NCBI RefSeq assembly: GCF_000826125.2
Contig: NZ_LN651371.1
Coordinates: 110,107-174,106 of the forward strand
Length of the DNA: 64,000 nt
Direction: 5' to 3'
Origin: Bhargavaea cecembensis
GTDB taxonomy: Bacteria > Bacillota > Bacilli > Bacillales_A > Planococcaceae
The notes beneath the pieces were generated by a model that saw only the letters and a list, made by a program, of their open reading frames with translations, made no database searches and was not told the origin of the DNA. Numbering within the stretch: the stretch's first letter is position 1; every line of letters starts with the position of its first letter. The translations under genes were made by a program, and so were the position numbers. Positions 1 through 64,000 of this stretch are shown here, in pieces.

Positions 1-637
1 CCTTCACGACGATCCGGTCGATGACGACCTCGATGTCGTGTTTTTTGTTTTTATTCAGATCGATGTTGTCGTCCAGGTCGTAGATCTCGCCGTCGACCCG
101 GACGCGGACGTACCCCTGTTTCTTGATGTCTTCGAACAGCTTGGCGTGCGTCCCTTTCCGTCCGGAGATGACCGGCGCCAAAATCTGCAGCCGGGTCCGT
201 TCCGGCAGTTCCATGATCCGGTCGACCATCTGCTCGACCGTCTGGGAAGAGATCTCGATCCCGTGGTTCGGGCAGACCGGCTTCCCGACACGGGCATAAA
301 GGAGACGAAGGTAGTCGTATACCTCCGTCACCGTCCCGACCGTCGACCGCGGGTTCCGGCTCGTCGTCTTCTGGTCGATCGAAATGGCCGGCGAGAGCCC
401 CTCGATCGCATCGACGTCCGGCTTGTCCATCTGGCCGAGAAACTGGCGCGCATAGGCGGACAGCGACTCGACGTACCTCCGCTGGCCTTCCGCGTAGATC
501 GTGTCAAATGCGAGCGAGGACTTCCCGGACCCCGACAGCCCCGTCATGACGACGAGCTGGTCGCGAGGAATCGTCACATTGATGTCCTTCAGGTTGTGCG
601 CACGCGCCCCCTGAACGACGATTTCCTGGTTTTTCAT
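1..637 (-). CDS. uvrA: UvrABC excinuclease subunit A, N-terminal part (cut by window edge)
   Basis: UvrA is the damage-recognition ATPase of nucleotide excision repair and works with UvrB in the cytoplasm. The visible 212 codons start [20 protein letters not shown] and contain the Walker A motif GLSGSGKSS near residue 33, followed by the conserved [19 protein letters not shown] and [20 protein letters not shown] blocks. A CPNHG segment around residue 125 may be part of a zinc site. The ATG at 635-637 is preceded by AGAGGGG lying inside the 3' end of uvrB, with only 7 bp between the genes, so uvrB and uvrA are almost certainly co-transcribed. The rest of the gene lies beyond the left edge. Confidence 0.96.
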
Positions 638-644
638 CCGTTTG

Positions 645-2627
645 TCACCCCTCTGCTTTCAGTTCCAGTATCGTATCGCGGAGTTCGGCGGCCCGTTCGA
701 AATCGAGCGCCTTCGCCGCGTCTTTCATTTCCTTCTCGAGCGAAGCAAGGAGGCTGCCCTTCTCTTCTTTCGTCAGCTTCTTGCCTTTCGTCACTTTCTC
801 CACGTAGGTGACCGTTTCCTCGGATTCGTGCGTCGCGCGGATCGAGTCGCGGATCTGCTTCTGGATCGTTTGCGGCGTGATGCCGTGCTGTTTGTTGTAT
901 TCCATCTGGATCGAGCGACGGCGCTTCGTCTCGTCGATCGCCGCCCGCATCGAATCGGTCATCCGGTCCGCGTACATGATGACCTTGCCGTTCGCGTTCC
1001 GCGCGGCGCGGCCGATCGTCTGGATGAGCGAGCGCTCGGAGCGGAGGAACCCTTCCTTGTCCGCATCGAGGATCGTCACGAGCGACACTTCGGGAATGTC
1101 GAGCCCTTCCCGCAGAAGGTTGATCCCGACGAGGACATCATACGTGCCGAGCCGGAGCTCGCGGATGATCTCGGTCCGCTCAAGCGTCTTGATCTCCGAG
1201 TGGAGGTAGTTGACCTTGATGCCGGCCTCTTTCAGGTAATCGGTGAGGTCTTCGGACATTTTCTTCGTGAGCGTCGTGACGAGCACGCGCTCATTTTTCG
1301 CCACCCGCTCCTGGATTTCGTCGATCAGGTCATCGATCTGTCCTTCGATCGGGCGGACGTCGATCTCCGGATCGAGGAGACCGGTCGGCCGGATGATCTG
1401 CTCGATCATTTCCGGCGTATGCTCGATCTCGTAGGGCCCCGGCGTCGCCGAGACGTAGATCGCCTCGTGGACGCGGTTCTCGAATTCCTCGAACCGGAGC
1501 GGACGGTTATCGAGCGCGGACGGCAGGCGGAACCCGTGGTCGACGAGCACCTGCTTGCGTGCCTGGTCCCCGTTGAACATCCCGCGGATCTGCGGGAGCG
1601 TCACGTGGCTTTCATCGATGACGAGAAGGAAATCGTCCGGAAAATAGTCGAACAGCGTATACGGCGTCGCACCCGGCGGCTTCAGGTTCAGATGGCGGGA
1701 ATAGTTCTCGATCCCCGAGCAGAACCCCATCTCCTTCATCATCTCGATGTCATAGCGGGTCCGCTGCTCCAGCCGCTGGGCTTCGAGCAGCTTGTCCTGG
1801 GAGCGGAGGACCTTCAGCTGTTCCTCAAGCTCCACCTCGATGTTGGCGATCGCCTTCACCATCCGCTCTTCCCGCGCGACGAAGTGGGACGCCGGGAAGA
1901 TGGCGACGTGGTCCCGGTCGCCGTAGATCTCGCCCGTCAGCGCATCGACTTCGCGCAGCCGGTCGATCTCGTCGCCGAAAAACTCGATCCGGATGCAACG
2001 CTCATCGCGCGAAGCCGGGATGATCTCGACGACATCCCCGCGCACGCGGAACGTCCCGCGCGTGAAGTTCATATCATTTCTCGTGTACTGGATGTCGACG
2101 AACCTGCGGAGCAGCTCGTTGCGGCTGATCTCCATGCCGGTCCGCAGCGACACGAGCATGTCCCCGTACTCGGACGGATTCCCGAGGCCGTAGATGCACG
2201 ACACCGACGCCACGATGAGCACGTCATTGCGCTCAAATAAAGCAGACGTGGCCGCGTGGCGGAGCTTGTCGATCTCGTCGTTGATGCTCGCATCCTTCTC
2301 GATGAACGTATCCGTCTGCGGCACATACGCCTCCGGCTGATAATAATCGTAGAAACTGACGAAATACTCGACTGCATTATTAGGAAAGAACTCTTTGAAC
2401 TCGCTGTACAGCTGCCCGGCGAGCGTCTTGTTGTGCGCCATGACGAGCGTCGGCTTGTTCACTTCGGTGAGCACGTTCGAAACGGTGAACGTCTTCCCCG
2501 TTCCGGTCGCCCCGAGCAGCGTCTGATGCTTCCGTCCCGCCTTCAGCCCGCCGACAAGCTGCTCGATCGCCTTCGGCTGGTCACCCTGAGGCGTGTAAGG
2601 TGCCTGTAAATCAAATGATCGGACCAT
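645..2627 (-). CDS. uvrB: UvrABC excinuclease subunit B
   Basis: UvrB is the helicase-like subunit that receives damage from UvrA and positions UvrC. The 660-residue product has the Walker A motif [10 protein letters not shown] near residue 40, the beta-hairpin region [20 protein letters not shown], the DESHV box, the helicase motif [17 protein letters not shown] and the QTIGRAARN motif. It ends in a UVR domain ([14 protein letters not shown]) that contacts UvrC. The longest frame begins ten codons earlier, but the ATG at 2625-2627 has AAGGGG about seven bases upstream and gives the usual MVRSFDL start and family length. It is first in the uvrB-uvrA operon. Confidence 0.97.
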
Positions 2628-2780
2628 GGTCTGTCCCCTTCCGGTTTTCACGTTCATTGTGTCACTATCCTACCATATTCCCCTTCGTTTCACGAACAAA
2701 AAGCGAACAGGTGTTTTAATGAGGGGAACAGCAGGAAATGCAAGGGGAAATTTGAGGGAGGTTCGGGGTGGGAGGAGCAT

Positions 2781-2864
2781 GAGTGACGCGAGTTCGGCTG
2801 CGAGTGACGCAAGTTGGGGCTCGAGTGACGCAAGTTTGGTCGCGAGTGACGCGAGTTGGCCTCC
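2781..2864 (+). repeat. 21-bp tandem repeat array A (4 units, GAGTGACGC type)
   Basis: Four head-to-tail units of exactly 21 bp start at 2781, 2802, 2823 and 2844. Each begins GAGTGACGCRAGTT, followed by a more variable seven bases. The array lies between the terminator of the IDEAL-domain gene and the uvrB start. The same unit type recurs at 48238-48321. Confidence 0.9.
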
Positions 2865-2954
2865 AATCGCATCTTCTGTTTCGGTTGCCCCCCCTGCACT
2901 GGGCGTTTCCGCAGGTTGGATATGCGCCCGGAAAATCCGCTTAAAAACAGCGAA

Positions 2955-3006
2955 CGCAAAACCGCCCGCTCCCAGGGCATCATTCCCTGACATGCGGACG
3001 GTTCCG
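2955..3006 (-). terminator. Terminator of the IDEAL-domain gene
   Basis: Read on the minus strand, AACCGTCCGC pairs with GCGGGCGGTT (one mismatch), enclosing an inner CAGGG/CCCTG stem, and is followed by a short T-rich tail. Confidence 0.6.
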
Positions 3007-3054
3007 GATCTTCATTTGGCTTCAACGGTCGTTCCTCCAATGGGTTGCGGCGTG

Positions 3055-3300
3055 TCAGTTCCCCGTGACGAGGTCGTCATCGAGGGTCTTCAATTGAGCG
3101 GTGTAGTCGAGGAAACCGGCTTTATCTCTCCGGTCGAGCGCCTCGTCGATCAAGCCGAGGAGACGGTTCCTCATCTGGTCGCGGTGCACATGCTTGAGGA
3201 ACAGATCCATGTAAATGTCATTAAGCAGCTGCTCCCCCTGGCTCGCCCTGCCCTTGCCGACGGCCTTCAAAAACTCTGCGTACGAATAATACTGTTCCAT
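3055..3300 (-). CDS. Small IDEAL-domain protein
   Basis: An 81-residue soluble protein starting MEQYYSYAEFLKAVGKGRAS. Its C-terminal half, LLGLIDEALDRRDKAGFLDY followed by TAQLKTL, matches the IDEAL domain found in small Firmicutes proteins and at the C-terminus of some larger ones; the role of the domain is not well defined. The longest frame is 27 codons longer, but the ATG at 3298-3300 sits just after an AGGTGG ribosome-binding site. It is transcribed divergently from comK and is probably monocistronic, with a terminator at 2955-3006. Confidence 0.65.
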   Translation of the reverse strand: MEQYYSYAEFLKAVGKGRASQGEQLLNDIYMDLFLKHVHRDQMRNRLLGLIDEALDRRDKAGFLDYTAQLKTLDDDLVTGN

Positions 3301-3414
3301 TCCCTTCACCACCTGGCTCTTTTTCCTATTATATATGCAGGGAGGCGGTGGATGCAACTCCTTTTTTAGAAATTTCAACATTCGCGCTTTATTGCAAAGA
3401 GTAAGAAATAAGTC

Positions 3415-3442
3415 TTGTCTTAATCCCAGTTTCAGCTACAAT
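3415..3442 (+). promoter_or_regulatory. Candidate sigma-A promoter of comK
   Basis: TTGTCT and TACAAT are separated by 16 bp and lie 35 bp upstream of the comK ATG. The match is reasonable but was judged by eye. Confidence 0.45.
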
Positions 3443-3476
3443 AGGATATACAATGAACGTTTGAGGGGGCGCGGGC

Positions 3477-3989
3477 ATGGAAATCAAAAAACTGTCATCT
3501 CCGTACTTTATCACCTTCGATACACTTTCTCTGGAGCCGACCAAAGTGGATGGAAAGCCGTACACGATCGTTACCGAAAAAAAAGAACAATTTCTGCTGG
3601 AAAGAAGGCCGCTCTATAATCTCAAGAAATCGTGTGAACTGTACGGCACCACACTGCGCCAGGCCGTCCAAACTTCAAGCCGGCTCATCGGAAACCATCA
3701 TAAAGTGCCGGTGCTCATCGTTCAGGACCTCGGGATGCCCTGCATTCTGATGCCCACGCTCTCGCCGCAGTCGGAGGCGAACATCTGGATCGCCCTCCAC
3801 GGCGTCGATGATTATTGGGGAGACTCCGCCGGCTGTGAAATCCGGCTCGAAAATGGAAACATCATCGAAACGGATGTGTCTGTCCAGACGATGAACAGAC
3901 AATACGCGCTCGCCTGCCGCCTCGACAAGAAGTTCTCGCGCATGCAGTATTTCTTGCGGCATCCCGGATTCAACCGGGAGTTCACCTGA
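3477..3989 (+). CDS. comK: ComK-family competence transcription factor
   Basis: ComK activates the DNA-uptake (late competence) genes in Bacilli by binding A/T-rich K-boxes. The 170-residue product shows the family core: LERRPLYNLKKSCELYGTTL, then HKVPVLIVQDLGMPCILMPT, which parallels the HKPPI...FLFPTLS segment of B. subtilis ComK, then a WIALHGV segment. It is about 20 residues shorter than B. subtilis ComK and lacks most of its charged C-terminal tail, so MecA/ClpC-type control through that tail may differ. The ATG is preceded by GAGGGGG. It converges on the YhjD-like gene with 6 bp between the stop codons and no clear terminator. Confidence 0.85.
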   Translation: MEIKKLSSPYFITFDTLSLEPTKVDGKPYTIVTEKKEQFLLERRPLYNLKKSCELYGTTLRQAVQTSSRLIGNHHKVPVLIVQDLGMPCILMPTLSPQSEANIWIALHGVDDYWGDSAGCEIRLENGNIIETDVSVQTMNRQYALACRLDKKFSRMQYFLRHPGFNREFT

Positions 3990-3995
3990 TCCTCC

Positions 3996-4367
3996 TCAAA
4001 GACAAATCGCCCGGTCCCCCATCGTCAGGTAAACTCCTAGCAGCTCCTCCGACCGGTTTCTCAGACGGACGTTGAGATAGCGGCGGCGGTCTTCATATCC
4101 TTCGTGAATGAATACATATTCCGTGAACATGTCGTCATGATCGCCCTTGATGAGCTTCATCGAGCGCCGGCGCATGTACAGGCGGGATTCTTTCAGGTCC
4201 TTCTGCACGAGCTTTTCGGCCTCCGCCACCATGGCGAGGTACGGACGCTTGAGCTTGAACGGGCCTGTTTCGAATGCCTTCTTGTCGCGCTCCAGGATGA
4301 TGAGCAGCATCGGCAGGTAGATCAGGTTTTCAAAATGGGGCAGCGCCTCCGACGGAATGAGCGGCAT
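3996..4367 (-). CDS. Conserved hypothetical protein, YhjD-like
   Basis: A 123-residue soluble, basic protein of unknown function. It begins MPLIPSEALPHFENLIYLPM and has a central block LKRPYLAMVAEAEKLVQKDL followed by a charged region with MRRRSMKLIKGDHDD. The layout resembles B. subtilis YhjD from memory, so the family call is tentative. No signal peptide or membrane segment is visible. It converges with comK, and its 5' end faces the enoyl-CoA hydratase. Confidence 0.5.
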   Translation of the reverse strand: MPLIPSEALPHFENLIYLPMLLIILERDKKAFETGPFKLKRPYLAMVAEAEKLVQKDLKESRLYMRRRSMKLIKGDHDDMFTEYVFIHEGYEDRRRYLNVRLRNRSEELLGVYLTMGDRAICL

Positions 4368-4534
4368 GATCCCTTCCTCCTTTTCTTCAGAAAGAAAAGA
4401 ACGTCTGTTCGTATTTATATCTTACCCCAACTCCGGGCATGTATGCAATGGCCATTTTCTCCCGCCTGGTGGCGAATTTTGGCGCGTCATGGTATGTTTT
4501 ACGAAACGGGGGATTTCATAAGGGGGAATTTCAC

Positions 4535-5311
4535 ATGGAAACAATTCGCTATGAACAGAAGGGCCATCTCGGCATCATCACGCTCGACCGCCCGTCTTCG
4601 ATGAATGCATTCAACTATGACATGGTGTCAGAGCTCGGCCAGGTGATCGAATCGGTCCGCATCAACCCGGACATCCGCGTTGTTCTCCTCACGGGCGGAA
4701 ACGGGCGCGCCTTCAGCGTCGGCGCCGACCTGAAGGAACGGAAGACGCTCACCGACGAGCAGGTGAAGCGCAATCTGTACAAAATGGGCGAAGTGTTCAC
4801 GATGATCGAGAAGCTGCCGCAGCCGACGATCGCCATGATCAACGGCTTCGCATTCGGCGGCGGGATGGAGCTCGCGCTCGCCTGTGACTTTCGCATCGCT
4901 TCCTCTGAAGCAAAGATGGGTCTCACCGAAACGGGACTCGCGATCATCCCGGGGGCAGGCGGCACGCAGCGGCTCCCGCGGCTCATCGGCGAGGCGAAGG
5001 CGCTCGAGCTCATCCTGACGGCCAAGCGCATGACGGCCGAAGAAGCATACGGCTACGGCGTCGTCACAAAAGTCGCCGACCCGGACAACCTTTGGGAGAC
5101 GGCGGGCGAACTCACCGACAGCCTCCTCGCCAACGGCCCGGTCGCCCTCCAGCAGGCGAAGTTCGCCGTGAAGAACGGCATGAACGCCGACCTGCAGACC
5201 GGCCTCGCGATCGAGCGGAAGGCATACGAAGTGACAATCCCGACCGAAGACCGGATCGAGGCACTGAATGCGTTCGCCGAAAAGCGGAAGCCGGAGTTCA
5301 AGGGGAAATAA
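4535..5311 (+). CDS. Enoyl-CoA hydratase/isomerase family protein
   Basis: A 258-residue crotonase-fold enzyme expected to hydrate trans-2-enoyl-CoA in fatty-acid or related acyl-CoA degradation. Seen in order: LGIITLDRPSSMNAFN, the oxyanion-hole segment FSVGADLKER, INGFAFGGGMELALACDFRI, and MGLTETGLAIIPGAGGTQRL, which carries the two glutamates expected of an active hydratase. The longest frame starts 32 codons earlier, but the ATG at 4535 follows AAGGGGGAA and gives the normal METIRYEQ start. It is monocistronic with a terminator at 5326-5355. Exact substrate is not predictable. Confidence 0.88.
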   Translation: METIRYEQKGHLGIITLDRPSSMNAFNYDMVSELGQVIESVRINPDIRVVLLTGGNGRAFSVGADLKERKTLTDEQVKRNLYKMGEVFTMIEKLPQPTIAMINGFAFGGGMELALACDFRIASSEAKMGLTETGLAIIPGAGGTQRLPRLIGEAKALELILTAKRMTAEEAYGYGVVTKVADPDNLWETAGELTDSLLANGPVALQQAKFAVKNGMNADLQTGLAIERKAYEVTIPTEDRIEALNAFAEKRKPEFKGK

Positions 5312-5325
5312 AACAAGATAGAAGA

Positions 5326-5355
5326 AACCGCCGGACAAGCCGTCCCGGCGGTTTT
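5326..5355 (+). terminator. Terminator after enoyl-CoA hydratase gene
   Basis: AACCGCCGG and CCGGCGGTT form a 9-bp stem followed by a T run. Confidence 0.85.
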
Positions 5356-5434
5356 TCAATTGAATCAGGAGCTTTGGGAGGGATGATGATCATAAGCGAC
5401 ACACTCGGGCGCGAAAGCGTCAACAACATAAAAC

Positions 5435-5893
5435 TTAATCCCAATAATTAAATATAATTTCTCCAACCGTTTTTGGTTTCCAATAGGCAGCTTGTTTCAA
5501 TTCGGCTTGATGTAAGGTATTTTCATTTTCGATGATAATGTTTTTACCTTGCTGCCGATACTTTACAGGCTCGTTCAGCTGTTCAAAACATAATACTTTA
5601 TAATACGGACTGAAGATATTTGATAGCTCAATATCATCATTGAAAGGAAAGTTACGTTCATCTGCTTGACGGGAAGATGTAAACGCAACGAATGGATATT
5701 GGCTGTTAAGAAGGACGTGAACCCTTTTATTTTTCACGTTAATGATACATTCGTAAAAACTCTTCACAAAACCTTGGGTTTCAACAACTTCCACTTCATC
5801 TGAATCCAATAATGAATAACAAACTGCCTTAAACTCGCTCTCTTTAATTGATGGCGCTGGTAGAAACCCAGTAATTCCTGAACGTAAAATCAT
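5435..5893 (-). CDS. Conserved hypothetical protein, AT-rich gene
   Basis: A 152-residue soluble protein I do not recognise. It begins MILRSGITGFLPAPSIKE and has no signal peptide, transmembrane segment or obvious catalytic motif; aromatic and acidic residues are frequent near the C-terminus (AAYWKPKTVGEIIFNYWD). The reading frame is clearly more A+T-rich than the flanking genes, which suggests acquisition by transfer. The ATG is preceded by AAGGGGA. A possible 3' gene remnant lies just upstream (5954-6061). Confidence 0.6.
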   Translation of the reverse strand: MILRSGITGFLPAPSIKESEFKAVCYSLLDSDEVEVVETQGFVKSFYECIINVKNKRVHVLLNSQYPFVAFTSSRQADERNFPFNDDIELSNIFSPYYKVLCFEQLNEPVKYRQQGKNIIIENENTLHQAELKQAAYWKPKTVGEIIFNYWD

Positions 5894-5953
5894 CCGTATC
5901 TCCCCTTAAAAACAGTACCTTGCTTCCCTGCAAATCGGCCCGGTTGTTGAACA

Positions 5954-6061
5954 TCAGTCTTCATAGATATTCAGCGTGACGCGCCACAACGCCATGACAT
6001 CAAGTGACCCCGTCCAAATCACGTCAATGTGAATCAGATCGTCGGCTTCCGCATCTCCCAA
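5954..6061 (-). pseudogene. Short open frame or 3' gene remnant
   Basis: An open frame of 35 codons ends in WRVTLNIYED followed by TGA. It is closed upstream by an in-frame TAA and has no ATG start; a TTG at 6059-6061 sits eight bases after GAGG. The tail looks like real protein sequence (DLIHIDVIWTGSLDVMAL), so this is either a 35-residue TTG-start gene or the surviving end of a deleted gene. The function is unknown. Confidence 0.3.
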
Positions 6062-6091
6062 CTGTAACGCCTCACTCGCCCTTTATTCAGC

Positions 6092-6122
6092 AAAAGACGA
6101 TGCCGCTGCAGGCATCGTCTTT
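6092..6122 (-). terminator. Terminator of acyl-CoA ligase gene
   Basis: AAAGACGATGCC and GGCATCGTCTTT form a 12-bp stem with T residues on the minus-strand side, directly after the stop codon at 6131. Confidence 0.85.
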
Positions 6123-6130
6123 CCACGAAA

Positions 6131-7723
6131 TCAGTTCACCTTCCTTGCCCCTTCCCAGAACATCTCCCGGAGCTTGAACTTCTGGAGTTTGCCCGTTGCG
6201 GTCTTCGGGAGTTCATCGACGATCTCCACCGACTTCGGTGCCTTGAAGTGGGCCATGTTGTCGCGGCAGTAGGTGATGATGTCGGCTTCCGTTGCGGAGT
6301 GGCCGTCTTTGAGTACGACGATCGCCTTCGGCACTTCCCCCCACTTTTCGTCCGGCACCGCGATGACGGCGGCTTCGATGACGGACGGGTGGCGGTAGAG
6401 CACGCCTTCGATTTCGGTCGAGGAGATGTTCTCGCCGCCGGAGATGATCATGTCTTTCGCACGGTCGCGGATTTCGATGTAGCCGTCCGGGTAAGTGACG
6501 GCGAGGTCGCCCGTATGGAACCAGCCGTTTTTGATGGCGTCGGCGGTCTTTTCCGGATCTTTGTAGTAGCCGTCCATGACGACGTTTCCGCGTGTGATGA
6601 TTTCGCCGAGTTCCTGGCCGTCCCAGTCGACTTCGGTGCCGTCTTCGCGGACAACTTTCGTCTCGCCGTTGAAGGCGAGCTCGATGCCCTGGCGCGCCTT
6701 GATCATCGCCTGTTCGTCGGCCGTCTTGTCGTCGAATTCCTGTTTCCATTCATTGTACAGGATAAACGGCGACGTCTCGGTCAGGCCGTACACGTGCATC
6801 ATGTTGAGGCCGAGCAGGTCCTGCGCACGTCCGATGAGGGCAGCGGCAGGCGGCGATCCGGCCGTCGCCATGCGCGGATTCACGGAGAGCTCCACTTCCT
6901 GCGCTTTCGGTTCGTTGACGAGCATGTTGACGACGGTCGGCGCGCCGCAGAGCAGGCTGATCTTCCTGTCTTCGAACAAGTCGAGGATGACGGACGGGAC
7001 GACCTTGCGGAGGCATACATGGGTCGCGCCCGTCGCCGTGATCGCCCAGACGCCGCCCCAGCCGTTCGCGTGGAACATCGGAAGCGTGTGCAGGTAAACG
7101 TCATCATGATGGACCCCGAGGTGATACATGAAGTTGGCGGCATTCAGATAGTTGCCGCGGTGCGTCAGCATGACGCCCTTCGGCCTCGACGTTGTGCCGC
7201 TCGTGTAATTGAGTGTCAGGAGCTGGTTTTCGTCGATCTCCGCGTACGGAACAGGCGCATCCTCCGGAATTTCCCGGATGAACGTTTCATAATCGACCGC
7301 AGCCAGTCCATTCGTCTCGCCTTCCACTTCAACGACGATGATCTTCTCGAGCGAAAGCCGGTCCCGGATCTCCTCGATCGGCGCGCTGAACTCCTCGTCG
7401 ACGATGAGCATCTTCGCGTCGCTGTGATTAATGATGTATTCCATGTCTGATGCGGTGACCCGGTAGTTGAGCGGCACCATGACCGCGCCCATCTGGCAGA
7501 TGCCGTAGAAGCACTCGAGCATGTAGTGGGTGTTCGGCAGCATGACCGCCACGTGGTCCCCTTCGCGGATCCCCGCCTCTTGAAGAGCAACCGACAGCCG
7601 GTCCGCCCGCTCCCCGAATTCCTTGTAAGTGAATTCCTTGTCCCCGTCGATCACGGCGACCTTCTCTGGGTAATACTTCAGCGCCCTACGCTTCCAGTCC
7701 ATCGGTGTCAATGCAGCAAACAT
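6131..7723 (-). CDS. AMP-dependent acyl-CoA synthetase (fatty-acid--CoA ligase type)
   Basis: A 530-residue adenylate-forming enzyme that activates a carboxylic acid to its CoA thioester using ATP. Seen: the phosphate-binding loop YTSGTTSRPKGVMLTH, the adenine-binding block GLTETSPF, the hinge motif GWFHTGDLAVTYPDGYIEIRD followed by RAKDMIISGGENIS, and the catalytic lysine region PKTATGKLQKFKLRE. Overall it resembles medium- or long-chain fatty-acid ligases of the FadD/AlkK type, but chain length cannot be read from the sequence. The gene stands alone with a terminator at 6092-6122 and a perfect 20-bp palindrome upstream, so it probably has its own repressor. Confidence 0.85.
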   Translation of the reverse strand: MFAALTPMDWKRRALKYYPEKVAVIDGDKEFTYKEFGERADRLSVALQEAGIREGDHVAVMLPNTHYMLECFYGICQMGAVMVPLNYRVTASDMEYIINHSDAKMLIVDEEFSAPIEEIRDRLSLEKIIVVEVEGETNGLAAVDYETFIREIPEDAPVPYAEIDENQLLTLNYTSGTTSRPKGVMLTHRGNYLNAANFMYHLGVHHDDVYLHTLPMFHANGWGGVWAITATGATHVCLRKVVPSVILDLFEDRKISLLCGAPTVVNMLVNEPKAQEVELSVNPRMATAGSPPAAALIGRAQDLLGLNMMHVYGLTETSPFILYNEWKQEFDDKTADEQAMIKARQGIELAFNGETKVVREDGTEVDWDGQELGEIITRGNVVMDGYYKDPEKTADAIKNGWFHTGDLAVTYPDGYIEIRDRAKDMIISGGENISSTEIEGVLYRHPSVIEAAVIAVPDEKWGEVPKAIVVLKDGHSATEADIITYCRDNMAHFKAPKSVEIVDELPKTATGKLQKFKLREMFWEGARKVN

Positions 7724-7748
7724 GTCCCCGTCCCCCTTCGAATTTGTC

Positions 7749-7768
7749 TATACTATTTGAATAGTATA
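7749..7768. promoter_or_regulatory. Palindromic operator upstream of acyl-CoA ligase
   Basis: TATACTATTTGAATAGTATA has 9-bp arms around a 2-bp centre and lies 25 bp upstream of the ligase start. It differs from the FadR box at 26188, so a different, probably TetR-like, regulator is implied. Confidence 0.6.
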
Positions 7769-7814
7769 ACAATATAGAATCAAAATCGCTACAGCCGATA
7801 ATCAATCTTTGATT

Positions 7815-7860
7815 CCAAAAAGAATACCCGGCCGGCGCGCAGAGCAAAGCCGTCGGGTAT
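7815..7860 (-). terminator. Minus-strand terminator after small membrane frame
   Basis: On the minus strand ATACCCGACGGC pairs with GCCGGCCGGGTAT, with mismatches, followed by TTCTTTTT. It shows that the frame at 7872-8066 is, or was, transcribed. Confidence 0.65.
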
Positions 7861-7871
7861 GCAGGTTTTAT

Positions 7872-8066
7872 TCAAATCAGGAGCAGGTACAGGCCCATCA
7901 GCAAGAAAGAAAGGACGGCGACGCACAGGCTGTACGCGTTCGACGAATGACGGACGGCTTCGGGGTAAATCTCCTTCACGGCAATCCGGTAGATCATGCC
8001 GACCGACAGGCTGATCAAAAAAGCGGACAGGTGGAGGTGTTCATCATTATGTTCACAGACCGGTGG
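7872..8066 (-). pseudogene. Small membrane protein frame without a start codon
   Basis: A 64-codon open frame encodes two hydrophobic stretches, AFLISLSVGMIYRIAVKEIY and later LCVAVLSFLLMGLYLLL, and is followed by its own terminator. No ATG occurs before the middle of the frame, and the in-frame upstream codon is a stop. ATG codons do lie just upstream but in another frame, so a small frameshift or 5' truncation is likely. It could alternatively use a weak TTG. It is divergent from the P450 gene. Confidence 0.35.
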
Positions 8067-8142
8067 CTATGTATGGTAGATTAGCGGAGCAAGTAAGAGG
8101 GAATTTATAAAGAAGGATCAAGCCCAGAGGAGGAAGAACGAC

Positions 8143-9336
8143 ATGAATCCGATCGAATCCATCCAGGAATCCATGTTCACCGACGCATTCCGGAAAAACC
8201 CCTATCCCGCGTATGCTGCGCTCCGCGACGAGGCCCCCGTCTTTCGCAAAATCCTGCCCGACGGCAACCGTGCCTGGTTCATCACGCGCTATGAGGATGC
8301 CATAGAGGCATTGCGGGAGCCGCGGTTCATCAAGGATTTCTCCAAGCTCTACGGAGGCTCTCCCGAATACAAAAGCGTGTTCACGCAGAACATGCTGTTT
8401 GCGGACATGCCGGAGCATAAGCGGCTTCGGAATCTCGTGTCGAGCGCATTCACCCCGAAGATGATCAACGGCATGCGGGACCGCATCCAGGAAATCGCCG
8501 ATGAGCTGCTCGATGAGATGGAGGGAAAAGAACGCGTCGACCTGATCGATGAACTCGCCTTCCCGCTCCCGATCATCGTCATCTGCGAAATCCTCGGCAT
8601 TCCCGCAGAAGACCGGGACAATTTCCGGATCTGGTCCAACGCCATGATCGAGGGTTCGGGCGGAGACTACGCCGGCGATATCGGACAGCATATGCAGGCG
8701 TTCGTGGAGTATCTCGGGAAGCGGTTCGCGATGCTGAGGGAGCATCCTGCCGACGACCTGATCAGCCGGCTCATCATCGCCGAAGAAGAAGGCGACCGGC
8801 TGACCGAGCAGGAGCTGTACGGCGTCGTCTCGCTGCTCATCATCGCCGGCCATGAAACGACGGTGAACCTCATCAGCAACGGCGTCATGACGTTGTTGCA
8901 GCACCCGGACCAGCTAAAGCTGCTGAAGGAACAGCCGGACCTGATCAAGAAGGCGGTCGAGGAAATCCTCCGCTTTGACGGGCCCGTCGAGTTCAGCACG
9001 TCCAGATGGGCCGGTGAGGATTTGGAGTTCAAGGGACAGCTGATGAAGAAAGGCGACCTCGTCATCATCATCCTGAACTCTGCCGACCATGACCCGGAAA
9101 AGTTCGACGATCCGGAAGTCTTTGACATCACGAGGAAGAAAAGCGTCCACCTCGCATTCGGATTCGGCATCCACACCTGCCTCGGCGCCCCGCTTGCCCG
9201 CCTGGAAGGCGAAATTGCCATCAGCTCATTCTTCAACCGCTTTCCGGAGAGCCGCCTGGGGACAGTGCCTGACGAGCTGGAGTGGCGGCCGGGCATGATC
9301 GTGAGAGGCGTGAAGGAACTGCCGGTGATCCTGTGA
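8143..9336 (+). CDS. Cytochrome P450 (bacterial class I, CYP107/CYP109-like)
   Basis: A 397-residue soluble haem monooxygenase. Diagnostic elements are all present: I-helix oxygen-binding motif AGHETT near residue 241, the K-helix EEILR (ExxR), and the haem loop FGFGIHTCLGAPLAR with the axial cysteine. The length and the lack of a membrane anchor fit bacterial P450s that take electrons from a ferredoxin or flavodoxin; no redox partner is encoded nearby. The closest types by motif are the CYP107/CYP109 enzymes of Bacillus that oxidise fatty acids or polyketides, but the substrate is unknown. AGAGGAGGA precedes the ATG. It is monocistronic with a terminator at 9359-9388. Confidence 0.92.
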   Translation: MNPIESIQESMFTDAFRKNPYPAYAALRDEAPVFRKILPDGNRAWFITRYEDAIEALREPRFIKDFSKLYGGSPEYKSVFTQNMLFADMPEHKRLRNLVSSAFTPKMINGMRDRIQEIADELLDEMEGKERVDLIDELAFPLPIIVICEILGIPAEDRDNFRIWSNAMIEGSGGDYAGDIGQHMQAFVEYLGKRFAMLREHPADDLISRLIIAEEEGDRLTEQELYGVVSLLIIAGHETTVNLISNGVMTLLQHPDQLKLLKEQPDLIKKAVEEILRFDGPVEFSTSRWAGEDLEFKGQLMKKGDLVIIILNSADHDPEKFDDPEVFDITRKKSVHLAFGFGIHTCLGAPLARLEGEIAISSFFNRFPESRLGTVPDELEWRPGMIVRGVKELPVIL

Positions 9337-9358
9337 AAGCGGAATGTATGCGATAACC

Positions 9359-9388
9359 AGCACCCGTCGGGACGGGTGCTTTTTATTT
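9359..9388 (+). terminator. Terminator of P450 gene
   Basis: AGCACCCGTC and GACGGGTGCT form a 10-bp stem followed by TTTTATTT. Confidence 0.9.
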
Positions 9389-9422
9389 CCAAATGAAAAA
9401 GGCGTGACAAGTCATTATGCGC

Positions 9423-9863
9423 CTACAAATCCAGTGTCTTCTTAAAGACATAGCTGACCTTGTCATATCCCATTTTTTCTTCGTAGAACCGATGGGCGTC
9501 GGTTCGCTGCAGTCCCGACGATAAGGCAACACTTTGATAGCCGTTATTCTCTGCCCAGTCATGCACATAGGAAAGAAGCTTTTCGCCGTACCCGGTTGAG
9601 CGTCTGGTTTCATCCGTCACCAAGTCACATACCCATACGAACCGCCCGTAATAAAGAGTGATCATCGGCTTGAATCCGGTAACCGCCACGAGATTCCCCT
9701 GATCATACAGCGCAAACAATCTGTACATGTCCCTCTGCATCGCCTCTGTCACCAGACCAAGATAAGTTTCTTCACCAAGATGCGTGCGCAATTGATTCAT
9801 TACGGGAAACGCTTCCAGTATTTCTTTGTCGGTTTTGAGTTCACGGATCGACAGTGTGTCCAT
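9423..9863 (-). CDS. GNAT-family N-acetyltransferase
   Basis: A 146-residue protein with the GNAT fold: a beta-rich centre (VAVTGFKPMITLYYGRFVWV), the acetyl-CoA loop region VTDETRRSTGYGEKLLSYVH, and the C-terminal YEEKMGYDKVSYVFKK segment. The pyrophosphate-binding loop RSTGYG is close to the R/Q-x-x-G-x-G/A consensus. The acceptor substrate is unknown. The gene is the last of a run of minus-strand genes and has moderately lower G+C than the P450 gene next to it. Confidence 0.8.
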   Translation of the reverse strand: MDTLSIRELKTDKEILEAFPVMNQLRTHLGEETYLGLVTEAMQRDMYRLFALYDQGNLVAVTGFKPMITLYYGRFVWVCDLVTDETRRSTGYGEKLLSYVHDWAENNGYQSVALSSGLQRTDAHRFYEEKMGYDKVSYVFKKTLDL

Positions 9864-9935
9864 TGAGAATCCTCCTTTTCACCTTATGTCTCCCCGGCAT
9901 TCCAGCCTGGCGAACCTTGCAGTTGTTCCGGTTCT

Positions 9936-10112
9936 TTACTGTTTATTCGGGAACAGCTTATTCCCGATCAAGCTTCCGATCCACGCTGAGACTCCAGCCA
10001 CCACGGCCGTAATAAAAAAGTTGGTATCAGGTACAAGAAAATAATAAAGAAACATGATCACACCTACAAATACACCGGTAAACAGAGCCGTCCCAACACT
10101 CCCTTTTTCCAT
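9936..10112 (-). CDS. Small membrane protein, two transmembrane segments
   Basis: A 58-residue protein with two predicted membrane helices (VGTALFTGVFVGVIMFLYYF, then a second around ITAVVAGVSAWIGSLIG) and a short charged tail. The ATG at 10110-10112 is preferred over the GTG three codons upstream because AGGTGA is correctly spaced before it. The function is unknown. Confidence 0.6.
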   Translation of the reverse strand: MEKGSVGTALFTGVFVGVIMFLYYFLVPDTNFFITAVVAGVSAWIGSLIGNKLFPNKQ

Positions 10113-10185
10113 ATCTGTCACCTCAATTTCACAGTAATCTTTCTTGCTTGGTCAGTCGCGCGAAGAAATTGTATCGAGCCTTACA

Positions 10186-10644
10186 TTAATGCCAATCAAA
10201 CGGTGTATACTCCGTTACTTCCCATTTCAAATTCTCGGAAAACAAGATCATCTCGACCGCGTTTATATAATCATCTGTAATCTTGTATCGATTGGAACCG
10301 ATCATCACGCTGTTCCCATCAAAGCCCATATTGTAGGTTCCCTGGTCAGTTTCAAACACCATCGTGCTGGTGATGAGTGGCAGTTCATACGTCGAGATCT
10401 CCTTCATTTTCATTTGGATCGTCAAAAACCTTTCAATCAATGCCTCGCTTTTGATTTCTGTATGAACAGATTTCGTTATATATGGAATATCGCTGTAAAC
10501 CAAAATTCGCTCAACTTGTTCATTCTCACCGATGAGGTCTGCGATCAATTCTTCATAAGTTGTTTTCTTGGAATGGTCATATAGGTAGTAGCCGACAGTA
10601 AGGACCAGGACTATGGCCAGAGCCGCGATCCTCTTTTTATCCAT
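10186..10644 (-). CDS. Membrane-anchored hypothetical protein
   Basis: A 152-residue protein with an N-terminal signal anchor (KKRIAALAIVLVLTVGYYLY) and an extracytoplasmic domain of mixed alpha/beta character. I do not recognise the domain. The start MDKKRIAAL is chosen because AAGGGGGA precedes it; the longer frame overlaps the upstream gene. It follows the 62-residue membrane protein by 13 bp and is probably its operon partner. Confidence 0.6.
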   Translation of the reverse strand: MDKKRIAALAIVLVLTVGYYLYDHSKKTTYEELIADLIGENEQVERILVYSDIPYITKSVHTEIKSEALIERFLTIQMKMKEISTYELPLITSTMVFETDQGTYNMGFDGNSVMIGSNRYKITDDYINAVEMILFSENLKWEVTEYTPFDWH

Positions 10645-10657
10645 GCGCCCATCCCCC

Positions 10658-10846
10658 TTACTTTTTTTGCTCCCCTTGGAACACTCCAAAAGCGACAATT
10701 CCCAGCATCAGTCCCGCTCCGGATCCTAATGCGATGGCGAATACTCGGGAAACCGGTTCCATGAATATCCCCAAAAGCACACCGGCCGCAGTGCCGATCA
10801 TCATTCCAAACGGGATGAACATGGTGATCCAATCTTTTCTTTTCAT
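10658..10846 (-). CDS. Small membrane protein, two transmembrane segments
   Basis: A 62-residue protein beginning MKRKDWITMFIPFGMMIGTA with two glycine-rich membrane helices and a short lysine-rich C-terminus. The glycine pattern resembles small transporter-like or phage-type membrane proteins, but no family is recognised. AAGGGGC lies upstream of the ATG. Likely co-transcribed with the gene at 10186-10644. Confidence 0.6.
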   Translation of the reverse strand: MKRKDWITMFIPFGMMIGTAAGVLLGIFMEPVSRVFAIALGSGAGLMLGIVAFGVFQGEQKK

Positions 10847-10973
10847 CTTGGTGCAGCCCCTTCTCGGAATTTCATCGTATGTCCTTTCCTGTCCTTCCTA
10901 CATAGTCTCTGTTTCGCTCCCCGCTCATCGGGAAGACTAGCATTGTAGACAAATTCAACAGGAGGTCGATCCA

Positions 10974-11303
10974 ATGCCACACGAACAGTACCAGGAACTT
11001 CTCAGTGTACTCCATGAATGCATGGAAGCCTGCAATCACTGCTTTGACGCCTGCCTAAAAGAAGAAGACGTCAAGATGATGGCCGAGTGTATCCGGCTCG
11101 ACCGCGAATGTGCGGACATGTGCAGCTATCTGGAATCCGCCATTTCCCGCAACTCCCCGTTCGTTGCGCAGCTCGCCAAAGTGTGCGCAGAAATCTGCGA
11201 AGCCTGCGGCAATGAATGCAAGAAGCACGACCATGAGCACTGCCAGAAGTGTGCGGAAGCCTGCATGAAATGTGCAGAGGCATGCCGTAATGCAGCTGCC
11301 TGA
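10974..11303 (+). CDS. Four-helix-bundle copper-binding protein (Csp/YhjQ-like)
   Basis: A 109-residue cysteine-rich protein. Cysteines recur in helical spacing (ECMEACNHCFDAC, ECADMC, VCAEICEACGNEC, HCQKCAEACMKCAEACRN), the pattern of Csp-type copper-storage proteins and Bacillus YhjQ. In such proteins the cysteines line the inside of a four-helix bundle and bind many Cu(I) ions. No signal peptide is visible, so this is a cytosolic Csp3-like form. AGGAGG precedes the ATG. Monocistronic with a terminator at 11320-11347; no copper regulator lies nearby. Confidence 0.82.
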   Translation: MPHEQYQELLSVLHECMEACNHCFDACLKEEDVKMMAECIRLDRECADMCSYLESAISRNSPFVAQLAKVCAEICEACGNECKKHDHEHCQKCAEACMKCAEACRNAAA

Positions 11304-11319
11304 TACGTATATGGACCGA

Positions 11320-11347
11320 GAAAGCTCCTGAACAGGGGCTTTCTTTT
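11320..11347 (+). terminator. Terminator of Csp-like gene
   Basis: GAAAGCTCCTG and CAGGGGCTTTC pair with one G-T and are followed by T5. Confidence 0.85.
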
Positions 11348-11453
11348 TGGCCAGCTTTGTCGGTGAGCTGAAACCTATTGAGGAGCCAAATCGTAAAGAA
11401 TAGCAGTGAACAAATTCAGATATGTAAATACGAAAATGAAAGGGTTTGACTTC

Positions 11454-11714
11454 ATGGAACTTCCCCTGTTCGCCTCATTGTTGGTAAATATTGGACTTCT
11501 GCTTATCGTTTTCGGCCAATCCAAGAGAATCAAGATCTTGCAGGCAGAGAAAAAACGAGCCCTGCCCTATGAAAAAGATCAAGAGCTGATCAAATTGGTA
11601 AGAGAAAAAATCGATACCGTCGGCGACGTTAAAACCGTGAAATTCTTGAGAGAGACAAGAGGCATGTCGATGATTGATGCCAAGCATTTCGTGGATTCGG
11701 TGAAAAGTCAATAA
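11454..11714 (+). CDS. Membrane-anchored protein with ribosomal L7/L12 C-terminal-like domain
   Basis: An 86-residue protein with an N-terminal membrane helix (LFASLLVNIGLLLIVFG), a short charged linker and a C-terminal KTVKFLRETRGMSMIDAKHF segment. That segment follows the KIxVIKxVRxxTxLGLKEAK pattern of the L7/L12 C-terminal domain. Such small anchored proteins occur in Bacillales; their role is unknown. The ATG at 11454 is chosen because AAAGGG lies nine bases upstream; earlier in-frame starts lack a binding site. Confidence 0.55.
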   Translation: MELPLFASLLVNIGLLLIVFGQSKRIKILQAEKKRALPYEKDQELIKLVREKIDTVGDVKTVKFLRETRGMSMIDAKHFVDSVKSQ

Positions 11715-11859
11715 CATGCACCCAGTGCGCTCTTGTTATTGGGCTCCATCATCTTGATGCATTCCGGTCTCATTCACATTCCTCTATTTTACGAGTAACC
11801 ACAGGAAAATTCACCTAGATCCACAGTCGAAACAATCAGGCGGTGAGTGCAGCTGGCTT

Positions 11860-11964
11860 CCAGTTACACTCGCCGCCTTTCCGATGACACTCGTGTCCCT
11901 TCCGATGACACTCAGCCCCTTTCCGATTACACTCGCGCCCCTTCGGATGACACTCGGCATTAAA
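11860..11964 (-). repeat. 21-bp tandem repeat array B (5 units)
   Basis: Units start at 11860, 11881, 11902, 11923 and 11944. On the minus strand each contains GAGTGTCATCGG or a close variant followed by a G-rich part. The last unit runs into the stop region of the degraded arr copy. Confidence 0.85.
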
Positions 11965-12090
11965 ATTGTATGGTCGGATTGCCCGGGAATCGCTTATCGG
12001 TGACGTTCGGATCGTTCTCGAATTCGCCCAGCGGCTCGACGATATAAATTCTTTCTTCCACTTCGGATGCAGCCAGTAGCTCCCCCATAC
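11960..12090 (-). pseudogene. Truncated second copy of arr
   Basis: Bases 11972-12077 align without gaps to 12761-12866 inside the arr gene with about eight differences by hand count. The frame encodes ERIYIVEPLGEFENDPNVTD and KRFPGNPT, then stops after three unrelated codons. The HGTK-containing N-terminus and the C-terminus are missing, and the sequence just upstream is out of frame. It is a decayed partial duplication, flanked by repeat array B on one side and the 12105-12554 gene on the other. Confidence 0.85.
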
Positions 12091-12104
12091 GCCAATCCCG
12101 CCCA

Positions 12105-12554
12105 TTAAAGGATCACCCCGTATCTATTCCGCTTTCCCATCCAGGAGCTTGCATCCCGCCACTTCAACTTCTCTGAAGAAATCCAGCTTACATTTGGAAA
12201 GCGCTCCTTCTCTTCATATATCCAATCGCCATCTTCAGCCCAATAGAATAGACCATTCCTGAAGTATAATTGGGCCTCATAGATAAGAGAGTCCTCATTG
12301 GCTGCACGTGGGGCAAGATGAAATGTTGTGACACCTCCGAAAAGCAGTTCAATCGCCGAAGGGCCTTTCCATTGCCTCTGAAAAAGGAACCGGGCCTTTG
12401 TATCACGCTCATCTGACATGTGCATGGCCAGATCGGAGTCTACAAACGCCTCGGTCCACAGATAGGATTCCTTCAAACAGCTGTCGTGGAAATGATCAAA
12501 TCGTTCCAACAAGTGGTCAATATCTTTTCTCTCCCTGATTTCAATCCAATCCAC
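12105..12554 (-). CDS. Conserved hypothetical protein
   Basis: A 149-residue soluble protein beginning VDWIEIRERKDIDHLLERFD (V read as Met). It has a central FQRQWKGPSAIELLFGGVTT block and ends with a WRDASSWMG motif. The pattern is familiar from uncharacterised Bacillales proteins, but I cannot name the family. A GTG start at 12552-12554 is preferred because GGAGG lies five bases upstream; the longest frame starts four codons earlier at TTG. It lies between the intact arr gene and its degraded copy. Confidence 0.6.
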   Translation of the reverse strand: MDWIEIRERKDIDHLLERFDHFHDSCLKESYLWTEAFVDSDLAMHMSDERDTKARFLFQRQWKGPSAIELLFGGVTTFHLAPRAANEDSLIYEAQLYFRNGLFYWAEDGDWIYEEKERFPNVSWISSEKLKWRDASSWMGKRNRYGVIL

Positions 12555-12619
12555 GAATTCCTCCAATCCTATCTCTCCTCACTTTCTCTGAGTTCGCGCT
12601 TATGGAGTCAGTCTCCGGC

Positions 12620-13015
12620 TCAATCCTCTATGACCGCTTTCCCTTCTTCCCGCAGTTTTTGCAGCGAGGTGACCATATGATTAATCTGCTCGTCGGAATG
12701 CCGTTCCCACGCTCCCATTTCCGCCACGATCTTCAGCGGAGACTTGGAACGATAGGAACGGGTCGGATTGCCCGGGAATCGCTTGTCGGTGACGTTCGGA
12801 TCGTTCTCGAATTGGCCCAGCGGCTCGACGAGGTAAATTCTCTCTTTCTCTTCGGATGCAGCCAGTTCGGCCCCCCACTTGGCCGCGTCCAGCGTGGCGG
12901 TGAAGTAGATATGATTTGATTTCTTGTCCTGGTAGTTCGATTGATACAACGGCTCCAGCAAATCACCGATCTTCAATTCCGCTTTCGTTCCGTGGAAGAA
13001 AGGACCGTGATCCAA
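12620..13015 (-). CDS. arr: Rifampin ADP-ribosyltransferase
   Basis: Arr inactivates rifampicin by transferring ADP-ribose from NAD to the drug. The product shows the family's conserved blocks: GPFFHGTKAELKIGDLLEP, HIYFTATLDAAKWGAELAA, RIYLVEPLGQFENDPNVTDK, RFPGNPTRSYRS, and the C-terminal EEGKAVIED. The start is problematic. The frame given begins at a TTG without a clear binding site. The ATG at 13033-13035, with AGAGGCGG correctly placed upstream, is out of frame by one base. A single inserted base near 13016 would join it as MNDKET...LDHGPFFHG. Either a -1 frameshift or weak TTG initiation is implied. Confidence 0.88.
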   Translation of the reverse strand: MDHGPFFHGTKAELKIGDLLEPLYQSNYQDKKSNHIYFTATLDAAKWGAELAASEEKERIYLVEPLGQFENDPNVTDKRFPGNPTRSYRSKSPLKIVAEMGAWERHSDEQINHMVTSLQKLREEGKAVIED

Positions 13016-13106
13016 TACGTCTCTTTATCATTCATGTCCATCCGCCTCTCTGCTTTATGGATTTACTCTTGGCTGCACGAATAGCATTTCCTGCCAGGAA
13101 TTGCTC

Positions 13107-13712
13107 CTATCGCTCCGCCTTCGCCTTCAGCAAATAAACGACCTCATATGGCTTGATTTCATCCAGATGACTTTCCGGGTCTTCATAAAATTCCGGTGTC
13201 AGCGTCCGCATGCTGCTTTTATTCGAATAGCAGAGATCCCCCAATACTCTTTCTTGTCCGCTCCATTCTTCACTGCCTGTGAAAGGCCCTGAGATGCTTG
13301 ACAGTTTGTCCAGATCAATTGCTTCGTCATCGATATTGATGGAAGATCCTGTGTTTCCCCCGCTTTGAATGCCGAGATAAAAGACATTTTTCTCTTCGAT
13401 GGCGGCGTTTCCGAAAATGATGGTGCCGTTCTGCTCGGCGGGTCCTCCTAGTTGGGCGAGATGTTCATTGACCAGTTGGCCGGATTCGTACTTTTCCACC
13501 CAGACGGTCACATTCTTGAAATCGGCGTCCAATTTAAAGTCAAACACCATTTGACCGTCCGAAAAGGTAGATAGAATCGCACTTTCCCTGTCGGACAGAT
13601 CCGCAGGCTTGATCGTGTTTGTGCCCGCTTTGCTGCAGGCCGACAAAACGATCACCAGCACTGCCGTCAGCATCCATGCCGCGATCCTGAAAGTTTTCCT
13701 AATTCCCCCCAA
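13107..13712 (-). CDS. Putative lipoprotein of unknown function
   Basis: A protein of about 200 residues with a lipoprotein signal: basic start (RKTFRIAAW), hydrophobic helix MLTAVLVIVLSAC and the lipobox L-S-A-C. The mature part is hydrophilic with no recognised domain. The start codon is uncertain: the TTG used here lies in a G-rich stretch, and an ATT (in ATT-AGG-AAA) is placed as a start would be after GGGGGG. It follows the membrane protein gene 13738-14292 closely and is likely in the same operon. Confidence 0.6.
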   Translation of the reverse strand: MGGIRKTFRIAAWMLTAVLVIVLSACSKAGTNTIKPADLSDRESAILSTFSDGQMVFDFKLDADFKNVTVWVEKYESGQLVNEHLAQLGGPAEQNGTIIFGNAAIEEKNVFYLGIQSGGNTGSSINIDDEAIDLDKLSSISGPFTGSEEWSGQERVLGDLCYSNKSSMRTLTPEFYEDPESHLDEIKPYEVVYLLKAKAER

Positions 13713-13737
13713 CCCCCTTCCCTTTATTTTGTTTGGC

Positions 13738-14292
13738 TCAATCGGCAAACTCCTTCAATAAGATATCCATTTCTTTCTCATCGTAGAAGCCGCAGCCGGA
13801 GAAGAACTTTTCAATCTCCATCGTTCCGTAGTCCATGAATTCGCCCATCCTGCATCCTTTCTTTAAAAATTTTATAAACAAGCCAATCAACAACCGGGCA
13901 TATGGAACCGTGACCGGGAGCAGAATGACGGCGTACGCAGTTCCCCAGCCAAGCGTGCCAGCTACATTGAGCGTTTCAAAGCCGCCTCTGCTGATCGCCT
14001 CTCCTAACAGTGCGCCGGCTGTTCCGCTGTATAAAGCAATGAGCAACGCACAGGCCAGACTGATGAACCAAATTTTCTTTGCGAAAAGTTCTTTGTTCCT
14101 TCTGAAGGTTAGTCCAAGCCAGGCGAATGCCACTATGAACGGCGGAATTACGGACATATACAACCATTGCTCTCCCAAAACGGATATGATCCCGCCCGCA
14201 AGCGCCTGGCTGATGAACGAGAACAGCAACACTGTTACAATGCCGGCGCCTGCCCCGAATATCATTCCCTTTATCCCCAAATAGCTTTTCAA
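13738..14292 (-). CDS. Hypothetical membrane protein
   Basis: A 184-residue protein with about four membrane helices: MIFGAGAGIVTVLLFSFISQ, VIPPFIVAFAWLGLTF, KIWFISLACALLIALYSG and AYAVILLPVTVPYARLLIGL. A short soluble acidic tail follows (MEIEKFFSGCGFYDEKE). Start is a TTG at 14290-14292 with AAGGAG nine bases upstream. I recognise no family. It probably forms an operon with the lipoprotein downstream. Confidence 0.6.
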   Translation of the reverse strand: MKSYLGIKGMIFGAGAGIVTVLLFSFISQALAGGIISVLGEQWLYMSVIPPFIVAFAWLGLTFRRNKELFAKKIWFISLACALLIALYSGTAGALLGEAISRGGFETLNVAGTLGWGTAYAVILLPVTVPYARLLIGLFIKFLKKGCRMGEFMDYGTMEIEKFFSGCGFYDEKEMDILLKEFAD

Positions 14293-14311
14293 GGGACGTC
14301 TCTCCTTCCGA

Positions 14312-14572
14312 TCAACTCCGCAACACAATCCCCCTGCCCTCCGGCCCTTCTTCCACGTCAAGCACGAGCAGGTCGGTATCCGTCAACTGGGCATCAACGG
14401 CGACCCGGATGCCTTTGATTGTTTGGACGACATCAAATTCCTGGGGTTCGTCAAATGTGATGGCGAACTGAGGTCCCTGCTCGCCCGCTTCCACTGTGAG
14501 CCGCAGTCCACCGAGGCCCCGTTCATTCAAGAATGATTCCAGAAGCTCCTTCGCTTCGTCTGTGATCATCAT
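14312..14572 (-). CDS. HesB/IscA-like small protein lacking the cluster-binding cysteines
   Basis: An 86-residue soluble acidic protein. The pattern ITDEAKELLESFL, then LRLTVEAGEQGPQFAITFDE and a C-terminal half with VAVDAQLTDTDLLVLDVEEG, resembles the HesB/IscA fold found in Fe-S assembly scaffolds. It contains no cysteine at all, so it cannot bind an iron-sulfur cluster in the usual way. Such cysteine-free members are known in Bacilli without an assigned role. The family call is from memory of the pattern only. Confidence 0.5.
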   Translation of the reverse strand: MMITDEAKELLESFLNERGLGGLRLTVEAGEQGPQFAITFDEPQEFDVVQTIKGIRVAVDAQLTDTDLLVLDVEEGPEGRGIVLRS

Positions 14573-14640
14573 CTCTCTATCCCACCTTGTCTGTGTTCTG
14601 GTGCCTTCATTATAACGGAGTCCGTATTCCGTCGGCGATT

Positions 14641-14711
14641 TTCACGGATGCTTTTCCGGCAGCGGGATTTTCGCGGATGCAAAAGGCGGTTTCGCGGAGG
14701 CTTCCCGTCCC
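14641..14711 (-). repeat. Degenerate 21-bp repeat remnant C
   Basis: On the minus strand the word GCATCCGYGAAAA recurs: TTCRCGGATGC occurs at 14641 and 14670, and a decayed TTCGCGGAGGC at 14691, with spacings of 29 and 21 bp. It looks like a worn member of the GAAA-type arrays, lying between the HesB-like gene and the export operon. Confidence 0.45.
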
Positions 14712-14983
14712 GTTCGGTTTCCTTTTCAAATTCATCGGCAAACCTGCAAAGTCTCTACTAAAAACATCAAAAATATAATAGCTGTTTACTCGGATTCTAT
14801 CGTATAATGTAGATGAGGGTCACTTATCCAGTCTCTGCTAGTTTTTTGTGAACGGATGTATCGGGACTGGCAAGGGTCCTTCTTTTTTTCATGCCGAAAA
14901 AACTTAACATTCGCATGAAATGTTTCACCGCCGGCACCAAATATAGAGAAGCTGGCGGTGGCGATCAGAAGGAGGGGGAAAGA

Positions 14984-16306
14984 TTGAGCAAGAAGGCAAA
15001 AGTCTGGACGATCATCATCGTCCTGGCACTCGTGATTCTCGGAGGTGCCGGATTCATTTTCAAGGACCGGCTGCTCGCTTCGGGAAGCATGTCGGAGGAG
15101 TTTGATGAGCCGGTGATGGTCCAGCCGGTCGAGTTGCAGGAACTCGGTGAGACGATCCTCGTCACGGGTCAGATCATCCCGAGCGACGAACAGAAGGTCT
15201 ACCACGAAGCTGAAAACGGCGAAGTGAAAGAGTTCCTCGTCGCGGAAAATGATAAGGTCGAGGCGGGCACTCCGCTGTTCACCTATGACGATTCCGCGAT
15301 CAATTCCGAATACAACAAGGCGGTCCGGTCGCGCGATTTGACGAAGAAGCGCCTGGCGATCGCCAACGATGAAATCACTACTGCGCAAAAGCAGCTGAAA
15401 GACATGAAGAAGAATCCTGAAGTGACGAAAGAAGAAATCAATGCCGCGTCCAAGGAGATTGTCAGCCTGGAGATGGAGATCGAAGGCATCAAGGACGAAG
15501 TGAGCTCCGCCCAGCAGTCGATCGACGAACTCGCCGTGCAAAAGGAAAAGCTGACGGTAAAGAGCAAGATCGACGGGACGGTCGTGAAGGTGAACAAAAA
15601 TATCGAGCCGTCCGAAAACGGCGCTTCTGAACCGGTTGTCCACATCATTTCAAGCGGTCCGTTCAAAGTGATCGGGTCGATGAGCGAATTCGACACGGTG
15701 AAGGTCAAGCACGGACAGCCGGTCGTCATCCGCCCGAAAGTGTTCAAAGACCGGACTTGGGACGGGACGATCGAATCGGTCTCCCATTTCCCTGAAGGCG
15801 ACCAGGGCGGGATGGAAGACTACGGCGGCGGAGGCGGAAACGTCACGATGTATCCGTTCACCGTCACGCTCGCCGGCGACACGGGCGACTTGCGGCAAGG
15901 GTTCCACGTGTCGCTTGAGATCAACGTCTCCGATCTGGAACAGAGCGAGCAGATCGCCATCCCTCACATGGCGCTCGACATGGATGAGGAAGGCAATGAG
16001 TTCGTCTGGGTGATTGGAGAAGACAATACGCTCGAAAAGCGGACGATTGTTCTCGGGGAGATGAGCGATGAATTCGCGGGCATCGCAGAGGGCCTTGAGC
16101 CGGGCGAGCTCGTCGTCACGAATCCGTATATCCTTCCCGAGAAGGAACTGGAGCCCGGGATGATCGTGGAGGATTACATGAATGAGCTCGAGGGCATGGA
16201 AGATTCCGAACTGATCGAGGAAGCCCCGGAAGAGTTGGAGGAAACGCCGGCGGAGGAAACCCCTGAAGCCGAAGCGGAGGATTCTGAACATGATGAAGCT
16301 GAGTAA
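14984..16306 (+). CDS. HlyD/MacA-type efflux adaptor protein
   Basis: A 440-residue membrane-fusion-type subunit of an ABC exporter. An N-terminal anchor (VWTIIIVLALVILGGAGFIF) is followed by a barrel-sandwich domain split by a long coiled coil (roughly residues 110-190, rich in K and E). A beta-barrel domain follows, with a glycine-rich loop, and the tail is very acidic. Start is TTG at 14984 with GGAGGGGG upstream; the longer frame has no binding site. It overlaps the ATPase gene by 17 bp and forms a three-gene operon. In Gram-positives such adaptors help MacB-type permeases export peptides or drugs. Confidence 0.85.
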   Translation: MSKKAKVWTIIIVLALVILGGAGFIFKDRLLASGSMSEEFDEPVMVQPVELQELGETILVTGQIIPSDEQKVYHEAENGEVKEFLVAENDKVEAGTPLFTYDDSAINSEYNKAVRSRDLTKKRLAIANDEITTAQKQLKDMKKNPEVTKEEINAASKEIVSLEMEIEGIKDEVSSAQQSIDELAVQKEKLTVKSKIDGTVVKVNKNIEPSENGASEPVVHIISSGPFKVIGSMSEFDTVKVKHGQPVVIRPKVFKDRTWDGTIESVSHFPEGDQGGMEDYGGGGGNVTMYPFTVTLAGDTGDLRQGFHVSLEINVSDLEQSEQIAIPHMALDMDEEGNEFVWVIGEDNTLEKRTIVLGEMSDEFAGIAEGLEPGELVVTNPYILPEKELEPGMIVEDYMNELEGMEDSELIEEAPEELEETPAEETPEAEAEDSEHDEAE

Positions 16307-16966
16307 TATCAAAAAAGCATACGGCGCCGGCAGTCTGACCGTACCGGTGCTCCGGGGGCTGGACCTCGAGATCGGTGACGGGGAATTCGTCGCGATCATG
16401 GGGCCGTCCGGTTCCGGCAAGTCGACGCTCATGAACATCATCGGCTTCCTGGACAAGCAGACGGAAGGCGTTTATTCGCTGAACGGCGAGGACGTGAAGG
16501 CGGCGAACGAGAACAAGCTGGCCCGCTTGCGCAACGAGCATATCGGCTTCGTGTTCCAGCAGTTCTTCCTGCTCCCCCGCCTGAACGCCCAGAAAAACGT
16601 GGAAACGCCGCTCATTTACTCCGGCGCATCGAAAAAAGAGCGCGCCGAACGCGCCCGCAGCCTGCTTGAGAAAGTCGGACTCGGCGACCGGATGGGTCAT
16701 CTGCCGAGCGAGCTGTCCGGCGGCCAGAAGCAGCGCGTCGCGATCGCCCGCGCGCTCATCAACCATCCGTCCGTCATTTTGGCGGATGAGCCGACCGGTG
16801 CGCTCGACTCCAAAACCGGCGCTCAGATCATGGAACTCCTCACCGAACTGAACCGCGAAGGCAAGACGGTCATCATCGTCACGCACGAGGAAGAGATCGC
16901 GGCATACGCCGACCGGGTCATCGTCCTGCGTGACGGGCTCATCGTCGAAGACAGGATGGTGACGGC

Positions 16967-16970
<4 letters not shown>
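16290..16970 (+). CDS. ABC transporter ATP-binding protein, MacB/LolD type
   Basis: A 226-residue ATPase with Walker A (GPSGSGKST, near residue 40), Q-loop ([11 protein letters not shown]), signature ([14 protein letters not shown]), Walker B ([12 protein letters not shown]) and the H-loop ([10 protein letters not shown]). The sequence type is that of ATPases pairing with FtsX-like permeases in lipoprotein, macrolide and peptide export. It starts within the adaptor gene and its stop overlaps the permease start as ATGA, so the three subunits are translationally coupled. Confidence 0.92.
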
Positions 16971-18184
<1,214 letters not shown>

Positions 18185-18194
18185 ATGCATAGCA

Positions 18195-18234
18195 AAGCCG
18201 GAGCCCGCGAACATGCAGGCTCCGGCTTGTTTTC
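18195..18234 (+). terminator. Terminator of the MacAB-type operon
   Basis: AAGCCGGAGCC and GGCTCCGGCTT form an 11-bp stem, followed by GTTTT. Confidence 0.9.
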
Positions 18235-18248
18235 ATTTGTTGTGACGA

Positions 18249-20189
18249 TCAGGTTTCCAGGCCCTTGAGCATCCTCAGGCCGTTCAGGATGACTGCAAGC
18301 GTGCTGCCTTCGTGGATGACGACCGCGGCGGTCATGTTCATGTTGCCGGTCATATTTACGATGACGAGGAACACGACGACCGCCAATGCAATCGAGATGT
18401 TCTGGATCACGAGCCGGCGCAGTTTCTTCGCAACCCGGTGGGTGTAGGAGAACTTCGTCAGATCGTTTTTCATGAGGACGGCGTCGGCTACGTCGATCGC
18501 AATGTCCGTCCCTTCCCCCATCGCCACGCCGACATCCGCCGCCACAAGCGCCGGCGCATCGTTCACTCCGTCCCCGACCATCGCGGTGACCGGATAGGTC
18601 TTTTTCAGATCGGCGACGATGCTCGCTTTTTCTTCGGGCATCACATTGCCGCGCACTTCATCGATTCCGAGCACCCGGCCGATCGCCTGGCCGGTGCGTT
18701 CGGCATCACCCGTAATCATGACCGTATGGATATCCTGTTCTTTCAAATAGCGGATCGCTTCCTGCGAAGTTTCTTTCGGCACGTCCTGGATGGCGAGCAA
18801 CCCAAGCACTTCTTCGTCGTTGCCGAAATAAACGACTGTTTTCCCTTCCTTTTCGAAAAGCTCGGTCTGCCGGATGAATAGCTCGGGAATCGTTTTGTAG
18901 GAGCTCGGCTTGCCGATCTTATAAAGCGTGCCGTCCGCTTCCGCGACGAGTCCGGTGCCGATCAGGTTTTCCACTTCCAGGTCAAGCGGAGCCATGTCCG
19001 GGTAGTGCTTCAGGATTGCCTGCGCGAGCGGATGATTGGACTTGCTTTCCATCGAGACGATGATCCGGGCAAACGCATTCTCCTGCTCTGTCGTTACGTG
19101 GTCACCGAAATACGTATCGGTCACGGACGGCTTCCCGGTCGTCAGGGTTCCGGTCTTATCGAATGCCACCGCTTTCAGGTCAGACAGGTTCGACAAATAG
19201 GATCCGCCCTTGAACAGCACGCCGCGCTTCGCCAGGTTGCTGATCGACGACAGGGTGGCCGGTATATCGGTCGCCGCAAGTGCGCAAGGCGATGTGGCAA
19301 TAAGGAAGACCATCGTCCGGTAGAAGCTTCCGTAGGCGCCCCACCCGAACGCATAATAGCCGAGCAGGTAGAAAAACGGAGTGAGCAGCAGGACGACTTT
19401 GACGTACACCGGCTCCAGCCGCTTGATGAACGCGGCGGTCCTCGACACGTTGTTCTGCGTCTGGCTGACGAGCTGGATGATCTTTGAGATCACCGTATCG
19501 GCGCTGTCTTTCGTCACTTCCATCGTCATCGTCCCGGTGCCGTTGATCGTGCTGCCGAACAGGGCATCGCCCGCCCTCTTCTCAACGGGCATGCTTTCTC
19601 CCGTGATGGACGCCTGGTCGACAGACGAGTTTCCGGATAAGACGATCCCGTCAGTCGGAATCTGGTCGCCGTTCAGGATGGACAGCCGGTCGCCGATATT
19701 CAGCGCAGAAACGTCGACAGTCTCGATCGTCCCGTCCGGATTGATCCGTCTGGCGGTTGTCGGATTCAATTTCAGGAGCGCCGTGATTTCCTTGTTGCTT
19801 TTGCTTTCCGCGTAATGCTCCAGGAAGTGGGCCCCGGCAAAGATCAGGATCAGGAGCGCCGCTTCCCGGTAGTCCCCGATGATGACCGCTCCGATTGCAG
19901 CGAGGGTCATCAGGATATGGACGTTCGGCGTGAATTTCTTTTTCAGCGCCGTCTGCCTGAACGTGTCGGCGAACCCTTCGATGATGATATGGTAGCCGGA
20001 CACGACGAGCGCGGTGAGATACAGAATCGCCTGCCAAATGTCGGAACCGACAAACAGCCCGATCAGAAAAGCGGCCAGCCCGGTGAAATACAGGATAACG
20101 GCGAGATTCCCGCCGTGCTCATGATCATGGTCGTGATCATGATTGTGTCCGCAAGATCTGGCGGCATGATTCGTCGTCAGCTCACTCAT
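18249..20189 (-). CDS. zosA: Metal-transporting P1B-type ATPase, ZosA-like (zinc)
   Basis: A 646-residue heavy-metal ATPase. The N-terminus has a His-rich metal site (CGHNHDHDHDHEHGG). Then come the actuator motif TGES, the ion-site motif SPCALAATDIPATLS, the phosphorylation site DKTGTLT, the HP motif (SNHPLAQAI) and the hinge MVGDGVNDAPALVAADVGVA. The SPC instead of CPC motif and the block NLAKRGVLFKGGSYLSNLSD are shared with B. subtilis ZosA, a zinc transporter induced under peroxide stress. Here the gene overlaps an ArsR-type repressor, which points to control by metal, and the transport direction is not decided by sequence. Confidence 0.85.
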   Translation of the reverse strand: MSELTTNHAARSCGHNHDHDHDHEHGGNLAVILYFTGLAAFLIGLFVGSDIWQAILYLTALVVSGYHIIIEGFADTFRQTALKKKFTPNVHILMTLAAIGAVIIGDYREAALLILIFAGAHFLEHYAESKSNKEITALLKLNPTTARRINPDGTIETVDVSALNIGDRLSILNGDQIPTDGIVLSGNSSVDQASITGESMPVEKRAGDALFGSTINGTGTMTMEVTKDSADTVISKIIQLVSQTQNNVSRTAAFIKRLEPVYVKVVLLLTPFFYLLGYYAFGWGAYGSFYRTMVFLIATSPCALAATDIPATLSSISNLAKRGVLFKGGSYLSNLSDLKAVAFDKTGTLTTGKPSVTDTYFGDHVTTEQENAFARIIVSMESKSNHPLAQAILKHYPDMAPLDLEVENLIGTGLVAEADGTLYKIGKPSSYKTIPELFIRQTELFEKEGKTVVYFGNDEEVLGLLAIQDVPKETSQEAIRYLKEQDIHTVMITGDAERTGQAIGRVLGIDEVRGNVMPEEKASIVADLKKTYPVTAMVGDGVNDAPALVAADVGVAMGEGTDIAIDVADAVLMKNDLTKFSYTHRVAKKLRRLVIQNISIALAVVVFLVIVNMTGNMNMTAAVVIHEGSTLAVILNGLRMLKGLET

Positions 20190-20514
20190 AGTTGTAGATC
20201 TCCTTTACGTGTTCGATCGCCATATGGAAAATCTGATGGACATGGTCATCATCCAGCCGGTAAATCATTTCCCGGCCCTGTTTCTGATTCCGGACCAGCC
20301 GCGCCAGCTTCAGCTCCCTGAGCTGATGCGATACCGCGCTCTGGGACACCTCCAGCCGGTTGCTGATCTCCGTCACCGTCAGCGACTGCTGCTTCAGCAA
20401 ATAAAGAATCTTGATGCGCGTCGGATTCGACAGCGCCTGGAACAGATTCGCCATGTCCTGTTCCACTTCCGCACTCAGCATTTCCGTTTCTTGGATTTCC
20501 TTTCGGCCCATCAT
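20182..20514 (-). CDS. ArsR/SmtB-family metal-sensing repressor, CzrA-like
   Basis: A 110-residue winged-helix repressor. The DNA-binding helix is VTEISNRLEVSQSAVSHQLR. The C-terminal helix DDDHVHQIFHMAIEHVKEIY carries the D-x-H...H-x-x-x-H arrangement of the alpha-5 zinc-sensing site of CzrA/SmtB. The start chosen is the ATG at 20512-20514 after AGGGGG; the longer frame lacks a binding site. Its stop codon overlaps the zosA start (8 bp), so repressor and pump are one operon. A matching palindrome lies upstream at 20543-20562. Confidence 0.88.
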   Translation of the reverse strand: MMGRKEIQETEMLSAEVEQDMANLFQALSNPTRIKILYLLKQQSLTVTEISNRLEVSQSAVSHQLRELKLARLVRNQKQGREMIYRLDDDHVHQIFHMAIEHVKEIYNYE

Positions 20515-20542
20515 CCCCGTCCCCCTGTTCTTATTCATTAAT

Positions 20543-20562
20543 ATATGATGAATTGTTCATAT
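20543..20562. promoter_or_regulatory. Probable operator of the ArsR-zosA operon
   Basis: ATATGA and TCATAT face each other over 8 bp, the spacing and bases seen in SmtB/CzrA operators (ATATGAAnnnnnnTTCATAT type). It overlaps the likely promoter 29 bp upstream of the repressor start. Confidence 0.65.
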
Positions 20563-20649
20563 GTTGATGGGTTTATTGTACGCTATCGGGAACGGGAAGT
20601 CTATTAGGGGATGTGTGGGGTTTTAAGAGGTGGAGTCCGGGCGCGGAAA

Positions 20650-20680
20650 AGCCGGGCAGCGCATGCGGGCTGCCCGGCTG
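20650..20680 (-). terminator. Terminator of the small minus-strand genes
   Basis: GCCGGGCAGC and GCTGCCCGGC form a 10-bp stem; the T tract lies on the minus-strand side. Confidence 0.8.
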
Positions 20681-20725
20681 GTCTCAAATATTCCTCCTAG
20701 AATTATTACGATAGCTTCTCTTCGT

Positions 20726-20869
20726 TTATTTAGAAGTCTTGCTTCGCAGATACCTTAGACCTTCCTTTTGGTCATATATCCGTCCCACTTCATAATTTTC
20801 ACAACTTTTTTGAACTTGGCGAATCAGTTCCTGATCTTCGAAAACATGATCACTCTCCATTTGGCTCAC
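20726..20869 (-). CDS. Small hypothetical protein
   Basis: A 47-residue charged protein (VSQMESDHVFEDQELIRQVQ at the start, ending YLRSKTSK). The GTG at 20867-20869 is preferred because AGGAAA is placed before it; an ATG three codons later is possible. It starts 8 bp after the stop of the 20877-21065 frame and ends near a terminator. No family is recognised. Confidence 0.4.
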   Translation of the reverse strand: MSQMESDHVFEDQELIRQVQKSCENYEVGRIYDQKEGLRYLRSKTSK

Positions 20870-20876
20870 GGCTTTC

Positions 20877-21065
20877 CTATTCCGTTTCATCTTTAAGAAA
20901 CACCACCCAGTTTTTTGACTTCAGGCGGCTTGCCCGTTTAGGTCGGAATTTCTCGCAATCAGGGACTACTCGTAGGACAGATTCCTCGTTACTTTCAGAA
21001 TTGACCCTCGAAGTTTTCTGGAACAATTTCTTTGAGGTTATATTGTCCAGGCTTCTTTTCTTCAT
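20877..21065 (-). CDS. Possible small protein or gene remnant
   Basis: A 62-codon open frame overlapping the end of the preceding gene in another frame. The plausible protein part is the C-terminal half (PDCEKFRPKRASRLKSKNWV, ending KDETE), but no start codon with a binding site precedes that part. It may be a remnant or use a non-standard start. Tightly spaced to the next small frame. Confidence 0.25.
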   Translation of the reverse strand: MKKRSLDNITSKKLFQKTSRVNSESNEESVLRVVPDCEKFRPKRASRLKSKNWVVFLKDETE

Positions 21066-21306
21066 AGCGGATCAAATAGTTGTTTCCTACCTCAAGCAGA
21101 GCCCATACGCTGAAGGTTTCGATGTAGACTCGCTTGCTGTCCTCCAGGATTATCCACTGCTCCTTTTGATTGTTCTCTTTGCTGATCACCTTGGCTTGCT
21201 CGGTTGTTGATTCTAGATGATTGTTTTGACTAAAAACATAAATGGGAACCAAAGAAACGAGAAGAAGAATAAAAAGAGAAATAACCAGTGCCTTATGTTT
21301 CTTCAA
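20995..21306 (-). CDS. Membrane-anchored hypothetical protein
   Basis: A 103-residue protein with one N-terminal helix (KHKALVISLFILLLVSLVPI) and a small extracytoplasmic domain containing VYIETFSVWALLEVGNNYLI. Start is TTG at 21304-21306 with GGAGG well placed; the longest frame extends 27 codons upstream without a binding site. The region is A+T-rich. Not recognised. Confidence 0.55.
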   Translation of the reverse strand: MKKHKALVISLFILLLVSLVPIYVFSQNNHLESTTEQAKVISKENNQKEQWIILEDSKRVYIETFSVWALLEVGNNYLIRYEEKKPGQYNLKEIVPENFEGQF

Positions 21307-21387
21307 ATAGAATCCTCCTCTCCTCTGTATTGGTAAGTCAGTAATACCATGAGTGTTGTGCCGATGCAGTATTATATCCGCTTCCAC

Positions 21388-21685
21388 TACTAACGCTGAT
21401 GTTAATATATTTTATTGATACGCCAAGCGAACCGGGGAATAATTGTAGTAGGTAGTTTTCTGGAACAGACACCCAAACCACGTATATTATATTCTACCCA
21501 CACCCCTGTATTTTTTACTTGTCATAATAATACTCAAATTTTGGTAATATTTTAATGGGCTATTTGTACTGTTTATGTTGACCAGAAAGCGTCCTGCAAC
21601 CAACGAGCTTTAGGCGTAATTTATGCCACATATCCCCTTCCTTGACCCTTTCTATGATCAACATTCCTCATCCCCTTCTCAATCT
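21388..21685. other. AT-rich intergenic stretch without recognised features
   Basis: About 300 bp upstream of the 20995-21306 gene, noticeably A+T-rich, with no open frame that has a start and binding site, no repeat and no convincing hairpin until the terminator at 21686. Confidence 0.5.
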
Positions 21686-21723
21686 AAAAAAGCCGGCGCA
21701 TCCTCATTGGACACGCCGGCTTT
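21686..21723 (-). terminator. Terminator of acetyltransferase gene
   Basis: AAAGCCGGCG and CGCCGGCTTT form a 10-bp stem followed by T6 on the minus strand. Confidence 0.9.
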
Positions 21724-21728
21724 CTCCC

Positions 21729-22277
21729 TTACTTCTCTCTATTCAGCTCTTCCCACTCTTCCCGCAGCATCCCCATCCGGATCGAGTCGTAATATTCTCC
21801 GTTCCAGTAGCGGACTTTTCGGAGGCGGGCTTCCATTTTGAAGCCGAGCTTTTCGCCCGCGCGGATCATGCGTTCGTTGCCGGACCAAGTTGTGTATCCG
21901 GTGCGGACGAGCGGCATCGTATTAAACAGGTGGTCGTTCCACATCCGGAGGGCGGTCGTGCCGATGCCGCCTCCCCAGTGTTGCGGTTCGTAGATGACGA
22001 TGCCCATCTCGAGCCAGCGGGATGGCTCGTGTTCCCAGTACCAGCTGACCATGCCGATGACGTCGCCGCCGCGTTCGATCACCCAGAAGTCGTCCTGGCC
22101 GACGAGATTGGCCCGTTTCTCTTGGAATGCTTCCCATGTCATCGTGGAGTGAGGATAATACGGGGCGTCCCAGCGCTTCCATTCGGGGTCTTTGTCCCGG
22201 AAGCTGAGTTCCCAGAGCCGCCGGAGGTCTTCTTCGTGGACCGGTCGGATGGTCGTGCCGTTTTCGGTGTAGCTCAA
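21729..22277 (-). CDS. GNAT acetyltransferase, RimJ/RimL type
   Basis: A 182-residue acetyltransferase of the RimJ/L or aminoglycoside/spermidine type. Seen: TIRPVHEEDLRRLWELSFRD at the start, the strand MGIVIYEPQHWGGGIGTTAL with the acetyl-CoA loop (Q-H-W-G-G-G-I-G), and the C-terminal NERMIRAGEKLGFKMEARLR block. The open frame continues 39 codons upstream into repeat array D, which there reads as a KLKLKAA heptad; this is not part of the protein. The TTG at 22275-22277 after AAAGGAAATAGG is the likely start. Confidence 0.82.
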   Translation of the reverse strand: MSYTENGTTIRPVHEEDLRRLWELSFRDKDPEWKRWDAPYYPHSTMTWEAFQEKRANLVGQDDFWVIERGGDVIGMVSWYWEHEPSRWLEMGIVIYEPQHWGGGIGTTALRMWNDHLFNTMPLVRTGYTTWSGNERMIRAGEKLGFKMEARLRKVRYWNGEYYDSIRMGMLREEWEELNREK

Positions 22278-22297
22278 CTGCCTATTTCCTTTCTGCC

Positions 22298-22318
22298 AAG
22301 CGCCGTCGTCCGGCGCTT
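22298..22318. terminator. Hairpin between acetyltransferase gene and repeat array D
   Basis: AAGCGCCG and CGGCGCTT form an 8-bp stem. T residues are poor on the minus side, so as a terminator of the S9 peptidase transcript it is only moderately convincing. Confidence 0.45.
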
Positions 22319-22319
22319 T

Positions 22320-22487
22320 CTTTAGTTTCGCGGCCTTCAGCTTTAGTTTCGCGGCCTTCAGCTTTAGTTTCGACGCCTTCAGCTTTAGTTTCACGGACTC
22401 CAGCTTTAGATTCGACTCCGTCAGCTTTAGTTTCGGAGCCTCCAGCTTTAGTTTCGACTCCGCCAGCTTTAGTTTCGCGGCCGCTCC
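22320..22487 (-). repeat. 21-bp tandem repeat array D (8 units)
   Basis: Eight units start every 21 bp from 22320 to 22467. On the plus strand each begins CTTTAGTTTCG, followed by a variable G/C-rich half ending CAG; on the minus strand the unit begins GAAACTAAAGCTG. It fills the gap between the S9 peptidase gene and the acetyltransferase gene. Two more units of the same type lie at 60231-60272. Confidence 0.95.
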
Positions 22488-22501
22488 CGCCCTTTACCTT
22501 C

Positions 22502-24484
22502 TCACAAATACTTTTCGAACCAGCCTGTGATTTCTCCGAGCCGCTCGATGCGGAGGTTCGGCAGGCCGGCGCGGGACAGGTTGTGGTCGGCGTTCGGGAA
22601 GCGGACGAATTCGGTTTCTTTGCCCATGTGCTTGAGCGTGATGAAGAGTTGCTCGGCCTGCTCGATCGGGCAGCGGAAGTCGTTTTCGCTGTGCAGGATG
22701 AGGAGCGGGGTCTTGACGTCCGCCGCGTATTTCAGCGGGGAGATGTCCCATAGGGCTTCGACGTCGTCCATGACGGCGCGGTGTTGCCATTCGCTGAAGT
22801 AGTAGCCGATGTCGGACACGCCGAAGAAGCTGATCCAGTTCGAGATCGAGCGCTGGGTGACGGCGGATTTGAACCGATCGGTGTGGCCGACGATCCAGTT
22901 CGTCATGAATCCGCCGTAGCTGCCGCCCGTGACGCCGAGACGGTCCGGATCGATCCAGTCGCAGTGCTCCAGCGCATAGTCGACGCCGGCCATGATGTCT
23001 TCGTAGTCCCCGTTGCCGTAGTCACCGCGGACCGCATCGACGAATTCCTGGGAGTAGCCGTGGCTGCCGCGCGGGTTGACGTACAGGACGCCGTATCCTT
23101 TCGCCGCGAGCAGCTGCATTTCGTGGAAGAACGAATTGGCGTACATCGTGTGCGGGCCGCCGTGGATTTCGGTGATGAGCGGGTATTTCTGCCCTTCCTC
23201 GAATCCGGCCGGCTTCATGATCCAGCCGTGCACGTCCCAGTCTTTCGGCCCCTTGTATACGATCGGCTCCGGTTTGACGAGTTCGTGTTCGCCGAGGAAT
23301 TCCCCGTTGAATGAAGTGAGCGCATTGCGGCTGCCCGAGGAGATGTCCTGGACGGCAAGCTCGCCCGGATTTACCGGGTCGCTCACTGCAATGATCGCCG
23401 TTTTGCCGTCACGGGAGATATCATAGCCGTAGACATGCTCGTCTTCCGGTGTGGCCGGGTACAGTTCGCCTTCGAGCGTCGCGTAGTACAGGCGCACGTC
23501 GCCCATCGTCGACACCTGGAAATAAAGCGAGTCGTTGCCCGCCCAGACGACGGCCGGCGCGTCGGCTCCCTGCTGGAAGTCGGCGACCGCCATGTCGCCG
23601 ACCGGCGCGTCGAGTGACTCGGTGAGGACAGTGCGGGTGCCGGATTCAACATCGTACACATGCACATCGGCATGCGTCGCGTTTTCAAGCCGGCGGTCGG
23701 CGCCGATGAAAGCGATTTTCTTTCCGTCCGGAGAGAATGCCGCCCCGCCGTAGTAGCCTTCTTCGTCGATGATGACGGTTTCTTCCTTCGTTTCGGCGTC
23801 CGCAACATACAGCGTACCGCGGAATTCGAAGTCCTGGTTTTCCGCGCGGTTCACACTGAAGACGATCTGCTTGCCGTCCGGCGAAATAGCATTCAGCGCG
23901 TGCTGGTGGTCGCCTTTCGTGAACTGCGTCACTTCGCCGCTCTCCAAGTCCACCGAACCGATCTGGCGGAACTGGTCTTGAGGCAGCAGACCGAGGCCGT
24001 CCGCCTTGTATTTCATTTTCGTGACGCGGACCGGTTCCGGCTTCTTGTCATCCTTCTTCTCTTCTTCCTTGTCCGTGAACGTCTTGTCCTGCTTGACGGC
24101 GCCGTTCACCCAGATCTTCTTGCCGCACGGCGACCAGACGAATGAGGAAACACCGTTCGCAAATTCGGTCACCTGCTCGGCTTCCCCGCCTGCCGTCTGC
24201 AGACGGTACAGCTGGTTTTTGCCGTCGCGGTCGGAGAGGAACGCAATCTGTTTGCCGTCCTCGGACCAGGCCGGCTGGCTCGTCCTGCCCTTGCCGTGCG
24301 TCCACTGCGTCACTTTGCCGCTCTTCAGGTCGGCGTGGAACAGGTTCGAGACATACTTGTTCTCTTCCTTGTCCATATGTGTCCGGATGAACACCGCCTC
24401 ATTGCCGTCCGGCGAAAGATTCGGATTCGTCACCGAATACAAGTCGAACAGCGACTCCGCGGTGATTTTATTTTTCGTCATCAT
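22502..24484 (-). CDS. S9-family prolyl oligopeptidase / acylaminoacyl-peptidase
   Basis: A 660-residue serine peptidase. Residues 1-400 are a beta-propeller made of repeated blades (NPNLSPDGNEAVF, QPAWSEDGKQIAFLSDRDG, NAISPDGKQIVFS, AAFSPDGKKIAFIG). The C-terminal alpha/beta-hydrolase domain has the nucleophile motif GGSYGG, the aspartate in LILHSENDFRCP and the histidine in NADHNLSR. There is no signal peptide, so it is cytosolic and probably trims short peptides. AGGGGGAG precedes the start. Downstream is repeat array D rather than another gene. Confidence 0.92.
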   Translation of the reverse strand: MMTKNKITAESLFDLYSVTNPNLSPDGNEAVFIRTHMDKEENKYVSNLFHADLKSGKVTQWTHGKGRTSQPAWSEDGKQIAFLSDRDGKNQLYRLQTAGGEAEQVTEFANGVSSFVWSPCGKKIWVNGAVKQDKTFTDKEEEKKDDKKPEPVRVTKMKYKADGLGLLPQDQFRQIGSVDLESGEVTQFTKGDHQHALNAISPDGKQIVFSVNRAENQDFEFRGTLYVADAETKEETVIIDEEGYYGGAAFSPDGKKIAFIGADRRLENATHADVHVYDVESGTRTVLTESLDAPVGDMAVADFQQGADAPAVVWAGNDSLYFQVSTMGDVRLYYATLEGELYPATPEDEHVYGYDISRDGKTAIIAVSDPVNPGELAVQDISSGSRNALTSFNGEFLGEHELVKPEPIVYKGPKDWDVHGWIMKPAGFEEGQKYPLITEIHGGPHTMYANSFFHEMQLLAAKGYGVLYVNPRGSHGYSQEFVDAVRGDYGNGDYEDIMAGVDYALEHCDWIDPDRLGVTGGSYGGFMTNWIVGHTDRFKSAVTQRSISNWISFFGVSDIGYYFSEWQHRAVMDDVEALWDISPLKYAADVKTPLLILHSENDFRCPIEQAEQLFITLKHMGKETEFVRFPNADHNLSRAGLPNLRIERLGEITGWFEKYL

Positions 24485-24565
24485 AAACTCCCCCTTTTGA
24501 AAAACCTATCAATAGTCTAAACTATTTCGAGTTGCGGAACAACTTAAAATAAGGGCGAAATCAAA

Positions 24566-24597
24566 GAAGACCGGGGAGCCCCGCTCCACCGGTCTTC
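24566..24597 (-). terminator. Terminator of lcfB
   Basis: AGACCGG and CCGGTCT form the outer stem with GGAGCGGGGCTCC inside, followed by TTCTTTGATTT on the minus strand. Confidence 0.75.
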
Positions 24598-24608
24598 CAT
24601 CTCTCCAT

Positions 24609-26168
24609 TCATCGGCTGTTCGTCGCCATGTCTTTCAGCGAGCGGCGAAGGATCTTGCCGGTCGTGTTTTTCGGCAGCTCCTCAAGGAACTCGATTTCAG
24701 CCGGGATTTTGTACTTCGCGAGTTTCGCGGCACAGAATCCTTTCAGCTCATCGACGGTCGTCGGGTCGCCCTCTTTTTTCACGACGTAGGCGCGGATCGC
24801 TTCTCCGTAGTTCGGATCCGGGATGCCGACGACGGCCGCTTCGACGACGGCCGGGTGTTCGTACAGCACTTCTTCGACTTCGCGCGGGTAGACGTTGTAG
24901 CCGCCGACAATGACAAGGTCTTTCTTCCGGTCGACGATGTAGAAGTAGCCGTCCTCATCCTGGCGAGCGAGGTCTCCGGTGTAGAGCCAGCCGTTCCGGA
25001 GGGCCACCGCCGTCTCTTCAGGCAGCTTGTAGTAGCCTTTCATGACATTCGGTCCCTGGACGATGAGTTCGCCGACTTCCCCGACCGGCACATCCTCACC
25101 GAATTCATCGACGACCCGGTTCACGACGTTGACGATGTTCGTGCCGATCGAACCCGGCACCCGGTCGCGGTCAAGCGGGTTGAAGCATGTGACCGGGGAC
25201 GCTTCGCTCAGTCCGTAGCCTTCGGACACGCGGACGTCGAACTTCTCCTCGAAGTTATGGAGCAGCGCGACCGGGAGCGACGAGCCGCCGGATATGGCGA
25301 GCCGGACGGAATCGAAGTCTTCCTTTTTGCCTTCCGGATACTGGTACATGAAGTTGTACATCGTCGGCACGCCGGCGAAGATTGTCGCCTTTTTCTCGCG
25401 GATGAGCCGGAACACGTCCGACGGGCTGAACTTTGGAGCGATCAGCACTTCGGCTCCGCGCAAAAGCGGTGCGTTCACGACGACGGTCAGGGCGAACACG
25501 TGGAACACCGGCAATGTCGCGACGACCCGGTCATCGGGGCTGAAGCCGAGGTAGTCGGCGACGTCCCGCGCATTGGAATACAGATTCCTGTGCGTGAGCA
25601 TCGCGCCTTTCGGATGCCCGGTTGTCCCGGACGTGTACAGGATGATCGCCGTTTCGTCCGGATCCGCTTCCTTCACCTCCGTGTAACCCGGCGCCCCCGC
25701 AACAACCTGTGTAAACGGTTTCACTTTGCCGCGCACGGATTCCGGCAGTTCGGCGATTTTTTGCGGCGTGTCCGGCTGCAGTTCGCAGACGATGTACGAC
25801 TCAACGGCCGGGAATGCGCCCGCCGCCTTTTCGATCATCGGAAGCAGCGCATCGAGCGCGATGACCGTCTTGGCGTCGCTGTTGTTCACGATGAACGCGA
25901 TCTCCTCCGGCGAGTAGATCGGATTGACCGGAACAGCGGTCGCCCCGAGGCGCATCGTCGCATAAAGCGAGATCAGGAAATGCGGCGTGTTGCCGAGCAG
26001 GAACGCCACCTTGTCCCCTTCCCCGATGCCAAGCTGCGAGAGGCCTGCGGCGAACCGTCCGACGGTTTGGTCAAACTCCGCATAGGTCGTGTCCTTGCCC
26101 ATGAAATGATAGGCGATCTTGCCCGGTTCCTCCTGAGACGTCTGGTGGACGCGCGTCACGAGATTCAT
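24609..26168 (-). CDS. lcfB: Long-chain fatty-acid--CoA ligase LcfB (YhfL)
   Basis: A 519-residue acyl-CoA ligase that activates fatty acids for beta-oxidation. It matches B. subtilis LcfB/YhfL closely along its length: start MNLVTRVHQ, the phosphate loop ILYTSGTTGHPKGAMLTH, GYGLSEASPVTCFNP, GWLYTGDLARQDEDGYFYIV with DRKKD, VGGYNVYPREVEEVLY, and the catalytic-lysine tail PKNTTGKILRRSL. It is monocistronic. A perfect FadR-type box 20 bp upstream shows it belongs to the fatty-acid degradation regulon, derepressed by long-chain acyl-CoA. Confidence 0.95.
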   Translation of the reverse strand: MNLVTRVHQTSQEEPGKIAYHFMGKDTTYAEFDQTVGRFAAGLSQLGIGEGDKVAFLLGNTPHFLISLYATMRLGATAVPVNPIYSPEEIAFIVNNSDAKTVIALDALLPMIEKAAGAFPAVESYIVCELQPDTPQKIAELPESVRGKVKPFTQVVAGAPGYTEVKEADPDETAIILYTSGTTGHPKGAMLTHRNLYSNARDVADYLGFSPDDRVVATLPVFHVFALTVVVNAPLLRGAEVLIAPKFSPSDVFRLIREKKATIFAGVPTMYNFMYQYPEGKKEDFDSVRLAISGGSSLPVALLHNFEEKFDVRVSEGYGLSEASPVTCFNPLDRDRVPGSIGTNIVNVVNRVVDEFGEDVPVGEVGELIVQGPNVMKGYYKLPEETAVALRNGWLYTGDLARQDEDGYFYIVDRKKDLVIVGGYNVYPREVEEVLYEHPAVVEAAVVGIPDPNYGEAIRAYVVKKEGDPTTVDELKGFCAAKLAKYKIPAEIEFLEELPKNTTGKILRRSLKDMATNSR

Positions 26169-26187
26169 ATGATCATCCCCCTTTTGT

Positions 26188-26205
26188 TGAATGAATAGTC
26201 ATTCA
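26188..26205. promoter_or_regulatory. FadR operator upstream of lcfB
   Basis: TGAATGAATAGTCATTCA fits the B. subtilis FadR (YsiA) consensus TGAATGAnTAnTCATTCA at every defined position. Confidence 0.92.
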
Positions 26206-26308
26206 TTTTAATCCCCAAGTCTCATTATATAAGAATAATTTCGACAATACAACCCGCCGAACGACAAATGGCTCCTTCATTTTCAGGCCGGACAGGCACA
26301 TTCAAAAG

Positions 26309-26371
26309 AAGCGTTATCTTTATCGGAGGAAACGTTGTCTTTATCTGCAAAAGCGTTATCTTTTTAACCGT
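26309..26371 (+). repeat. 21-bp tandem repeat array E (3 units)
   Basis: Units at 26309, 26330 and 26351 share AARCGTTRTCTTT. They resemble array F (AAACGTTGCGTATC), 4.5 kb away. The array lies between the FadR box of lcfB and the terminator of the Bce operon. Confidence 0.85.
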
Positions 26372-26404
26372 TCCCCGGCAGGAACCCGCCCTTCCGAGGC
26401 CACG

Positions 26405-26432
26405 AAAAAAAGCCGCGCCGGGCGGCTTTTTT
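26405..26432. terminator. Bidirectional terminator of the Bce operon
   Basis: AAAAAAAGCCGC and GCGGCTTTTTT flank a short loop, giving T tracts on both strands. It ends the bce-type transcript. Confidence 0.85.
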
Positions 26433-26448
26433 CATCATCCATCCGATT

Positions 26449-28380
26449 TCACACCGGCCCCCGGACATGCGCCAGGTAGCGCCATCTGATGAGGTAAAAA
26501 TAGAGCAGCTGGATGACCGTGAATCCGATGAGGACGAGCGCCATCTCCTTCACGATCGAGATGTCGGTGAGTTCCTTCCAGATCGCCTGCAGGGACAGGA
26601 ACGCGAACGAGCTGTGCAGCATGGCGATCCCCCACGGCAGGAAGAACTGTGGCACGAGCTGGCGGTTGACGATCGTCACAAACTCCCGGTCCGTGAGCCC
26701 GAGCCGCTTCAGGATGCCCGCCTGCCGCCTGTCGCGGTCGAGCATCGTGTACAGCTTGAAATAAATGAAGCTGCCCGCAGCCAAGAGGAACACGGAAGCG
26801 ACGAGAAGGCCGGTGAGGAGCAGCAGATGGAACGTCGACCGGATGACCGCGTAGTCCGCCCCCGGATTCTCAAAGAAGAAGGGAAGTGCATCGGTCCGGC
26901 CGGCGAGCGCCGCCTGCGACATAATCGCCGACAACCCGAGGCCGACGCCGACCGTCTCCTCCCAGTCCGGCACATCGTACGCATAAAACGTGTACAGCCG
27001 GTCAGCCTGGGCAGAGGCGGCTTTGATGAAATCCGTCTCGCTCAGGACAACCGAGTTCGTCCCGAGGCTGTAGGCCGGGAACAGCAGATCGTCCATCGTG
27101 CCGCGGACGGCAACCTCCACGCCGCTTTTCTCCAGAACCGTGTCGATCTCCGCCCCTTCCAGACGCGACGCGGCTTCCGGTGAATAAGGAAGGAACGCCG
27201 CTTCTCCCGGCCGGAGCCGGATCTCGTTCCTCCCGAGCACGCGGGCGAGCCGGTTGACGTCGCTTTCGCGCAGCACATTCAATTCCTGTCCCGAGAAGGA
27301 GGACTGCTCGCGCAGCACCGTGAGCGGCACTTCGCTGAACGCGAGCCCCCGCTGTTTCAGATCCCGTCTCAATGACTGGATATGTGCCGCCTCGTCCGGG
27401 TTGTCCGGCTGGCTGACGTAGACGAGGCCGAGCGGATTGAGCGCCCGGTACTGCGCCGTGTACGACGCGAGGCTCGCGAGCGTGCCGACGGACAGGAACG
27501 CCACGGTCGACACGATGGCGACGATGAAGAACATATTGGCGTTGTCTTTGATCTTCGCCGCCGTCTCGGCGAATGACACGAGGCGCGCACGCCGCCAGTA
27601 CAGGCTCTTGCGCTTCCGGACGAAATCCAGCAGCCCGAGCACCGAATGGGAGAAGAAATAATACGTCCCGAGCGTGGCGGCGGGCGGCAGGAGGACGGCC
27701 AGGTACAGCACGTTCACCCGCCCGGCGAACAGCGCGGCGGCATAGGAGGCGAGCAGCAGGCCGATCCCCGATGCTGCTTTCACCTTCGAATAGCCGAACG
27801 GGTCCGCGGTCCCGCCGACCCCTTTCCGGAAGTCGGCGATGTCCCGCATCCGGACGATCAAGGCGGAGAACAGGCCGATGATCAGGAACAGGCTGAGGAA
27901 CGCGCCCGCCGTGAGGGCGAACGGCTTCCACGACAGATAAAGCGGCAGTTCCGGCAGCCGGAGAAGCTCCCGGACAATCATGAAGAAATACTTGGAGAAG
28001 GCGAACCCGATCGCGATGCCGCTCGTGATCGACGCCGCCCCGAGCAGCAGCATCTCAAGGAACAGCAGACGGCCGAGCTGGCGCCGCTCCATGCCGATCT
28101 GGAGCAGGAGCGCAAATTCCCCGGAACGTGCCTGCATGAACGCCCGCATCGAATAAAACAGGAAAAACAGCGTGAACACGTAGAGGATCAGGTCCGCGGC
28201 CGTCATCCCGATCAACGTCACGCCGGTGATGAGCCGCTCCCCGATCCCCGGGTGGAACATGAGCATGGAGTACAGGAAAAACACCGTGACCGAAAAGACG
28301 CTCGCGAGGAAAAATGCCGCGTACACGCGGCGGTTGCGGACGACGTTACGGTAGGCGAACTGACGAAAGGTCATCGACAT
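26449..28380 (-). CDS. BceB-type ABC transporter permease
   Basis: A 643-residue permease of bacitracin-type peptide detoxification modules. It has the BceB plan: N-terminal [20 protein letters not shown], FtsX-like helices, about ten membrane segments, and a large extracellular domain between helices 7 and 8 (roughly residues 310-510). The conserved KDNANMFFIVAIVSTVAFLS and LKRLGLTDREFVTIVNRQLV segments are present. It overlaps the ATPase gene by 35 bp. In this family the permease both removes the antibiotic from its lipid target and signals to the kinase encoded upstream. The actual peptide sensed cannot be read from the sequence. Confidence 0.9.
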   Translation of the reverse strand: MSMTFRQFAYRNVVRNRRVYAAFFLASVFSVTVFFLYSMLMFHPGIGERLITGVTLIGMTAADLILYVFTLFFLFYSMRAFMQARSGEFALLLQIGMERRQLGRLLFLEMLLLGAASITSGIAIGFAFSKYFFMIVRELLRLPELPLYLSWKPFALTAGAFLSLFLIIGLFSALIVRMRDIADFRKGVGGTADPFGYSKVKAASGIGLLLASYAAALFAGRVNVLYLAVLLPPAATLGTYYFFSHSVLGLLDFVRKRKSLYWRRARLVSFAETAAKIKDNANMFFIVAIVSTVAFLSVGTLASLASYTAQYRALNPLGLVYVSQPDNPDEAAHIQSLRRDLKQRGLAFSEVPLTVLREQSSFSGQELNVLRESDVNRLARVLGRNEIRLRPGEAAFLPYSPEAASRLEGAEIDTVLEKSGVEVAVRGTMDDLLFPAYSLGTNSVVLSETDFIKAASAQADRLYTFYAYDVPDWEETVGVGLGLSAIMSQAALAGRTDALPFFFENPGADYAVIRSTFHLLLLTGLLVASVFLLAAGSFIYFKLYTMLDRDRRQAGILKRLGLTDREFVTIVNRQLVPQFFLPWGIAMLHSSFAFLSLQAIWKELTDISIVKEMALVLIGFTVIQLLYFYLIRWRYLAHVRGPV

Positions 28381-29119
28381 TCCCCCCGAGGAGCGACAGC
28401 ATGTTCAGGATGCGCTGGAAGAAGGTCCGGCGGCGGTCATCCCGGTGGATCTCGTTGTAGTACGCCCCGTCTTTGATGAACAGCACCCGGTCGCAGTAGC
28501 TCGCCGCGATCGGGTCGTGCGTCACCATGATGAACGTCGTGCCGTTCTCCCGGTTGATCGTCGACATGAGGTCCAGCACTTCCCGCGCGGCATGCGAGTC
28601 GAGGTTCCCCGTCGGCTCGTCGGCGAGCACGAGAGACGGCTTGTGGACGAGCGCACGGGCGATCGCCGTCCGCTGCTCCTGCCCGCCCGAGATCTCATCC
28701 GGCCGTTTCTGAAGGATTCCATCAAGTCCGAGCCGGGCCGACACCGCCTTCACCCGCGCGTCCATCTCGGCAACAGGCACCTGGTCGAGCGTGAGCGGCA
28801 GCACGATGTTCTCCTCGACCGTCAGCATCCGCAGCAGGTTGAAATCCTGGAAGACGAAGCCGAGCTCCTGTCTTCTGAAGCGGGCGGCTTCGTCCGGCTT
28901 CAGCGACGCCGGATCCGTTCCCGCGACCTGGATGCGGCCGGACGTCGGCAGATCGATCCCCGAGATGAGATTGAGCAGCGTCGTCTTGCCGCTGCCCGAC
29001 GGCCCCATCACCGCGAGGAACTCCCCGTCCGCCACTTCGAAGCTGAGCCGGTCGAGCGCCCGGTGCGTCACTTTCCCTTCATAGATCTTGATAACTTCTT
29101 CAATCTCGACGATCGGCAT
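28346..29119 (-). CDS. BceA-type ABC transporter ATP-binding protein
   Basis: A 257-residue ATPase: Walker [11 protein letters not shown]-loop [10 protein letters not shown], signature [14 protein letters not shown] (E where most relatives have Q), Walker [13 protein letters not shown] and H-loop IMVTHDPIA. It is followed by the C-terminal [20 protein letters not shown] typical of BceA relatives. It overlaps the kinase gene by 20 bp and the permease gene by 35 bp, so all four bce-type genes form one coupled operon. Confidence 0.92.
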
Positions 29120-30128
29120 CCGATTCCCTCTTTTCCTCTTCGTGCTGGTCGGTGAACAGGACGGACACCGCCGTCCCTTCCCCCGGTGTCGACCGGATCT
29201 CCAGGCGGTGGCCGAGCTGGTCGCACACTTCCTTCGCGATGAACAGCCCCATCCCGGTCGACTCGCCTGTGAGCCGGCCGTTTTCGCCCGTGAAGAACGC
29301 CTTCGTCACGCGGTTCAGGTCGGAGGCGGGAATCCCGATCCCTTCGTCTCGGACGGTGAGGCGGATCCCCTCCTCCGTCCGGTCTGCGGTGAAATGGACC
29401 CGGCTGCCGGGCTCCGGCGAATACTTCACGGCGTTCGTGATGAACTGGGCGATGATCGTCTTCATCCACTTCGGATCGGTCGTGACGGTGAGCCCGTCTT
29501 CCACCGCCGCTTCCGGATACACCCGGTTCGAGATGAACAGCTTCTTATGATCCGAGATGACTTCCCGGACGAGCGCACCGAGATCCGCCCGGCCGACGTG
29601 CAAATCCCGCTCGAACGTCCCGAGCCGGGCATTGAGCAGGACCGTTTCCAGCCCCCGGCGGATCCGGTCAGTCTCGGTCCCGATCGCGGCCCGGTCGATC
29701 TCGTCTTCCTGGAGGAGCAGCGTGATGACCGACAGCGGCGTCTTCATCTGGTGCACCCACTGGTTCATGAACGTTTCATGGCGGCTCTTTTCCTCATAGA
29801 GCGCCTGCACTTCCCGCTCGTAAAGCGCATACGACTCGTGGGCGAACCGCTCGACTTCGCGCGGCTCCGGCGACTTCGCCGTCCGCGTGAGCAGATTGTC
29901 CATCTTGTCCGGGTGCCGGAGGATCGCGTTATAAAACGCCCGCCGGTTAATGAAACGCGCCGTCAGGAACAGTGTCGTGAGCAGCACGACCATGACGACG
30001 GAGTAAACCGCCGTGTCGATATTGCGGAAGCCGTCCAGCCAGTAAAGCGACAGGATGAACACAGTGAGCAGCGCATGGAACACGAAGTACGCGGAGTGCT
30101 CCGCGATGAACAGGCGGAGCCCCTTCAT
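29100..30128 (-). CDS. BceS-type intramembrane-sensing histidine kinase
   Basis: A 342-residue kinase. Two N-terminal helices (SAYFVFHALLTVFILSLYW, then AVYSVVMVVLLTTLFLTARF) are joined by an extracellular loop of fewer than ten residues, the hallmark of intramembrane-sensing kinases that take their signal from a Bce transporter. The phosphorylated histidine is in FMNQWVHQMKTPLSV; the ATP-binding N, G1 and G2 boxes appear as QFITNAVKYS, DEGIGIP and STGMGLFIAKE. It overlaps the response-regulator gene by 4 bp. Confidence 0.93.
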   Translation of the reverse strand: MKGLRLFIAEHSAYFVFHALLTVFILSLYWLDGFRNIDTAVYSVVMVVLLTTLFLTARFINRRAFYNAILRHPDKMDNLLTRTAKSPEPREVERFAHESYALYEREVQALYEEKSRHETFMNQWVHQMKTPLSVITLLLQEDEIDRAAIGTETDRIRRGLETVLLNARLGTFERDLHVGRADLGALVREVISDHKKLFISNRVYPEAAVEDGLTVTTDPKWMKTIIAQFITNAVKYSPEPGSRVHFTADRTEEGIRLTVRDEGIGIPASDLNRVTKAFFTGENGRLTGESTGMGLFIAKEVCDQLGHRLEIRSTPGEGTAVSVLFTDQHEEEKRESDADRRD

Positions 30129-30829
30129 GCTTCCTCCGGATCCGGGATGAACCGGTAGCCCGCGCCCCGCACCGTCTCGATCTGCGACTTGATGCCGTAC
30201 TCGGCGAGCTTCTTGCGCACACGGGTCATGTTCACATTGAGGGTGTTCTCGTCGACGAACGACTGGTCATCCCACAGCTCCTCGAGGAACCGCTCGCGCG
30301 TCACGACTTTCGGCGACTCGGACAGCAGCAACTCCAGGATGACGCACTCTTTCTTCTGGAGCGGGATTTCTTCTCCGTGCGCATGCAGCTCCATCCGCTC
30401 CGGATACAGCTCGAGGCGGCCGAGCCGGATTGTGCGCTCCTCCTGCTTCGGCGCATACTCCCCGAACGAGCGGCGCAGATGGCTACGGATCTTCGCGAGG
30501 ACGATCTCGTAGTTGAACGGCTTCGTGATGAAATCGTCCCCGCCGTTCTCAAGCGCAAACACCTGGTCCATCTCGCCCGACCGCGCGGAAATGAACAAGA
30601 TCGGCACCGTCGTCCGTTGCCGGAGCTGGCGGCACCAGTAATAGCCGTCATAGGATGGAAGATTGATATCGAGCAGGATCAGGTGCGGCGAAAACTCGGC
30701 CTCTGATTCGAGGATCCGGTCGAAATCCTCCGCTGTCCGCACATCGTAATGATATTTCCGGAGCGTCTCGGCAAGCAGCCGCGCAATCGTCCGGTCGTCT
30801 TCAATAATCAGGATTCGGTGCTTCTCCAC
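30125..30829 (-). CDS. BceR-type OmpR-family response regulator
   Basis: A 234-residue regulator with a receiver domain (IIEDDRTIARLL, phosphoacceptor D in LILLDINLPSYDGYYW, switch T/S in ILFISARS, and the TKPF lysine). It is followed by a winged-helix DNA-binding domain (ERFLEELWDDQSFVDENTLN and MTRVRKKL). It is first in the operon with kinase, ATPase and permease. Eleven copies of a 21-bp repeat lie just upstream, in the region that should hold its promoter. Confidence 0.94.
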   Translation of the reverse strand: MEKHRILIIEDDRTIARLLAETLRKYHYDVRTAEDFDRILESEAEFSPHLILLDINLPSYDGYYWCRQLRQRTTVPILFISARSGEMDQVFALENGGDDFITKPFNYEIVLAKIRSHLRRSFGEYAPKQEERTIRLGRLELYPERMELHAHGEEIPLQKKECVILELLLSESPKVVTRERFLEELWDDQSFVDENTLNVNMTRVRKKLAEYGIKSQIETVRGAGYRFIPDPEEA

Positions 30830-30860
30830 AGTCTGGCCTCCATTGGTTCATCGTTTGAGG

Positions 30861-31091
30861 GTGAAACGTTGTGTATCTTCGTGGGAGCGTTGTGTATCTC
30901 GGGTAAACGTTGTCTATCTTTTGGAAAGCGTTGTTTATCTTTTGGAAAGCGTTGTTTATCTCGAGTGAAACGTTGCGTATCTTCGGCGAAACGTTGCGTA
31001 TCTTCGGTGAAACGTTGCGTATCTTCGGTGAAACGTTGCGTATCCTCGGCGAAACGTTAATTATCTGAGCTGAGACGTTCATCAAAGCGAT
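30861..31091 (+). repeat. 21-bp tandem repeat array F (11 units)
   Basis: Units start every 21 bp from 30861 to 31071. The consensus is GAAACGTTGCGTATCTTCGG plus one base; the central four (from 30966) are nearly identical, while flanking ones read GTTTATCTTTTG, GTGTATC or AATTATC. Every unit keeps the CGTT core. The array occupies almost the whole gap between bceR-type and lplJ transcription units. Confidence 0.95.
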
Positions 31092-31112
31092 CATTTTCAC
31101 CCCCATCATATC

Positions 31113-31139
31113 AAAAAGGCCTGACGTCCGTCAGGCCCT
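31113..31139 (-). terminator. Terminator of lplJ
   Basis: GGCCTGAC and GTCAGGCC form an 8-bp stem, followed on the minus strand by TTTTTGA. Confidence 0.85.
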
Positions 31140-31151
31140 TCCGGTTGCGTC

Positions 31152-32144
31152 TCAGTAGATGAGATCGATGAATTGGTCTTTCGTGATGCCGCCCAGGAGC
31201 TTTTCGATGTCGAGGCCGGAGAGGGCCTGTTCGATCGCTTCGTGGCTGTACTGCACGCCTTTGAGCGCCTCTTCGATTTCGGCGACTTCGCCGACGCCGA
31301 AGAAATCGCCGAAGATGGCGGCGTCTTCAATCTTGCCTTTGTTCACTTCGAGCTTCACGTCAATGCCGCCGACCGGGAAGCGCTGCGAGTGGGACATGTT
31401 GAACTTCGGCGACTTGCCGTAGTTCCAATCCCAGTTGCCGTACCGTTTCTCGGACAGTTTCTTGATGTTCTCCCAGTCGTCTTCGGTGAGCTCCAGGTAC
31501 TCGATGTTTTCCTTGCCCCCGAAGATCTCCTCGAGCAAGTACTGACGCAGCTCTTCAATCGTCATCGGCTCTTCAAGGAACTCGGAAATATTCGCCACTC
31601 GCGAGCGGATCGACTTGATCCCCTTCGACTCGATCTTGTCTTTCTTCACCTTCAGCGCGTTGACGACTTCCTCCACGTCGGTGTCGAACATGAGCGTGCC
31701 GTGGCTGTACATCCGCCCTTTCGTCGAGAACTGAGCATTCCCGGAAATCTTCCGTCCCTCGACGGTGAGGTCATTTCGGCCCTGCAGCTCTGCATTGACG
31801 CCGAGCTTCTGCAGTGCATCGACGACCGGCTGCGTGAACTTCCGGAAGTTGCGGAAACTTTCTCCGTCGTCTTTCGTAATGAAACTGTAGTTCAAGTTGC
31901 CGAGGTCGTGGTACACTGCACCCCCGCCGGACAAACGGCGGACGACCTTGATGCCGTTCTTGTCCACATAGTTCGCGTCAATCTCCTCGATCGTGTTCTG
32001 GTTCCGGCCGACGATGATCGACGGACCGTTGATATAGAACAGGAGATAAGAATCCTCGTCCGTGTCGAATGTATTCAATATGTACTCTTCGATTGCCAGG
32101 TTGATGTACGGATCGTGAATGCCTTTGTTATCAATGAATTTCAT
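31152..32144 (-). CDS. lplJ: Lipoate--protein ligase LplJ
   Basis: A 330-residue enzyme that activates free lipoate with ATP and attaches it to the E2 and GcvH lipoyl domains. Seen: NLAIEEYILNTF, the lipoyl-binding loops GRNQNTIEEI and VVRRLSGGGAVYHDLGNLNY, the catalytic lysine in RKISGNAQF, and the C-terminal accessory domain. Length and layout fit B. subtilis LplJ (YhfJ). It lies near lcfB and next to yhfH, as in B. subtilis, though the Bce operon separates it from lcfB here. GGGGAGGC lies before the ATG. Confidence 0.95.
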   Translation of the reverse strand: MKFIDNKGIHDPYINLAIEEYILNTFDTDEDSYLLFYINGPSIIVGRNQNTIEEIDANYVDKNGIKVVRRLSGGGAVYHDLGNLNYSFITKDDGESFRNFRKFTQPVVDALQKLGVNAELQGRNDLTVEGRKISGNAQFSTKGRMYSHGTLMFDTDVEEVVNALKVKKDKIESKGIKSIRSRVANISEFLEEPMTIEELRQYLLEEIFGGKENIEYLELTEDDWENIKKLSEKRYGNWDWNYGKSPKFNMSHSQRFPVGGIDVKLEVNKGKIEDAAIFGDFFGVGEVAEIEEALKGVQYSHEAIEQALSGLDIEKLLGGITKDQFIDLIY

Positions 32145-32259
32145 GCTTCAGCCTCCCCGTTTCTGATGGATTCTATTTTACCACAGCCGGCGCCGATCCA
32201 CCGTTCATCCGTTTAAACCGCTGTTTCGTCAGTAAATTTGGTTAATTGGGCGAAAAGCG

Positions 32260-32289
32260 TTGACACTTCCTCCGCTGTTATAATACACT
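32260..32289 (+). promoter_or_regulatory. Candidate promoter of the YhfH-like gene
   Basis: TTGACA and TACACT are separated by 18 bp. A perfect TATAAT overlaps (32279-32284), but only 13 bp from the TTGACA. Confidence 0.4.
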
Positions 32290-32340
32290 ATGGACATCAC
32301 GAACAAGTTGTATAACAAAAAACGAGAGGAGAATGACCCT

Positions 32341-32466
32341 ATGATTGAAAACGTCGTTGAATTCTTCAAGAACCTCCCTCCGAAAATGTGCGCAAGCTGC
32401 GGTGAGCAGATCGAGGAGCAGCACGAGTGCTACTCCAACAAATGCGACAAATGCAACTGCGAATAA
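32341..32466 (+). CDS. yhfH: YhfH-family small zinc-ribbon protein
   Basis: A 41-residue protein that starts MIENVVEFFKNLPPKMCASC. Its two CxxC pairs (CASC and CDKC, with an extra C in HEC and in CNC) should bind one zinc ion. This is the YhfH family, found next to lplJ in Bacillus. The function is unknown. GAGAGGAGAA precedes the ATG; a terminator follows at 32496. Confidence 0.82.
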   Translation: MIENVVEFFKNLPPKMCASCGEQIEEQHECYSNKCDKCNCE

Positions 32467-32495
32467 GCCAAGTGACCCCGCGATGGAAAACATAA

Positions 32496-32537
32496 AAAGA
32501 GTATCCCCCGCAGCGCCGGTCGGGATACTCTTTTAGT
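32496..32537. terminator. Bidirectional terminator after yhfH
   Basis: AAAGAGTATCCC and GGGATACTCTTTT form a 12-bp stem with T residues on both strands. It serves yhfH and the convergent membrane-protein gene. Confidence 0.88.
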
Positions 32538-32706
32538 TTTGGTTGTTTTTCCTATGTAGGAGTGAAGGATTAAAGAGAATCACAGTTATGATAATGATCA
32601 AGGGAGAAGCAGCTTTCGTAACCAGTCGATCGTCTGTCAGTGTCAGTACAATAAACGATAGAATACCTCCGGTTATACACCCCAGTAGAAGACGTTTTTT
32701 ACTCAC
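32533..32706 (-). CDS. Small membrane protein, two transmembrane segments
   Basis: A 57-residue protein: a basic start, VSKKRLLLGCITGGILSFIV as first helix, and SPLIIIITVILFNPSLL as second, then a polar tail. The GTG at 32704-32706 with AAGGGAG upstream is chosen over a start 12 codons earlier. Not recognised. Confidence 0.5.
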   Translation of the reverse strand: MSKKRLLLGCITGGILSFIVLTLTDDRLVTKAASPLIIIITVILFNPSLLHRKNNQN

Positions 32707-32786
32707 AAATGTTCTCTCTCCCTTCAAAAGATCGGCGGGCATTTTCTCTAAGGAGTATCAAATAGACAAAGCAGGAACCCTCCCTA

Positions 32787-34082
32787 TCAATATACATAGC
32801 CCCCAGTCGTCTTTTCCTGCAGTAACTTTATAGCTTCTTCCAGGTCTATATCCGCCTCAACATGTTTCGGCGTCCATGGAATATAAATATCGGGCTTAAT
32901 TCCTTGTTCAGCCCCTGCTTTGCGGTGATCTAATTGAGTTAATCGAGATGTTGCGTACATAAGTTTAAATCGGTCATCCCAAACCATTTCAGATAGATTC
33001 GAATAGTCGTTGACGCCCATCGTCGGCCTGCCAATCACCACTACCTTAGGGGATTGTTTGCACAGATAAACAAATATATCCCCTGCGCTCCCACAGTAAT
33101 TATCCGTTAGGACGACAATATTTTCAGGAAAGTCTAAGCCAGTGACTTCAAATCCGGAATCACTGTTCTCATCATCAAAATTAACAAATCCCTTTCCCCG
33201 ATACCTTTCCCAAGTTTGTTCTTTCCATTGTTTAAGTCCTTCGCGATACTCTTCATTTTCAATCGTTTCCAGTTCTTCATCAATCGCTTTTATGATTAAA
33301 TCTGCGTTCCTGTTTGTGCAGTTTACCTTCATATTATAGAAGGTGAAGTCAATTTTATTTGTTCCTTTGGGAAAGAGATACTTTTCCAAAGCTTTATACG
33401 ACAACGTACTCCCGCCTAAATTTGTCCGAACATCAATTATTAGGTTCGATGTATTCTCCAGGAGATCTTTATGTGCTTCTAATAATTGATCAATAGGTGC
33501 CGGCTCCCAGAAGTCAGACAGAGTCATAAGTAATGTATCATGATCGATTTTCCTGATGGTATGCTGCCGTTTGTATTCTGCTTTTTCGTATTTCTTTAAC
33601 TCGATAAGGCGAATATCGCCTTTTGCATCCATCACTTCAGCAAGATTATATTTTGGAATGACTCTTCTCCAGTCCTCACGCTCCGCCTTTGTTTCCATCA
33701 ATTCCCGTTGATGTTTTTCTATCAATTCCGATATAGGTAACTGATCCAGTGATAGAATTACCTCACCTAAGTTCAAGCGGTTTTCATTGGTAATCGCCGT
33801 GATATACAGCTTATCCTTATGCCGTCTTACCCGAAAACCGTTATCGAATTCCTCTTGTGAATGTTTTTCAATCAAACCGAAAGATAAGTGCGGGTCTTTA
33901 AAATCCAATAGATAATCCTGAACAATTTCTAAAAAGTCACTCACCATTAAATCATTGTTGCTCTCTAAACTCCTAATTCTATCTTCATAAGGACTTGGTT
34001 TATCCCAGCCTTTTTTGTCTATGTATCCCGAATAGTCATGGTGCATAATATTCACCAATTCCCGGAAGATTTCTGTGTACAT
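32787..34082 (-). CDS. S41-family peptidase-like protein, AT-rich gene
   Basis: A 431-residue protein whose C-terminal half resembles the tail-specific (S41) protease domain: NLIIDVRTNLGGSTLSYKAL, then VVLTDNYCGSAGDIFVYLCK with the candidate serine in C-G-S-A-G-D, and VVVIGRPTMGVNDYSNL. A catalytic lysine is not obvious. There is no signal peptide, unlike CtpA-type proteases. The gene is much more A+T-rich than the window average, suggesting transfer. Peptidase function is inferred from fold only. Confidence 0.7.
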   Translation of the reverse strand: MYTEIFRELVNIMHHDYSGYIDKKGWDKPSPYEDRIRSLESNNDLMVSDFLEIVQDYLLDFKDPHLSFGLIEKHSQEEFDNGFRVRRHKDKLYITAITNENRLNLGEVILSLDQLPISELIEKHQRELMETKAEREDWRRVIPKYNLAEVMDAKGDIRLIELKKYEKAEYKRQHTIRKIDHDTLLMTLSDFWEPAPIDQLLEAHKDLLENTSNLIIDVRTNLGGSTLSYKALEKYLFPKGTNKIDFTFYNMKVNCTNRNADLIIKAIDEELETIENEEYREGLKQWKEQTWERYRGKGFVNFDDENSDSGFEVTGLDFPENIVVLTDNYCGSAGDIFVYLCKQSPKVVVIGRPTMGVNDYSNLSEMVWDDRFKLMYATSRLTQLDHRKAGAEQGIKPDIYIPWTPKHVEADIDLEEAIKLLQEKTTGGYVY

Positions 34083-34468
34083 CTTTTCACGCCCCTTTAA
34101 AAATATCTGTATCCCAGTAATGAGTTCATTTACGGCACCTACTTATAAATTTTGAGTCGTCAGATTAACGCGGCAGTCGGTAGATTCCCTATCCTAATTG
34201 GCAGGTGAGCATCTTCAACCGGTAAATAACATGAAAAAGTCGGAATATTGCAGTTTTATCTTACCACGATTTTCGTCTGCTCTTCAAGATTATCCTGCTA
34301 TCTGTTCCTAATTCATTCAATATGAAAGCTAGTAAATCCTTTTCCAAAGGCTTTGTTATATAATACCGTTGATAAAAAAATAATAAAGACCCATTTCTAG
34401 GTCCTTGTTTCGCTGAATCACTTCATCTTCTGTCTTTAGTTGATAAAATGTTACACAATTGCACTCCA
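34083..34468. other. AT-rich intergenic region without recognised features
   Basis: The 386 bp upstream of the S41-like gene are A+T-rich and carry only short frames without binding sites. They presumably contain its promoter. No repeat or clear hairpin was seen. Confidence 0.5.
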
Positions 34469-34771
34469 TTAGCTGAAGAAAAAATAGCCATACGCTGTTA
34501 CACCCACAATTCCTAACAAGGCAAGAAAAGCACTTGTAGAAAAATTGGTCTTTCCTCTTTTCCAGCTTACAATACTTGTAGTAAACCAACTAATAAACAC
34601 CATAATGACACCAATATGCTGAATCCACTTTGCATCTAGTATAATGCCTGAGTATGTAATCAATAGGCCCAGAACTAATAACCCTACCCCCAAAAGAGCT
34701 ATTGGTTGTTTAAATTCATCTTTAAATCTTTGTTTTTCTTTACTATCCATTTTTAAGTAATCATTTATCAT
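34469..34771 (-). CDS. Hypothetical membrane protein
   Basis: A 100-residue protein with a charged start (MINDYLKMDSKEKQRFKDEF) and three membrane helices: PIALLGVGLLVLGLLITYSG, WIQHIGVIMVFISWFTTSIV and AFLALLGIVGVTAYGYFFF. No clear ribosome-binding site precedes the ATG chosen. Like its neighbour it is A+T-rich. No family recognised. Confidence 0.5.
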   Translation of the reverse strand: MINDYLKMDSKEKQRFKDEFKQPIALLGVGLLVLGLLITYSGIILDAKWIQHIGVIMVFISWFTTSIVSWKRGKTNFSTSAFLALLGIVGVTAYGYFFFS

Positions 34772-34936
34772 AAAAAAGGTCGGCAAAATTCATATTGATA
34801 TAACAAAGAGAATCTGTATCATTTCGCATACTCCTCTCCGACCTTTATCAATAATTTGACTTCGTTTGTTGAATAACTCTGAGCTTTAATATTCATACGT
34901 TCTTAATGATTGATAAGTTTCAGAGCCTTTCCGAAA

Positions 34937-34971
34937 AGAAAGAGCCACCGCTCCAACCGGTGGCTCTTTAC
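34937..34971 (-). terminator. Terminator of the aceA-aceB operon
   Basis: AAAGAGCCACCG and CGGTGGCTCTTT form a 12-bp stem, followed by T residues on the minus strand. Confidence 0.88.
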
Positions 34972-34986
34972 ATATTGGCTTCTGCC

Positions 34987-35112
34987 TCACAGCTCCTGCT
35001 TTCCGATGCACCGCTCGCACTCGTGATGAGGGGACTCGACTTTCTCGATGATTTCGCAGCCGCATTCCACACAGATCTTCTTCATCTTCGGTTTCCGGTT
35101 GATGTTTGTCAT
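34987..35112 (-). CDS. Small zinc-ribbon protein at the end of the glyoxylate operon (YhfH-like)
   Basis: A 41-residue protein starting MTNINRKPKMKKICVECGCE and ending in HHECERCIGKQEL. Two CxxC pairs (CVEC, CERC) separated by 16 residues, plus C and HH between, form a zinc-ribbon-like site resembling the YhfH protein at 32341. The ribosome-binding site GGAGGAGATCT is very strong. It starts 26 bp after the aceB stop and ends just before the terminator, so it is the third gene of the operon. Function unknown. Confidence 0.7.
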   Translation of the reverse strand: MTNINRKPKMKKICVECGCEIIEKVESPHHECERCIGKQEL

Positions 35113-35138
35113 TCAGATCTCCTCCTGTGTTGGTTGGA

Positions 35139-36746
35139 TTAGTTCAGTTGTCCATAACCCGGCAGCGTGAGGAATTCTTCAAATTCGTCTTTTTCCGTGA
35201 GTTCGGTGAACAGGTCGGCGGCCTGCTGGATTTTGCCTTCGGCGAATCGGTCGGCGCCTTGTTCTTTGCGGATCTTCCACAGTTCTTCCTGGAGCAGCTG
35301 ACGGAACAGGCCGGCGGTGATGTCGCGGCCGTCGTCGAGCCTGGCCTCCGGGTGGCGGATCCATTGCCAGATCTGAGAGCGTGAGATTTCGGCGGTCGCG
35401 GCGTCCTCCATCAGATTGTTGATCGGGACGGCGCCGCTTCCGCACAGCCACGCGGCGATGTAGCGGATGCCGACGTTGATGTTCGTCCGGATGCCTTCCT
35501 CGGTGATCGTGCCTTCCGGGACCTGAAGCAGATCCGCGGCGGTCACGTGCACGTCTTCGCGCTTGTTGTCGAGCTGGTTCGGCCGTTCGCCGAGCACCCG
35601 GTCAAATTCTCTCATGGCGACCGGAACGAGTCCCGGGTGGGCGACCCACGTGCCGTCGTGGCCGTCGGTCGCTTCCCGCCGTTTGTCTTCCGCGACTTTT
35701 TGGAATGCGTCGGCGTTCGCTTCCTCGTCGCCTTTCACCGGAATCTGCGCGGCCATGCCGCCGATCGCCATCGCGCCCCGCCGGTGGCATGTCTTCACAC
35801 AAAGCTGCGTGTAGGCCCGCATGAACGGCGCGGTCATCGTCACCTGGCTGCGGTCCGGCACGAGCACTTCCGGCTGGTTGCGGAACCGTTTCACGTAGCT
35901 GAAAATGTAGTCCCAGCGCCCGCAGTTGAGACCCGCCGCATGGTCGCGCAGCTCATAGAGGATTTCATCCATCTCAAATGCGGCGAGAATCGTCTCGATC
36001 AGGACGGTCGCCCGGATCGTGCCGTTCGGGATGCCGAGCCGCTCCTGTGCATACTCGAACACGTCGTTCCAGAGCCGTGCCTCCAGATGGCTTTCGACCT
36101 TCGGCAAGTAGAAGTACGGCCCGGTCCCCCGTCGGATCTGTTCCTGTGCGTTATGGTAGAAGAACAGTCCGAAGTCGAACAGGCTGCCGGATATCGGCTC
36201 GCCGTCCACCGTCACATGGCGCTCGTCGAGGTGCCAGCCCCTCGGCCGTACGATGAGCACGGCCGTTTTTTCATTCAGCTTATATTCTTTCCCGTCGGAT
36301 TCCCTCGTATAGGAGATCGTCCGCCGTACAGCGTCGGATAGGTTTTTCTGACCCTCGACCATGTTTTCCCAAGTCGGGCTCGTCGCGTCTTCAAAGCAGG
36401 CCATGAACGTCTTTGCGCCTGAATTGAGCGCGTTGATGACCATTTTGCGTTCGACCGGACCGGTGATCTCCGTCCGGCGGTCTTTCAGGTCGTCCGGAAT
36501 CGGTGCGACCGTCCATTCGCTTTCCCGGATCTGTTCCGTCTCAGGAAGGAAATCCGGCTGTTCGCCGGCGTCGAACCGGGCCTGCCGCTCCTGCCTTTTC
36601 TCCAGCAGCTCCAGCCGGCGCCCGTTGAACCGCTCATGCAGCTCGGCGAGAAAAGCGAGTGCGTCCGGTGTCAAGATTTCCGGTGAATACGGCGTCTTGC
36701 CGCCCGTCACGGTGATCGTCCGCAATTCTGTCGTCTTGTTCGTCAT
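35139..36746 (-). CDS. aceB: Malate synthase A
   Basis: Condenses glyoxylate with acetyl-CoA to malate in the glyoxylate shunt. The 535-residue product has the family blocks [55 protein letters not shown] with the catalytic arginine and glutamate, [15 protein letters not shown], and the C-terminal [15 protein letters not shown] near the general-base aspartate. It follows aceA by 18 bp in one operon, so acetate or fatty-acid growth is served together with the acyl-CoA ligases elsewhere in the window. Confidence 0.96.
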
Positions 36747-36764
36747 CTCGATCCGCTCCCTTCC

Positions 36765-38042
36765 TCAAACAAACTGTGCCGTTTCCGTCGATCCTTCCAT
36801 CGCTGTCGTGGAAGAAGTGCCGCCCGAAATGACCTGTGCCACTTCGTCGAAGTAGCCCGTGCCGACTTCGCGCTGGTGGCGGGTCGCCGTGTAGCCTTTC
36901 TCCTCGCTTGCGAATTCGGCCTGCTGAAGGCGGGAATAGGCAGCCATGCCTTCGTCCTTGTAGGCGTGGGCGAGTTCGAACATGCCGTGGTTGAGCGCGT
37001 GGAAGCCGGCGAGCGTGACGAACTGGAACTTGTAGCCCATCTTGCCGAGCTCGCGCTGGTACTCGGCGATCGTCTCCTGATCGAGGTTCGCTTCCCAGTT
37101 GAACGACGGCGAGCAGTTGTAGGCGAGCATCTTGCCCGGGAATTTCGCATGGATTGCGTCCGCGAACTGCTTCGCCTCTTCAAGCGACGGGTGGGACGTT
37201 TCGCACCAGACGAGGTCTGCGTACGGCGCATAGGCGAGGCCCCGTGCGATCGCCTGGTCGATGCCGGCACGCGTGCGGTAGAATCCTTCCGGCGTGCGCT
37301 CTCCTGTGATGAATTCCTGATCCGCCGGGTCGACGTCGCTCGTGATCAGATCCGCGGCATCGGCGTCGGTGCGTGCGATGATGAGTGTCGGCACCCCGAG
37401 GACATCAGCCGCGAGGCGTGCCGCGATCAGGTTGCGGACCGCGTTCTGCGTCGGGAGAAGGACCTTCCCTCCGAGGTGGCCGCATTTCTTCTCGGACGCG
37501 AGCTGGTCCTCGAAGTGGACGCCCGCCGCACCGGCCTCGATCATCGACTTCATCAGCTCGAAGACGTTCAGCGGACCGCCGAACCCGGCTTCCGCGTCGG
37601 CCACGATCGGCGCGAACCAGTCGAACCCTTCGCGTCCTTCCGAGCGGTCGATCTGGTCTGCACGCTGGAGCGCCTGGTTGATCCGCTTGACGACCTGCGG
37701 CACGCTGTTCACCGGATACAGGCTCTGGTCCGGATACATCTGTCCGGCGACGTTCGCATCCGCCGCCACCTGCCAGCCGCTCAGATAGATCGCCTTCAGT
37801 CCGGCCTTCACCTGCTGCATCGCCTGGTTCCCGGTAAGTGCGCCGAGCGCGTTGATGAACGGCTCTTCATGAAGGGACTTCCAGAGACGCTCCGATCCGC
37901 GCCGTGCGAGCGTGTGCTCGACCTGTACCGATCCGCGCAGCCTGTATACGTCCTCCGCCGCGTACGGGCGTTCGATTCCGTTCCACCGCTCTTCTTTCCA
38001 GCCAGCCTCGATTTGTTGGATTTCCTTTTGTTTTGTCGTCAT
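36765..38042 (-). CDS. aceA: Isocitrate lyase
   Basis: Cleaves isocitrate to succinate and glyoxylate, the entry step of the glyoxylate shunt. The 425-residue product shows [20 protein letters not shown], the signature [16 protein letters not shown] with the catalytic cysteine, [12 protein letters not shown], and YNCSPSFNW. The ATG at 38040-38042 after AAAGGTG is preferred over a GTG three codons upstream. It is first in the aceA-aceB-zinc-ribbon operon and diverges from a LytTR-type regulator, with a 7-bp inverted repeat in the shared upstream region. Confidence 0.96.
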
Positions 38043-38126
38043 ATCCGCCACACCTTTCCAGATTTTTTATGGCTGCCGTGAAAAATAGTCCTTTTAGACT
38101 GTTCCACAACAGGGGTTGTTGTTGTA

Positions 38127-38149
38127 GATTACTATATAACAGAGTAATC
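38127..38149. promoter_or_regulatory. Inverted repeat between aceA and the LytTR gene
   Basis: GATTACT and AGTAATC are perfect 7-bp arms over a 9-bp A+T-rich spacer, in the intergenic region shared by the two divergent genes. A second small inverted repeat, ACAAC/GTTGT, lies just to its left. Confidence 0.5.
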
Positions 38150-38229
38150 AATCTTGTCTGTGCTTTCTGACAAAAAGGGGGAAATGGATGATGAAGGCAG
38201 GGGAAAATCCGATGAACGGAGGAGATGGG

Positions 38230-38880
38230 ATGACGAACGCTGTGTTGGAACAGTTCACGACCATGATCGGGGAATGGATTCCGGAGGAGGCGGCGCTCGC
38301 GGTGGCCGCGGGCGGCAAGTATGTTCATTTCAACGGGAAGGGGCACCGGATTCCGCTTGCGGCGGGCGCGCCGGTCGAACCCGGCAGCATCGCCCACCGG
38401 GTACTCAAGGAAAGGAAACGGACGGAAGCCTATTTGGACGGCAGCGACGAGATCCCTCCTTATTACGGGATCGGCTACCCGGTGGAAGTCGGCGAAGAAC
38501 CCGGCGCGGTCGTCGTCCTTCTGCCGCCGGGCTGGCGGCCGCCCGGCGAAGATCCGGTCCGCTTCCTCACCGGACGGCAGGATGACGAGTGGGTCCCCGT
38601 CCCGGTCGGCAAAATCACGCATATCGAGAGCGCTGACAAGAAGACCTGGTTTTACTTGGACGGCGAAGCCTACTCGACGACCCAGACGCTGAAGCAGCTG
38701 GAAACCGTGCTGCCGGAATCCTTCCACCGGATCCACCGGTCTTATCTCGTCAACACCGACGCGATTGTCCGCATCCGGAAAGACTTCACCGGGAACCTTC
38801 TTGTCGAAACGACCGACGGCGAGGAGCTCCCCGTCAGCCAGACATATGCCTCGGCGCTGAGGGGAACGTTCGGGTTTTGA
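38230..38880 (+). CDS. LytTR-type transcriptional regulator
   Basis: A 216-residue protein. The C-terminal 100 residues are a LytTR DNA-binding domain: a GKITHIESADKKTWFYLDGE strand pair, TLKQLETVLPESFHRIHRSY, LVNTDAIVRIRKDF and ELPVSQTYASALRGTF. The N-terminal 115 residues have no receiver aspartate and could be a small ligand-binding domain. GGAGGAG precedes the ATG at 38230; an ATG 14 codons upstream is a weaker option. Its place, divergent from aceA, suggests it controls the glyoxylate genes, which is inference. Confidence 0.78.
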   Translation: MTNAVLEQFTTMIGEWIPEEAALAVAAGGKYVHFNGKGHRIPLAAGAPVEPGSIAHRVLKERKRTEAYLDGSDEIPPYYGIGYPVEVGEEPGAVVVLLPPGWRPPGEDPVRFLTGRQDDEWVPVPVGKITHIESADKKTWFYLDGEAYSTTQTLKQLETVLPESFHRIHRSYLVNTDAIVRIRKDFTGNLLVETTDGEELPVSQTYASALRGTFGF

Positions 38881-38921
38881 TTGCGGGAAAATAAAATCCA
38901 AGAGGCCCGGACTTCATTCAA

Positions 38922-38964
38922 AATAATGCCGCCCTGCTTATCCACAGCAGGGCGGCATTTCACT
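38922..38964. terminator. Bidirectional terminator
   Basis: ATGCCGCCCTGC and GCAGGGCGGCAT form a 12-bp stem with A/T flanks on both sides, between the LytTR gene and the convergent membrane-protein gene. Confidence 0.88.
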
Positions 38965-38976
38965 ATTGAATATCAA

Positions 38977-39243
38977 TCAGCCTTTCACTTCTCCTCTCTC
39001 CTTCCGAGTAAGCAGGAACAGCCAGATTGTCAGGGCAAGCGGGATGAGCGGGATGTAGCCGGCCCAGAAGAAAGGCGGCATGGCACCGAGATACCAAGTG
39101 CCCGGATAGATCAGGATGGTGCTCGCAAGCATCCACTTCCATGACCGCTTAATCAAAGAGACGATGAAACAGACGGCGGCTGCAATCAACGTCGGATAAA
39201 ACAGGCCCAGATAACCAAGCAGAACGCCCATGATCGCTTCCAT
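38977..39243 (-). CDS. Hypothetical membrane protein
   Basis: An 88-residue, three-helix membrane protein beginning MEAIMGVLLGYLGLFYPTLI, with a W-rich middle and a basic tail (TRKERGEVKG). AAGGGGCGAAGG lies before the ATG. Not recognised. Confidence 0.6.
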   Translation of the reverse strand: MEAIMGVLLGYLGLFYPTLIAAAVCFIVSLIKRSWKWMLASTILIYPGTWYLGAMPPFFWAGYIPLIPLALTIWLFLLTRKERGEVKG

Positions 39244-39520
39244 GATTCCTTCGCCCCTTCCCTTGCTTGATATAACACTTCCTATTCAACTTACTTCTCT
39301 TTCCCAATCGAAATTCCTCCAAGGGTGAGCCGCTTCCCTATCATTTAAGTTGGCCGGCGAATCCTGTCCGACCACCCATTTTCTTAAACAGCCCTTAACC
39401 GTGCTGTCTGAAGCTTTCCATCAGCAATTAGGGAGACGCTCAGGTTTTCAATGGGGAGAATAATTTCGGAGGGCGAGGTGACGAAAAGCGGCGAGTTTGC
39501 AGGCTGGAAAATAAAACCTG

Positions 39521-39604
39521 GACGACTCGGGGCCGAATGCGGACGACTCAGCCCCGGATGTGTCCGACTCGAGGCCGTATCCGGACGACTCGCCACGGAT
39601 GTCA
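39521..39604 (-). repeat. 21-bp tandem repeat array G (4 units)
   Basis: Units at 39521, 39542, 39563 and 39584. On the minus strand each contains GAGTCGTCCGNAT or a near variant followed by a GGCC-type end. It points left, away from the hairpin at 39620-39657, and is mirrored by array H. Confidence 0.9.
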
Positions 39605-39619
39605 CTCTGCAGATTGAAT

Positions 39620-39657
39620 AACGCCGCCCGGCTCAACCATGGCCGGGCGGCATTTTG
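39620..39657 (+). terminator. Hairpin between repeat arrays G and H
   Basis: GCCGCCCGGC and GCCGGGCGGC form a 10-bp stem followed by ATTTTGCATTT. No gene ends here, so its role as a terminator is unclear. It is centred between the two arrays. Confidence 0.7.
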
Positions 39658-39670
39658 CATTTGAGTCGGC

Positions 39671-39754
39671 GAGTGAGGAGAGTTCGGCCTCGAGTGAGGA
39701 GAGTTTGAGCCCGAGTAAGGAGAGTTCGGCCTCGAGTGAGGAGAGTTCGAACAT
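39671..39754 (+). repeat. 21-bp tandem repeat array H (4 units)
   Basis: Units at 39671, 39692, 39713 and 39734 begin GAGTGAGGAGAGTT and are followed by CGGCCTC or a variant. It points right, away from the hairpin. Same framework as arrays A and I but a different core. Confidence 0.9.
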
Positions 39755-39795
39755 CAGACCAGCCTCCCTACCCTCCCCTTTTCTCCGTTCAATAC

Positions 39796-39834
39796 AAAAA
39801 CCAGGAGCGGGTCGCTTCCCCTGCTCCTGGTTTC
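39796..39834 (-). terminator. Terminator of the hemE-hemH operon
   Basis: AACCAGGAGC and GCTCCTGGTT form a 10-bp stem, with TTTTTGTATT on the minus strand, right after the hemH stop. Confidence 0.88.
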
Positions 39835-39839
39835 GTCAA

Positions 39840-40772
39840 TTATTGATTCACAACGTCCATCACCGCGTCCGCCATCGCGTCGATGAAGAGCGGGTCGGTG
39901 TTCGGCATAGCCGGGCGGTAGTACGCGGCGCCGATTTCGTCGCAGACGACTTTGCATTCGTAGTCGTTGTCATACAGCACTTCGAGGTGTTCGGCGACGA
40001 AGCCGAGCGGCGTGTAGACGAACGCTTTGTAGCCGTGTTCGTTGTACAGGTCGCGCGTCAGGTCCTGGACGTCCGGTCCGAGCCAAGGGTCCGGCGTGTT
40101 GCCTTCGGACTGCCAGCCGACCGCATACGTTTCGACGCCGGCCGCGTCCGCGACGAGCTTAGCCGTTTCATTCAACTGGTCCGGGTACGGGTCGCCGAGT
40201 TCCTTGATCTTCTCCGGCAGCGAGTGCGCGGAGACGACGAGGCAGGCCTCGGACCGCTGTTCTTCCGGCATGGACGCGTACTCTTCCTTGATCTTGTCCG
40301 CCCAGTACTGGATGAACTTCGGCTGGCGATAGAAGTCGTGGACCGACTGGATCGTCATATTGCCGAGCTCGGCCGCTTTTTCTTCGGCGCGCGTGTTGTA
40401 CGATTTCACCGAGAACGTGGAGTAGTGCGGCGCGAGGACGATCGTCACGGCTTCCGTGATGCCGTCTTCGTGCATCTTCTCGACCGTGTCTTCGATGAAC
40501 GGACGGATGTGCTTGAGTCCGACGTACACCTTGAACTCGATGTCGTCCTGGATTTCGTTGAGCCGCTTGCCGAGTGCTTCCGCCTGTTCGTCGGTCGTGC
40601 GGGCGAGCGGGGAGATGCCGCCGATCGCCTCGTAGCGGTTCTTCAGGTCTTCGAGCTGCTCCGGCGCCGGCTTGCGGCCGTGGCGGATGTGGGTGTAGTA
40701 CGGTTCGATATCTTCTTCTTTATAAGGGGTCCCGTACGCCATGACGAGGAGGCCCATTGTCTTTTTCGCCAT
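39840..40772 (-). CDS. hemH: Ferrochelatase (coproporphyrin ferrochelatase type)
   Basis: Inserts iron into coproporphyrin III in the Gram-positive haem route. The 310-residue product begins [20 protein letters not shown] and carries [11 protein letters not shown], the substrate-loop [20 protein letters not shown], the metal-site histidine in [11 protein letters not shown], and [20 protein letters not shown]. The terminal [19 protein letters not shown] block is the usual Firmicutes form. The ATG at 40770-40772 after AAGGTG is chosen over a GTG three codons earlier. It lies 25 bp after hemE. hemY, the next gene in B. subtilis, does not follow. Confidence 0.96.
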
Positions 40773-40797
40773 TCTGTTCACCTTCCGGTTGGTAGAA

Positions 40798-41844
40798 TTA
40801 TTTGCGCAGTTCGGCCGAGTACGTATGGACGAGTTCGGTGAGCTTCTTCAGCGTGGCCGGCTGGACATCCGGGAAGACGCCGTGGCCGAGGTTGAAGATG
40901 TGCGAGCCGTGCTCGACGCCCTGCTCGATGATTTCCTTCGCGCGGGCTTCGATGATCGGCCAGTCGGCGAGCAGCATCGACGGGTCAAGGTTGCCCATGA
41001 CCGGCTTCTTGATGCCGCGTGCGTCCGCTTCCTTGATCGGCAGGCGCCAGTCGAGTCCGACGACGTCGACCGGGAGATCGTTCCATTCGTTGGCGAGATG
41101 GCTTGCGCCGACGCCGAATGTGATGAGCGGGACGCCCGTCTCTTTCAGCTCGCTGAAGATGCGGGTCATGACCGGCTTGATGAACGTCCGGTAATCCGCC
41201 ACGTTCAAAGCCCCGACCCACGAATCAAACAGCTGGATCGCCTTCGCGCCGGCCGCGACCTGCGCCTTCACGTAGGCGATGTTCATGTCCGCCAGTTTGT
41301 CCATGAGTGCCTGCCAGGCTTCCGGCTCGGACACCATGAACGATTTCGTCAGGTTGTAGCTGCGGGACGGGCCGCCTTCGATCATGTAGCTTGCGAGCGT
41401 GAACGGCGCGCCGGCGAATCCGATGAGCGGGACGTCCAGCTGCTCTTGCGTGAGGAGCTTGATCGTTTCCAGCACATACGGCACCTGTTCTTCGGCATGG
41501 AATTCGCCGAGCCTGTCGATGTCGGCACGCGAGCGGACCGGGTTCGAGATGACCGGCCCGATGCCCGATTTGATCTTTACGTCGACACCGATCCCGACGA
41601 GCGGCGTGACGATGTCCTTGTAAAGGATCGCCGCATCGACGTTGTACTGGTCGACCGGCAGCTTCGTCACGTACGCGCAAAGCTCCGGCTGATGCGTGAT
41701 CTCCTCGAGCGAATACTTTTCCTTCAGCTTGCGGTATTCCGGCTGCGAACGGCCGGCCTGCCGCATGTACCAGACCGGCGTGTGGTCGACTTTCTCCCCG
41801 CGCGCCGCCCGGATCAGTGTGTCATTGAATGTTCCCATCGGCAT
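40798..41844 (-). CDS. hemE: Uroporphyrinogen decarboxylase
   Basis: Converts uroporphyrinogen III to coproporphyrinogen III. The 348-residue product has the signature [16 protein letters not shown], the [13 protein letters not shown] segment with the catalytic aspartate, [15 protein letters not shown], and [10 protein letters not shown]. The ATG at 41842-41844, with AGGGATCG upstream, gives [13 protein letters not shown]; the far longer open frame upstream is not coding. First gene of hemE-hemH and divergent from hmoB, so haem synthesis and breakdown genes face each other. Confidence 0.96.
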
Positions 41845-42032
41845 CGATCCCTGCTTTCTCCGTTGTTGATCCGTTACCAATATAGATGGCCCATCATTTA
41901 TTGTATAGAGAGGGGCGCGAATTGTCATAGAATTGACCTCGATCCCGACATCATTCGGACACAGTTGTTTGAAGCGCTCCGCGGACGGGGAAAAAGGAAC
42001 TAAGCAATGGCTTAAACAGGGAGGCTGGGAAC

Positions 42033-42557
42033 ATGAATTTCTACACGACAACCGGCACGCCGGACTTCATGGAAACGATCAGGAACAAGCACAGCGGCGA
42101 GGACATGGTCCTGCTTTACAGGGCCGGCAACGCACTGCTGCTGCACGAGACACAAGGCAAGACGCTGTTCCAAACGCCGAAGCAGTATGAAGTGATCGGC
42201 GCTTCCGGACAGCTTGCAAAACACGGTTATTATGTCATCAATAATATTCCGGTCACGGATGAAGGACGGCCGATCTTCGAGCACCGGTTCGAAAACCGGG
42301 CGAAGATGATGGACGGAGTGCCCGGCTTCCTCACCTACCGGCTGCTTCGCCCGGTAAAGTCGGACACGTACCGCGTGCTCACCGCATGGGACAGCAAAGA
42401 TCATTATGAGCTTTGGAAGGGCTCGAAGGCGTTCGAGCAGGCCCACGCCAAGCAGCGAGAAGCCACGACCGCCGAGAAAGTGCAGCACATCTTCACGAGC
42501 GCTTCGTACGTGACCGAGTACACGACGGAGAAAGCCGGCGAGGAAGAGAATGAATAA
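42033..42557 (+). CDS. hmoB: Haem-degrading monooxygenase HmoB (YhgC), IsdG-like
   Basis: A 174-residue protein with two ferredoxin-like halves. The N-terminal part ([20 protein letters not shown]) is a diverged domain; the C-terminal ABM domain has [20 protein letters not shown], the [11 protein letters not shown] strand, [19 protein letters not shown] and a catalytic-type N-W-H arrangement around N, W and H residues. It matches B. subtilis HmoB, which releases iron from haem. It is divergent from hemE, as in B. subtilis. GGGAGGC precedes the ATG; no Fur box was found by eye. Confidence 0.92.
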
Positions 42558-42565
42558 AAGATGAA

Positions 42566-42599
42566 CGATCGCCCCTGTGCAGATGCAGGGGCGATTTTT
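42566..42599 (+). terminator. Terminator of hmoB
   Basis: ATCGCCCCTG and CAGGGGCGAT form a 10-bp stem followed by TTTTG. Confidence 0.9.
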
Positions 42600-42663
42600 G
42601 GGGGTCGGGCGGGACAGGGCCGGCCAAGAGACCGATCCTACTTTTGAAATAAGCCCATTCAGC

Positions 42664-42706
42664 AAAAAGCCCGGGAAGTCAGTTTCACTCTGACTCCCCG
42701 GGCTTT
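42664..42706 (-). terminator. Terminator of DUF2892-like gene
   Basis: AAAGCCCGGG and CCCGGGCTTT form the outer stem with CAG/CTG inside; T residues lie on the minus side. Confidence 0.88.
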
Positions 42707-42713
42707 CCCGCAT

Positions 42714-42929
42714 TCATTTTGCGATTTTCGTGTTTTCCAGGCCGGCGGCATCGATGAGCGGGCAGTAGTGGACGATGCCTTCCGCGACTTTCTGGGCGCC
42801 CATCATGGAAACGAACAGCTGCGTGGCGGACGGCCTGTCCTTCGCCATCTTGGCGGTGGAGTAAGCGAGGAGCGTCAGACCTCCGGTGATGCGGACCATG
42901 GAGTTGATCGTGCCGATGTTCTTTTTCAT
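42714..42929 (-). CDS. Small membrane protein, DUF2892-like
   Basis: A 71-residue protein beginning MKKNIGTINSMVRITGGLTL with a second hydrophobic stretch around TQLFVSMMGAQKVAEGIVHY and the CPL motif typical of DUF2892 (YgaP-type) membrane domains. The longer frame upstream is rejected because GAAGGAGGC sits just before this ATG. Role unknown. Confidence 0.7.
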   Translation of the reverse strand: MKKNIGTINSMVRITGGLTLLAYSTAKMAKDRPSATQLFVSMMGAQKVAEGIVHYCPLIDAAGLENTKIAK

Positions 42930-43082
42930 GTTGCTGCCTCCTTCGTCGGTGTACTGACTGTACTTATTCCCGCTTCGGGACTGCGCAAACAACCGATTCC
43001 TGAAAATTCCCATTGCCTCGGCTTTCTATCATTGCTATAATAATCAACATTCAAATTATTTCGCTAACCGGAGGGATTCCAT

Positions 43083-44282
43083 ATGACGGAACAAACGCTC
43101 GGAAATCCGCAGACTGCCATAAAAGAAAAGCTGTTCGCCAAGCTCGAGGCGGCCAATGAAGATATGATTAAGATCCGCCGCCATCTCCATATGCACCCGG
43201 AGCTGTCGTTCAAGGAAGAAAAGACGGCCAAGTTTATCCAGGACTTTTATGAGGAGCTCGGTGTCGAAGTGAAGGGCCATGTCGGCGGCAACGGAGTCGT
43301 CGCCCGCATCAAAGGCGCCCGCCCCGGCAAGACGGTCGCTCTCCGCGCCGACTTTGACGCCCTTCCGATCGATGATCAGAAAGATGTCGAATACAAATCG
43401 ACCGTTCCGGGCGTCATGCATGCATGCGGACACGACGGCCACACGGCCACCCTCCTGACGCTCGGCAAAGCCCTTCACGAACTTCGCGATGAGCTTGCCG
43501 GCGAATATGTCCTCATTCATCAGCACGCAGAGGAATATGCACCGGGCGGAGCGGTCTCGATGGTTGCCGACGGCTGCCTCGACGGCGTCGACGCCATCTT
43601 CGGCACACACCTCTGGTCCCTCACGCCGCTCGGCACGATCGAATACCGGACGGGCCCGGTCATGGCTGCGGCCGACCGTTTCGAGATCAAGGTCCAGGGA
43701 CGCGGCGGCCACGGCGCGAATCCGCACCAGACGAAGGACGCCGTCGTAATCGGCGCCCAGCTCGTGACGAATCTCCAGCAGCTCGTCTCCCGCCGGGTCG
43801 ACCCGATCGAGTCCGCCGTCCTGAGCGTCGGTTCGTTCGTCGCGGAAAACGCGTTCAACGTCATCGCCGACTCCGCTTATCTTGCCGGAACCGTGCGGAC
43901 TTTCAAGCCGGAAATCCGCGACCTCATGGAACGCGAGATCGCCCGTGTTGTCGAAGGCGCCGCGATTGCCGGCGACTGCGAAATCGAACTCGACTACGTC
44001 CGGGGCTATCCGGCCGTCGTGAACCATGAGGCCGAAACGGCGTTCATGAAACGGGTCATCAAGGAAGAGCTGCCGGGCGTGGAAGCGCGCGAAACAGCTC
44101 CTCACATGGGCGGCGAAGACTTCGCCTACTACCTCGAAAAAGTGCCGGGCACGTTCTTCTTCACCGGTGCGATGTTGGAAGAACCATACCCGCACCACCA
44201 CCCGCGCTTTGACATCGATGAGCGTGCCCTGCTCGTCGCCGCCAAAGCACTCGGTGCCGCCGCGACCGGTTATCAAGAATAA
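43083..44282 (+). CDS. M20-family amidohydrolase (N-acyl-amino-acid hydrolase, YhaA-like)
   Basis: A 399-residue zinc amidohydrolase of the aminoacylase/IAA-hydrolase group. Seen: IRRHLHMHPELSFKEEKTA, ALRADFDALPI, the metal ligands in MHACGHDGHTATLL, HQHAEEYAPGGAVSM, GRGGHGANPHQTKDAV in the dimerisation domain, and the C-terminal MGGEDFAYYLEKVPGTFF plus HHHPRFDIDE. B. subtilis carries the related yhaA in the same chromosomal area. Likely removes acyl groups from amino acids; the real substrate is unknown. Monocistronic, with a terminator at 44294. Confidence 0.9.
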   Translation: MTEQTLGNPQTAIKEKLFAKLEAANEDMIKIRRHLHMHPELSFKEEKTAKFIQDFYEELGVEVKGHVGGNGVVARIKGARPGKTVALRADFDALPIDDQKDVEYKSTVPGVMHACGHDGHTATLLTLGKALHELRDELAGEYVLIHQHAEEYAPGGAVSMVADGCLDGVDAIFGTHLWSLTPLGTIEYRTGPVMAAADRFEIKVQGRGGHGANPHQTKDAVVIGAQLVTNLQQLVSRRVDPIESAVLSVGSFVAENAFNVIADSAYLAGTVRTFKPEIRDLMEREIARVVEGAAIAGDCEIELDYVRGYPAVVNHEAETAFMKRVIKEELPGVEARETAPHMGGEDFAYYLEKVPGTFFFTGAMLEEPYPHHHPRFDIDERALLVAAKALGAAATGYQE

Positions 44283-44293
44283 CTCCCTTCACG

Positions 44294-44331
44294 AAAATCC
44301 CCGTTGCCCGCACAGGCATCGGGGATTTTTT
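44294..44331. terminator. Bidirectional terminator
   Basis: AAAATCCCCG and CGGGGATTTT form a 10-bp stem with T tracts on both strands, serving the M20 gene and the convergent permease gene. Confidence 0.9.
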
Positions 44332-45226
44332 ATCCACGGCTTCCGAGCCGCTCCGCCCTTCTCTTTTCAAGGCCATCCGCGAGCAGTAGAAAACTGATGA
44401 TGGCAAAGGTGATGAACGCCAGAGCGGATACCGGAATCCATTGCGCCATCCGCAAATCTTTCTGCAGATCGAGCAGAAGCACCGGCCAGGCATCCGATGT
44501 TTCCACTGCCGCATACGTCCCGCGGATTTCCTGAGACATGAACATCTGATTGATGAATACACCGATCACGCCCAGTTGTGCCAGCAGGAACATCACACGG
44601 CCGGCTTCACGGGCCAGGATCCCGCCGAGTTCTCGCCCGATCATCGGACTGTAATATCTGCGGAACATGCCAAGGCGGCTTCCTCCGCTGGCAATCGCCG
44701 CCTCCATATAGGTTTCATTGCTGAGTTCAACCATCTTGCTCCTGATGAATTCCGCCAGTCTGCCCGTCTCGGCTAAAGCGATGATCAGCGCTGAAAGAAC
44801 AAGGCGGTTGGGCGAAAACATGATCGGCGGGATCGCCAACAGCAAAACCACGATGATAATCGTCGGCATGAATGAAAAGACGGCCTCCCATACCTTCAGG
44901 AGCACTGATCCGACACGGGTATAAAACGAACCGATGCCAAGGATCAAAGACACAGTTGCCCGTACCAGCACGATGCCCAGGACGGTCAGAAGAGTCTCCC
45001 GGGTTCCGATCACGATTCTGGATAAGAGATCCACTCCCTTCCGGTCAGAACCGATCACGAAGTCCCCGGATGGTTCGTAGGGCGGTGCAAGGAGCTTTCC
45101 CTCATCCGTTTTGATCAGGATGGTTTGTTCTAGTTCCGCATCAATTCCGGGGAGTCGGGGACCGAACAAAGCCAGGATCATAATCACGCCGGTCATCAGC
45201 AAGCCGATCGTCAATGTTTTATTCAA
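44330..45226 (-). CDS. Peptide-type ABC transporter permease (DppC-like)
   Basis: A 298-residue inner-membrane permease with an N-terminal helix, a periplasm-facing segment containing FVIGSDRKGVDLLSRIVIGT (the usual G-T-D-x-x-G-R-D region of DppC/OppC), and five further helices. The EAA loop reads MEAAIASGGSRLGMFRRYYS. It overlaps the DppB-like gene by 4 bp. No binding protein or ATPase gene is next to the pair. Confidence 0.8.
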   Translation of the reverse strand: MNKTLTIGLLMTGVIMILALFGPRLPGIDAELEQTILIKTDEGKLLAPPYEPSGDFVIGSDRKGVDLLSRIVIGTRETLLTVLGIVLVRATVSLILGIGSFYTRVGSVLLKVWEAVFSFMPTIIIVVLLLAIPPIMFSPNRLVLSALIIALAETGRLAEFIRSKMVELSNETYMEAAIASGGSRLGMFRRYYSPMIGRELGGILAREAGRVMFLLAQLGVIGVFINQMFMSQEIRGTYAAVETSDAWPVLLLDLQKDLRMAQWIPVSALAFITFAIISFLLLADGLEKRRAERLGSRG

Positions 45227-46167
45227 AGGGTCCCCTCCCTTCCGCGGACATCCAGCTTATATTTGGCCAGTCCCGAGATGATTTTCATCGCCAGGACCAA
45301 CAGAGTGAAGTAAAACAAATAGCCGGCGATGGCAAATGTGTTGCCGGTGATCAGCGTACCGAATGAGAACTTGGTCGGATCGCCGAGCGCTTCGTACAAA
45401 TAAAGAGCGGCTCCCCGGTAATTGGTGAACACCTCGATGATGAGCAGATTGGACAGGATATATAGGATCATCATGTCCGCCTGCGCCAAAATAGGAATGA
45501 TCCCGTTTTTCAGCATATGTACATACAACACTTTAAACGGATGGGTCCCTTTGGATCGGGCCGTCCGTACATAGTCCATATGTTCTTGGTCACGGAGTGC
45601 CCTGAAAGTGGCGTTCGCGATAAAAACGGTCGGATAAACAGAGAGGAACAGGATATTCAGTATTGTCTGCGCCATGGAGTCGTGGCCATAAAGCTCAATA
45701 TGAGGAATCCATCCTTTGGAGATGGCTGTCAAAAGGCCGATTTGGACGAACACGATGATGACGATGTCCGGTATCGAAAGAAAACCGAACGTCACCCAGC
45801 GGCTTGCCATTCCTCCTTTTCTCTCTTTATGGAGGAAATCCAAAATCCCTTTCGCCATCCCGGCAATAAGGGCGACGACGACAGCCGGCACGATCAAAGC
45901 CAGACTCCGCCCGAACCGCTGCAGGATCTCCATTGAAGACGGACCGCCCTCCACCCCTCCGAATCCGGGATGGGCGACGAGCAGTGAAAAGAACTCACGA
46001 ATGTTTGCTATATGCGCTTCCAGGCTGTATTGATAAGTGACTCCTTCGAACTTCAGGAAGGCATTCCCTTCGACGAATTTCACCTCTGTCGGCATGAGGA
46101 CAATCAGCAACAGAAAACTGAACGCGACCAGCCAAATGACGATGACAGAACCAAGTTCCTTGATCAT
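45223..46167 (-). CDS. Peptide-type ABC transporter permease (DppB-like)
   Basis: A 314-residue permease. An N-terminal helix is followed by a long extracytoplasmic region, then five helices; the EAA loop is MDYVRTARSKGTHPFKVLYV, typical of DppB/OppB, and the region LLIIEVFTNYRGAALYLYEA replaces the conserved E-x-x-F-x-x-P-G-x-G. Start ATG at 46165-46167 after GGGGGTG is preferred over an ATG six codons upstream. First gene of a two-gene operon. Confidence 0.8.
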   Translation of the reverse strand: MIKELGSVIVIWLVAFSFLLLIVLMPTEVKFVEGNAFLKFEGVTYQYSLEAHIANIREFFSLLVAHPGFGGVEGGPSSMEILQRFGRSLALIVPAVVVALIAGMAKGILDFLHKERKGGMASRWVTFGFLSIPDIVIIVFVQIGLLTAISKGWIPHIELYGHDSMAQTILNILFLSVYPTVFIANATFRALRDQEHMDYVRTARSKGTHPFKVLYVHMLKNGIIPILAQADMMILYILSNLLIIEVFTNYRGAALYLYEALGDPTKFSFGTLITGNTFAIAGYLFYFTLLVLAMKIISGLAKYKLDVRGREGTL

Positions 46168-46309
46168 CCCTTTCACCCCCAACATTCAGAATAGCATGAA
46201 CTCAGTTATCGATAAACCTGTTTTAGGTATAAGGATCCATGAGTTGACCCGGTGAAAAGACAAGGGCAAGATGAGAAGAGAATGTCTGATCACAAAAGGA
46301 ATGAAGACC

Positions 46310-47365
46310 ATGAAAGAAATCCACAGCGACATCATCCAGTTCCGCGGCACCCATTATGACTTCGGGTCTCTTCAAGGCGAGCGGCTGCGGGGTTCATTGA
46401 CCCTTCATAACCGGCAGAGCTCATGGAAAATCCGGAAGCCGCGGTTCCGGATTGACGCAAGTGAAGCGGAAGCCGTCTTCCGGACATATGCCCCCGGTGT
46501 CTGGGAGGAGCTCCGCGGCCTGCGGGATGCGCTCGCCCTCCCAATGGAAGACGTGCTGCGCGACTTCGGCGGCTACCGCTCGGAGATCCCGCGGGCCGGC
46601 TGCTCGACGATCACGGGCGAAGGGTTCATCGCCCGCAATTACGACTTCCATCCGAATACGTACGAAGGACTTTATGCCGCCTTTCAGCCGACGGACGGCG
46701 GACAGGCCGTCATCGGACCGGCCCAGCGGATCACGGGCCGGATGGACGGCCTGAACGAAAGCGGCCTCGCGATGGCGTACAACTTCACCAACCGGAAAAA
46801 GCCCGGCGACGGATTCGTCTGCTGGATGGTCGGCCGCATCCTCCTGGAGACCTGCACAAACGTGGACGACGCGGTCCGGCTCCTGCACGAACTCCCCCAC
46901 CGCGGCTCGTTCAGCTACAACCTGCTCGACAAGGACGGCCGCCGGGCGCTCGTCGAAGCCGGCCCGAGAGGCGTCACCGTCCGGGAGTCTCCGTATTGCT
47001 CGAACCATTTCGAAGTGCAGACAGGCGAAAACCGGCATTACCTGAAAGACTCCATCGAACGGCTGGAGACGATGGAATCCGAACCTGCCGCCCTCTCGGA
47101 TGCCCGGGCGGCCTGGCGCCTCCTGAACGACCGGGAACGCGGCGTCTTCGCCGACAACTACAAAAGCTGGGCCGGCACGATCCACACATCCGCCTACTTC
47201 CCCGAAACACTCACCGCCTGGTTCGCCCTCGGAGGCGACACCGAGCCGGTCGCCTTCGATTTCGGGCGCTGGCTCAAAGGGGAGAATTTTGAACGGGAAA
47301 CCGTGAGCGGCACGGTCGATACGGACATCGGCTTTGCGAACGCGGACCGGTTAAGGGGTAAATGA
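46310..47365 (+). CDS. C45-like Ntn hydrolase (acyltransferase / choloylglycine hydrolase type)
   Basis: A 351-residue protein related to the isopenicillin-N acyltransferase (C45) and YcjI-like Ntn hydrolases. The candidate N-terminal nucleophile is the cysteine in PRAGCSTIT at about residue 100, followed by the typical GEGFIARNYDFHPNTYEGLY, a conserved ITGRMDGLNESGLAMAYNF and NLLDKDGRRALVEAGP. If it follows the family rule, the protein is cleaved before that Cys to expose it. Start ATG at 46310 chosen by AAGGA nine bases upstream. The substrate is unknown. Confidence 0.75.
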   Translation: MKEIHSDIIQFRGTHYDFGSLQGERLRGSLTLHNRQSSWKIRKPRFRIDASEAEAVFRTYAPGVWEELRGLRDALALPMEDVLRDFGGYRSEIPRAGCSTITGEGFIARNYDFHPNTYEGLYAAFQPTDGGQAVIGPAQRITGRMDGLNESGLAMAYNFTNRKKPGDGFVCWMVGRILLETCTNVDDAVRLLHELPHRGSFSYNLLDKDGRRALVEAGPRGVTVRESPYCSNHFEVQTGENRHYLKDSIERLETMESEPAALSDARAAWRLLNDRERGVFADNYKSWAGTIHTSAYFPETLTAWFALGGDTEPVAFDFGRWLKGENFERETVSGTVDTDIGFANADRLRGK

Positions 47366-47390
47366 AAAAGATTTTTTGATTTTCAAAGCG

Positions 47391-47426
47391 GACGCTTCCC
47401 CGGTGGTTTGGAAGCGTCTTTTCTTT
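47391..47426 (+). terminator. Terminator of C45-like gene
   Basis: GACGCTTCC and GGAAGCGTC form a 9-bp stem followed by TTTTCTTT. Confidence 0.9.
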
Positions 47427-47482
47427 CGTCAGGAAATACCATCCTTTATTAAAGGGATAGGGGCACAAAGCGTCTAATACAT

Positions 47483-47495
47483 TGACCAAAGGTCA
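47483..47495. promoter_or_regulatory. Small inverted repeat upstream of signal-peptidase-like gene
   Basis: TGACC-AAA-GGTCA lies 12 bp upstream of the first possible start and overlaps the likely promoter or leader. Confidence 0.35.
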
Positions 47496-47506
47496 TTTTA
47501 GGAGGA

Positions 47507-48130
47507 GTGAGCAGAATAAGGAGAATTTTAGCCTTGACCGCGGTTTCTTTAAGTTTAGTTTTGGCGGCGTGCACGGGGATCGCTGGTGAGCGTGAGGCGA
47601 TGACAGATCTGAAAACCGAGGAATCACTCAAAGAGGTCAGCCAAGATGACCACACCTTTTCACTTGAATGGTCAGTTGATTCGATGGATCGGGGGAATCA
47701 TAATCTCGATACTGAGGTGAACGGGAAACTTGTCGTCTCGAAGAATATTGAACCTCTCGAAAGGGGCGATATTATTTACTATGAGCATGATCAGGATGAA
47801 CACATCGGTAGAGTCGTAGGGCTGCCCGGGGAAACTGTAGAGATTAAAAAGGGCCAGGTGTTCATTGACGGCCGGAAGCTGGATACGTTTTACGGAACAG
47901 CAAGCGTTCGAGGAGTTGGGGAAAAAGAATACTTTGAGAAAACACCGAAGGAAAATTATGATTCTGCAGCAATGAAAGAATACTTTCAGACCCGTATGGA
48001 GCCGGTTGATGTAAAAGACGAGACCGTGTTTGTATTGGTTGATCAGTGGTGGCGGGGATCTGACAGCAAAGATTTCGGGCTGATCCCAAATTCCGAGTTG
48101 AAAGGTGAAATACTAGGTTATGAAAAATAA
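47507..48130 (+). CDS. Signal-peptidase-I-like lipoprotein, catalytic lysine replaced
   Basis: A 207-residue protein with a lipoprotein signal (RRILALTAVSLSLVLAAC). The mature part keeps the S26 signal peptidase layout: SMDRG at the serine position, LERGDIIYYE, GRVVGLPGETVEIKKGQVFI with DGRKLD, and a late VDQWWRGSDSKDFG that matches the G-D-N...S-x-D-S-R box. The lysine before R-V/I-x-G-L-P-G in active enzymes is glycine here (EHIGRVVG), so it is probably not a peptidase. The start is unclear: GTG 47507 is too close to AGGAGG, while an ATA at 47516 is better spaced. Confidence 0.75.
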   Translation: MSRIRRILALTAVSLSLVLAACTGIAGEREAMTDLKTEESLKEVSQDDHTFSLEWSVDSMDRGNHNLDTEVNGKLVVSKNIEPLERGDIIYYEHDQDEHIGRVVGLPGETVEIKKGQVFIDGRKLDTFYGTASVRGVGEKEYFEKTPKENYDSAAMKEYFQTRMEPVDVKDETVFVLVDQWWRGSDSKDFGLIPNSELKGEILGYEK

Positions 48131-48136
48131 AAGGCA

Positions 48137-48168
48137 AAAAAGAGTCCTTTTTGATCAGGACTCTTTTC
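48137..48168 (+). terminator. Terminator of signal-peptidase-like gene
   Basis: AAAAGAGTCCT and AGGACTCTTTT form an 11-bp stem ending in T4. Confidence 0.88.
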
Positions 48169-48237
48169 TATTGTATTTTTTATTACTTGCGCAAGCCGGG
48201 AGTGACTTCGACCAGCTTTTATTTCATGCCGGGAGAC

Positions 48238-48321
48238 GAGTGACGCAAGTTTGGCCTCGAGTGACGCAAGTTTCACGGCAAGTGACGCAAGTTCTCCTCC
48301 GAGTGATCAGAGTTGCATCCC
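48238..48321 (+). repeat. 21-bp tandem repeat array I (4 units, GAGTGACGC type)
   Basis: Units at 48238, 48259, 48280 and 48301; the first three share RAGTGACGCAAGTT, the fourth is decayed (GAGTGATCAGAGTT). Same unit type as array A, 45 kb away. It lies between two convergent transcription units. Confidence 0.9.
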
Positions 48322-48370
48322 GGCCGGCCCACGCAGAACCTACTTGAAGGTGTGATCATTCACTAATACC

Positions 48371-48406
48371 AAAAAATAATGCGAAGCCATCCGCGGCTTC
48401 GCATCT
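48371..48406 (-). terminator. Terminator of the ecsA-ecsB operon
   Basis: ATGCGAAGCC and GGCTTCGCAT form a 10-bp stem with TTATTTTTTGG on the minus strand. Confidence 0.9.
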
Positions 48407-48414
48407 CTTGATAT

Positions 48415-49611
48415 TCATTTCCCGGTAAATCTGACCGTCACTTCGGACACCACATACACCGTCAGTCCAAGCAGGATCGGCACAAACCCGAATCCGAACT
48501 GGAATGACGCCGCCGCGATCACGAGGACCGCCTGGACAGCCTGTGCCCGGCGGACGGTTCCGCGAGCGGCGGCGGCTTTGGCACCGGACGGCAGCGGATA
48601 CAGGCGGTCCAGCCGGAATTCCGGGGAGCCGGCGAGCGCGTCGCGGAGCTGGTAGGCGCAGGCGAATGCGAGTGCGGCGCTGAATATCCCTGATGCGACG
48701 GGGATCGGGATGAACGCTGCTCCGAGGACGGACAGCACCGTCAGCCGCACCCACAGGTTGAACAGGTCATCGCTGCGGATGAACGTCCGGGCGGCAAGAT
48801 ACCGCGGCGCGCCTTTCCGGCTGAACGGAATCCGTGCATACACCCAGTCGAGCCAGCCTCTCCTGCGGACAGCCCCCCGCAGATGCGGGACGTCGGTGAA
48901 TTGATTGGCGAAGCGGTAAAAACGGGTCATGCGGCCATTTTCCAGTTCGATGAAGTGCAGAAACGGGAACGGCACCCCTTTCATCGAGCGCTGCTTCAGC
49001 ACGCCGTATACACCCGCCGGCACGAGCAGCAGGACGCCGAGCCACCATTTGCCCCAGAGGGCGGCCGTTAGCGGGGCGGCCGACAGGATGAAACGGATGA
49101 TCCGGTCCAACCAGACGCCCTCACCCTGATCCGCCCAGCGGTGCGCAAACTCGGTCCGCACGTTCCACAGATGAAGCGCTCCAACCCCGACCACAATCGC
49201 GAGCAGCGCCAGCCCCTTCAGGCCGTACACCGCATTCAAAAGCGGGATGAACACGACGAACACCGCGACCGGCAGGAACAGCCCGGATGCGCCCGTCCAC
49301 TTGAGTGCCCCCTCCATATAATCGCCGAGCTGCCTCTCCATCGGCAGGAAGAACACGGCGTCCGCTTCTTTCAGCAGGGTGACCGGCGGCGCGTAGGCGA
49401 GGATCAAGCCGAGCAGGATGCCGGCGAGCGGCGCGGCCGGGAAGTCTGCAGGCACTTCCTTCAGCCAATTGCTGTAGGCGAAGCCGCCCGCGCCGAGCAG
49501 GAACACGAGGACGATGGCGAGGTGCCCGGTGAAGACGAATTTCATGTAGCGCTGCAGCTCCTCCATGTAGCGGGTGAAGCGGCTGCGCCACACGTCACGC
49601 AGGCTGCCCAT
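48415..49611 (-). CDS. ecsB: ABC transporter permease EcsB
   Basis: A 398-residue membrane protein with about ten helices, close to EcsB in length and position after ecsA. It starts MGSLRDVWRSRFTRYMEELQ; the region EADAVFFLPMERQLGDYMEG and the following helices match the EcsB family. In B. subtilis Ecs is needed for intramembrane protease RasP function, secretion and competence; the transported substrate is unknown. The ATG at 49609-49611 is inside the ecsA end (17-bp overlap). ecsC does not follow here. Confidence 0.85.
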   Translation of the reverse strand: MGSLRDVWRSRFTRYMEELQRYMKFVFTGHLAIVLVFLLGAGGFAYSNWLKEVPADFPAAPLAGILLGLILAYAPPVTLLKEADAVFFLPMERQLGDYMEGALKWTGASGLFLPVAVFVVFIPLLNAVYGLKGLALLAIVVGVGALHLWNVRTEFAHRWADQGEGVWLDRIIRFILSAAPLTAALWGKWWLGVLLLVPAGVYGVLKQRSMKGVPFPFLHFIELENGRMTRFYRFANQFTDVPHLRGAVRRRGWLDWVYARIPFSRKGAPRYLAARTFIRSDDLFNLWVRLTVLSVLGAAFIPIPVASGIFSAALAFACAYQLRDALAGSPEFRLDRLYPLPSGAKAAAARGTVRRAQAVQAVLVIAAASFQFGFGFVPILLGLTVYVVSEVTVRFTGK

Positions 49612-50344
49612 CGTCCGGCTCCTCCGCCATCCGGATGTACAGGTCGTCAAGCGACGCGCCCGGCATGCCGAACTGACTGCGCAAATCATCCATCGTCCCG
49701 GAAGCCCGCAGCCGGCCCTCATGCAGGAGCAGGATCCGGTCGCAGTACTTCTCGGCCGTCGCGAGGATATGCGTCGACATGAGCACCGACGCCCCCTCCG
49801 CCTTCTTCTCGCTCATCTGCTCGAGCAGCGAACGGATCCCGAGCGGATCGAGGCCGACGAACGGCTCGTCGATGATGTACAGCGACGGATTCACGAGGAA
49901 CGCGCACATGATCATCACTTTCTGGCGCATCCCCTTGGAAAAGTGCGACGGGAACCAGCGCAGCCGCTTCTCCATCCGGAATTCGCGAAGAAGAGCCGCG
50001 GACCTTGCCTCGAATACGTCGCTCGGCAAACCGTACGCCATCGCCGTCAACTCCAGGTGCTCCCGCAGCGTCAGTTCATCGTAGAGAACCGGCGTCTCCG
50101 GGATATAGGAGAACGCACTCCGGTACTTGTCCGGGTCTTCATGAAAGGACGTGCCATTGATGCGCACTGACCCCTCGATCGGCTCCATGAGGCCGATGAT
50201 GTGCTTGATCGTCGTGCTCTTTCCTGCCCCGTTCAACCCGATCAGGCCGACAAGCTCGCCCGGCGCGACCTGGAACGACAGGTTGTGAAGGACCGGCTTG
50301 CGCGTATAGCCGCCGGTGATATGATCTACTTCCAATACGTTCAT
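49595..50344 (-). CDS. ecsA: ABC transporter ATP-binding protein EcsA
   Basis: A 249-residue ATPase with Walker A (GLNGAGKSTT near residue 38), Q-loop (YIPETPVLYDELT), a signature FSKGMRQKVMIMCAF in place of the usual S-G-G-Q form, Walker B (LYIIDEPFVGLD) and H-loop (MSTHI). SKGMRQKVM and MNVLEVDHITGGYTRKPVLH are typical of EcsA. Divergent from hit, as in B. subtilis. The ATG at 50342-50344 is preceded by GGGGTG; the longer frame runs through the intergenic region. Confidence 0.92.
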   Translation of the reverse strand: MNVLEVDHITGGYTRKPVLHNLSFQVAPGELVGLIGLNGAGKSTTIKHIIGLMEPIEGSVRINGTSFHEDPDKYRSAFSYIPETPVLYDELTLREHLELTAMAYGLPSDVFEARSAALLREFRMEKRLRWFPSHFSKGMRQKVMIMCAFLVNPSLYIIDEPFVGLDPLGIRSLLEQMSEKKAEGASVLMSTHILATAEKYCDRILLLHEGRLRASGTMDDLRSQFGMPGASLDDLYIRMAEEPDDGQPA

Positions 50345-50468
50345 GTCCACACCCCATTCTTCCCTCCATTTTAACAAACCGGATTCCTTTTTGCCCGCAC
50401 TGCCTGTCCTCCGTTTTCTGAATATATGATAGACTGTTGTTAGGATATGAAAAAGGAGCTGTTGACCG

Positions 50469-50897
50469 ATGACTGAATGCATTTTCTGCAAGATTGCCGA
50501 AGGCACGATCCCGTCCGCGAAGGTGTATGAAGACGACAACGTCCTGGCGTTCATGGACATCATGCCGACGACGAAGGGACATGTCCTCCTCATCCCGAAG
50601 GTCCACCGCGAGAACATCTATGAGTTCAGCGAGGAAGAAGCGGCAAACCTGTTCGCGGTTGCGCCGAAGATCGCAAACGCACTCAAGGCGGAGTTTGAGC
50701 CGGCCGGCATGAACCTCCTGAACAATACAGGGTCGGCGGCAAGCCAGAGCGTCTACCACTTCCACCTTCACTTCATCCCCCGCTATGACCGCCAGACGGA
50801 CGGCTTTGGGCTCAAGTGGGAGACGAAGGAACAGGAGTATCCGCAGGAGCGGCTACAGGAAATCGCCGGCGACATCGCGGCACGTCTTGAAAAGTAA
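50469..50897 (+). CDS. hit: HIT-family protein Hit
   Basis: A 142-residue nucleotide hydrolase/transferase of the Hint branch. The histidine triad is QSVYHFHLHFIPRY (H-x-H-x-H); zinc-type cysteines lie at the start (CIFCKI) with EGTIPSAKVYEDDNVLAFMD following. AAAGGAG precedes the ATG. Located between ecsA and trpP as in B. subtilis. It probably acts on purine phosphoramidates or dinucleoside phosphates. Confidence 0.95.
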   Translation: MTECIFCKIAEGTIPSAKVYEDDNVLAFMDIMPTTKGHVLLIPKVHRENIYEFSEEEAANLFAVAPKIANALKAEFEPAGMNLLNNTGSAASQSVYHFHLHFIPRYDRQTDGFGLKWETKEQEYPQERLQEIAGDIAARLEK

Positions 50898-50900
50898 CGC

Positions 50901-50937
50901 TTGATATTATCAGAATAAAGTGGTAGTATCTTACTAC
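50901..50937 (+). promoter_or_regulatory. Promoter of trpP with an overlapping palindrome
   Basis: TTGATA (50901) and TAGTAT (50924) are 17 bp apart. A perfect inverted repeat, GTAGTA-TCT-TACTAC (50923-50937), covers the -10 box, so a repressor could act there. Confidence 0.55.
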
Positions 50938-51010
50938 GCAACCCGCCTGCGGCCAAGAGGGCACGCAGGGGGCGGCAAAAAATAAGAGTCCAGTTGAGGA
51001 GAGATGAGCA

Positions 51011-51535
51011 ATGAAAACAAAAAATCTCGTATTGATGGCCCTGTTGATCGGAATCGGCACGGCGCTGTACATGGTGATCCCCGGATTCAGCGGGGGCATG
51101 AAGCCCGACTTCATGCTGACGATGATGTTCATCGGCATTCTGCTGTTCCGCGATATGAAGAGCGTGATCGTCCTGTCGCTCGCGACCGGCGTCCTGTCCG
51201 GACTGTTCACGACATTCCCGGGCGGATTCATCCCAAACGTCATCGATAAGACGGTGACCGGGCTCGTCTTCTTCGCAGTGGTCATGGCACTCGGCCGGTT
51301 CGCCGGCAAGCTGCCGGCCGCAACCGTACTCGCCGGGCTCGGCACGCTGCTGTCGGGGACCATTTTCCTGTCGGTCGCGATTTTCGCGCTCGGTGCGGAC
51401 TTCCCGTTCAGCATCCTGTTCGTATCGGTCGTCCTGCCGGCCATCGTGATGAACGGCGTCGCGTTCTTCATCATCTACCCGATCGTCATGCAGCTCGCCA
51501 AGCGGTCCGCCTATCAGACGGCGCCAACACACTGA
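51011..51535 (+). CDS. trpP: Tryptophan transporter TrpP (YhaG)
   Basis: A 174-residue membrane protein with about five helices, starting MKTKNLVLMALLIGIGTALY and containing the family block GMKPDFMLTMMFIGILLFRD and GLFTTFPGGFIPNVIDKTVT. It matches the TrpP/YhaG family and has the same neighbours as in B. subtilis (hit before, yhaH after). There the mRNA is bound by TRAP over the start region; here GAG triplets cluster over the binding site (GAGGAGAGATGAG), which is suggestive but also what a strong Shine-Dalgarno looks like. Confidence 0.9.
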   Translation: MKTKNLVLMALLIGIGTALYMVIPGFSGGMKPDFMLTMMFIGILLFRDMKSVIVLSLATGVLSGLFTTFPGGFIPNVIDKTVTGLVFFAVVMALGRFAGKLPAATVLAGLGTLLSGTIFLSVAIFALGADFPFSILFVSVVLPAIVMNGVAFFIIYPIVMQLAKRSAYQTAPTH

Positions 51536-51549
51536 TTCAGCCAATCGAC

Positions 51550-51581
51550 AGCCCCGGCCCACCCGCCGGGGCTTTTTGTTT
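51550..51581 (+). terminator. Terminator of trpP
   Basis: AGCCCCGGC and GCCGGGGCT form a 9-bp stem followed by TTTTGTTTT. Confidence 0.9.
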
Positions 51582-51666
51582 TCCGTTGCCTGCTCCCTTT
51601 TGCCCATGTTTTAATAAAAGAAGGGAAAGGAATACTTAGATAGAGCAGAGAAGGGAGAGTGCCCCC

Positions 51667-52032
51667 ATGAAAGCATCATCATTTTTCCTCGGATTCGCCG
51701 TCGGTGCCGTCGGAAGTGCGGCGGCCGTCCTGTTTTCCGCCCCCCAGTCGGGAGAGGAACTCAGACAATCGGTCAAAAGCACATCCGATGACATGAAGGA
51801 GAAAATGGACGACGTCAAAGAAAAAGCGATGGAATTGAAAAACTCCGTCAAGCATCTCGCGGATGAAGCGAAAGCGCGCATTCCGGAAATGAAAGATGAT
51901 CTGAAAGAATCGATCGACGAATGGAATCGCGACACCGAAACCAACCGGGATCGCATCCAAAAAAGGATCCAGCAGATCCAGACCTCGATGGCCGAGCTTG
52001 AACAGGCCGTCGCCGCCACACAGAAAAAGTAA
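51667..52032 (+). CDS. yhaH: YtxH-domain protein YhaH
   Basis: A 121-residue protein. A glycine-rich membrane helix (SSFFLGFAVGAVGSAAAVLF) is followed directly by S-A-P-Q-S-G-E-E-L-R, the conserved YtxH turn, then a long charged helix with coiled-coil character. YtxH-like proteins are stress-related in Bacillus. AGGGAG precedes the ATG. Position between trpP and hpr matches B. subtilis yhaH. Confidence 0.88.
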   Translation: MKASSFFLGFAVGAVGSAAAVLFSAPQSGEELRQSVKSTSDDMKEKMDDVKEKAMELKNSVKHLADEAKARIPEMKDDLKESIDEWNRDTETNRDRIQKRIQQIQTSMAELEQAVAATQKK

Positions 52033-52037
52033 CACGG

Positions 52038-52076
52038 ACCGTCCCTCCGGAAACCCGGAGGACGGTTTTCTTTTTG
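52038..52076 (+). terminator. Terminator of yhaH
   Basis: ACCGTCC(C)TCCGG and CCGGAGGACGGT form a stem with one bulge, followed by TTTC and T5. Confidence 0.85.
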
Positions 52077-52295
52077 TTCCGGGACTCAGCCTGGACTTTA
52101 TCAGCCGGAAATATTAAAAAGCAACGGTCGTCGTCTTCATTTTTTCGCCGTTCGACGGTATTTTCAATGTTTCGCACCTCGATTCTTCTGTTTCAGACCG
52201 AATGCGCGAAAATTTGAAAACTCTCCTTCTTTCTTTCAAACTTTATTGATATAATAACGATAAAGAATCCGAACATTGAGAAAGAAGGTGAGGAA

Positions 52296-52889
52296 TTGAG
52301 CGAACAACCTTACACGCTGAAAGAGGCGATGATTTACAGCCAGCGCATCGCCCAGCTGTCGAAAGCCCTCTGGAAAGCCGTGGAGAAAGACTGGCAGCAA
52401 TGGATCAAGCCGTTCGGCCTCAACATCAACGAACATCACATCCTCTGGATCTCCTGCCACCTGCAGGGCGCGACCATCTCGGAAGTAGCGAAGTTCGGTG
52501 TCATGCATGTGTCGACTGCATTCAACTTCTCGAAAAAGCTGGAGGAGCGGGGGTATCTCTCCTTCTCGAAGCGGGAGGAAGACAAGCGCAGTACGTATGT
52601 TGAAGTGACACCCGAAGGCGAAGCGCTCCTCCAGCAGATCAATGAACATTATTATGATACGGAACATACTTTCCTGGAGGGCTCACTCCCGCTGAAAAAG
52701 CTTTACGGCCGGTTCCCAGAGTTCATCGAACTGATGGCGGTCATCCGGAACATTTACGGAAGCGATTTCATGGAAATCTTCGAGCGGGGCTTCAAGAACA
52801 TGGATGAAATGTTTGAGGAAACGGACGGGAAACTGTCGTCCAAGCAGCGCAGTGAGCCGGATGATGAAGAGGTTGGCGAGGCCCTTTAA
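52296..52889 (+). CDS. hpr: MarR-family transition-state regulator Hpr (ScoC)
   Basis: A 197-residue winged-helix regulator that in B. subtilis represses proteases, sporulation and peptide transport during growth. It is very similar to Hpr: [40 protein letters not shown], and [20 protein letters not shown], followed by the wing ([15 protein letters not shown]) and [14 protein letters not shown]. Start TTG at 52296 after AAGGTGAGG. The acidic C-terminal tail is variable in the family. Confidence 0.95.
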
Positions 52890-52976
52890 TTTTTTTGTGT
52901 TTTAAGGTTGATTTTTTCCCTGAATCGCAGTACTGTATGTATCGTCCTAAACGGTAACGCAAAGGAGATGCAACCG

Positions 52977-53519
52977 ATGCACTGCTGGAAAACCATCAAC
53001 GTGAAAAAGCATTATGGACTGAGCAGGCTGTTCCTTCTGTCGTCGATGATCATGGTGGCGGTATTCATCATTTCATATGTCAGTTTCAATCTGATCCATG
53101 ACGGGGCGCTGACCGACTCGCTCTTCCCGCTCTTTCTGGTGATGGTCGTCCTGCTGTATCCGGTGCACAAAGCGATCCACTATGCCGTCCTCTGGCGGTA
53201 CCGGGGACGGATCCGCATGTGTGTGAACCGCGACTGGCCGGTCTTCCCGGTCATCCAGCTGCAGGTGCGCGAGCCGATCCCGAAACAGCGGTTTGCCATT
53301 TCGCTCATCATGCCGTTCCTGACGCTCAACCCGCTCTTCATCGCGGGCGGCGTCCTGTTCCCGGCGTTCACGCATTACTTCGTCATCCTGCTCGCCTATC
53401 ATTGCGGGATGTGCCTGATCGACCTGATTTACGTCAAGAACCTCTCCCGCTCGCCGAAAGCCAGCTACATTGAAGAGACGGACGGCGGTTATGAGATCCT
53501 CGTCCCGTTCGCAGATTGA
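52977..53519 (+). CDS. DUF3267-like membrane protein (putative zincin fold)
   Basis: A 180-residue membrane protein with four helices, beginning MHCWKTINVKKHYGLSRLFL. The second helix ends in HKAIHYAVLW, at the place where DUF3267 proteins carry H-E-x-x-H; here the glutamate is lysine, so a metalloprotease function is doubtful. The ATG at 52977 with AAAGGAG nine bases upstream is preferred. It lies between hpr and prsA, as similar genes do in B. subtilis. Confidence 0.65.
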   Translation: MHCWKTINVKKHYGLSRLFLLSSMIMVAVFIISYVSFNLIHDGALTDSLFPLFLVMVVLLYPVHKAIHYAVLWRYRGRIRMCVNRDWPVFPVIQLQVREPIPKQRFAISLIMPFLTLNPLFIAGGVLFPAFTHYFVILLAYHCGMCLIDLIYVKNLSRSPKASYIEETDGGYEILVPFAD

Positions 53520-53580
53520 GGTTTTCATTTGACCCGCCTTCTGTTATGCTTTAACAATAGTCAGAGGGGGGGAAGCCGGG

Positions 53581-53769
53581 ATGATCATTCTGATTACCAT
53601 CCTGTTTTCGATCTTTTACTTGTTCCAGATCAATAAGATGACCTATGCCCTTTGCGAGTCCAGGGAGATTCCGGAGGAAAAACAGCCGAAAATCTACCGG
53701 ACCGTCAATATTTTGATCACGATCCTCATCATTTCGTTTTTCGTCGAAATCCTGACCACGGTGACTTGA
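53581..53769 (+). CDS. Small membrane protein
   Basis: A 62-residue protein with helices at both ends (MIILITILFSIFYLFQINKM and TVNILITILIISFFVEILTT) and a charged loop CESREIPEEKQPK between. GAGGGGGG lies upstream. It sits in the hpr-prsA interval and is not recognised further. Confidence 0.6.
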   Translation: MIILITILFSIFYLFQINKMTYALCESREIPEEKQPKIYRTVNILITILIISFFVEILTTVT

Positions 53770-53785
53770 TCGCGACAACGGAAAA

Positions 53786-53827
53786 TAAACGTCCATCCGC
53801 CCCATTGCCGGGCGGATGGACGTTTTT
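53786..53827. terminator. Bidirectional terminator
   Basis: AACGTCCATCCGCCC and GGGCGGATGGACGTT form a 15-bp stem with T tracts both ways, between the small membrane gene and the YjcZ-like gene. Confidence 0.92.
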
Positions 53828-53888
53828 GATGGACGGGCTCCGGCCTTGCCGGCAGGCGTCACGGCCGTCTCATCTTCAATCGTTCCGA

Positions 53889-53981
53889 TCAGTATACGTA
53901 GGCTGCACCGACGATGATCAGCAGGATGAAAAGGACGACGATCAAGGCGAAGCCGCCGCCGTAGTTGTACCCTCCGCTCAT
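53889..53981 (-). CDS. YjcZ-family small sporulation-type membrane protein
   Basis: A 30-residue protein, MSGGYNYGGGFALIVVLFIL then LIIVGAAYVY. The glycine/tyrosine-rich head and single hydrophobic tail are the hallmark of the YjcZ/SscA-like family found in spore-forming Bacilli. The ribosome-binding site AGGAGGTGATC is perfect, so the gene is surely translated. Alone between the hpr cluster and prsA. Confidence 0.85.
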   Translation of the reverse strand: MSGGYNYGGGFALIVVLFILLIIVGAAYVY

Positions 53982-54116
53982 GTGATCACCTCCTCTCTCC
54001 CGATATCGTATGCACGGGGAGACGGGACCTGTGGGCAATAGCGGGAACCTTTTTGTTTAACAGACGTTTTTATGGTATATTTAAACCTGTTTAGATTACA
54101 GTTAGGGGAGAAGAGA

Positions 54117-55001
54117 ATGAAGAAATCCATCATGGCAGCCACCATCGCAGCTTCCGTCCTGGCCCTTTCGGCTTGCAGCAACAACGGCGGCGAAGAAGCG
54201 ATCGTCACTTCGAAGGCCGGGGACATCACGCAGCAAGAGTTTTATAACGAAATGAAGGACTCCGTCGGCGACCAGGCCCTCAGCCTTATGGTCATCCAGA
54301 AAGTCCTTGAGGATAAATACGATGTCGACAAAAAAGAGATCGACAAAGAGTTCGACAAGAGCAAGGAAGAAATGGGAGACAGCTTTGACGCCTTCCTGGC
54401 CCAAAACGGCTACAACGAAGAAAGCTACAAAAACATGATGTACCTGAACAAGCTTCAGCAGGCGGCCCTCACGGACGGCGTGAAAGTGTCCGACGAGGAA
54501 ATCGACACGTACATCGATCGGGCGAAAACTGAAATCCATGCCCAGCACGTGCTCGTGGACGACGAAAAAACCGCCCAGGAAGTGAAGAAGAAGCTTGAGG
54601 ACGGCGCGGACTTCGCGGAAGTCGCGAAAGAATATTCCACCGAAGAAGCAGCCCAGCAGACCGGCGGCGACCTCGGCTGGTTCGGTCCGGACAAGATGGT
54701 CCAGGAATTCACCGACGCGGCCTATACCCTCGAGCCGAAGAAAATCAGCGATCCTGTGAAGTCCGATTTCGGCTATCACATCATCCAAGTTCTTGAGAAG
54801 CGGGACGCCGAAGAGAACCCGGCGGAAGGCAAAGAGCGGGATGAGATCAAGGAAGAGCTGACGATGAAGAAAGCCGATCAGGACAAGCTCATGGACAAGA
54901 TCTCCCAGCTCCTCATCGACGCGGACATCAAGATCAAAGACGACGGCCTCAAAGGCGCCCTCGACCAGTTCTACGGCCCTGCGAAAGACGCCAAGAAATA
55001 A
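54117..55001 (+). CDS. prsA: Peptidyl-prolyl isomerase lipoprotein PrsA
   Basis: An extracytoplasmic foldase tethered to the membrane and needed for folding secreted proteins. The 294-residue precursor has a lipoprotein signal (MKKSIMAATIAASVLALSAC). A parvulin domain spans about residues 135-230 (IHAQHVLVDDEKTAQEVKKK, FAEVAKEYSTEEAAQQTGGD, LGWFGPDKMVQEF, SDFGYHIIQVL), flanked by the NC-domain helices. The ATG after GGGGAG is chosen over a frame starting 15 codons earlier. Hpr and PrsA genes are neighbours as in B. subtilis. Confidence 0.95.
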   Translation: MKKSIMAATIAASVLALSACSNNGGEEAIVTSKAGDITQQEFYNEMKDSVGDQALSLMVIQKVLEDKYDVDKKEIDKEFDKSKEEMGDSFDAFLAQNGYNEESYKNMMYLNKLQQAALTDGVKVSDEEIDTYIDRAKTEIHAQHVLVDDEKTAQEVKKKLEDGADFAEVAKEYSTEEAAQQTGGDLGWFGPDKMVQEFTDAAYTLEPKKISDPVKSDFGYHIIQVLEKRDAEENPAEGKERDEIKEELTMKKADQDKLMDKISQLLIDADIKIKDDGLKGALDQFYGPAKDAKK

Positions 55002-55013
55002 TGTGTGCAAAAC

Positions 55014-55044
55014 GCGGCCCCCGCTTTCGGGAGCCGCTTTTTTT
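55014..55044 (+). terminator. Terminator of prsA
   Basis: GCGGCCCCCG and CGGGAGCCGC form a stem with one mismatch, followed by T7. Confidence 0.88.
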
Positions 55045-55049
55045 GTATA

Positions 55050-55092
55050 AAAAAAGCAGTCGCGGACGACAGGCATCCACGGCTGCTTTTTA
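55050..55092 (-). terminator. Terminator of the yhaO-yhaN-yhaM operon
   Basis: AAAAGCAG and CTGCTTTT (outer stem, imperfect inside) with T tracts on the minus strand, just after the yhaM stop. Confidence 0.6.
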
Positions 55093-55097
55093 TTGAT

Positions 55098-56036
55098 TCA
55101 CTCGATCGCCGGTTTGTAGAACTGCCGGTTGTCGAGCGGGAAGAGCCGCTCGGTGAATTCGCCGGGGGCGGTCTTGGCGAGCGCCCGGTCGAGCATGTTC
55201 ATCTTGGCGTCGATGTTGTCGATGTAATGGAGGATTTCCGCTTCCTTCAGCATCGGTTTTTTCGGGCTCCCCCACTCCTCCTTGCCGTGGTGCGACAGGA
55301 CCATATGCTGGAGAAGCATGACTTCTTCTCCTTCGATCTCCAGCTCCGCGGCGGCCATGGCGATTTCGTTCACCATGATGGAGATGTGGCCGAGCAGGTT
55401 GCCCTCGGCCGTGTAGACCGTGCCGACCGGGCCGGACAGCTCGACGACTTTGCCGACGTCATGCAGGATGATCCCAGCGTACAGGAGGTCCTTGTTCAAT
55501 GTCGGATACAGGCCGCAGAGCGCCTGGCCGAGCTTGAGCATGGACACGACGTGGTCGAGGAGCCCGGAGACGTAGTCGTGATGGTTTTTCGTCGCGGCCG
55601 GATAGACGAGGAAGGCGTCCCGGTGCTTTTTCAGGAGATGCCGCGTGATCCGCTGGATGTTCGGGTTCACGATCTCGAAGATGAACGGCGACAGCTCCTC
55701 GTACAGTTCCTCTTTGCTTTTCTTTGCGCTCGGGACGAGGTCGGCGATCTGGACGGGCTCTTCCGGCTTCGCCGGCCGGATGCTCTTGATGCGGAGCTGG
55801 GTGCGGCCGCGGTAGTCCTGGACTTCGCCGCCGACCCGGACGATCGAGGCCGGCTGATAGATCTGTTCATGCTCTTCCTTCGCGTCCCACAGCTTCGCCT
55901 CGATATCCCCCGTCTTGTCCTGCAGGATGAGCGTCATGAACGGGCTCCCCTGGTTCGTCGTTCCTTTCGTCGCCTGCTTGATGAGCAGATACAGGTCCAC
56001 CCGGTCGCCGGGCTTGCATACTCCGATTCCTTTCAT
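55098..56036 (-). CDS. yhaM: 3'-5' exoribonuclease YhaM
   Basis: A 312-residue nuclease with an N-terminal OB fold ([38 protein letters not shown]) and a C-terminal HD domain ([67 protein letters not shown]). Both metal-binding HD pairs are intact. The start ATG at 56034-56036 overlaps the yhaN stop as ATGA. YhaM trims RNA 3' ends and can act on DNA, fitting its operon with SbcCD-like proteins. Confidence 0.94.
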
Positions 56037-58906
56037 GTCTGCAACACACCCTTCCCGCTCCCCGTTCCCGCAACGTCGATGACCGCGGCGTCTTTGAATG
56101 CCCCGGCCATGTTTTCGTGGCAAGTGAAGTAGAGGAACTGATGATTGGTCTTCAATTCTTCCATCAAGTTTACCATATGGCCCAGGCGCTCCCGGTCAAA
56201 GTGGACGAACGGGTCGTCCAGGATGACCGGGAACGGGGCCTGCTCTTGCAGCGTCCCGGCAAGTGCCAGGCGGAGGGAAATATAAGCCTGTTCCTTCGTC
56301 GCCTGGCTCAGTTCGTGGATCGCAAACCGCATGCCGCTCCGGTTTTCCGCCGTGAACCGGCCGTCGCTTCCGAGGACAAGCGCGCTGTATGCCCCGCCCG
56401 TCAGCCGGGCGAACAGACGGCCTGCCCGGCTGACCGCATCCGGAAGCGTCTCTTCCTTCATCCGGCCGACTGTCCGGCCGATGGCGGCGGCTGCTGCTTT
56501 CCGGGCGGCCCAATTGCGTGAAAGCCTCCGGAACTCCGCCTTCTTCATTTCAAATTCCTGCAGCCGTTCATCATATGCCCGGTCTGTGAGGAGATGATCC
56601 ATCTTCGCTTCGAGGTCCGCCCGCTCCCCGAGAAGGCGGTCGCGCTCCTGCGCAAGTTTTTCAAGAGTGTCCGAACACTGTTCCAGTTCTTCCGCAAGAG
56701 CTGCGTCGTCGGGCTCTCCTTCGAATTCCGGACGGCCGAGCGATCCGAGCTGACGGACGGCCGCGGCGAGCTCTTTCTCCAGCTCCGCTTTCCGCGCCGA
56801 CTGACTGGCCGCCTTGTAGAATCCGGCCTCGTCGGAAACTTCCGCTTCCTTCAGCAGTCCCCTTGCCTGTTCGCGGATCTGCTGCAAGTATGTTTCGTTC
56901 TCCCGAAGCTCTTCCTCCAGGTTGCCCAGCTCGGCTAGCATCCGGGCGCGTTCTGACTCTGCCGAAGAAATGCCGGCATCCAGGTCTTTCAGTTTCCCGA
57001 ACAGCAGGTCATCCGCGGCAGGCCCGCCGAGCAGCCCGCTGATCGTTTGCCGGATTCCCTCCATCTTCCGGAGGGCCTGGTCCCTGCGCTGCAGTTCGGC
57101 CTGTTCCCTGCGGAAGGCTTCCTGGGTCTCGCGGACGAGCCGGAACAGCTCCGGCACGAGCGCCGCGGACGGAAGCCCCGTGATGCCGTAGCCGGCGACG
57201 AATGCCATCAGCTCCTTTTCCGAATCCGACAGATCCGCTTCCGCCTGAGTGAGCTTTTCCTGCAGGCCGGTTTTCTCCGCGTGCAGCCGTTCTTCCGTCT
57301 CCGTCGCCCGGTCGAGCTCGGCGAAGTGGCGGCGCACCCGGTCGGCCAGCCGGTCCATGTCATCCTCCCGCCCGCCGTACTCGTCAAGGAGGCGCTGTTC
57401 CTCGATGGTGAGTCCGTCCTTTCCGCCTTGGTCCCTGAACAGGTAGGCGGAAGCGGCGACGAGCAGGCCGGCCGGGAGCAGCAGCCACTGACGCGTGAAC
57501 ACGGCAATGACTGCGAGCAGCACGCCGAGCGCCGCGAGGATCAGGACCGGGGATTTCCCGGCTGTTCCCGGTTTCCGTTTTGCTTCGATGGCGGCAAGCT
57601 TCCGGCGGATACCCGGCCAGGCGGCGGCCCGTTCCATTTCCCGGTCATCCGGGCCGGCCGACTCCAGATGCTTCCGCTGTTCACGGGTCCGTGCCAGCTC
57701 CGCTTCCTTGTCTGCAAGGCGCCCGGCCAGCATGCGCCGGTTTTCACCTGCCGCAGACCGGCGCGAGGTCAGGGCATGCAGTTCCTCTTCCTTCTTTAAT
57801 GAGGCATCGGCATGGACGAGCGATTCCGCACGGGAGCCGGACAAGCCGAGCCGTCCGAGCAGGCCAGCCTTGATCCCGCCGAGTTCGGACAGCGCCTCCC
57901 CGGCCCTCGCCGCTGCCGCTTTCGCTTCATGCCAGGCGGATTCCTCGGCAAGCGCCGCTTTCACGCCGGACACCAGCTCTCCGGAAGGCTCCTCCGGCAT
58001 GGCCTCTTCCAGCTTCCCGATCCGCTCCCGCAGCGAAGTGCCGGCTGCACCGGCCGCCAGGGCCTTGTCCTTCAATGATTCATATCGTCGGACCCCGTCT
58101 TGCGGGAACGGGGCTTCCCCGATTTCATCAAGTTCCCGCCGGGTCTGCCTGCGGGCGGATTCAAGCGGGAGGGCCTGCCGCATGAGGAGCAGCCGGCGTC
58201 GGCGCCTTTCAAGCGAGCCGTTTTCTTCCGCCAGTTCCTCGAGCCGGCGCCGGATCTCCGCCGATCTCTCCTTCATGGGGGCATAGCCTTCCGCCTTCTT
58301 CCGGCAGTCGGCGAGTTCCTCTTCCATGTCACGCAGTTCGCCGAGAAGGGCGTTCACCGCAGGCACACGGCCCGACTTCTTGAACAGTCCGTCCAGCTCC
58401 TTCTGCAGCTTCGTTTCAAATGCGGCGAGGTCATCCGCACCGGTTGTGCCGGAAGCGATGAGCGCCCGGCCGAGCTCTTCTTCGTTCATGTGTCCGATCT
58501 CCTGAAGCTGGATGAGGGAGAACGAAAAAACGGACTCGAACGACTGGCGGTCATGCCCCCTCAGGATTTGGGCCAGAAGCTCCTCTCCCCCTTCGCGGCC
58601 GTCCGCCAGCCGGACCGTCACTTCGCCTGCAGACCTGCCGGACACCCGTTCGATCACGCACGGCCCGTACTCCGGATCCGTGAGATGCAGCCGGCCGCCG
58701 TAGGCACCGCCGGCTTTCGGTTCATACCGTAGCAGGTTCGTGTTCCGCTGCGGGAAGCCGAACAGTGTGTGCAGGATGAACTGCCGCATCGTCGTCTTCC
58801 CCGCTTCGTTGCCGCCGTGCAGCACGTTAATCCCGTCCGCGAGTTCGACCGTGACGTCCGTATGCTTGCCGAATCCGTAAATGACGAGCTTGTTGATCCT
58901 CATCAT
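56033..58906 (-). CDS. yhaN: SbcC-like coiled-coil ATPase YhaN
   Basis: A 957-residue SMC/Rad50-type ATPase. The N-terminal lobe has [20 protein letters not shown] and Walker A ([10 protein letters not shown] near residue 36). The middle is long coiled coil rich in E, R and A, broken by a hydrophobic pair ([37 protein letters not shown]) that marks the YhaN type and suggests membrane association. The C-terminal lobe carries the signature region and Walker B ([12 protein letters not shown]). It overlaps yhaO and yhaM by 4 bp each. Partner of the YhaO nuclease. Confidence 0.92.
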
Positions 58907-60126
58907 TCCGCAGTGCCCCCTGTTCCGAGCCCCGCGGCAAGCAGGCGCTCCGTTTCTTCTTTGAGTTCGCCGGCGAGACCGGCATCAAGGCGTTCCGTGA
59001 AGCGGTACGCCTGCCGGTGGCCGTACAGGTCGGCGAGGACGGTCTTCCAGTCGTCTTCTTCCCAGCCGTCCAGTTCCTCCAAGATGTCGCGCAAGAGACC
59101 GGTTCCCGGGGCCGCCCCGGTATCCCGCCTGAAGGTCAGCCTGTGGATGCCGACGTCCGGGAACTTCGCCTCCGCCGCTTCCCGGAGGAACTCCAGCCAT
59201 TCCTCGTCGGGGGCGCCCGCGAACATCGACTCCGTCTCAGGTCCGATCCTGCACAGCACGACGTCCGCGATGCACGGACCGTTTTCTGACCGGAAGCCCC
59301 CGAGTGCATCCATGCACCGGGAGATCCACTCGTCCGCATGTCTCACTCCGCCGCACGGGACGTCTACCCGTCCGAATATGAGTGCTGATGTTCTGATGAA
59401 TTCAAGTTCCGGACGGCCGTCGCCGAGCGTCACTTCATAGAACCCCTTCGGACCGGTCTCCTTCCGGTGCAGTCCCTGCAGGTTGCCGGGATACACGACG
59501 GGCGGCTGTTCGCTCAGCAGGCTTCTTTGATGGATATGACCGAGCGCCCAGTAGTCATAGCCTTTTGCGAGAAGCTCCCCGGTCGTGAACGGCGCATACA
59601 CATCATGCGCCTCGTCGCCGCGGACGCTTCCGTGGAGCATCCCGATGTGGACGGCGCCGTCCGCTGCAGCTTCCGGGTACTTGCCGATGACCGGATCCGG
59701 CACATGCCGCTCCGGATAGCTGAACCCGTGGATCTTCACTTTCCGGCCGCGCACGTCGAGAGAATGGGTGCCGACGTCCGGGCCGAACACTCGGACGTTC
59801 CCGGGCAATGAAAAACGGACCCACGAGCCGGCGAGATGATCGTGGTTCCCGTGTGAGACGAACACCGGGACGCCGGCCTCCTCCAGTTCTGCCATTCCCT
59901 GCCGGAACGCCTCCTGCGCTTTCAGGCTCCGGTCCTCGCCATCATAGACGTCTCCCGCGATCAGCAGGAAGTCGGGACGGGTTTCGACCGCATGGCGGAC
60001 AAGCCGGGAGAATGCCGTATATGTACTTTCCCGGACGGCCTTGAGCATCGCCGGGGAAAGGCCGGAAAACCCCTTGAACGGACTCCCCAGATGCAGGTCG
60101 GCCGCATGGATGAATCGGATTGTCAT
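58903..60126 (-). CDS. yhaO: SbcD-like DNA repair exonuclease YhaO
   Basis: A 407-residue calcineurin-type phosphoesterase: RFIHAADLHLGSPFKGFSG, ARHAVETRPDFLLIAGDVYDG (D-x-H and G-D motifs), VFVSHGNHDH (G-N-H-D), IHIGMLHGSV and YWALGHIHQ (G-H-x-H). This is the metal-binding set of SbcD/Mre11 nucleases. The open frame extends 47 codons upstream into repeats of the array-D type, but GGAGGTG directly precedes the ATG at 60124-60126. First gene of yhaO-yhaN-yhaM. Confidence 0.93.
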   Translation of the reverse strand: MTIRFIHAADLHLGSPFKGFSGLSPAMLKAVRESTYTAFSRLVRHAVETRPDFLLIAGDVYDGEDRSLKAQEAFRQGMAELEEAGVPVFVSHGNHDHLAGSWVRFSLPGNVRVFGPDVGTHSLDVRGRKVKIHGFSYPERHVPDPVIGKYPEAAADGAVHIGMLHGSVRGDEAHDVYAPFTTGELLAKGYDYWALGHIHQRSLLSEQPPVVYPGNLQGLHRKETGPKGFYEVTLGDGRPELEFIRTSALIFGRVDVPCGGVRHADEWISRCMDALGGFRSENGPCIADVVLCRIGPETESMFAGAPDEEWLEFLREAAEAKFPDVGIHRLTFRRDTGAAPGTGLLRDILEELDGWEEDDWKTVLADLYGHRQAYRFTERLDAGLAGELKEETERLLAAGLGTGGTAE

Positions 60127-60230
60127 CGGGACACCTCCAAATAACCGAATGTTTGTTCTTATTCTATCATATAAAGCCGGAGAATGGGAGAGTTGACGGC
60201 AGATCGGAAGGCTTTTTGTACGGGGGGCGT

Positions 60231-60272
60231 CCAGCTTTAGTTTCGGAGCCTCCAGCTTTAGTTTCAATCCAT
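60231..60272 (-). repeat. 21-bp repeat pair J (2 units, array-D type)
   Basis: Two units start at 60231 and 60252 and share CCAGCTTTAGTTTC; the first is identical in type to units of array D (22320-22487), 38 kb away. It lies upstream of yhaO, after the yhaP terminator. Confidence 0.85.
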
Positions 60273-60281
60273 CCCCATAAG

Positions 60282-60315
60282 AAAACAGGCAAGTCGGCCG
60301 GCGACTTGCCTGTTC
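60282..60315 (-). terminator. Terminator of the yhaQ-yhaP transcript
   Basis: CAGGCAAGTCG and CGACTTGCCTG form an 11-bp stem, followed by TTTTCTTAT on the minus strand. Confidence 0.9.
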
Positions 60316-60328
60316 ATTCCACTGTCTT

Positions 60329-61585
60329 TTATTCCTTCCCGAGCTGGAGGGCTTTCTTCAGGTCCTTCAGCGAGCGGGAAGGCCCGTACATGAGGACGCC
60401 TCCTTTGTAGACGCGGGCACCGAACCAGCCGAGGACGGCGATCGTCAGCACCATGATCCCGATCGACAGGACCGGCTCCCACCACGGCAGGTCGAGCATG
60501 CCGACGCGCAGGAACATGACGAGCGGCGCGAAGAACGGGAAGTAGGAAGTCCACTTCACGTACGCAGCGTCCGGCGTCCCGAGCCCCGTGACGGCGATGA
60601 TGAACGCAATCACGATGAGCATCGTCATCGGCATGATGAGCGACTGGACGTCCTCCGTCCGGCTGACGAGCGAGCCGAGCAGCGCGGCGAGCACCGCATA
60701 GAGGAAGTACCCGAGCAAGAAGAAGATGACCGCGTACACAACCGTCGCCGGGTTGATGTCGGAGAAGCCGAAGAAGGAGAACGCCCCTTCGGAGAGCTCG
60801 GACATCGCCGACGATGACTTGAGCGCGATGTAGCCGAACACGCCGAACAAAGCCATCTGCAGCAGTCCGAGCGAGCCGATCCCGAGCACTTTCGCAAACA
60901 TATGCTTCACCGGGGAAACGCTCGAAATGAGAATCTCCATCACGCGGGACGACTTCTCCGTCGCCACTTCGGTCGCGATCATGCTGGAATACATGATGAC
61001 GGCGAAATAGATAAGGAACATGAGCACATACACGAGCCCGCGCGCCTGGTTCAGCTCTTCTTCGGTCTTTCCGGAATCGGACAGGGTCGTCTGATGGAAG
61101 CCGACCGGCTCGAACAGCGCACCCGCTTCGGCAGGGGACAGATTGAGCTGCTCAGCGCGGAGTTCTGTCTGAATCGACTGCAGCGCTTCCTGCACCATCA
61201 TCGGGAACCCGAATTCCATCGAGTCTTCCGATACGTATTCGGCGTCGATCGTGCCGTCGCCGGCGGCGAGGACAAGGTAGGCGTCGATGTCCCCTTCCTT
61301 AACTTGGCTGTCCAGCGCTTTGCGGCTTTCATCGGAGGCTTTCGGAACCGTCTCTTCTCCCATCGCCTTCAGCTGGTCGCCGAGCCGGGTGACGAGCGCA
61401 CTGTCTTCCGTGAGGACAGGAAGCGTGTCGCCCGCTTCCTCGTCTCCTCCAAACTTGTCGATGATCGTCGTGATGTTCGCGAGCAGGAAAATCCCCGCGA
61501 TGACGACCGCCGTCGTGATGATAAACGATTTCGTCTTCGCCTTCGTGGCGAACGCCTGCTTGAAGATGATCCAGAAATCACGCAT
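60329..61585 (-). CDS. yhaP: ABC-2 type permease YhaP (NatB-like)
   Basis: A 418-residue permease with the NatB/YhaP plan: one N-terminal helix (SFIITTAVVIAGIFLLANIT), a large extracytoplasmic domain (about residues 45-175), then six helices starting with RGLVYVLMFLIYFAVIMYSS. The conserved segments ATEKSSRVMEILISSVSPV and LVSRTEDVQSLIMPMTMLIV are present. Start ATG at 61583-61585 overlaps the yhaQ end by 8 bp. Related NatAB exports sodium, but the substrate of YhaQP is unproven. Confidence 0.88.
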   Translation of the reverse strand: MRDFWIIFKQAFATKAKTKSFIITTAVVIAGIFLLANITTIIDKFGGDEEAGDTLPVLTEDSALVTRLGDQLKAMGEETVPKASDESRKALDSQVKEGDIDAYLVLAAGDGTIDAEYVSEDSMEFGFPMMVQEALQSIQTELRAEQLNLSPAEAGALFEPVGFHQTTLSDSGKTEEELNQARGLVYVLMFLIYFAVIMYSSMIATEVATEKSSRVMEILISSVSPVKHMFAKVLGIGSLGLLQMALFGVFGYIALKSSSAMSELSEGAFSFFGFSDINPATVVYAVIFFLLGYFLYAVLAALLGSLVSRTEDVQSLIMPMTMLIVIAFIIAVTGLGTPDAAYVKWTSYFPFFAPLVMFLRVGMLDLPWWEPVLSIGIMVLTIAVLGWFGARVYKGGVLMYGPSRSLKDLKKALQLGKE

Positions 61586-62477
61586 GGACTTCACCCACTT
61601 TCGCAATGAAGATATCCTGGAGCGACGGTTCTTCGATGCTGAAGTGGCGCACCGGTCCGGACTTCAGCGCCTCCTGCAGCAGCCGGTCGGCCGTCTCGTC
61701 ATCCGCCACCTGGAACACCGCCCCGTCGAGCGCATAAGATGCGTTCTGCACACCGGACACCGACTGGAGACCCGTGATGTCATAATCGGACCGGATCCGC
61801 ACGTTCTGCCTGCCGAACGACCGCTTCACATCACGCAGCGAGCCTTCGACGACCTGTTTTCCGCGGTGGATGATGGTGAGCTGCTCGCACAGCTCCTCGA
61901 CATGGTCCATCCGGTGGCTCGAGAACACGATCGTCGCCCCGGCATCCCGGAACTCCTTCACCGCGCCCTTCAGCATTTCCACGTTCACCGGGTCGAGCCC
62001 GGAAAACGGTTCATCGAGGATGAGCAGCTCCGGATTGTGCATGAGCGAGGCGATCACCTGGATCTTCTGCTGGTTCCCCTTCGACAGCTCCTCGACTTTC
62101 TTGTTCTGGTACTGCGGCACTTCAAAGCGCTCAAGCCACTTTTGCAGCGCAGCCTTGGCATCGTTTTTTTTCATTCCGCGGAGTTCCCCGAGGAAAACGA
62201 GCTGGTCCTCGACCTTCATCTTCGGGTAAAGCCCCCGCTCCTCCGGCAGATAGCCGATCTCATGGCTCGTGCCGTACGTGATCGGCTTTCCTTTCCACCG
62301 CACGGTTCCGCCGTTCGGCGTGAGCAGTCCGAGGATCATCCGGAATGTCGTCGTCTTGCCCGCCCCGTTCGCTCCGAGGAACCCGTACATCGTCCCTTCC
62401 CCGACGTTGAGCGTCAGATCATCAACCGCCGTGAAATCTCCGAATTTCTTTGTGACATGTTCCAGTTGCAACGTCAT
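61578..62477 (-). CDS. yhaQ: ABC transporter ATP-binding protein YhaQ (NatA-like)
   Basis: A 299-residue ATPase with Walker A (GANGAGKTTTF), Q-loop (LPEERGLYPKMKV), signature (ELSKGNQQKIQVIASL), Walker B (LLILDEPFSGLD) and H-loop (IVFSSHRM). A C-terminal extension (PVRHFSIEEPSLQDIFIAKV) is typical of the DrrA/NatA group. LSKGN in place of LSGGQ matches the YhaQ family. Start ATG at 62475-62477 after AAAGGGG. Coupled with yhaP. Confidence 0.92.
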   Translation of the reverse strand: MTLQLEHVTKKFGDFTAVDDLTLNVGEGTMYGFLGANGAGKTTTFRMILGLLTPNGGTVRWKGKPITYGTSHEIGYLPEERGLYPKMKVEDQLVFLGELRGMKKNDAKAALQKWLERFEVPQYQNKKVEELSKGNQQKIQVIASLMHNPELLILDEPFSGLDPVNVEMLKGAVKEFRDAGATIVFSSHRMDHVEELCEQLTIIHRGKQVVEGSLRDVKRSFGRQNVRIRSDYDITGLQSVSGVQNASYALDGAVFQVADDETADRLLQEALKSGPVRHFSIEEPSLQDIFIAKVGEVHA

Positions 62478-62531
62478 CGTCTCGCCCCTTTCCATAATCC
62501 TTGTACGGATTGAAAGTTTAAAAGTTTCGGT

Positions 62532-62843
62532 TCAATTCCTTCTTGACGCGATGGCCGCGCCGATTCCGTATGAAACCATATGCAGCATATACACCGCCAT
62601 GAGAACGAAAAATGCTGTGCCCGGCGGCTCGAGGAACATGACGAGCGCCCAGGCGATCAGAAGGACGAATGTCGTCACCGCCCAGGAAAACGAGCGCGCC
62701 GACTCATGGATCCTCCTGTACCGCTCATCGAACCGCCGCTCTTTCTTCCCTTTGCGCCAGCTGAAATAAAAGATGACGGCCGCAACGGCCATGCCGAGCG
62801 GCAGCCCGGCCAGAAACGAACTCATTTCAAAGCCTTCGTACAT
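62532..62843 (-). CDS. Small membrane protein of a three-paralogue set (DERxxRI motif)
   Basis: A 103-residue, four-helix membrane protein. The cytoplasmic turn KERRFDERYRRIHESARSFS contains the motif D-E-R-x-x-R-I-x-E-x-A, which also occurs in the two genes further upstream at 63053 and 63453. Start ATG at 62841-62843 with GGAGGAGG inside the end of the XRE gene (translational coupling). Resembles DUF2178-like proteins; function unknown. Confidence 0.7.
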   Translation of the reverse strand: MYEGFEMSSFLAGLPLGMAVAAVIFYFSWRKGKKERRFDERYRRIHESARSFSWAVTTFVLLIAWALVMFLEPPGTAFFVLMAVYMLHMVSYGIGAAIASRRN

Positions 62844-62845
62844 GG

Positions 62846-63043
62846 TCAATCCTCCTCCGGATCAAATAAATCTTCGATGCGGCACCCGAACACCGCAGCC
62901 AGCTTGAATGCCAGCTCGAGCGACGGATTGTACCGCCCCTTCTCAAGCGAAATGACCGTCTGACGCGAAACGCCGAGCGCCTCGGCCAGGGCATCCTGCG
63001 TCATCCCGTGCTCGGCCCGATTATCCTTGATGTGATTTTTCAT
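62846..63043 (-). CDS. XRE-family helix-turn-helix regulator
   Basis: A 65-residue protein that is a single HTH domain: MKNHIKDNRAEHGMTQDALA, ALGVSRQTVISLEKGRYNPS, LELAFKLAAVFGCRIEDLF. It belongs to the short YozG/YgzD type that is commonly adjacent to small membrane proteins. It lies between the membrane-protein paralogues in the same operon and probably binds the operator cluster at 63878-63938. AGGAGG precedes the start. Confidence 0.9.
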   Translation of the reverse strand: MKNHIKDNRAEHGMTQDALAEALGVSRQTVISLEKGRYNPSLELAFKLAAVFGCRIEDLFDPEED

Positions 63044-63052
63044 GGCCCCCTC

Positions 63053-63442
63053 CTACATCCTTTTCGATAACACGACAAAAGTGAGGAACACAGACGAGAT
63101 CAAGAATGAGGCAACCACGGAGACGGTCCTGTACCCATCCAGATCAAAATTCGTGAATGAAAAGACAGCCATCAGGGCCAAAAGGAATCCTAGAAGAATG
63201 AAATAACTGTAAAACATCCCGCGTTCGCGTATTCGGTGCCATCGCTCATCATTGGCTCGAAAATGGGGATGGAGGGCAGACAGGCACCATGCCATGATTG
63301 CCACTGCCGCCAACATGATGTCATGACCCGATGGGAAAGCCCCACCCAAAATACTCGCACTCAAAAAAACAGCAGACAATACAGTCAGCAGGACTGCAAA
63401 TCCTGTGTAGACCCCCTTGTCGTGTACGGTCCCATTTTTCAT
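63053..63442 (-). CDS. Membrane protein of the DERxxRI set
   Basis: A 129-residue protein with four helices. The loop after helix two, FRANDERWHRIRERGMFYSY, carries the same D-E-R-W-x-R-I-R-E-R sequence as its neighbour. It starts 9 bp before the XRE gene's 5' end in the same operon; its ATG is preceded by AGGAGGGACGCT. No family with a known role is recognised. Confidence 0.65.
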   Translation of the reverse strand: MKNGTVHDKGVYTGFAVLLTVLSAVFLSASILGGAFPSGHDIMLAAVAIMAWCLSALHPHFRANDERWHRIRERGMFYSYFILLGFLLALMAVFSFTNFDLDGYRTVSVVASFLISSVFLTFVVLSKRM

Positions 63443-63452
63443 AGCGTCCCTC

Positions 63453-63851
63453 CTACATCCTTTTCGTCAATACAATCATCGTGATCAGGTTCGTCAATCC
63501 GAGGAAGAAAAGGGTGAACAGTGCGGTCTCCATCCCATCCAAGTGAATGAGTCCGCCCAGTTGAACAATAATCATCAGCAGGAGAAAGACCATAAGAATC
63601 AGGGCGCTGAACGACAGTGCGCGTTCCCTTATACGGTTCCATCGCTCATCCTCCCCCTCGCTGTGAAGCAGGAAATACCTGTTGGACAGCAACGCCACCG
63701 CGATCAGAAAAGGCGGAAGGCTGCCGGCCCATGAAATTTCGCCTGTGCGGATACCGGGGATGAGCCTCATGACTCCCCAGATAATCAGGAGTCCCGCCAA
63801 AACGCCGAGAAGGTTCCGCTGAAAGACCGTGCTTCTCCTCATACGAGCCAT
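63453..63851 (-). CDS. Membrane protein of the DERxxRI set
   Basis: A 132-residue, four-helix protein (VLAGLLIIWGVMRLI, LPPFLIAVALLSNRYF, LILMVFLLLMIIVQLG, ALFTLFFLGLTNLITMIVLT) with the loop GEDERWNRIRERALSFS. Similar in plan and C-terminus (LTKRM versus LSKRM) to the 63053 product, so these two arose by duplication. The ATG at 63851 has GGAGG only two bases away; an ATG three codons later is an alternative. First gene of the operon behind the operator cluster. Confidence 0.65.
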   Translation of the reverse strand: MARMRRSTVFQRNLLGVLAGLLIIWGVMRLIPGIRTGEISWAGSLPPFLIAVALLSNRYFLLHSEGEDERWNRIRERALSFSALILMVFLLLMIIVQLGGLIHLDGMETALFTLFFLGLTNLITMIVLTKRM

Positions 63852-63877
63852 CGCCTCCTATTTAGTGAGTTCGAAAG

Positions 63878-63938
63878 GTAAAGCTCCCTTTACGTAAAGT
63901 GTACTTTACCTCTACATTCAGTGTCAAGTACCCTTTAC
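63878..63938. promoter_or_regulatory. Cluster of three GTAAAG-N4-CTTTAC operators
   Basis: Inverted repeats at 63878-63893 (spacer CTCC), 63894-63909 (spacer TGTA) and 63923-63938 (spacer TACC, first arm GTCAAG). The first two abut exactly. They lie between the divergent membrane/XRE operon and the gene that begins at 63998. Confidence 0.85.
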
Positions 63939-63997
63939 ATACTTTTTATATTATTTTTTCAGAATATCTTTTATAATGAAGTCAGGGAAAGGGGGCG

Positions 63998-64000
63998 ATG
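63998..64000 (+). CDS. Start codon of a plus-strand gene cut by the right edge
   Basis: The last three bases are ATG, preceded by AAAGGGGGCG as a ribosome-binding site. A TATAAT lies at 63972. Only the start is visible, so the product is unknown; its shared upstream region with the operator cluster suggests common control. Confidence 0.5.

What the first reader, a model, noticed from the sequence alone, without database searches (positions are those of the whole stretch)
47507..48130. Signal-peptidase fold displayed as a lipoprotein without the catalytic lysine
The serine is kept, but the lysine of the Ser-Lys dyad is glycine (EHIGRVVG), the later G-D-N box is VDQ, and the membrane anchor is replaced by a lipobox. 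This looks like an exported protein that uses the peptidase fold for binding, or a pseudo-enzyme.
Basis: partly seen in the sequence, partly recalled or inferred. Interest (0 to 1): 0.6.

Follow-up and report, generated by a model that had tools for sequence, protein, structure and literature searches.

The report
Dead signal-peptidase fold as sensor lipoprotein
The gene makes a lipid-anchored protein with the shape of the enzyme that cuts signal peptides but without its working parts; in many relatives the same dead domain sits outside the cell on a predicted switch protein that controls a stress sigma factor, so it probably binds and reports something rather than cutting it.

Summary
Window 47507-48130 encodes a 207-residue protein with a lipobox, a Peptidase_S26 domain, Ser59, Gly101 where signal peptidase I has its base Lys, and VDQ for GDN. 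A model (pLDDT 87) best matches SipA, itself an inactive signal-peptidase homologue (Z 12.6). Across 83 aligned family sequences, window included, the Lys position is Lys once and the Ser position Ser in 21; both together in 0 of 85. No other lysine is conserved, while family-specific motifs (MDRGNH, DxW[WF]RG) replace the catalytic boxes. The kept serine is incidental.

New: in 51 of 85 unique sequences the dead domain is the ectodomain of a one-TM protein encoded directly behind an ECF sigma factor, against 0 of 70 other S26 loci; half of the sigma operons carry an ECF-type promoter pattern, and paralogous operons keep the N-terminus but swap the ectodomain. I infer a sensor domain of anti-sigma factors; the window protein is a stand-alone lipid-anchored version, present in 2 of 8 genomes of its genus. 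The ligand is unknown, perhaps signal peptides. Nothing was assayed.

The parts
47507..48130 (+). pseudo-signal-peptidase lipoprotein gene (207 aa as read from GTG; an ATA start at 47516 is possible)
47500..47505 (+). Shine-Dalgarno AGGAGG, one base before the GTG, ten before ATA 47516
   Evidence: sequence
47561..47572 (+). lipobox LAAC, residues 19-22 (predicted lipid-anchored Cys22)
   Evidence: sequence; 24 of 83 family sequences classed as lipoproteins by a motif rule
47681..47701 (+). Ser59 plus MDRGNH (60-65): place of the SPase nucleophile and SMxPT box; Met 83/83, Asp61 76/83, Arg62 72/83, Gly63 80/83, Ser59 column Ser only 21/83
47807..47809 (+). Gly101 at the position of the SPase general-base Lys (Lys in 1 of 83 family sequences, in 4 of 4 SPases aligned)
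48038..48058 (+). VDQWWRG (178-184): place of the SPase GDN...S box; Asp179 83/83, Trp181 80/83; Gly184 replaces the Lys-orienting Ser
48138..48167 (+). terminator-like hairpin behind the gene (consensus match only)
47471..47477 (+). CGTCTAA upstream of the gene, conserved with G003; same letters as the -10-like box of the sigma operons of Sporosarcina-type relatives, but no matching -35-like box here
   Evidence: promoter role unproved

Best explanation
The protein is a catalytically dead type-I signal-peptidase ectodomain held on the outer face of the membrane by a lipid anchor. It belongs to a family of pseudo-signal-peptidase domains of Planococcaceae and other Bacilli whose commonest form in my sample is the extracytoplasmic domain of a one-TM protein encoded directly behind an ECF sigma factor. 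Shown by calls: fold (model), loss of the dyad across the family, conserved replacement motifs, sigma adjacency, promoter patterns, exchange of the ectodomain between otherwise alike proteins. Inferred: that these membrane proteins are anti-sigma factors; that the former substrate cleft is a ligand (probably peptide) binding site; that ligand binding opens the anti-sigma factor to site-1 cleavage and frees the sigma factor, as in B. subtilis RsiV. The window protein keeps only the binding half: most likely a stand-alone receptor, co-receptor or decoy for the same class of ligand, without a coupled sigma factor of its own.
For: Fold: model pLDDT 87.1, SipA 4n31 Z 12.6 (rmsd 2.8, 128 aligned), SpsB Z 11.8, LepB 1b12 Z 10.3. 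Dead site: Ser+Lys together in 0 of 85 unique sequences, Lys 1 of 83, Ser 21 of 83, no alternative conserved Lys; 69 of 70 other S26 loci keep the Lys. Constraint: MDRGNH and DxW[WF]RG conserved; dN/dS 0.255 against the G003 ortholog. Sigma link: ECF frame directly upstream in 51 of 85, in 49 of them between -79 and +19 bases of the open frame; 0 of 70 at the other S26 loci, 65 of which have at least 600 bases upstream; 6 of 6 sigma proteins scanned carry Sigma70_r2 and r4_2. Promoters: AAC-N15-18-CGTC[TA] in 26 of 52 sigma-operon upstreams, 1.68 expected from mononucleotide shuffles. Anatomy: two short helices, a helix at the TM place, SPase fold in a Planococcus member. Sensor exchange: paralogous operons with near-identical N-terminus and another ectodomain in 4 of 8 loci read. 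Stand-alone and coupled forms interleave in the tree and lie in one row in L211.
Against: No curated model recognises the cytosolic N-termini of the 5 fused proteins scanned as anti-sigma domains; in the model that part has low confidence (blocks of pLDDT 52-71). The sigma profile was built from nine of the same sigma proteins. The window genome has no second pseudo-signal peptidase, so a sigma link for this very protein is by relationship only; its upstream region lacks the -35-like box. 34 of 85 sequences have no ECF gene detected upstream, 31 of them with at least 600 bases to look at. The tree is a quick one with 24 weak branches. No ligand, binding or cleavage was tested; the lipid anchor is predicted from a motif. 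The window gene is under weaker constraint (0.255) than the five neighbours tested (0.055-0.13).
Confidence: 0.62

Rival explanations
1. SipA-like assembly factor or chaperone: the dead cleft binds one particular exported protein and helps its placement at the cell surface, with no signalling role for the stand-alone lipoproteins.
For: SipA is the best structural match, lacks the dyad (Asp, Gly) and holds a peptide in its cleft in the crystal (PMC4049620, passages). The stand-alone forms have no ECF gene detected upstream.
Against: No pilin or sortase among the 8 neighbouring proteins scanned: M20 peptidase, two ABC permeases, AAT acyltransferase, EcsB, ABC ATPase, HIT, TrpP. Near relatives in the tree are sigma-coupled.
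Confidence: 0.2
2. Modulator of the true signal peptidase: the dead copy pairs with or competes with the active SPase I, or titrates pre-proteins from it.
For: The genome has one active-looking SPase I with SMMPTL and KRIIG. Inactive SPase I partners such as staphylococcal SpsA are known (recalled).
Against: The gene is missing at this site, and no family match at 1e-18 was found, in 6 of 8 genomes of the genus; does not explain the sigma coupling.
Confidence: 0.1
3. A hydrolase with another catalytic set, for example the conserved Asp58, Asp61, His65 and Asp179.
For: These residues are strongly conserved (Asp58 78/83, Asp61 76/83, His65 65/82, Asp179 83/83).
Against: The place of the nucleophile is not conserved (Ala 29, Ser 21, Asn 15, Thr 13 of 83); Asp179 is also Asp in 4 of 4 SPases aligned; SipA with the same kind of losses shows no detectable peptidase activity (PMC4049620, passages).
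Confidence: 0.05
4. A decaying signal-peptidase copy without function.
For: Patchy presence (2 of 8 genomes), weaker constraint than neighbours; a few family members elsewhere are broken by stops (G051:C40, G195, G029, G135).
Against: dN/dS 0.255 is still purifying; the profile matches 72 of 261 genomes of the family, 69 of them with at least one match free of stops, with conserved novel motifs.
Confidence: 0.03

Closest known systems
Streptococcus pyogenes SipA (LepA), PDB 4n31, PMC4049620 (passages seen)
   Same: SPase I fold without the Ser-Lys dyad; Lys replaced by Gly as here; peptide-binding cleft kept; extracellular
   Different: Asp at the Ser position, N-terminal TM helix, works in pilus assembly; no sigma factor named in the passages seen
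Type I signal peptidase (S. aureus SpsB, E. coli LepB, B. subtilis SipS)
   Same: fold and the boxes RGD, RVVGLPG, D-S-[RK] are recognisable
   Different: no general-base Lys, no Lys-orienting Ser, variable Ser; lipobox or cytosolic-plus-TM N-terminus instead of the SPase N-terminus
B. subtilis RsiV / sigma-V (PMC4183432, passages seen)
   Same: ECF sigma factor with a membrane anti-sigma partner that is itself the receptor
   Different: RsiV binds lysozyme and is then cut by signal peptidase; here the ectodomain is itself a dead signal peptidase
B. thuringiensis PbpP / RsiP / sigma-P (PMC8092216, passages seen)
   Same: a protein with the fold of an envelope enzyme serves as sensor for an ECF sigma factor
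   Different: PbpP is a separate beta-lactam-binding PBP with its serine; not fused to the anti-sigma factor
CnrY, class II anti-sigma factor (PMC7406223, passages seen)
   Same: short two-helix sigma-binding part, as modelled here with low confidence
   Different: no sequence relation was tested; a different organism and signal

Membership tests
Type I signal peptidase (S26A) | SPase I fold / PF10502 | tested here: met
Type I signal peptidase (S26A) | general-base Lys in the K-R-V-[IV]-G box | tested here: not met
   Gly101; Lys in 1 of 83 family sequences, in 4 of 4 SPases aligned
Type I signal peptidase (S26A) | nucleophile Ser | tested here: inconclusive
   present in the window protein, in only 21 of 83 family sequences
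Type I signal peptidase (S26A) | peptidase activity | not testable with these tools
   needs an assay
SipA-type pseudo-signal peptidases | SPase fold without the Ser-Lys dyad | tested here: met
   0 of 85 with Ser+Lys
SipA-type pseudo-signal peptidases | pilus/sortase gene neighbourhood | tested here: not met
   none among the 8 neighbouring proteins scanned
ECF anti-sigma factor (sigma-coupled relatives, not the window protein) | gene directly downstream of an ECF sigma factor | tested here: met
   51 of 85 unique sequences
ECF anti-sigma factor (sigma-coupled relatives, not the window protein) | cytosolic sigma-binding domain plus TM helix | tested here: inconclusive
   two helices and a TM helix modelled, the first part at low confidence; no curated anti-sigma model matched the 5 proteins scanned
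ECF anti-sigma factor (sigma-coupled relatives, not the window protein) | inhibits the cognate sigma factor | not testable with these tools
   needs genetics
ECF anti-sigma factor (the window protein itself) | cytosolic domain and cognate sigma gene | tested here: not met
   lipobox N-terminus, no sigma gene among the neighbours scanned
Bacterial lipoprotein | signal peptide with lipobox | tested here: met
   LAAC behind an Arg-rich n-region and hydrophobic stretch (by eye); lipidation itself not tested

The most novel reading that the evidence does not exclude
Bacilli have turned the signal peptidase itself into a gauge of protein export: a dead copy of the enzyme on an anti-sigma factor holds unprocessed signal peptides, or compounds aimed at the enzyme, in its former substrate cleft and thereby switches an ECF sigma factor; the lipid-anchored stand-alone form is a co-receptor or decoy for the same ligand. 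An HtrA-like membrane protease behind the same promoter pattern in 7 of 7 Planococcus-type genomes examined fits an export-stress regulon, though related promoter boxes also occur before such genes in genomes without this sigma factor.
Probability: 0.2. Interest if true: 0.85.

Novelty: new variant of a known kind. Interest (0 to 1): 0.6.

Why it matters
Inactive signal peptidases are known (SipA), and anti-sigma factors carry many ectodomains, but a dead signal peptidase as the exchangeable ectodomain of ECF anti-sigma factors did not appear in the listings of the papers I could search. If right, it gives a direct way to ask whether bacteria measure export load or signal-peptidase inhibition with a copy of the enzyme. 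It also bears on annotation: a member is labelled 'lepB, signal peptidase I' in its public record, and the window protein and 3 of the 5 sigma-coupled members scanned pass the TIGR02227 signal-peptidase-I cut-off.

Tried and rejected
Alternative lysine in the active site: rejected by conservation; distances in the model could not be measured because no coordinates are given. Ordinary signal peptidase: rejected by the dyad loss across the family. Mobile-element cargo: the plasmid search gave 4 records; the one looked at is a family member on a Planococcus lenghuensis plasmid, the other three were not examined; no mobile element was looked for at the window site. Regulon by promoter pattern: GAAACT-N16-CGTCTAT was derived from the sigma operons themselves, so its presence there proves nothing; what is informative is the second copy, before an HtrA-like protease, in 7 of 7 genomes of group g7 (that of P. 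beigongshangi) and in 0 of 4 of group g18. HtrA relatives in g7 genomes without the coupled form also carry related boxes (L289, L293, L299, L300), so the link is not specific. The CGTTAC pattern was likewise derived from the 9 genomes in which it was counted; it occurs once in each, so no second target was found, with 1 reversed-pattern control hit. PRK09416 (LstR) match to one N-terminus: weak (21.9 bits, cut-off 112), not pursued. ECF promoter for the window gene: only the CGTCTAA half is there. No Rfam family at gathering threshold in 47300-48420. Literature for a described S26 anti-sigma factor: searches showed none in the rows listed; only 12 of 19, 47 and 450 papers were listed, and the main ECF classification paper is not held, so absence from print is not shown.

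Counts and rows dropped: five places were left out of the tally (G051:C40, G041:C162, and the fragmentary G195, G029, G135). Duplicates by identical last 120 residues took 99 to 85, window included. Two truncated rows (L155, L061) left the tree, giving 83. L178 was put with the coupled rows in the tree because the tail of a broken ECF gene is in its frame; it is not among the 51. L062 was classed TM by the motif rule but may be a lipoprotein. Of the 34 uncoupled rows three have under 600 bases upstream. The eight further sequences (none with Ser+Lys as I read them by eye) are not in these counts. In one search the Ser motif was not recognised by my pattern in 33 of 70 loci and read Ala in 2, so only the Lys count is used; 5 of the 70 have under 600 bases upstream. 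Of 14 Sigma70_r2 matches in the own genome I read the frames behind 9.

Full report
What is there. The frame 47507-48130 on the plus strand is open, starts with GTG and encodes 207 residues with an Arg-rich n-region, a hydrophobic stretch and the lipobox LAAC. Pfam gives Peptidase_S26 (2.8e-18) and NCBIfam signal peptidase I (8.6e-18), both above their cut-offs; a solved signal peptidase is found by sequence at 9e-7. Two points are added: the Ser that in active enzymes holds the Lys is Gly184, and the start codon is doubtful, since the Shine-Dalgarno abuts the GTG and the G003 ortholog has GGG there, whereas an ATA nine bases further on is shared by both.

Fold. An AlphaFold2 model from 21 sequences has mean pLDDT 87.1 and pTM 0.78. 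Among solved structures the best match is SipA of S. pyogenes (Z 12.6, rmsd 2.8, 128 residues), then SpsB (11.8) and LepB (10.3 for 1b12), above the lambda-repressor and LexA-like rows that begin at 7.4. SipA is an inactive signal-peptidase homologue with Asp and Gly for Ser and Lys and with a neighbour's peptide in its cleft in the crystal (PMC4049620, passages seen).

Family. The own genome has one ordinary signal peptidase and this protein as its only Peptidase_S26 matches. A profile matches 72 of 261 genomes of the same taxonomic family at E 1e-18, three of them (G195, G029, G135) only with stretches that hold stops. A class-wide draw of 398 gives 24 genomes, of which 4 (G066, G451, G514, G538) hold only ordinary signal peptidases at that limit. 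Named carriers include Sporosarcina, Solibacillus, Paenisporosarcina, Lysinibacillus, Planococcus, Jeotgalibacillus, Neobacillus, Sutcliffiella and Paenibacillus (L050-L070). Of 99 collected sequences 85 are unique, window included; none has Ser and Lys together. In an alignment of 83 of them the Lys column reads Gly 42, Ser 22, Ala 15, Thr 2, Lys 1; the Ser column Ala 29, Ser 21, Asn 15, Thr 13; no lysine of the aligned window ectodomain (residues 50-207) is Lys in more than 46 of 83; the four aligned signal peptidases keep Ser, Lys and the Lys-orienting Ser. In contrast Met60 (83), Asp61 (76), Arg62 (72), Gly63 (80), His65 (65 of 82), Arg102 (83), Asp179 (83) and Trp181 (80) are conserved. 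A dead active site surrounded by a new conserved motif speaks for a binding site; this step is inference.

Sigma coupling. In 51 of the 85 an ECF sigma frame ends close before the start of the open frame on the same strand, in 49 between -79 and +19 bases. These proteins have a cytosolic stretch and then a hydrophobic segment; my motif rule found a lipobox-like match in one of them (L194) and could not measure one (L192). The 34 others comprise 24 lipoproteins and 7 short-TM forms by the motif rule, two truncated rows and L178. At 70 loci of other S26 matches, 69 with the Lys, none has an ECF gene upstream and one locus has an ECF match anywhere; 65 of the 70 have at least 600 bases upstream. 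The sigma profile was built from nine of these sigma proteins; independently, 6 of 6 sigma proteins scanned carry Sigma70_r2 and r4_2 in Pfam. The five fused proteins scanned match only Peptidase_S26 in Pfam, so the anti-sigma role is inferred from position, topology and promoters. The model of a Planococcus member shows two short helices (low confidence), a long helix at the TM place and the signal-peptidase fold (SipA Z 13.5; [quoted passage not shown]

Promoters and exchange of the ectodomain. Upstream of the sigma genes AAC-N15-18-CGTC[TA] occurs in 26 of 52 regions, 1.68 expected from mononucleotide shuffles; in 2 of 33 upstreams of the uncoupled forms, 0.89 expected, one of the two being L178 with its broken sigma gene. 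Two types are visible: TGAAAC(TATT)-CGTCTAT and CGTTAC-CGTCTAA. The second occurs once in each of the 9 Sporosarcina-type genomes from which it was derived, at the sigma operon, so no second target was found. The first, sought in 36 further genomes, matches in 18; of eight such loci read, four (L266, L272, L275, L277) are paralogous sigma operons whose second protein has nearly the same N-terminus (MNRFKRDMDKFIGESP and the like) but another ectodomain: the dead signal peptidase is one of several exchangeable ectodomains. The first pattern also precedes an HtrA-like protease (Trypsin_2) in 7 of 7 genomes of group g7 with the coupled form and in 0 of 4 of group g18, but related boxes stand before HtrA relatives in g7 genomes without the coupled form, so this is a hint only.

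Evolution. On a quick maximum-likelihood tree of 83 family rows and 4 signal peptidases the family is separate from the latter (99), and sigma-coupled, lipoprotein and short-TM forms interleave with at least 12 changes; well-supported branches alone force 4 changes of the coupled state; 24 of 84 inner branches are weak and some long branches may be misplaced. The window protein and its G003 ortholog lie in a well-supported set of 28 rows of which 20 are sigma-coupled. In L211, from another family of the class, a sigma gene, a coupled pseudo-signal peptidase and a stand-alone one follow each other. In the window's genus the gene is present in 2 of 8 genomes; the other 6 have the same two flanking regions 194 to 272 bases apart without it. 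dN/dS against G003 is 0.255, against 0.055-0.13 for five neighbouring genes.

How it most likely works. The ectodomain binds a ligand, probably a peptide, in the old substrate cleft. In coupled forms binding would expose the anti-sigma factor to site-1 cleavage, as lysozyme does for RsiV (PMC4183432, passages seen). PbpP shows that an envelope-enzyme fold can serve as sensor for an ECF sigma factor (PMC8092216, passages seen). The window protein keeps the binding domain on a lipid anchor and its genome has no coupled form; of its 14 Sigma70_r2 matches I read the frames behind 9 and saw no pseudo-signal peptidase. Receptor, co-receptor or decoy are therefore open. Its gene lies tail to tail with ecsB of an EcsB, ABC ATPase and HIT group; EcsAB is linked to secretion and to the site-2 protease in B. 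subtilis (recalled), which is suggestive but concerns only the two genomes that have the gene here.

Verdict. The larger finding is a family of dead signal-peptidase ectodomains, in the majority of sequences sampled attached to predicted ECF anti-sigma factors. I saw no description of it in the listings of the held papers, while the main ECF classification paper was not available.

Noticed in passing
window 48237-48306: About three 21-bp tandem units (CGAGTGACGCAAGTTT...) directly behind the gene; similar stretches occur at many other places of the genome.
   Followed up: partly
window 48415-50897: EcsB, ABC ATPase and HIT genes next to the lipoprotein gene; ecsAB is tied to secretion and intramembrane proteolysis in B. 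subtilis (recalled).
   Followed up: no
L211:1498-3496 (-): Sigma gene, coupled pseudo-signal peptidase (His at the Lys position, as read) and stand-alone pseudo-signal peptidase in a row.
   Followed up: partly
L266, L272, L275, L277: Paralogous ECF/anti-sigma-like operons with the same N-terminus and a different ectodomain (L266: weak DUF4871 match below cut-off).
   Followed up: partly
L188: The only unique sequence with Lys at the base position has Asp at the Ser position, the mirror of the window's Ser/Gly.
   Followed up: no
L330 (Planococcus lenghuensis plasmid NZ_CP019641.1): A family member on a 329-kb plasmid typed as mobilizable, annotated as lepB signal peptidase I.
   Followed up: no
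window 47507-47518: Start codon doubtful; ATA at 47516 conserved with G003 while the GTG is not.
   Followed up: partly
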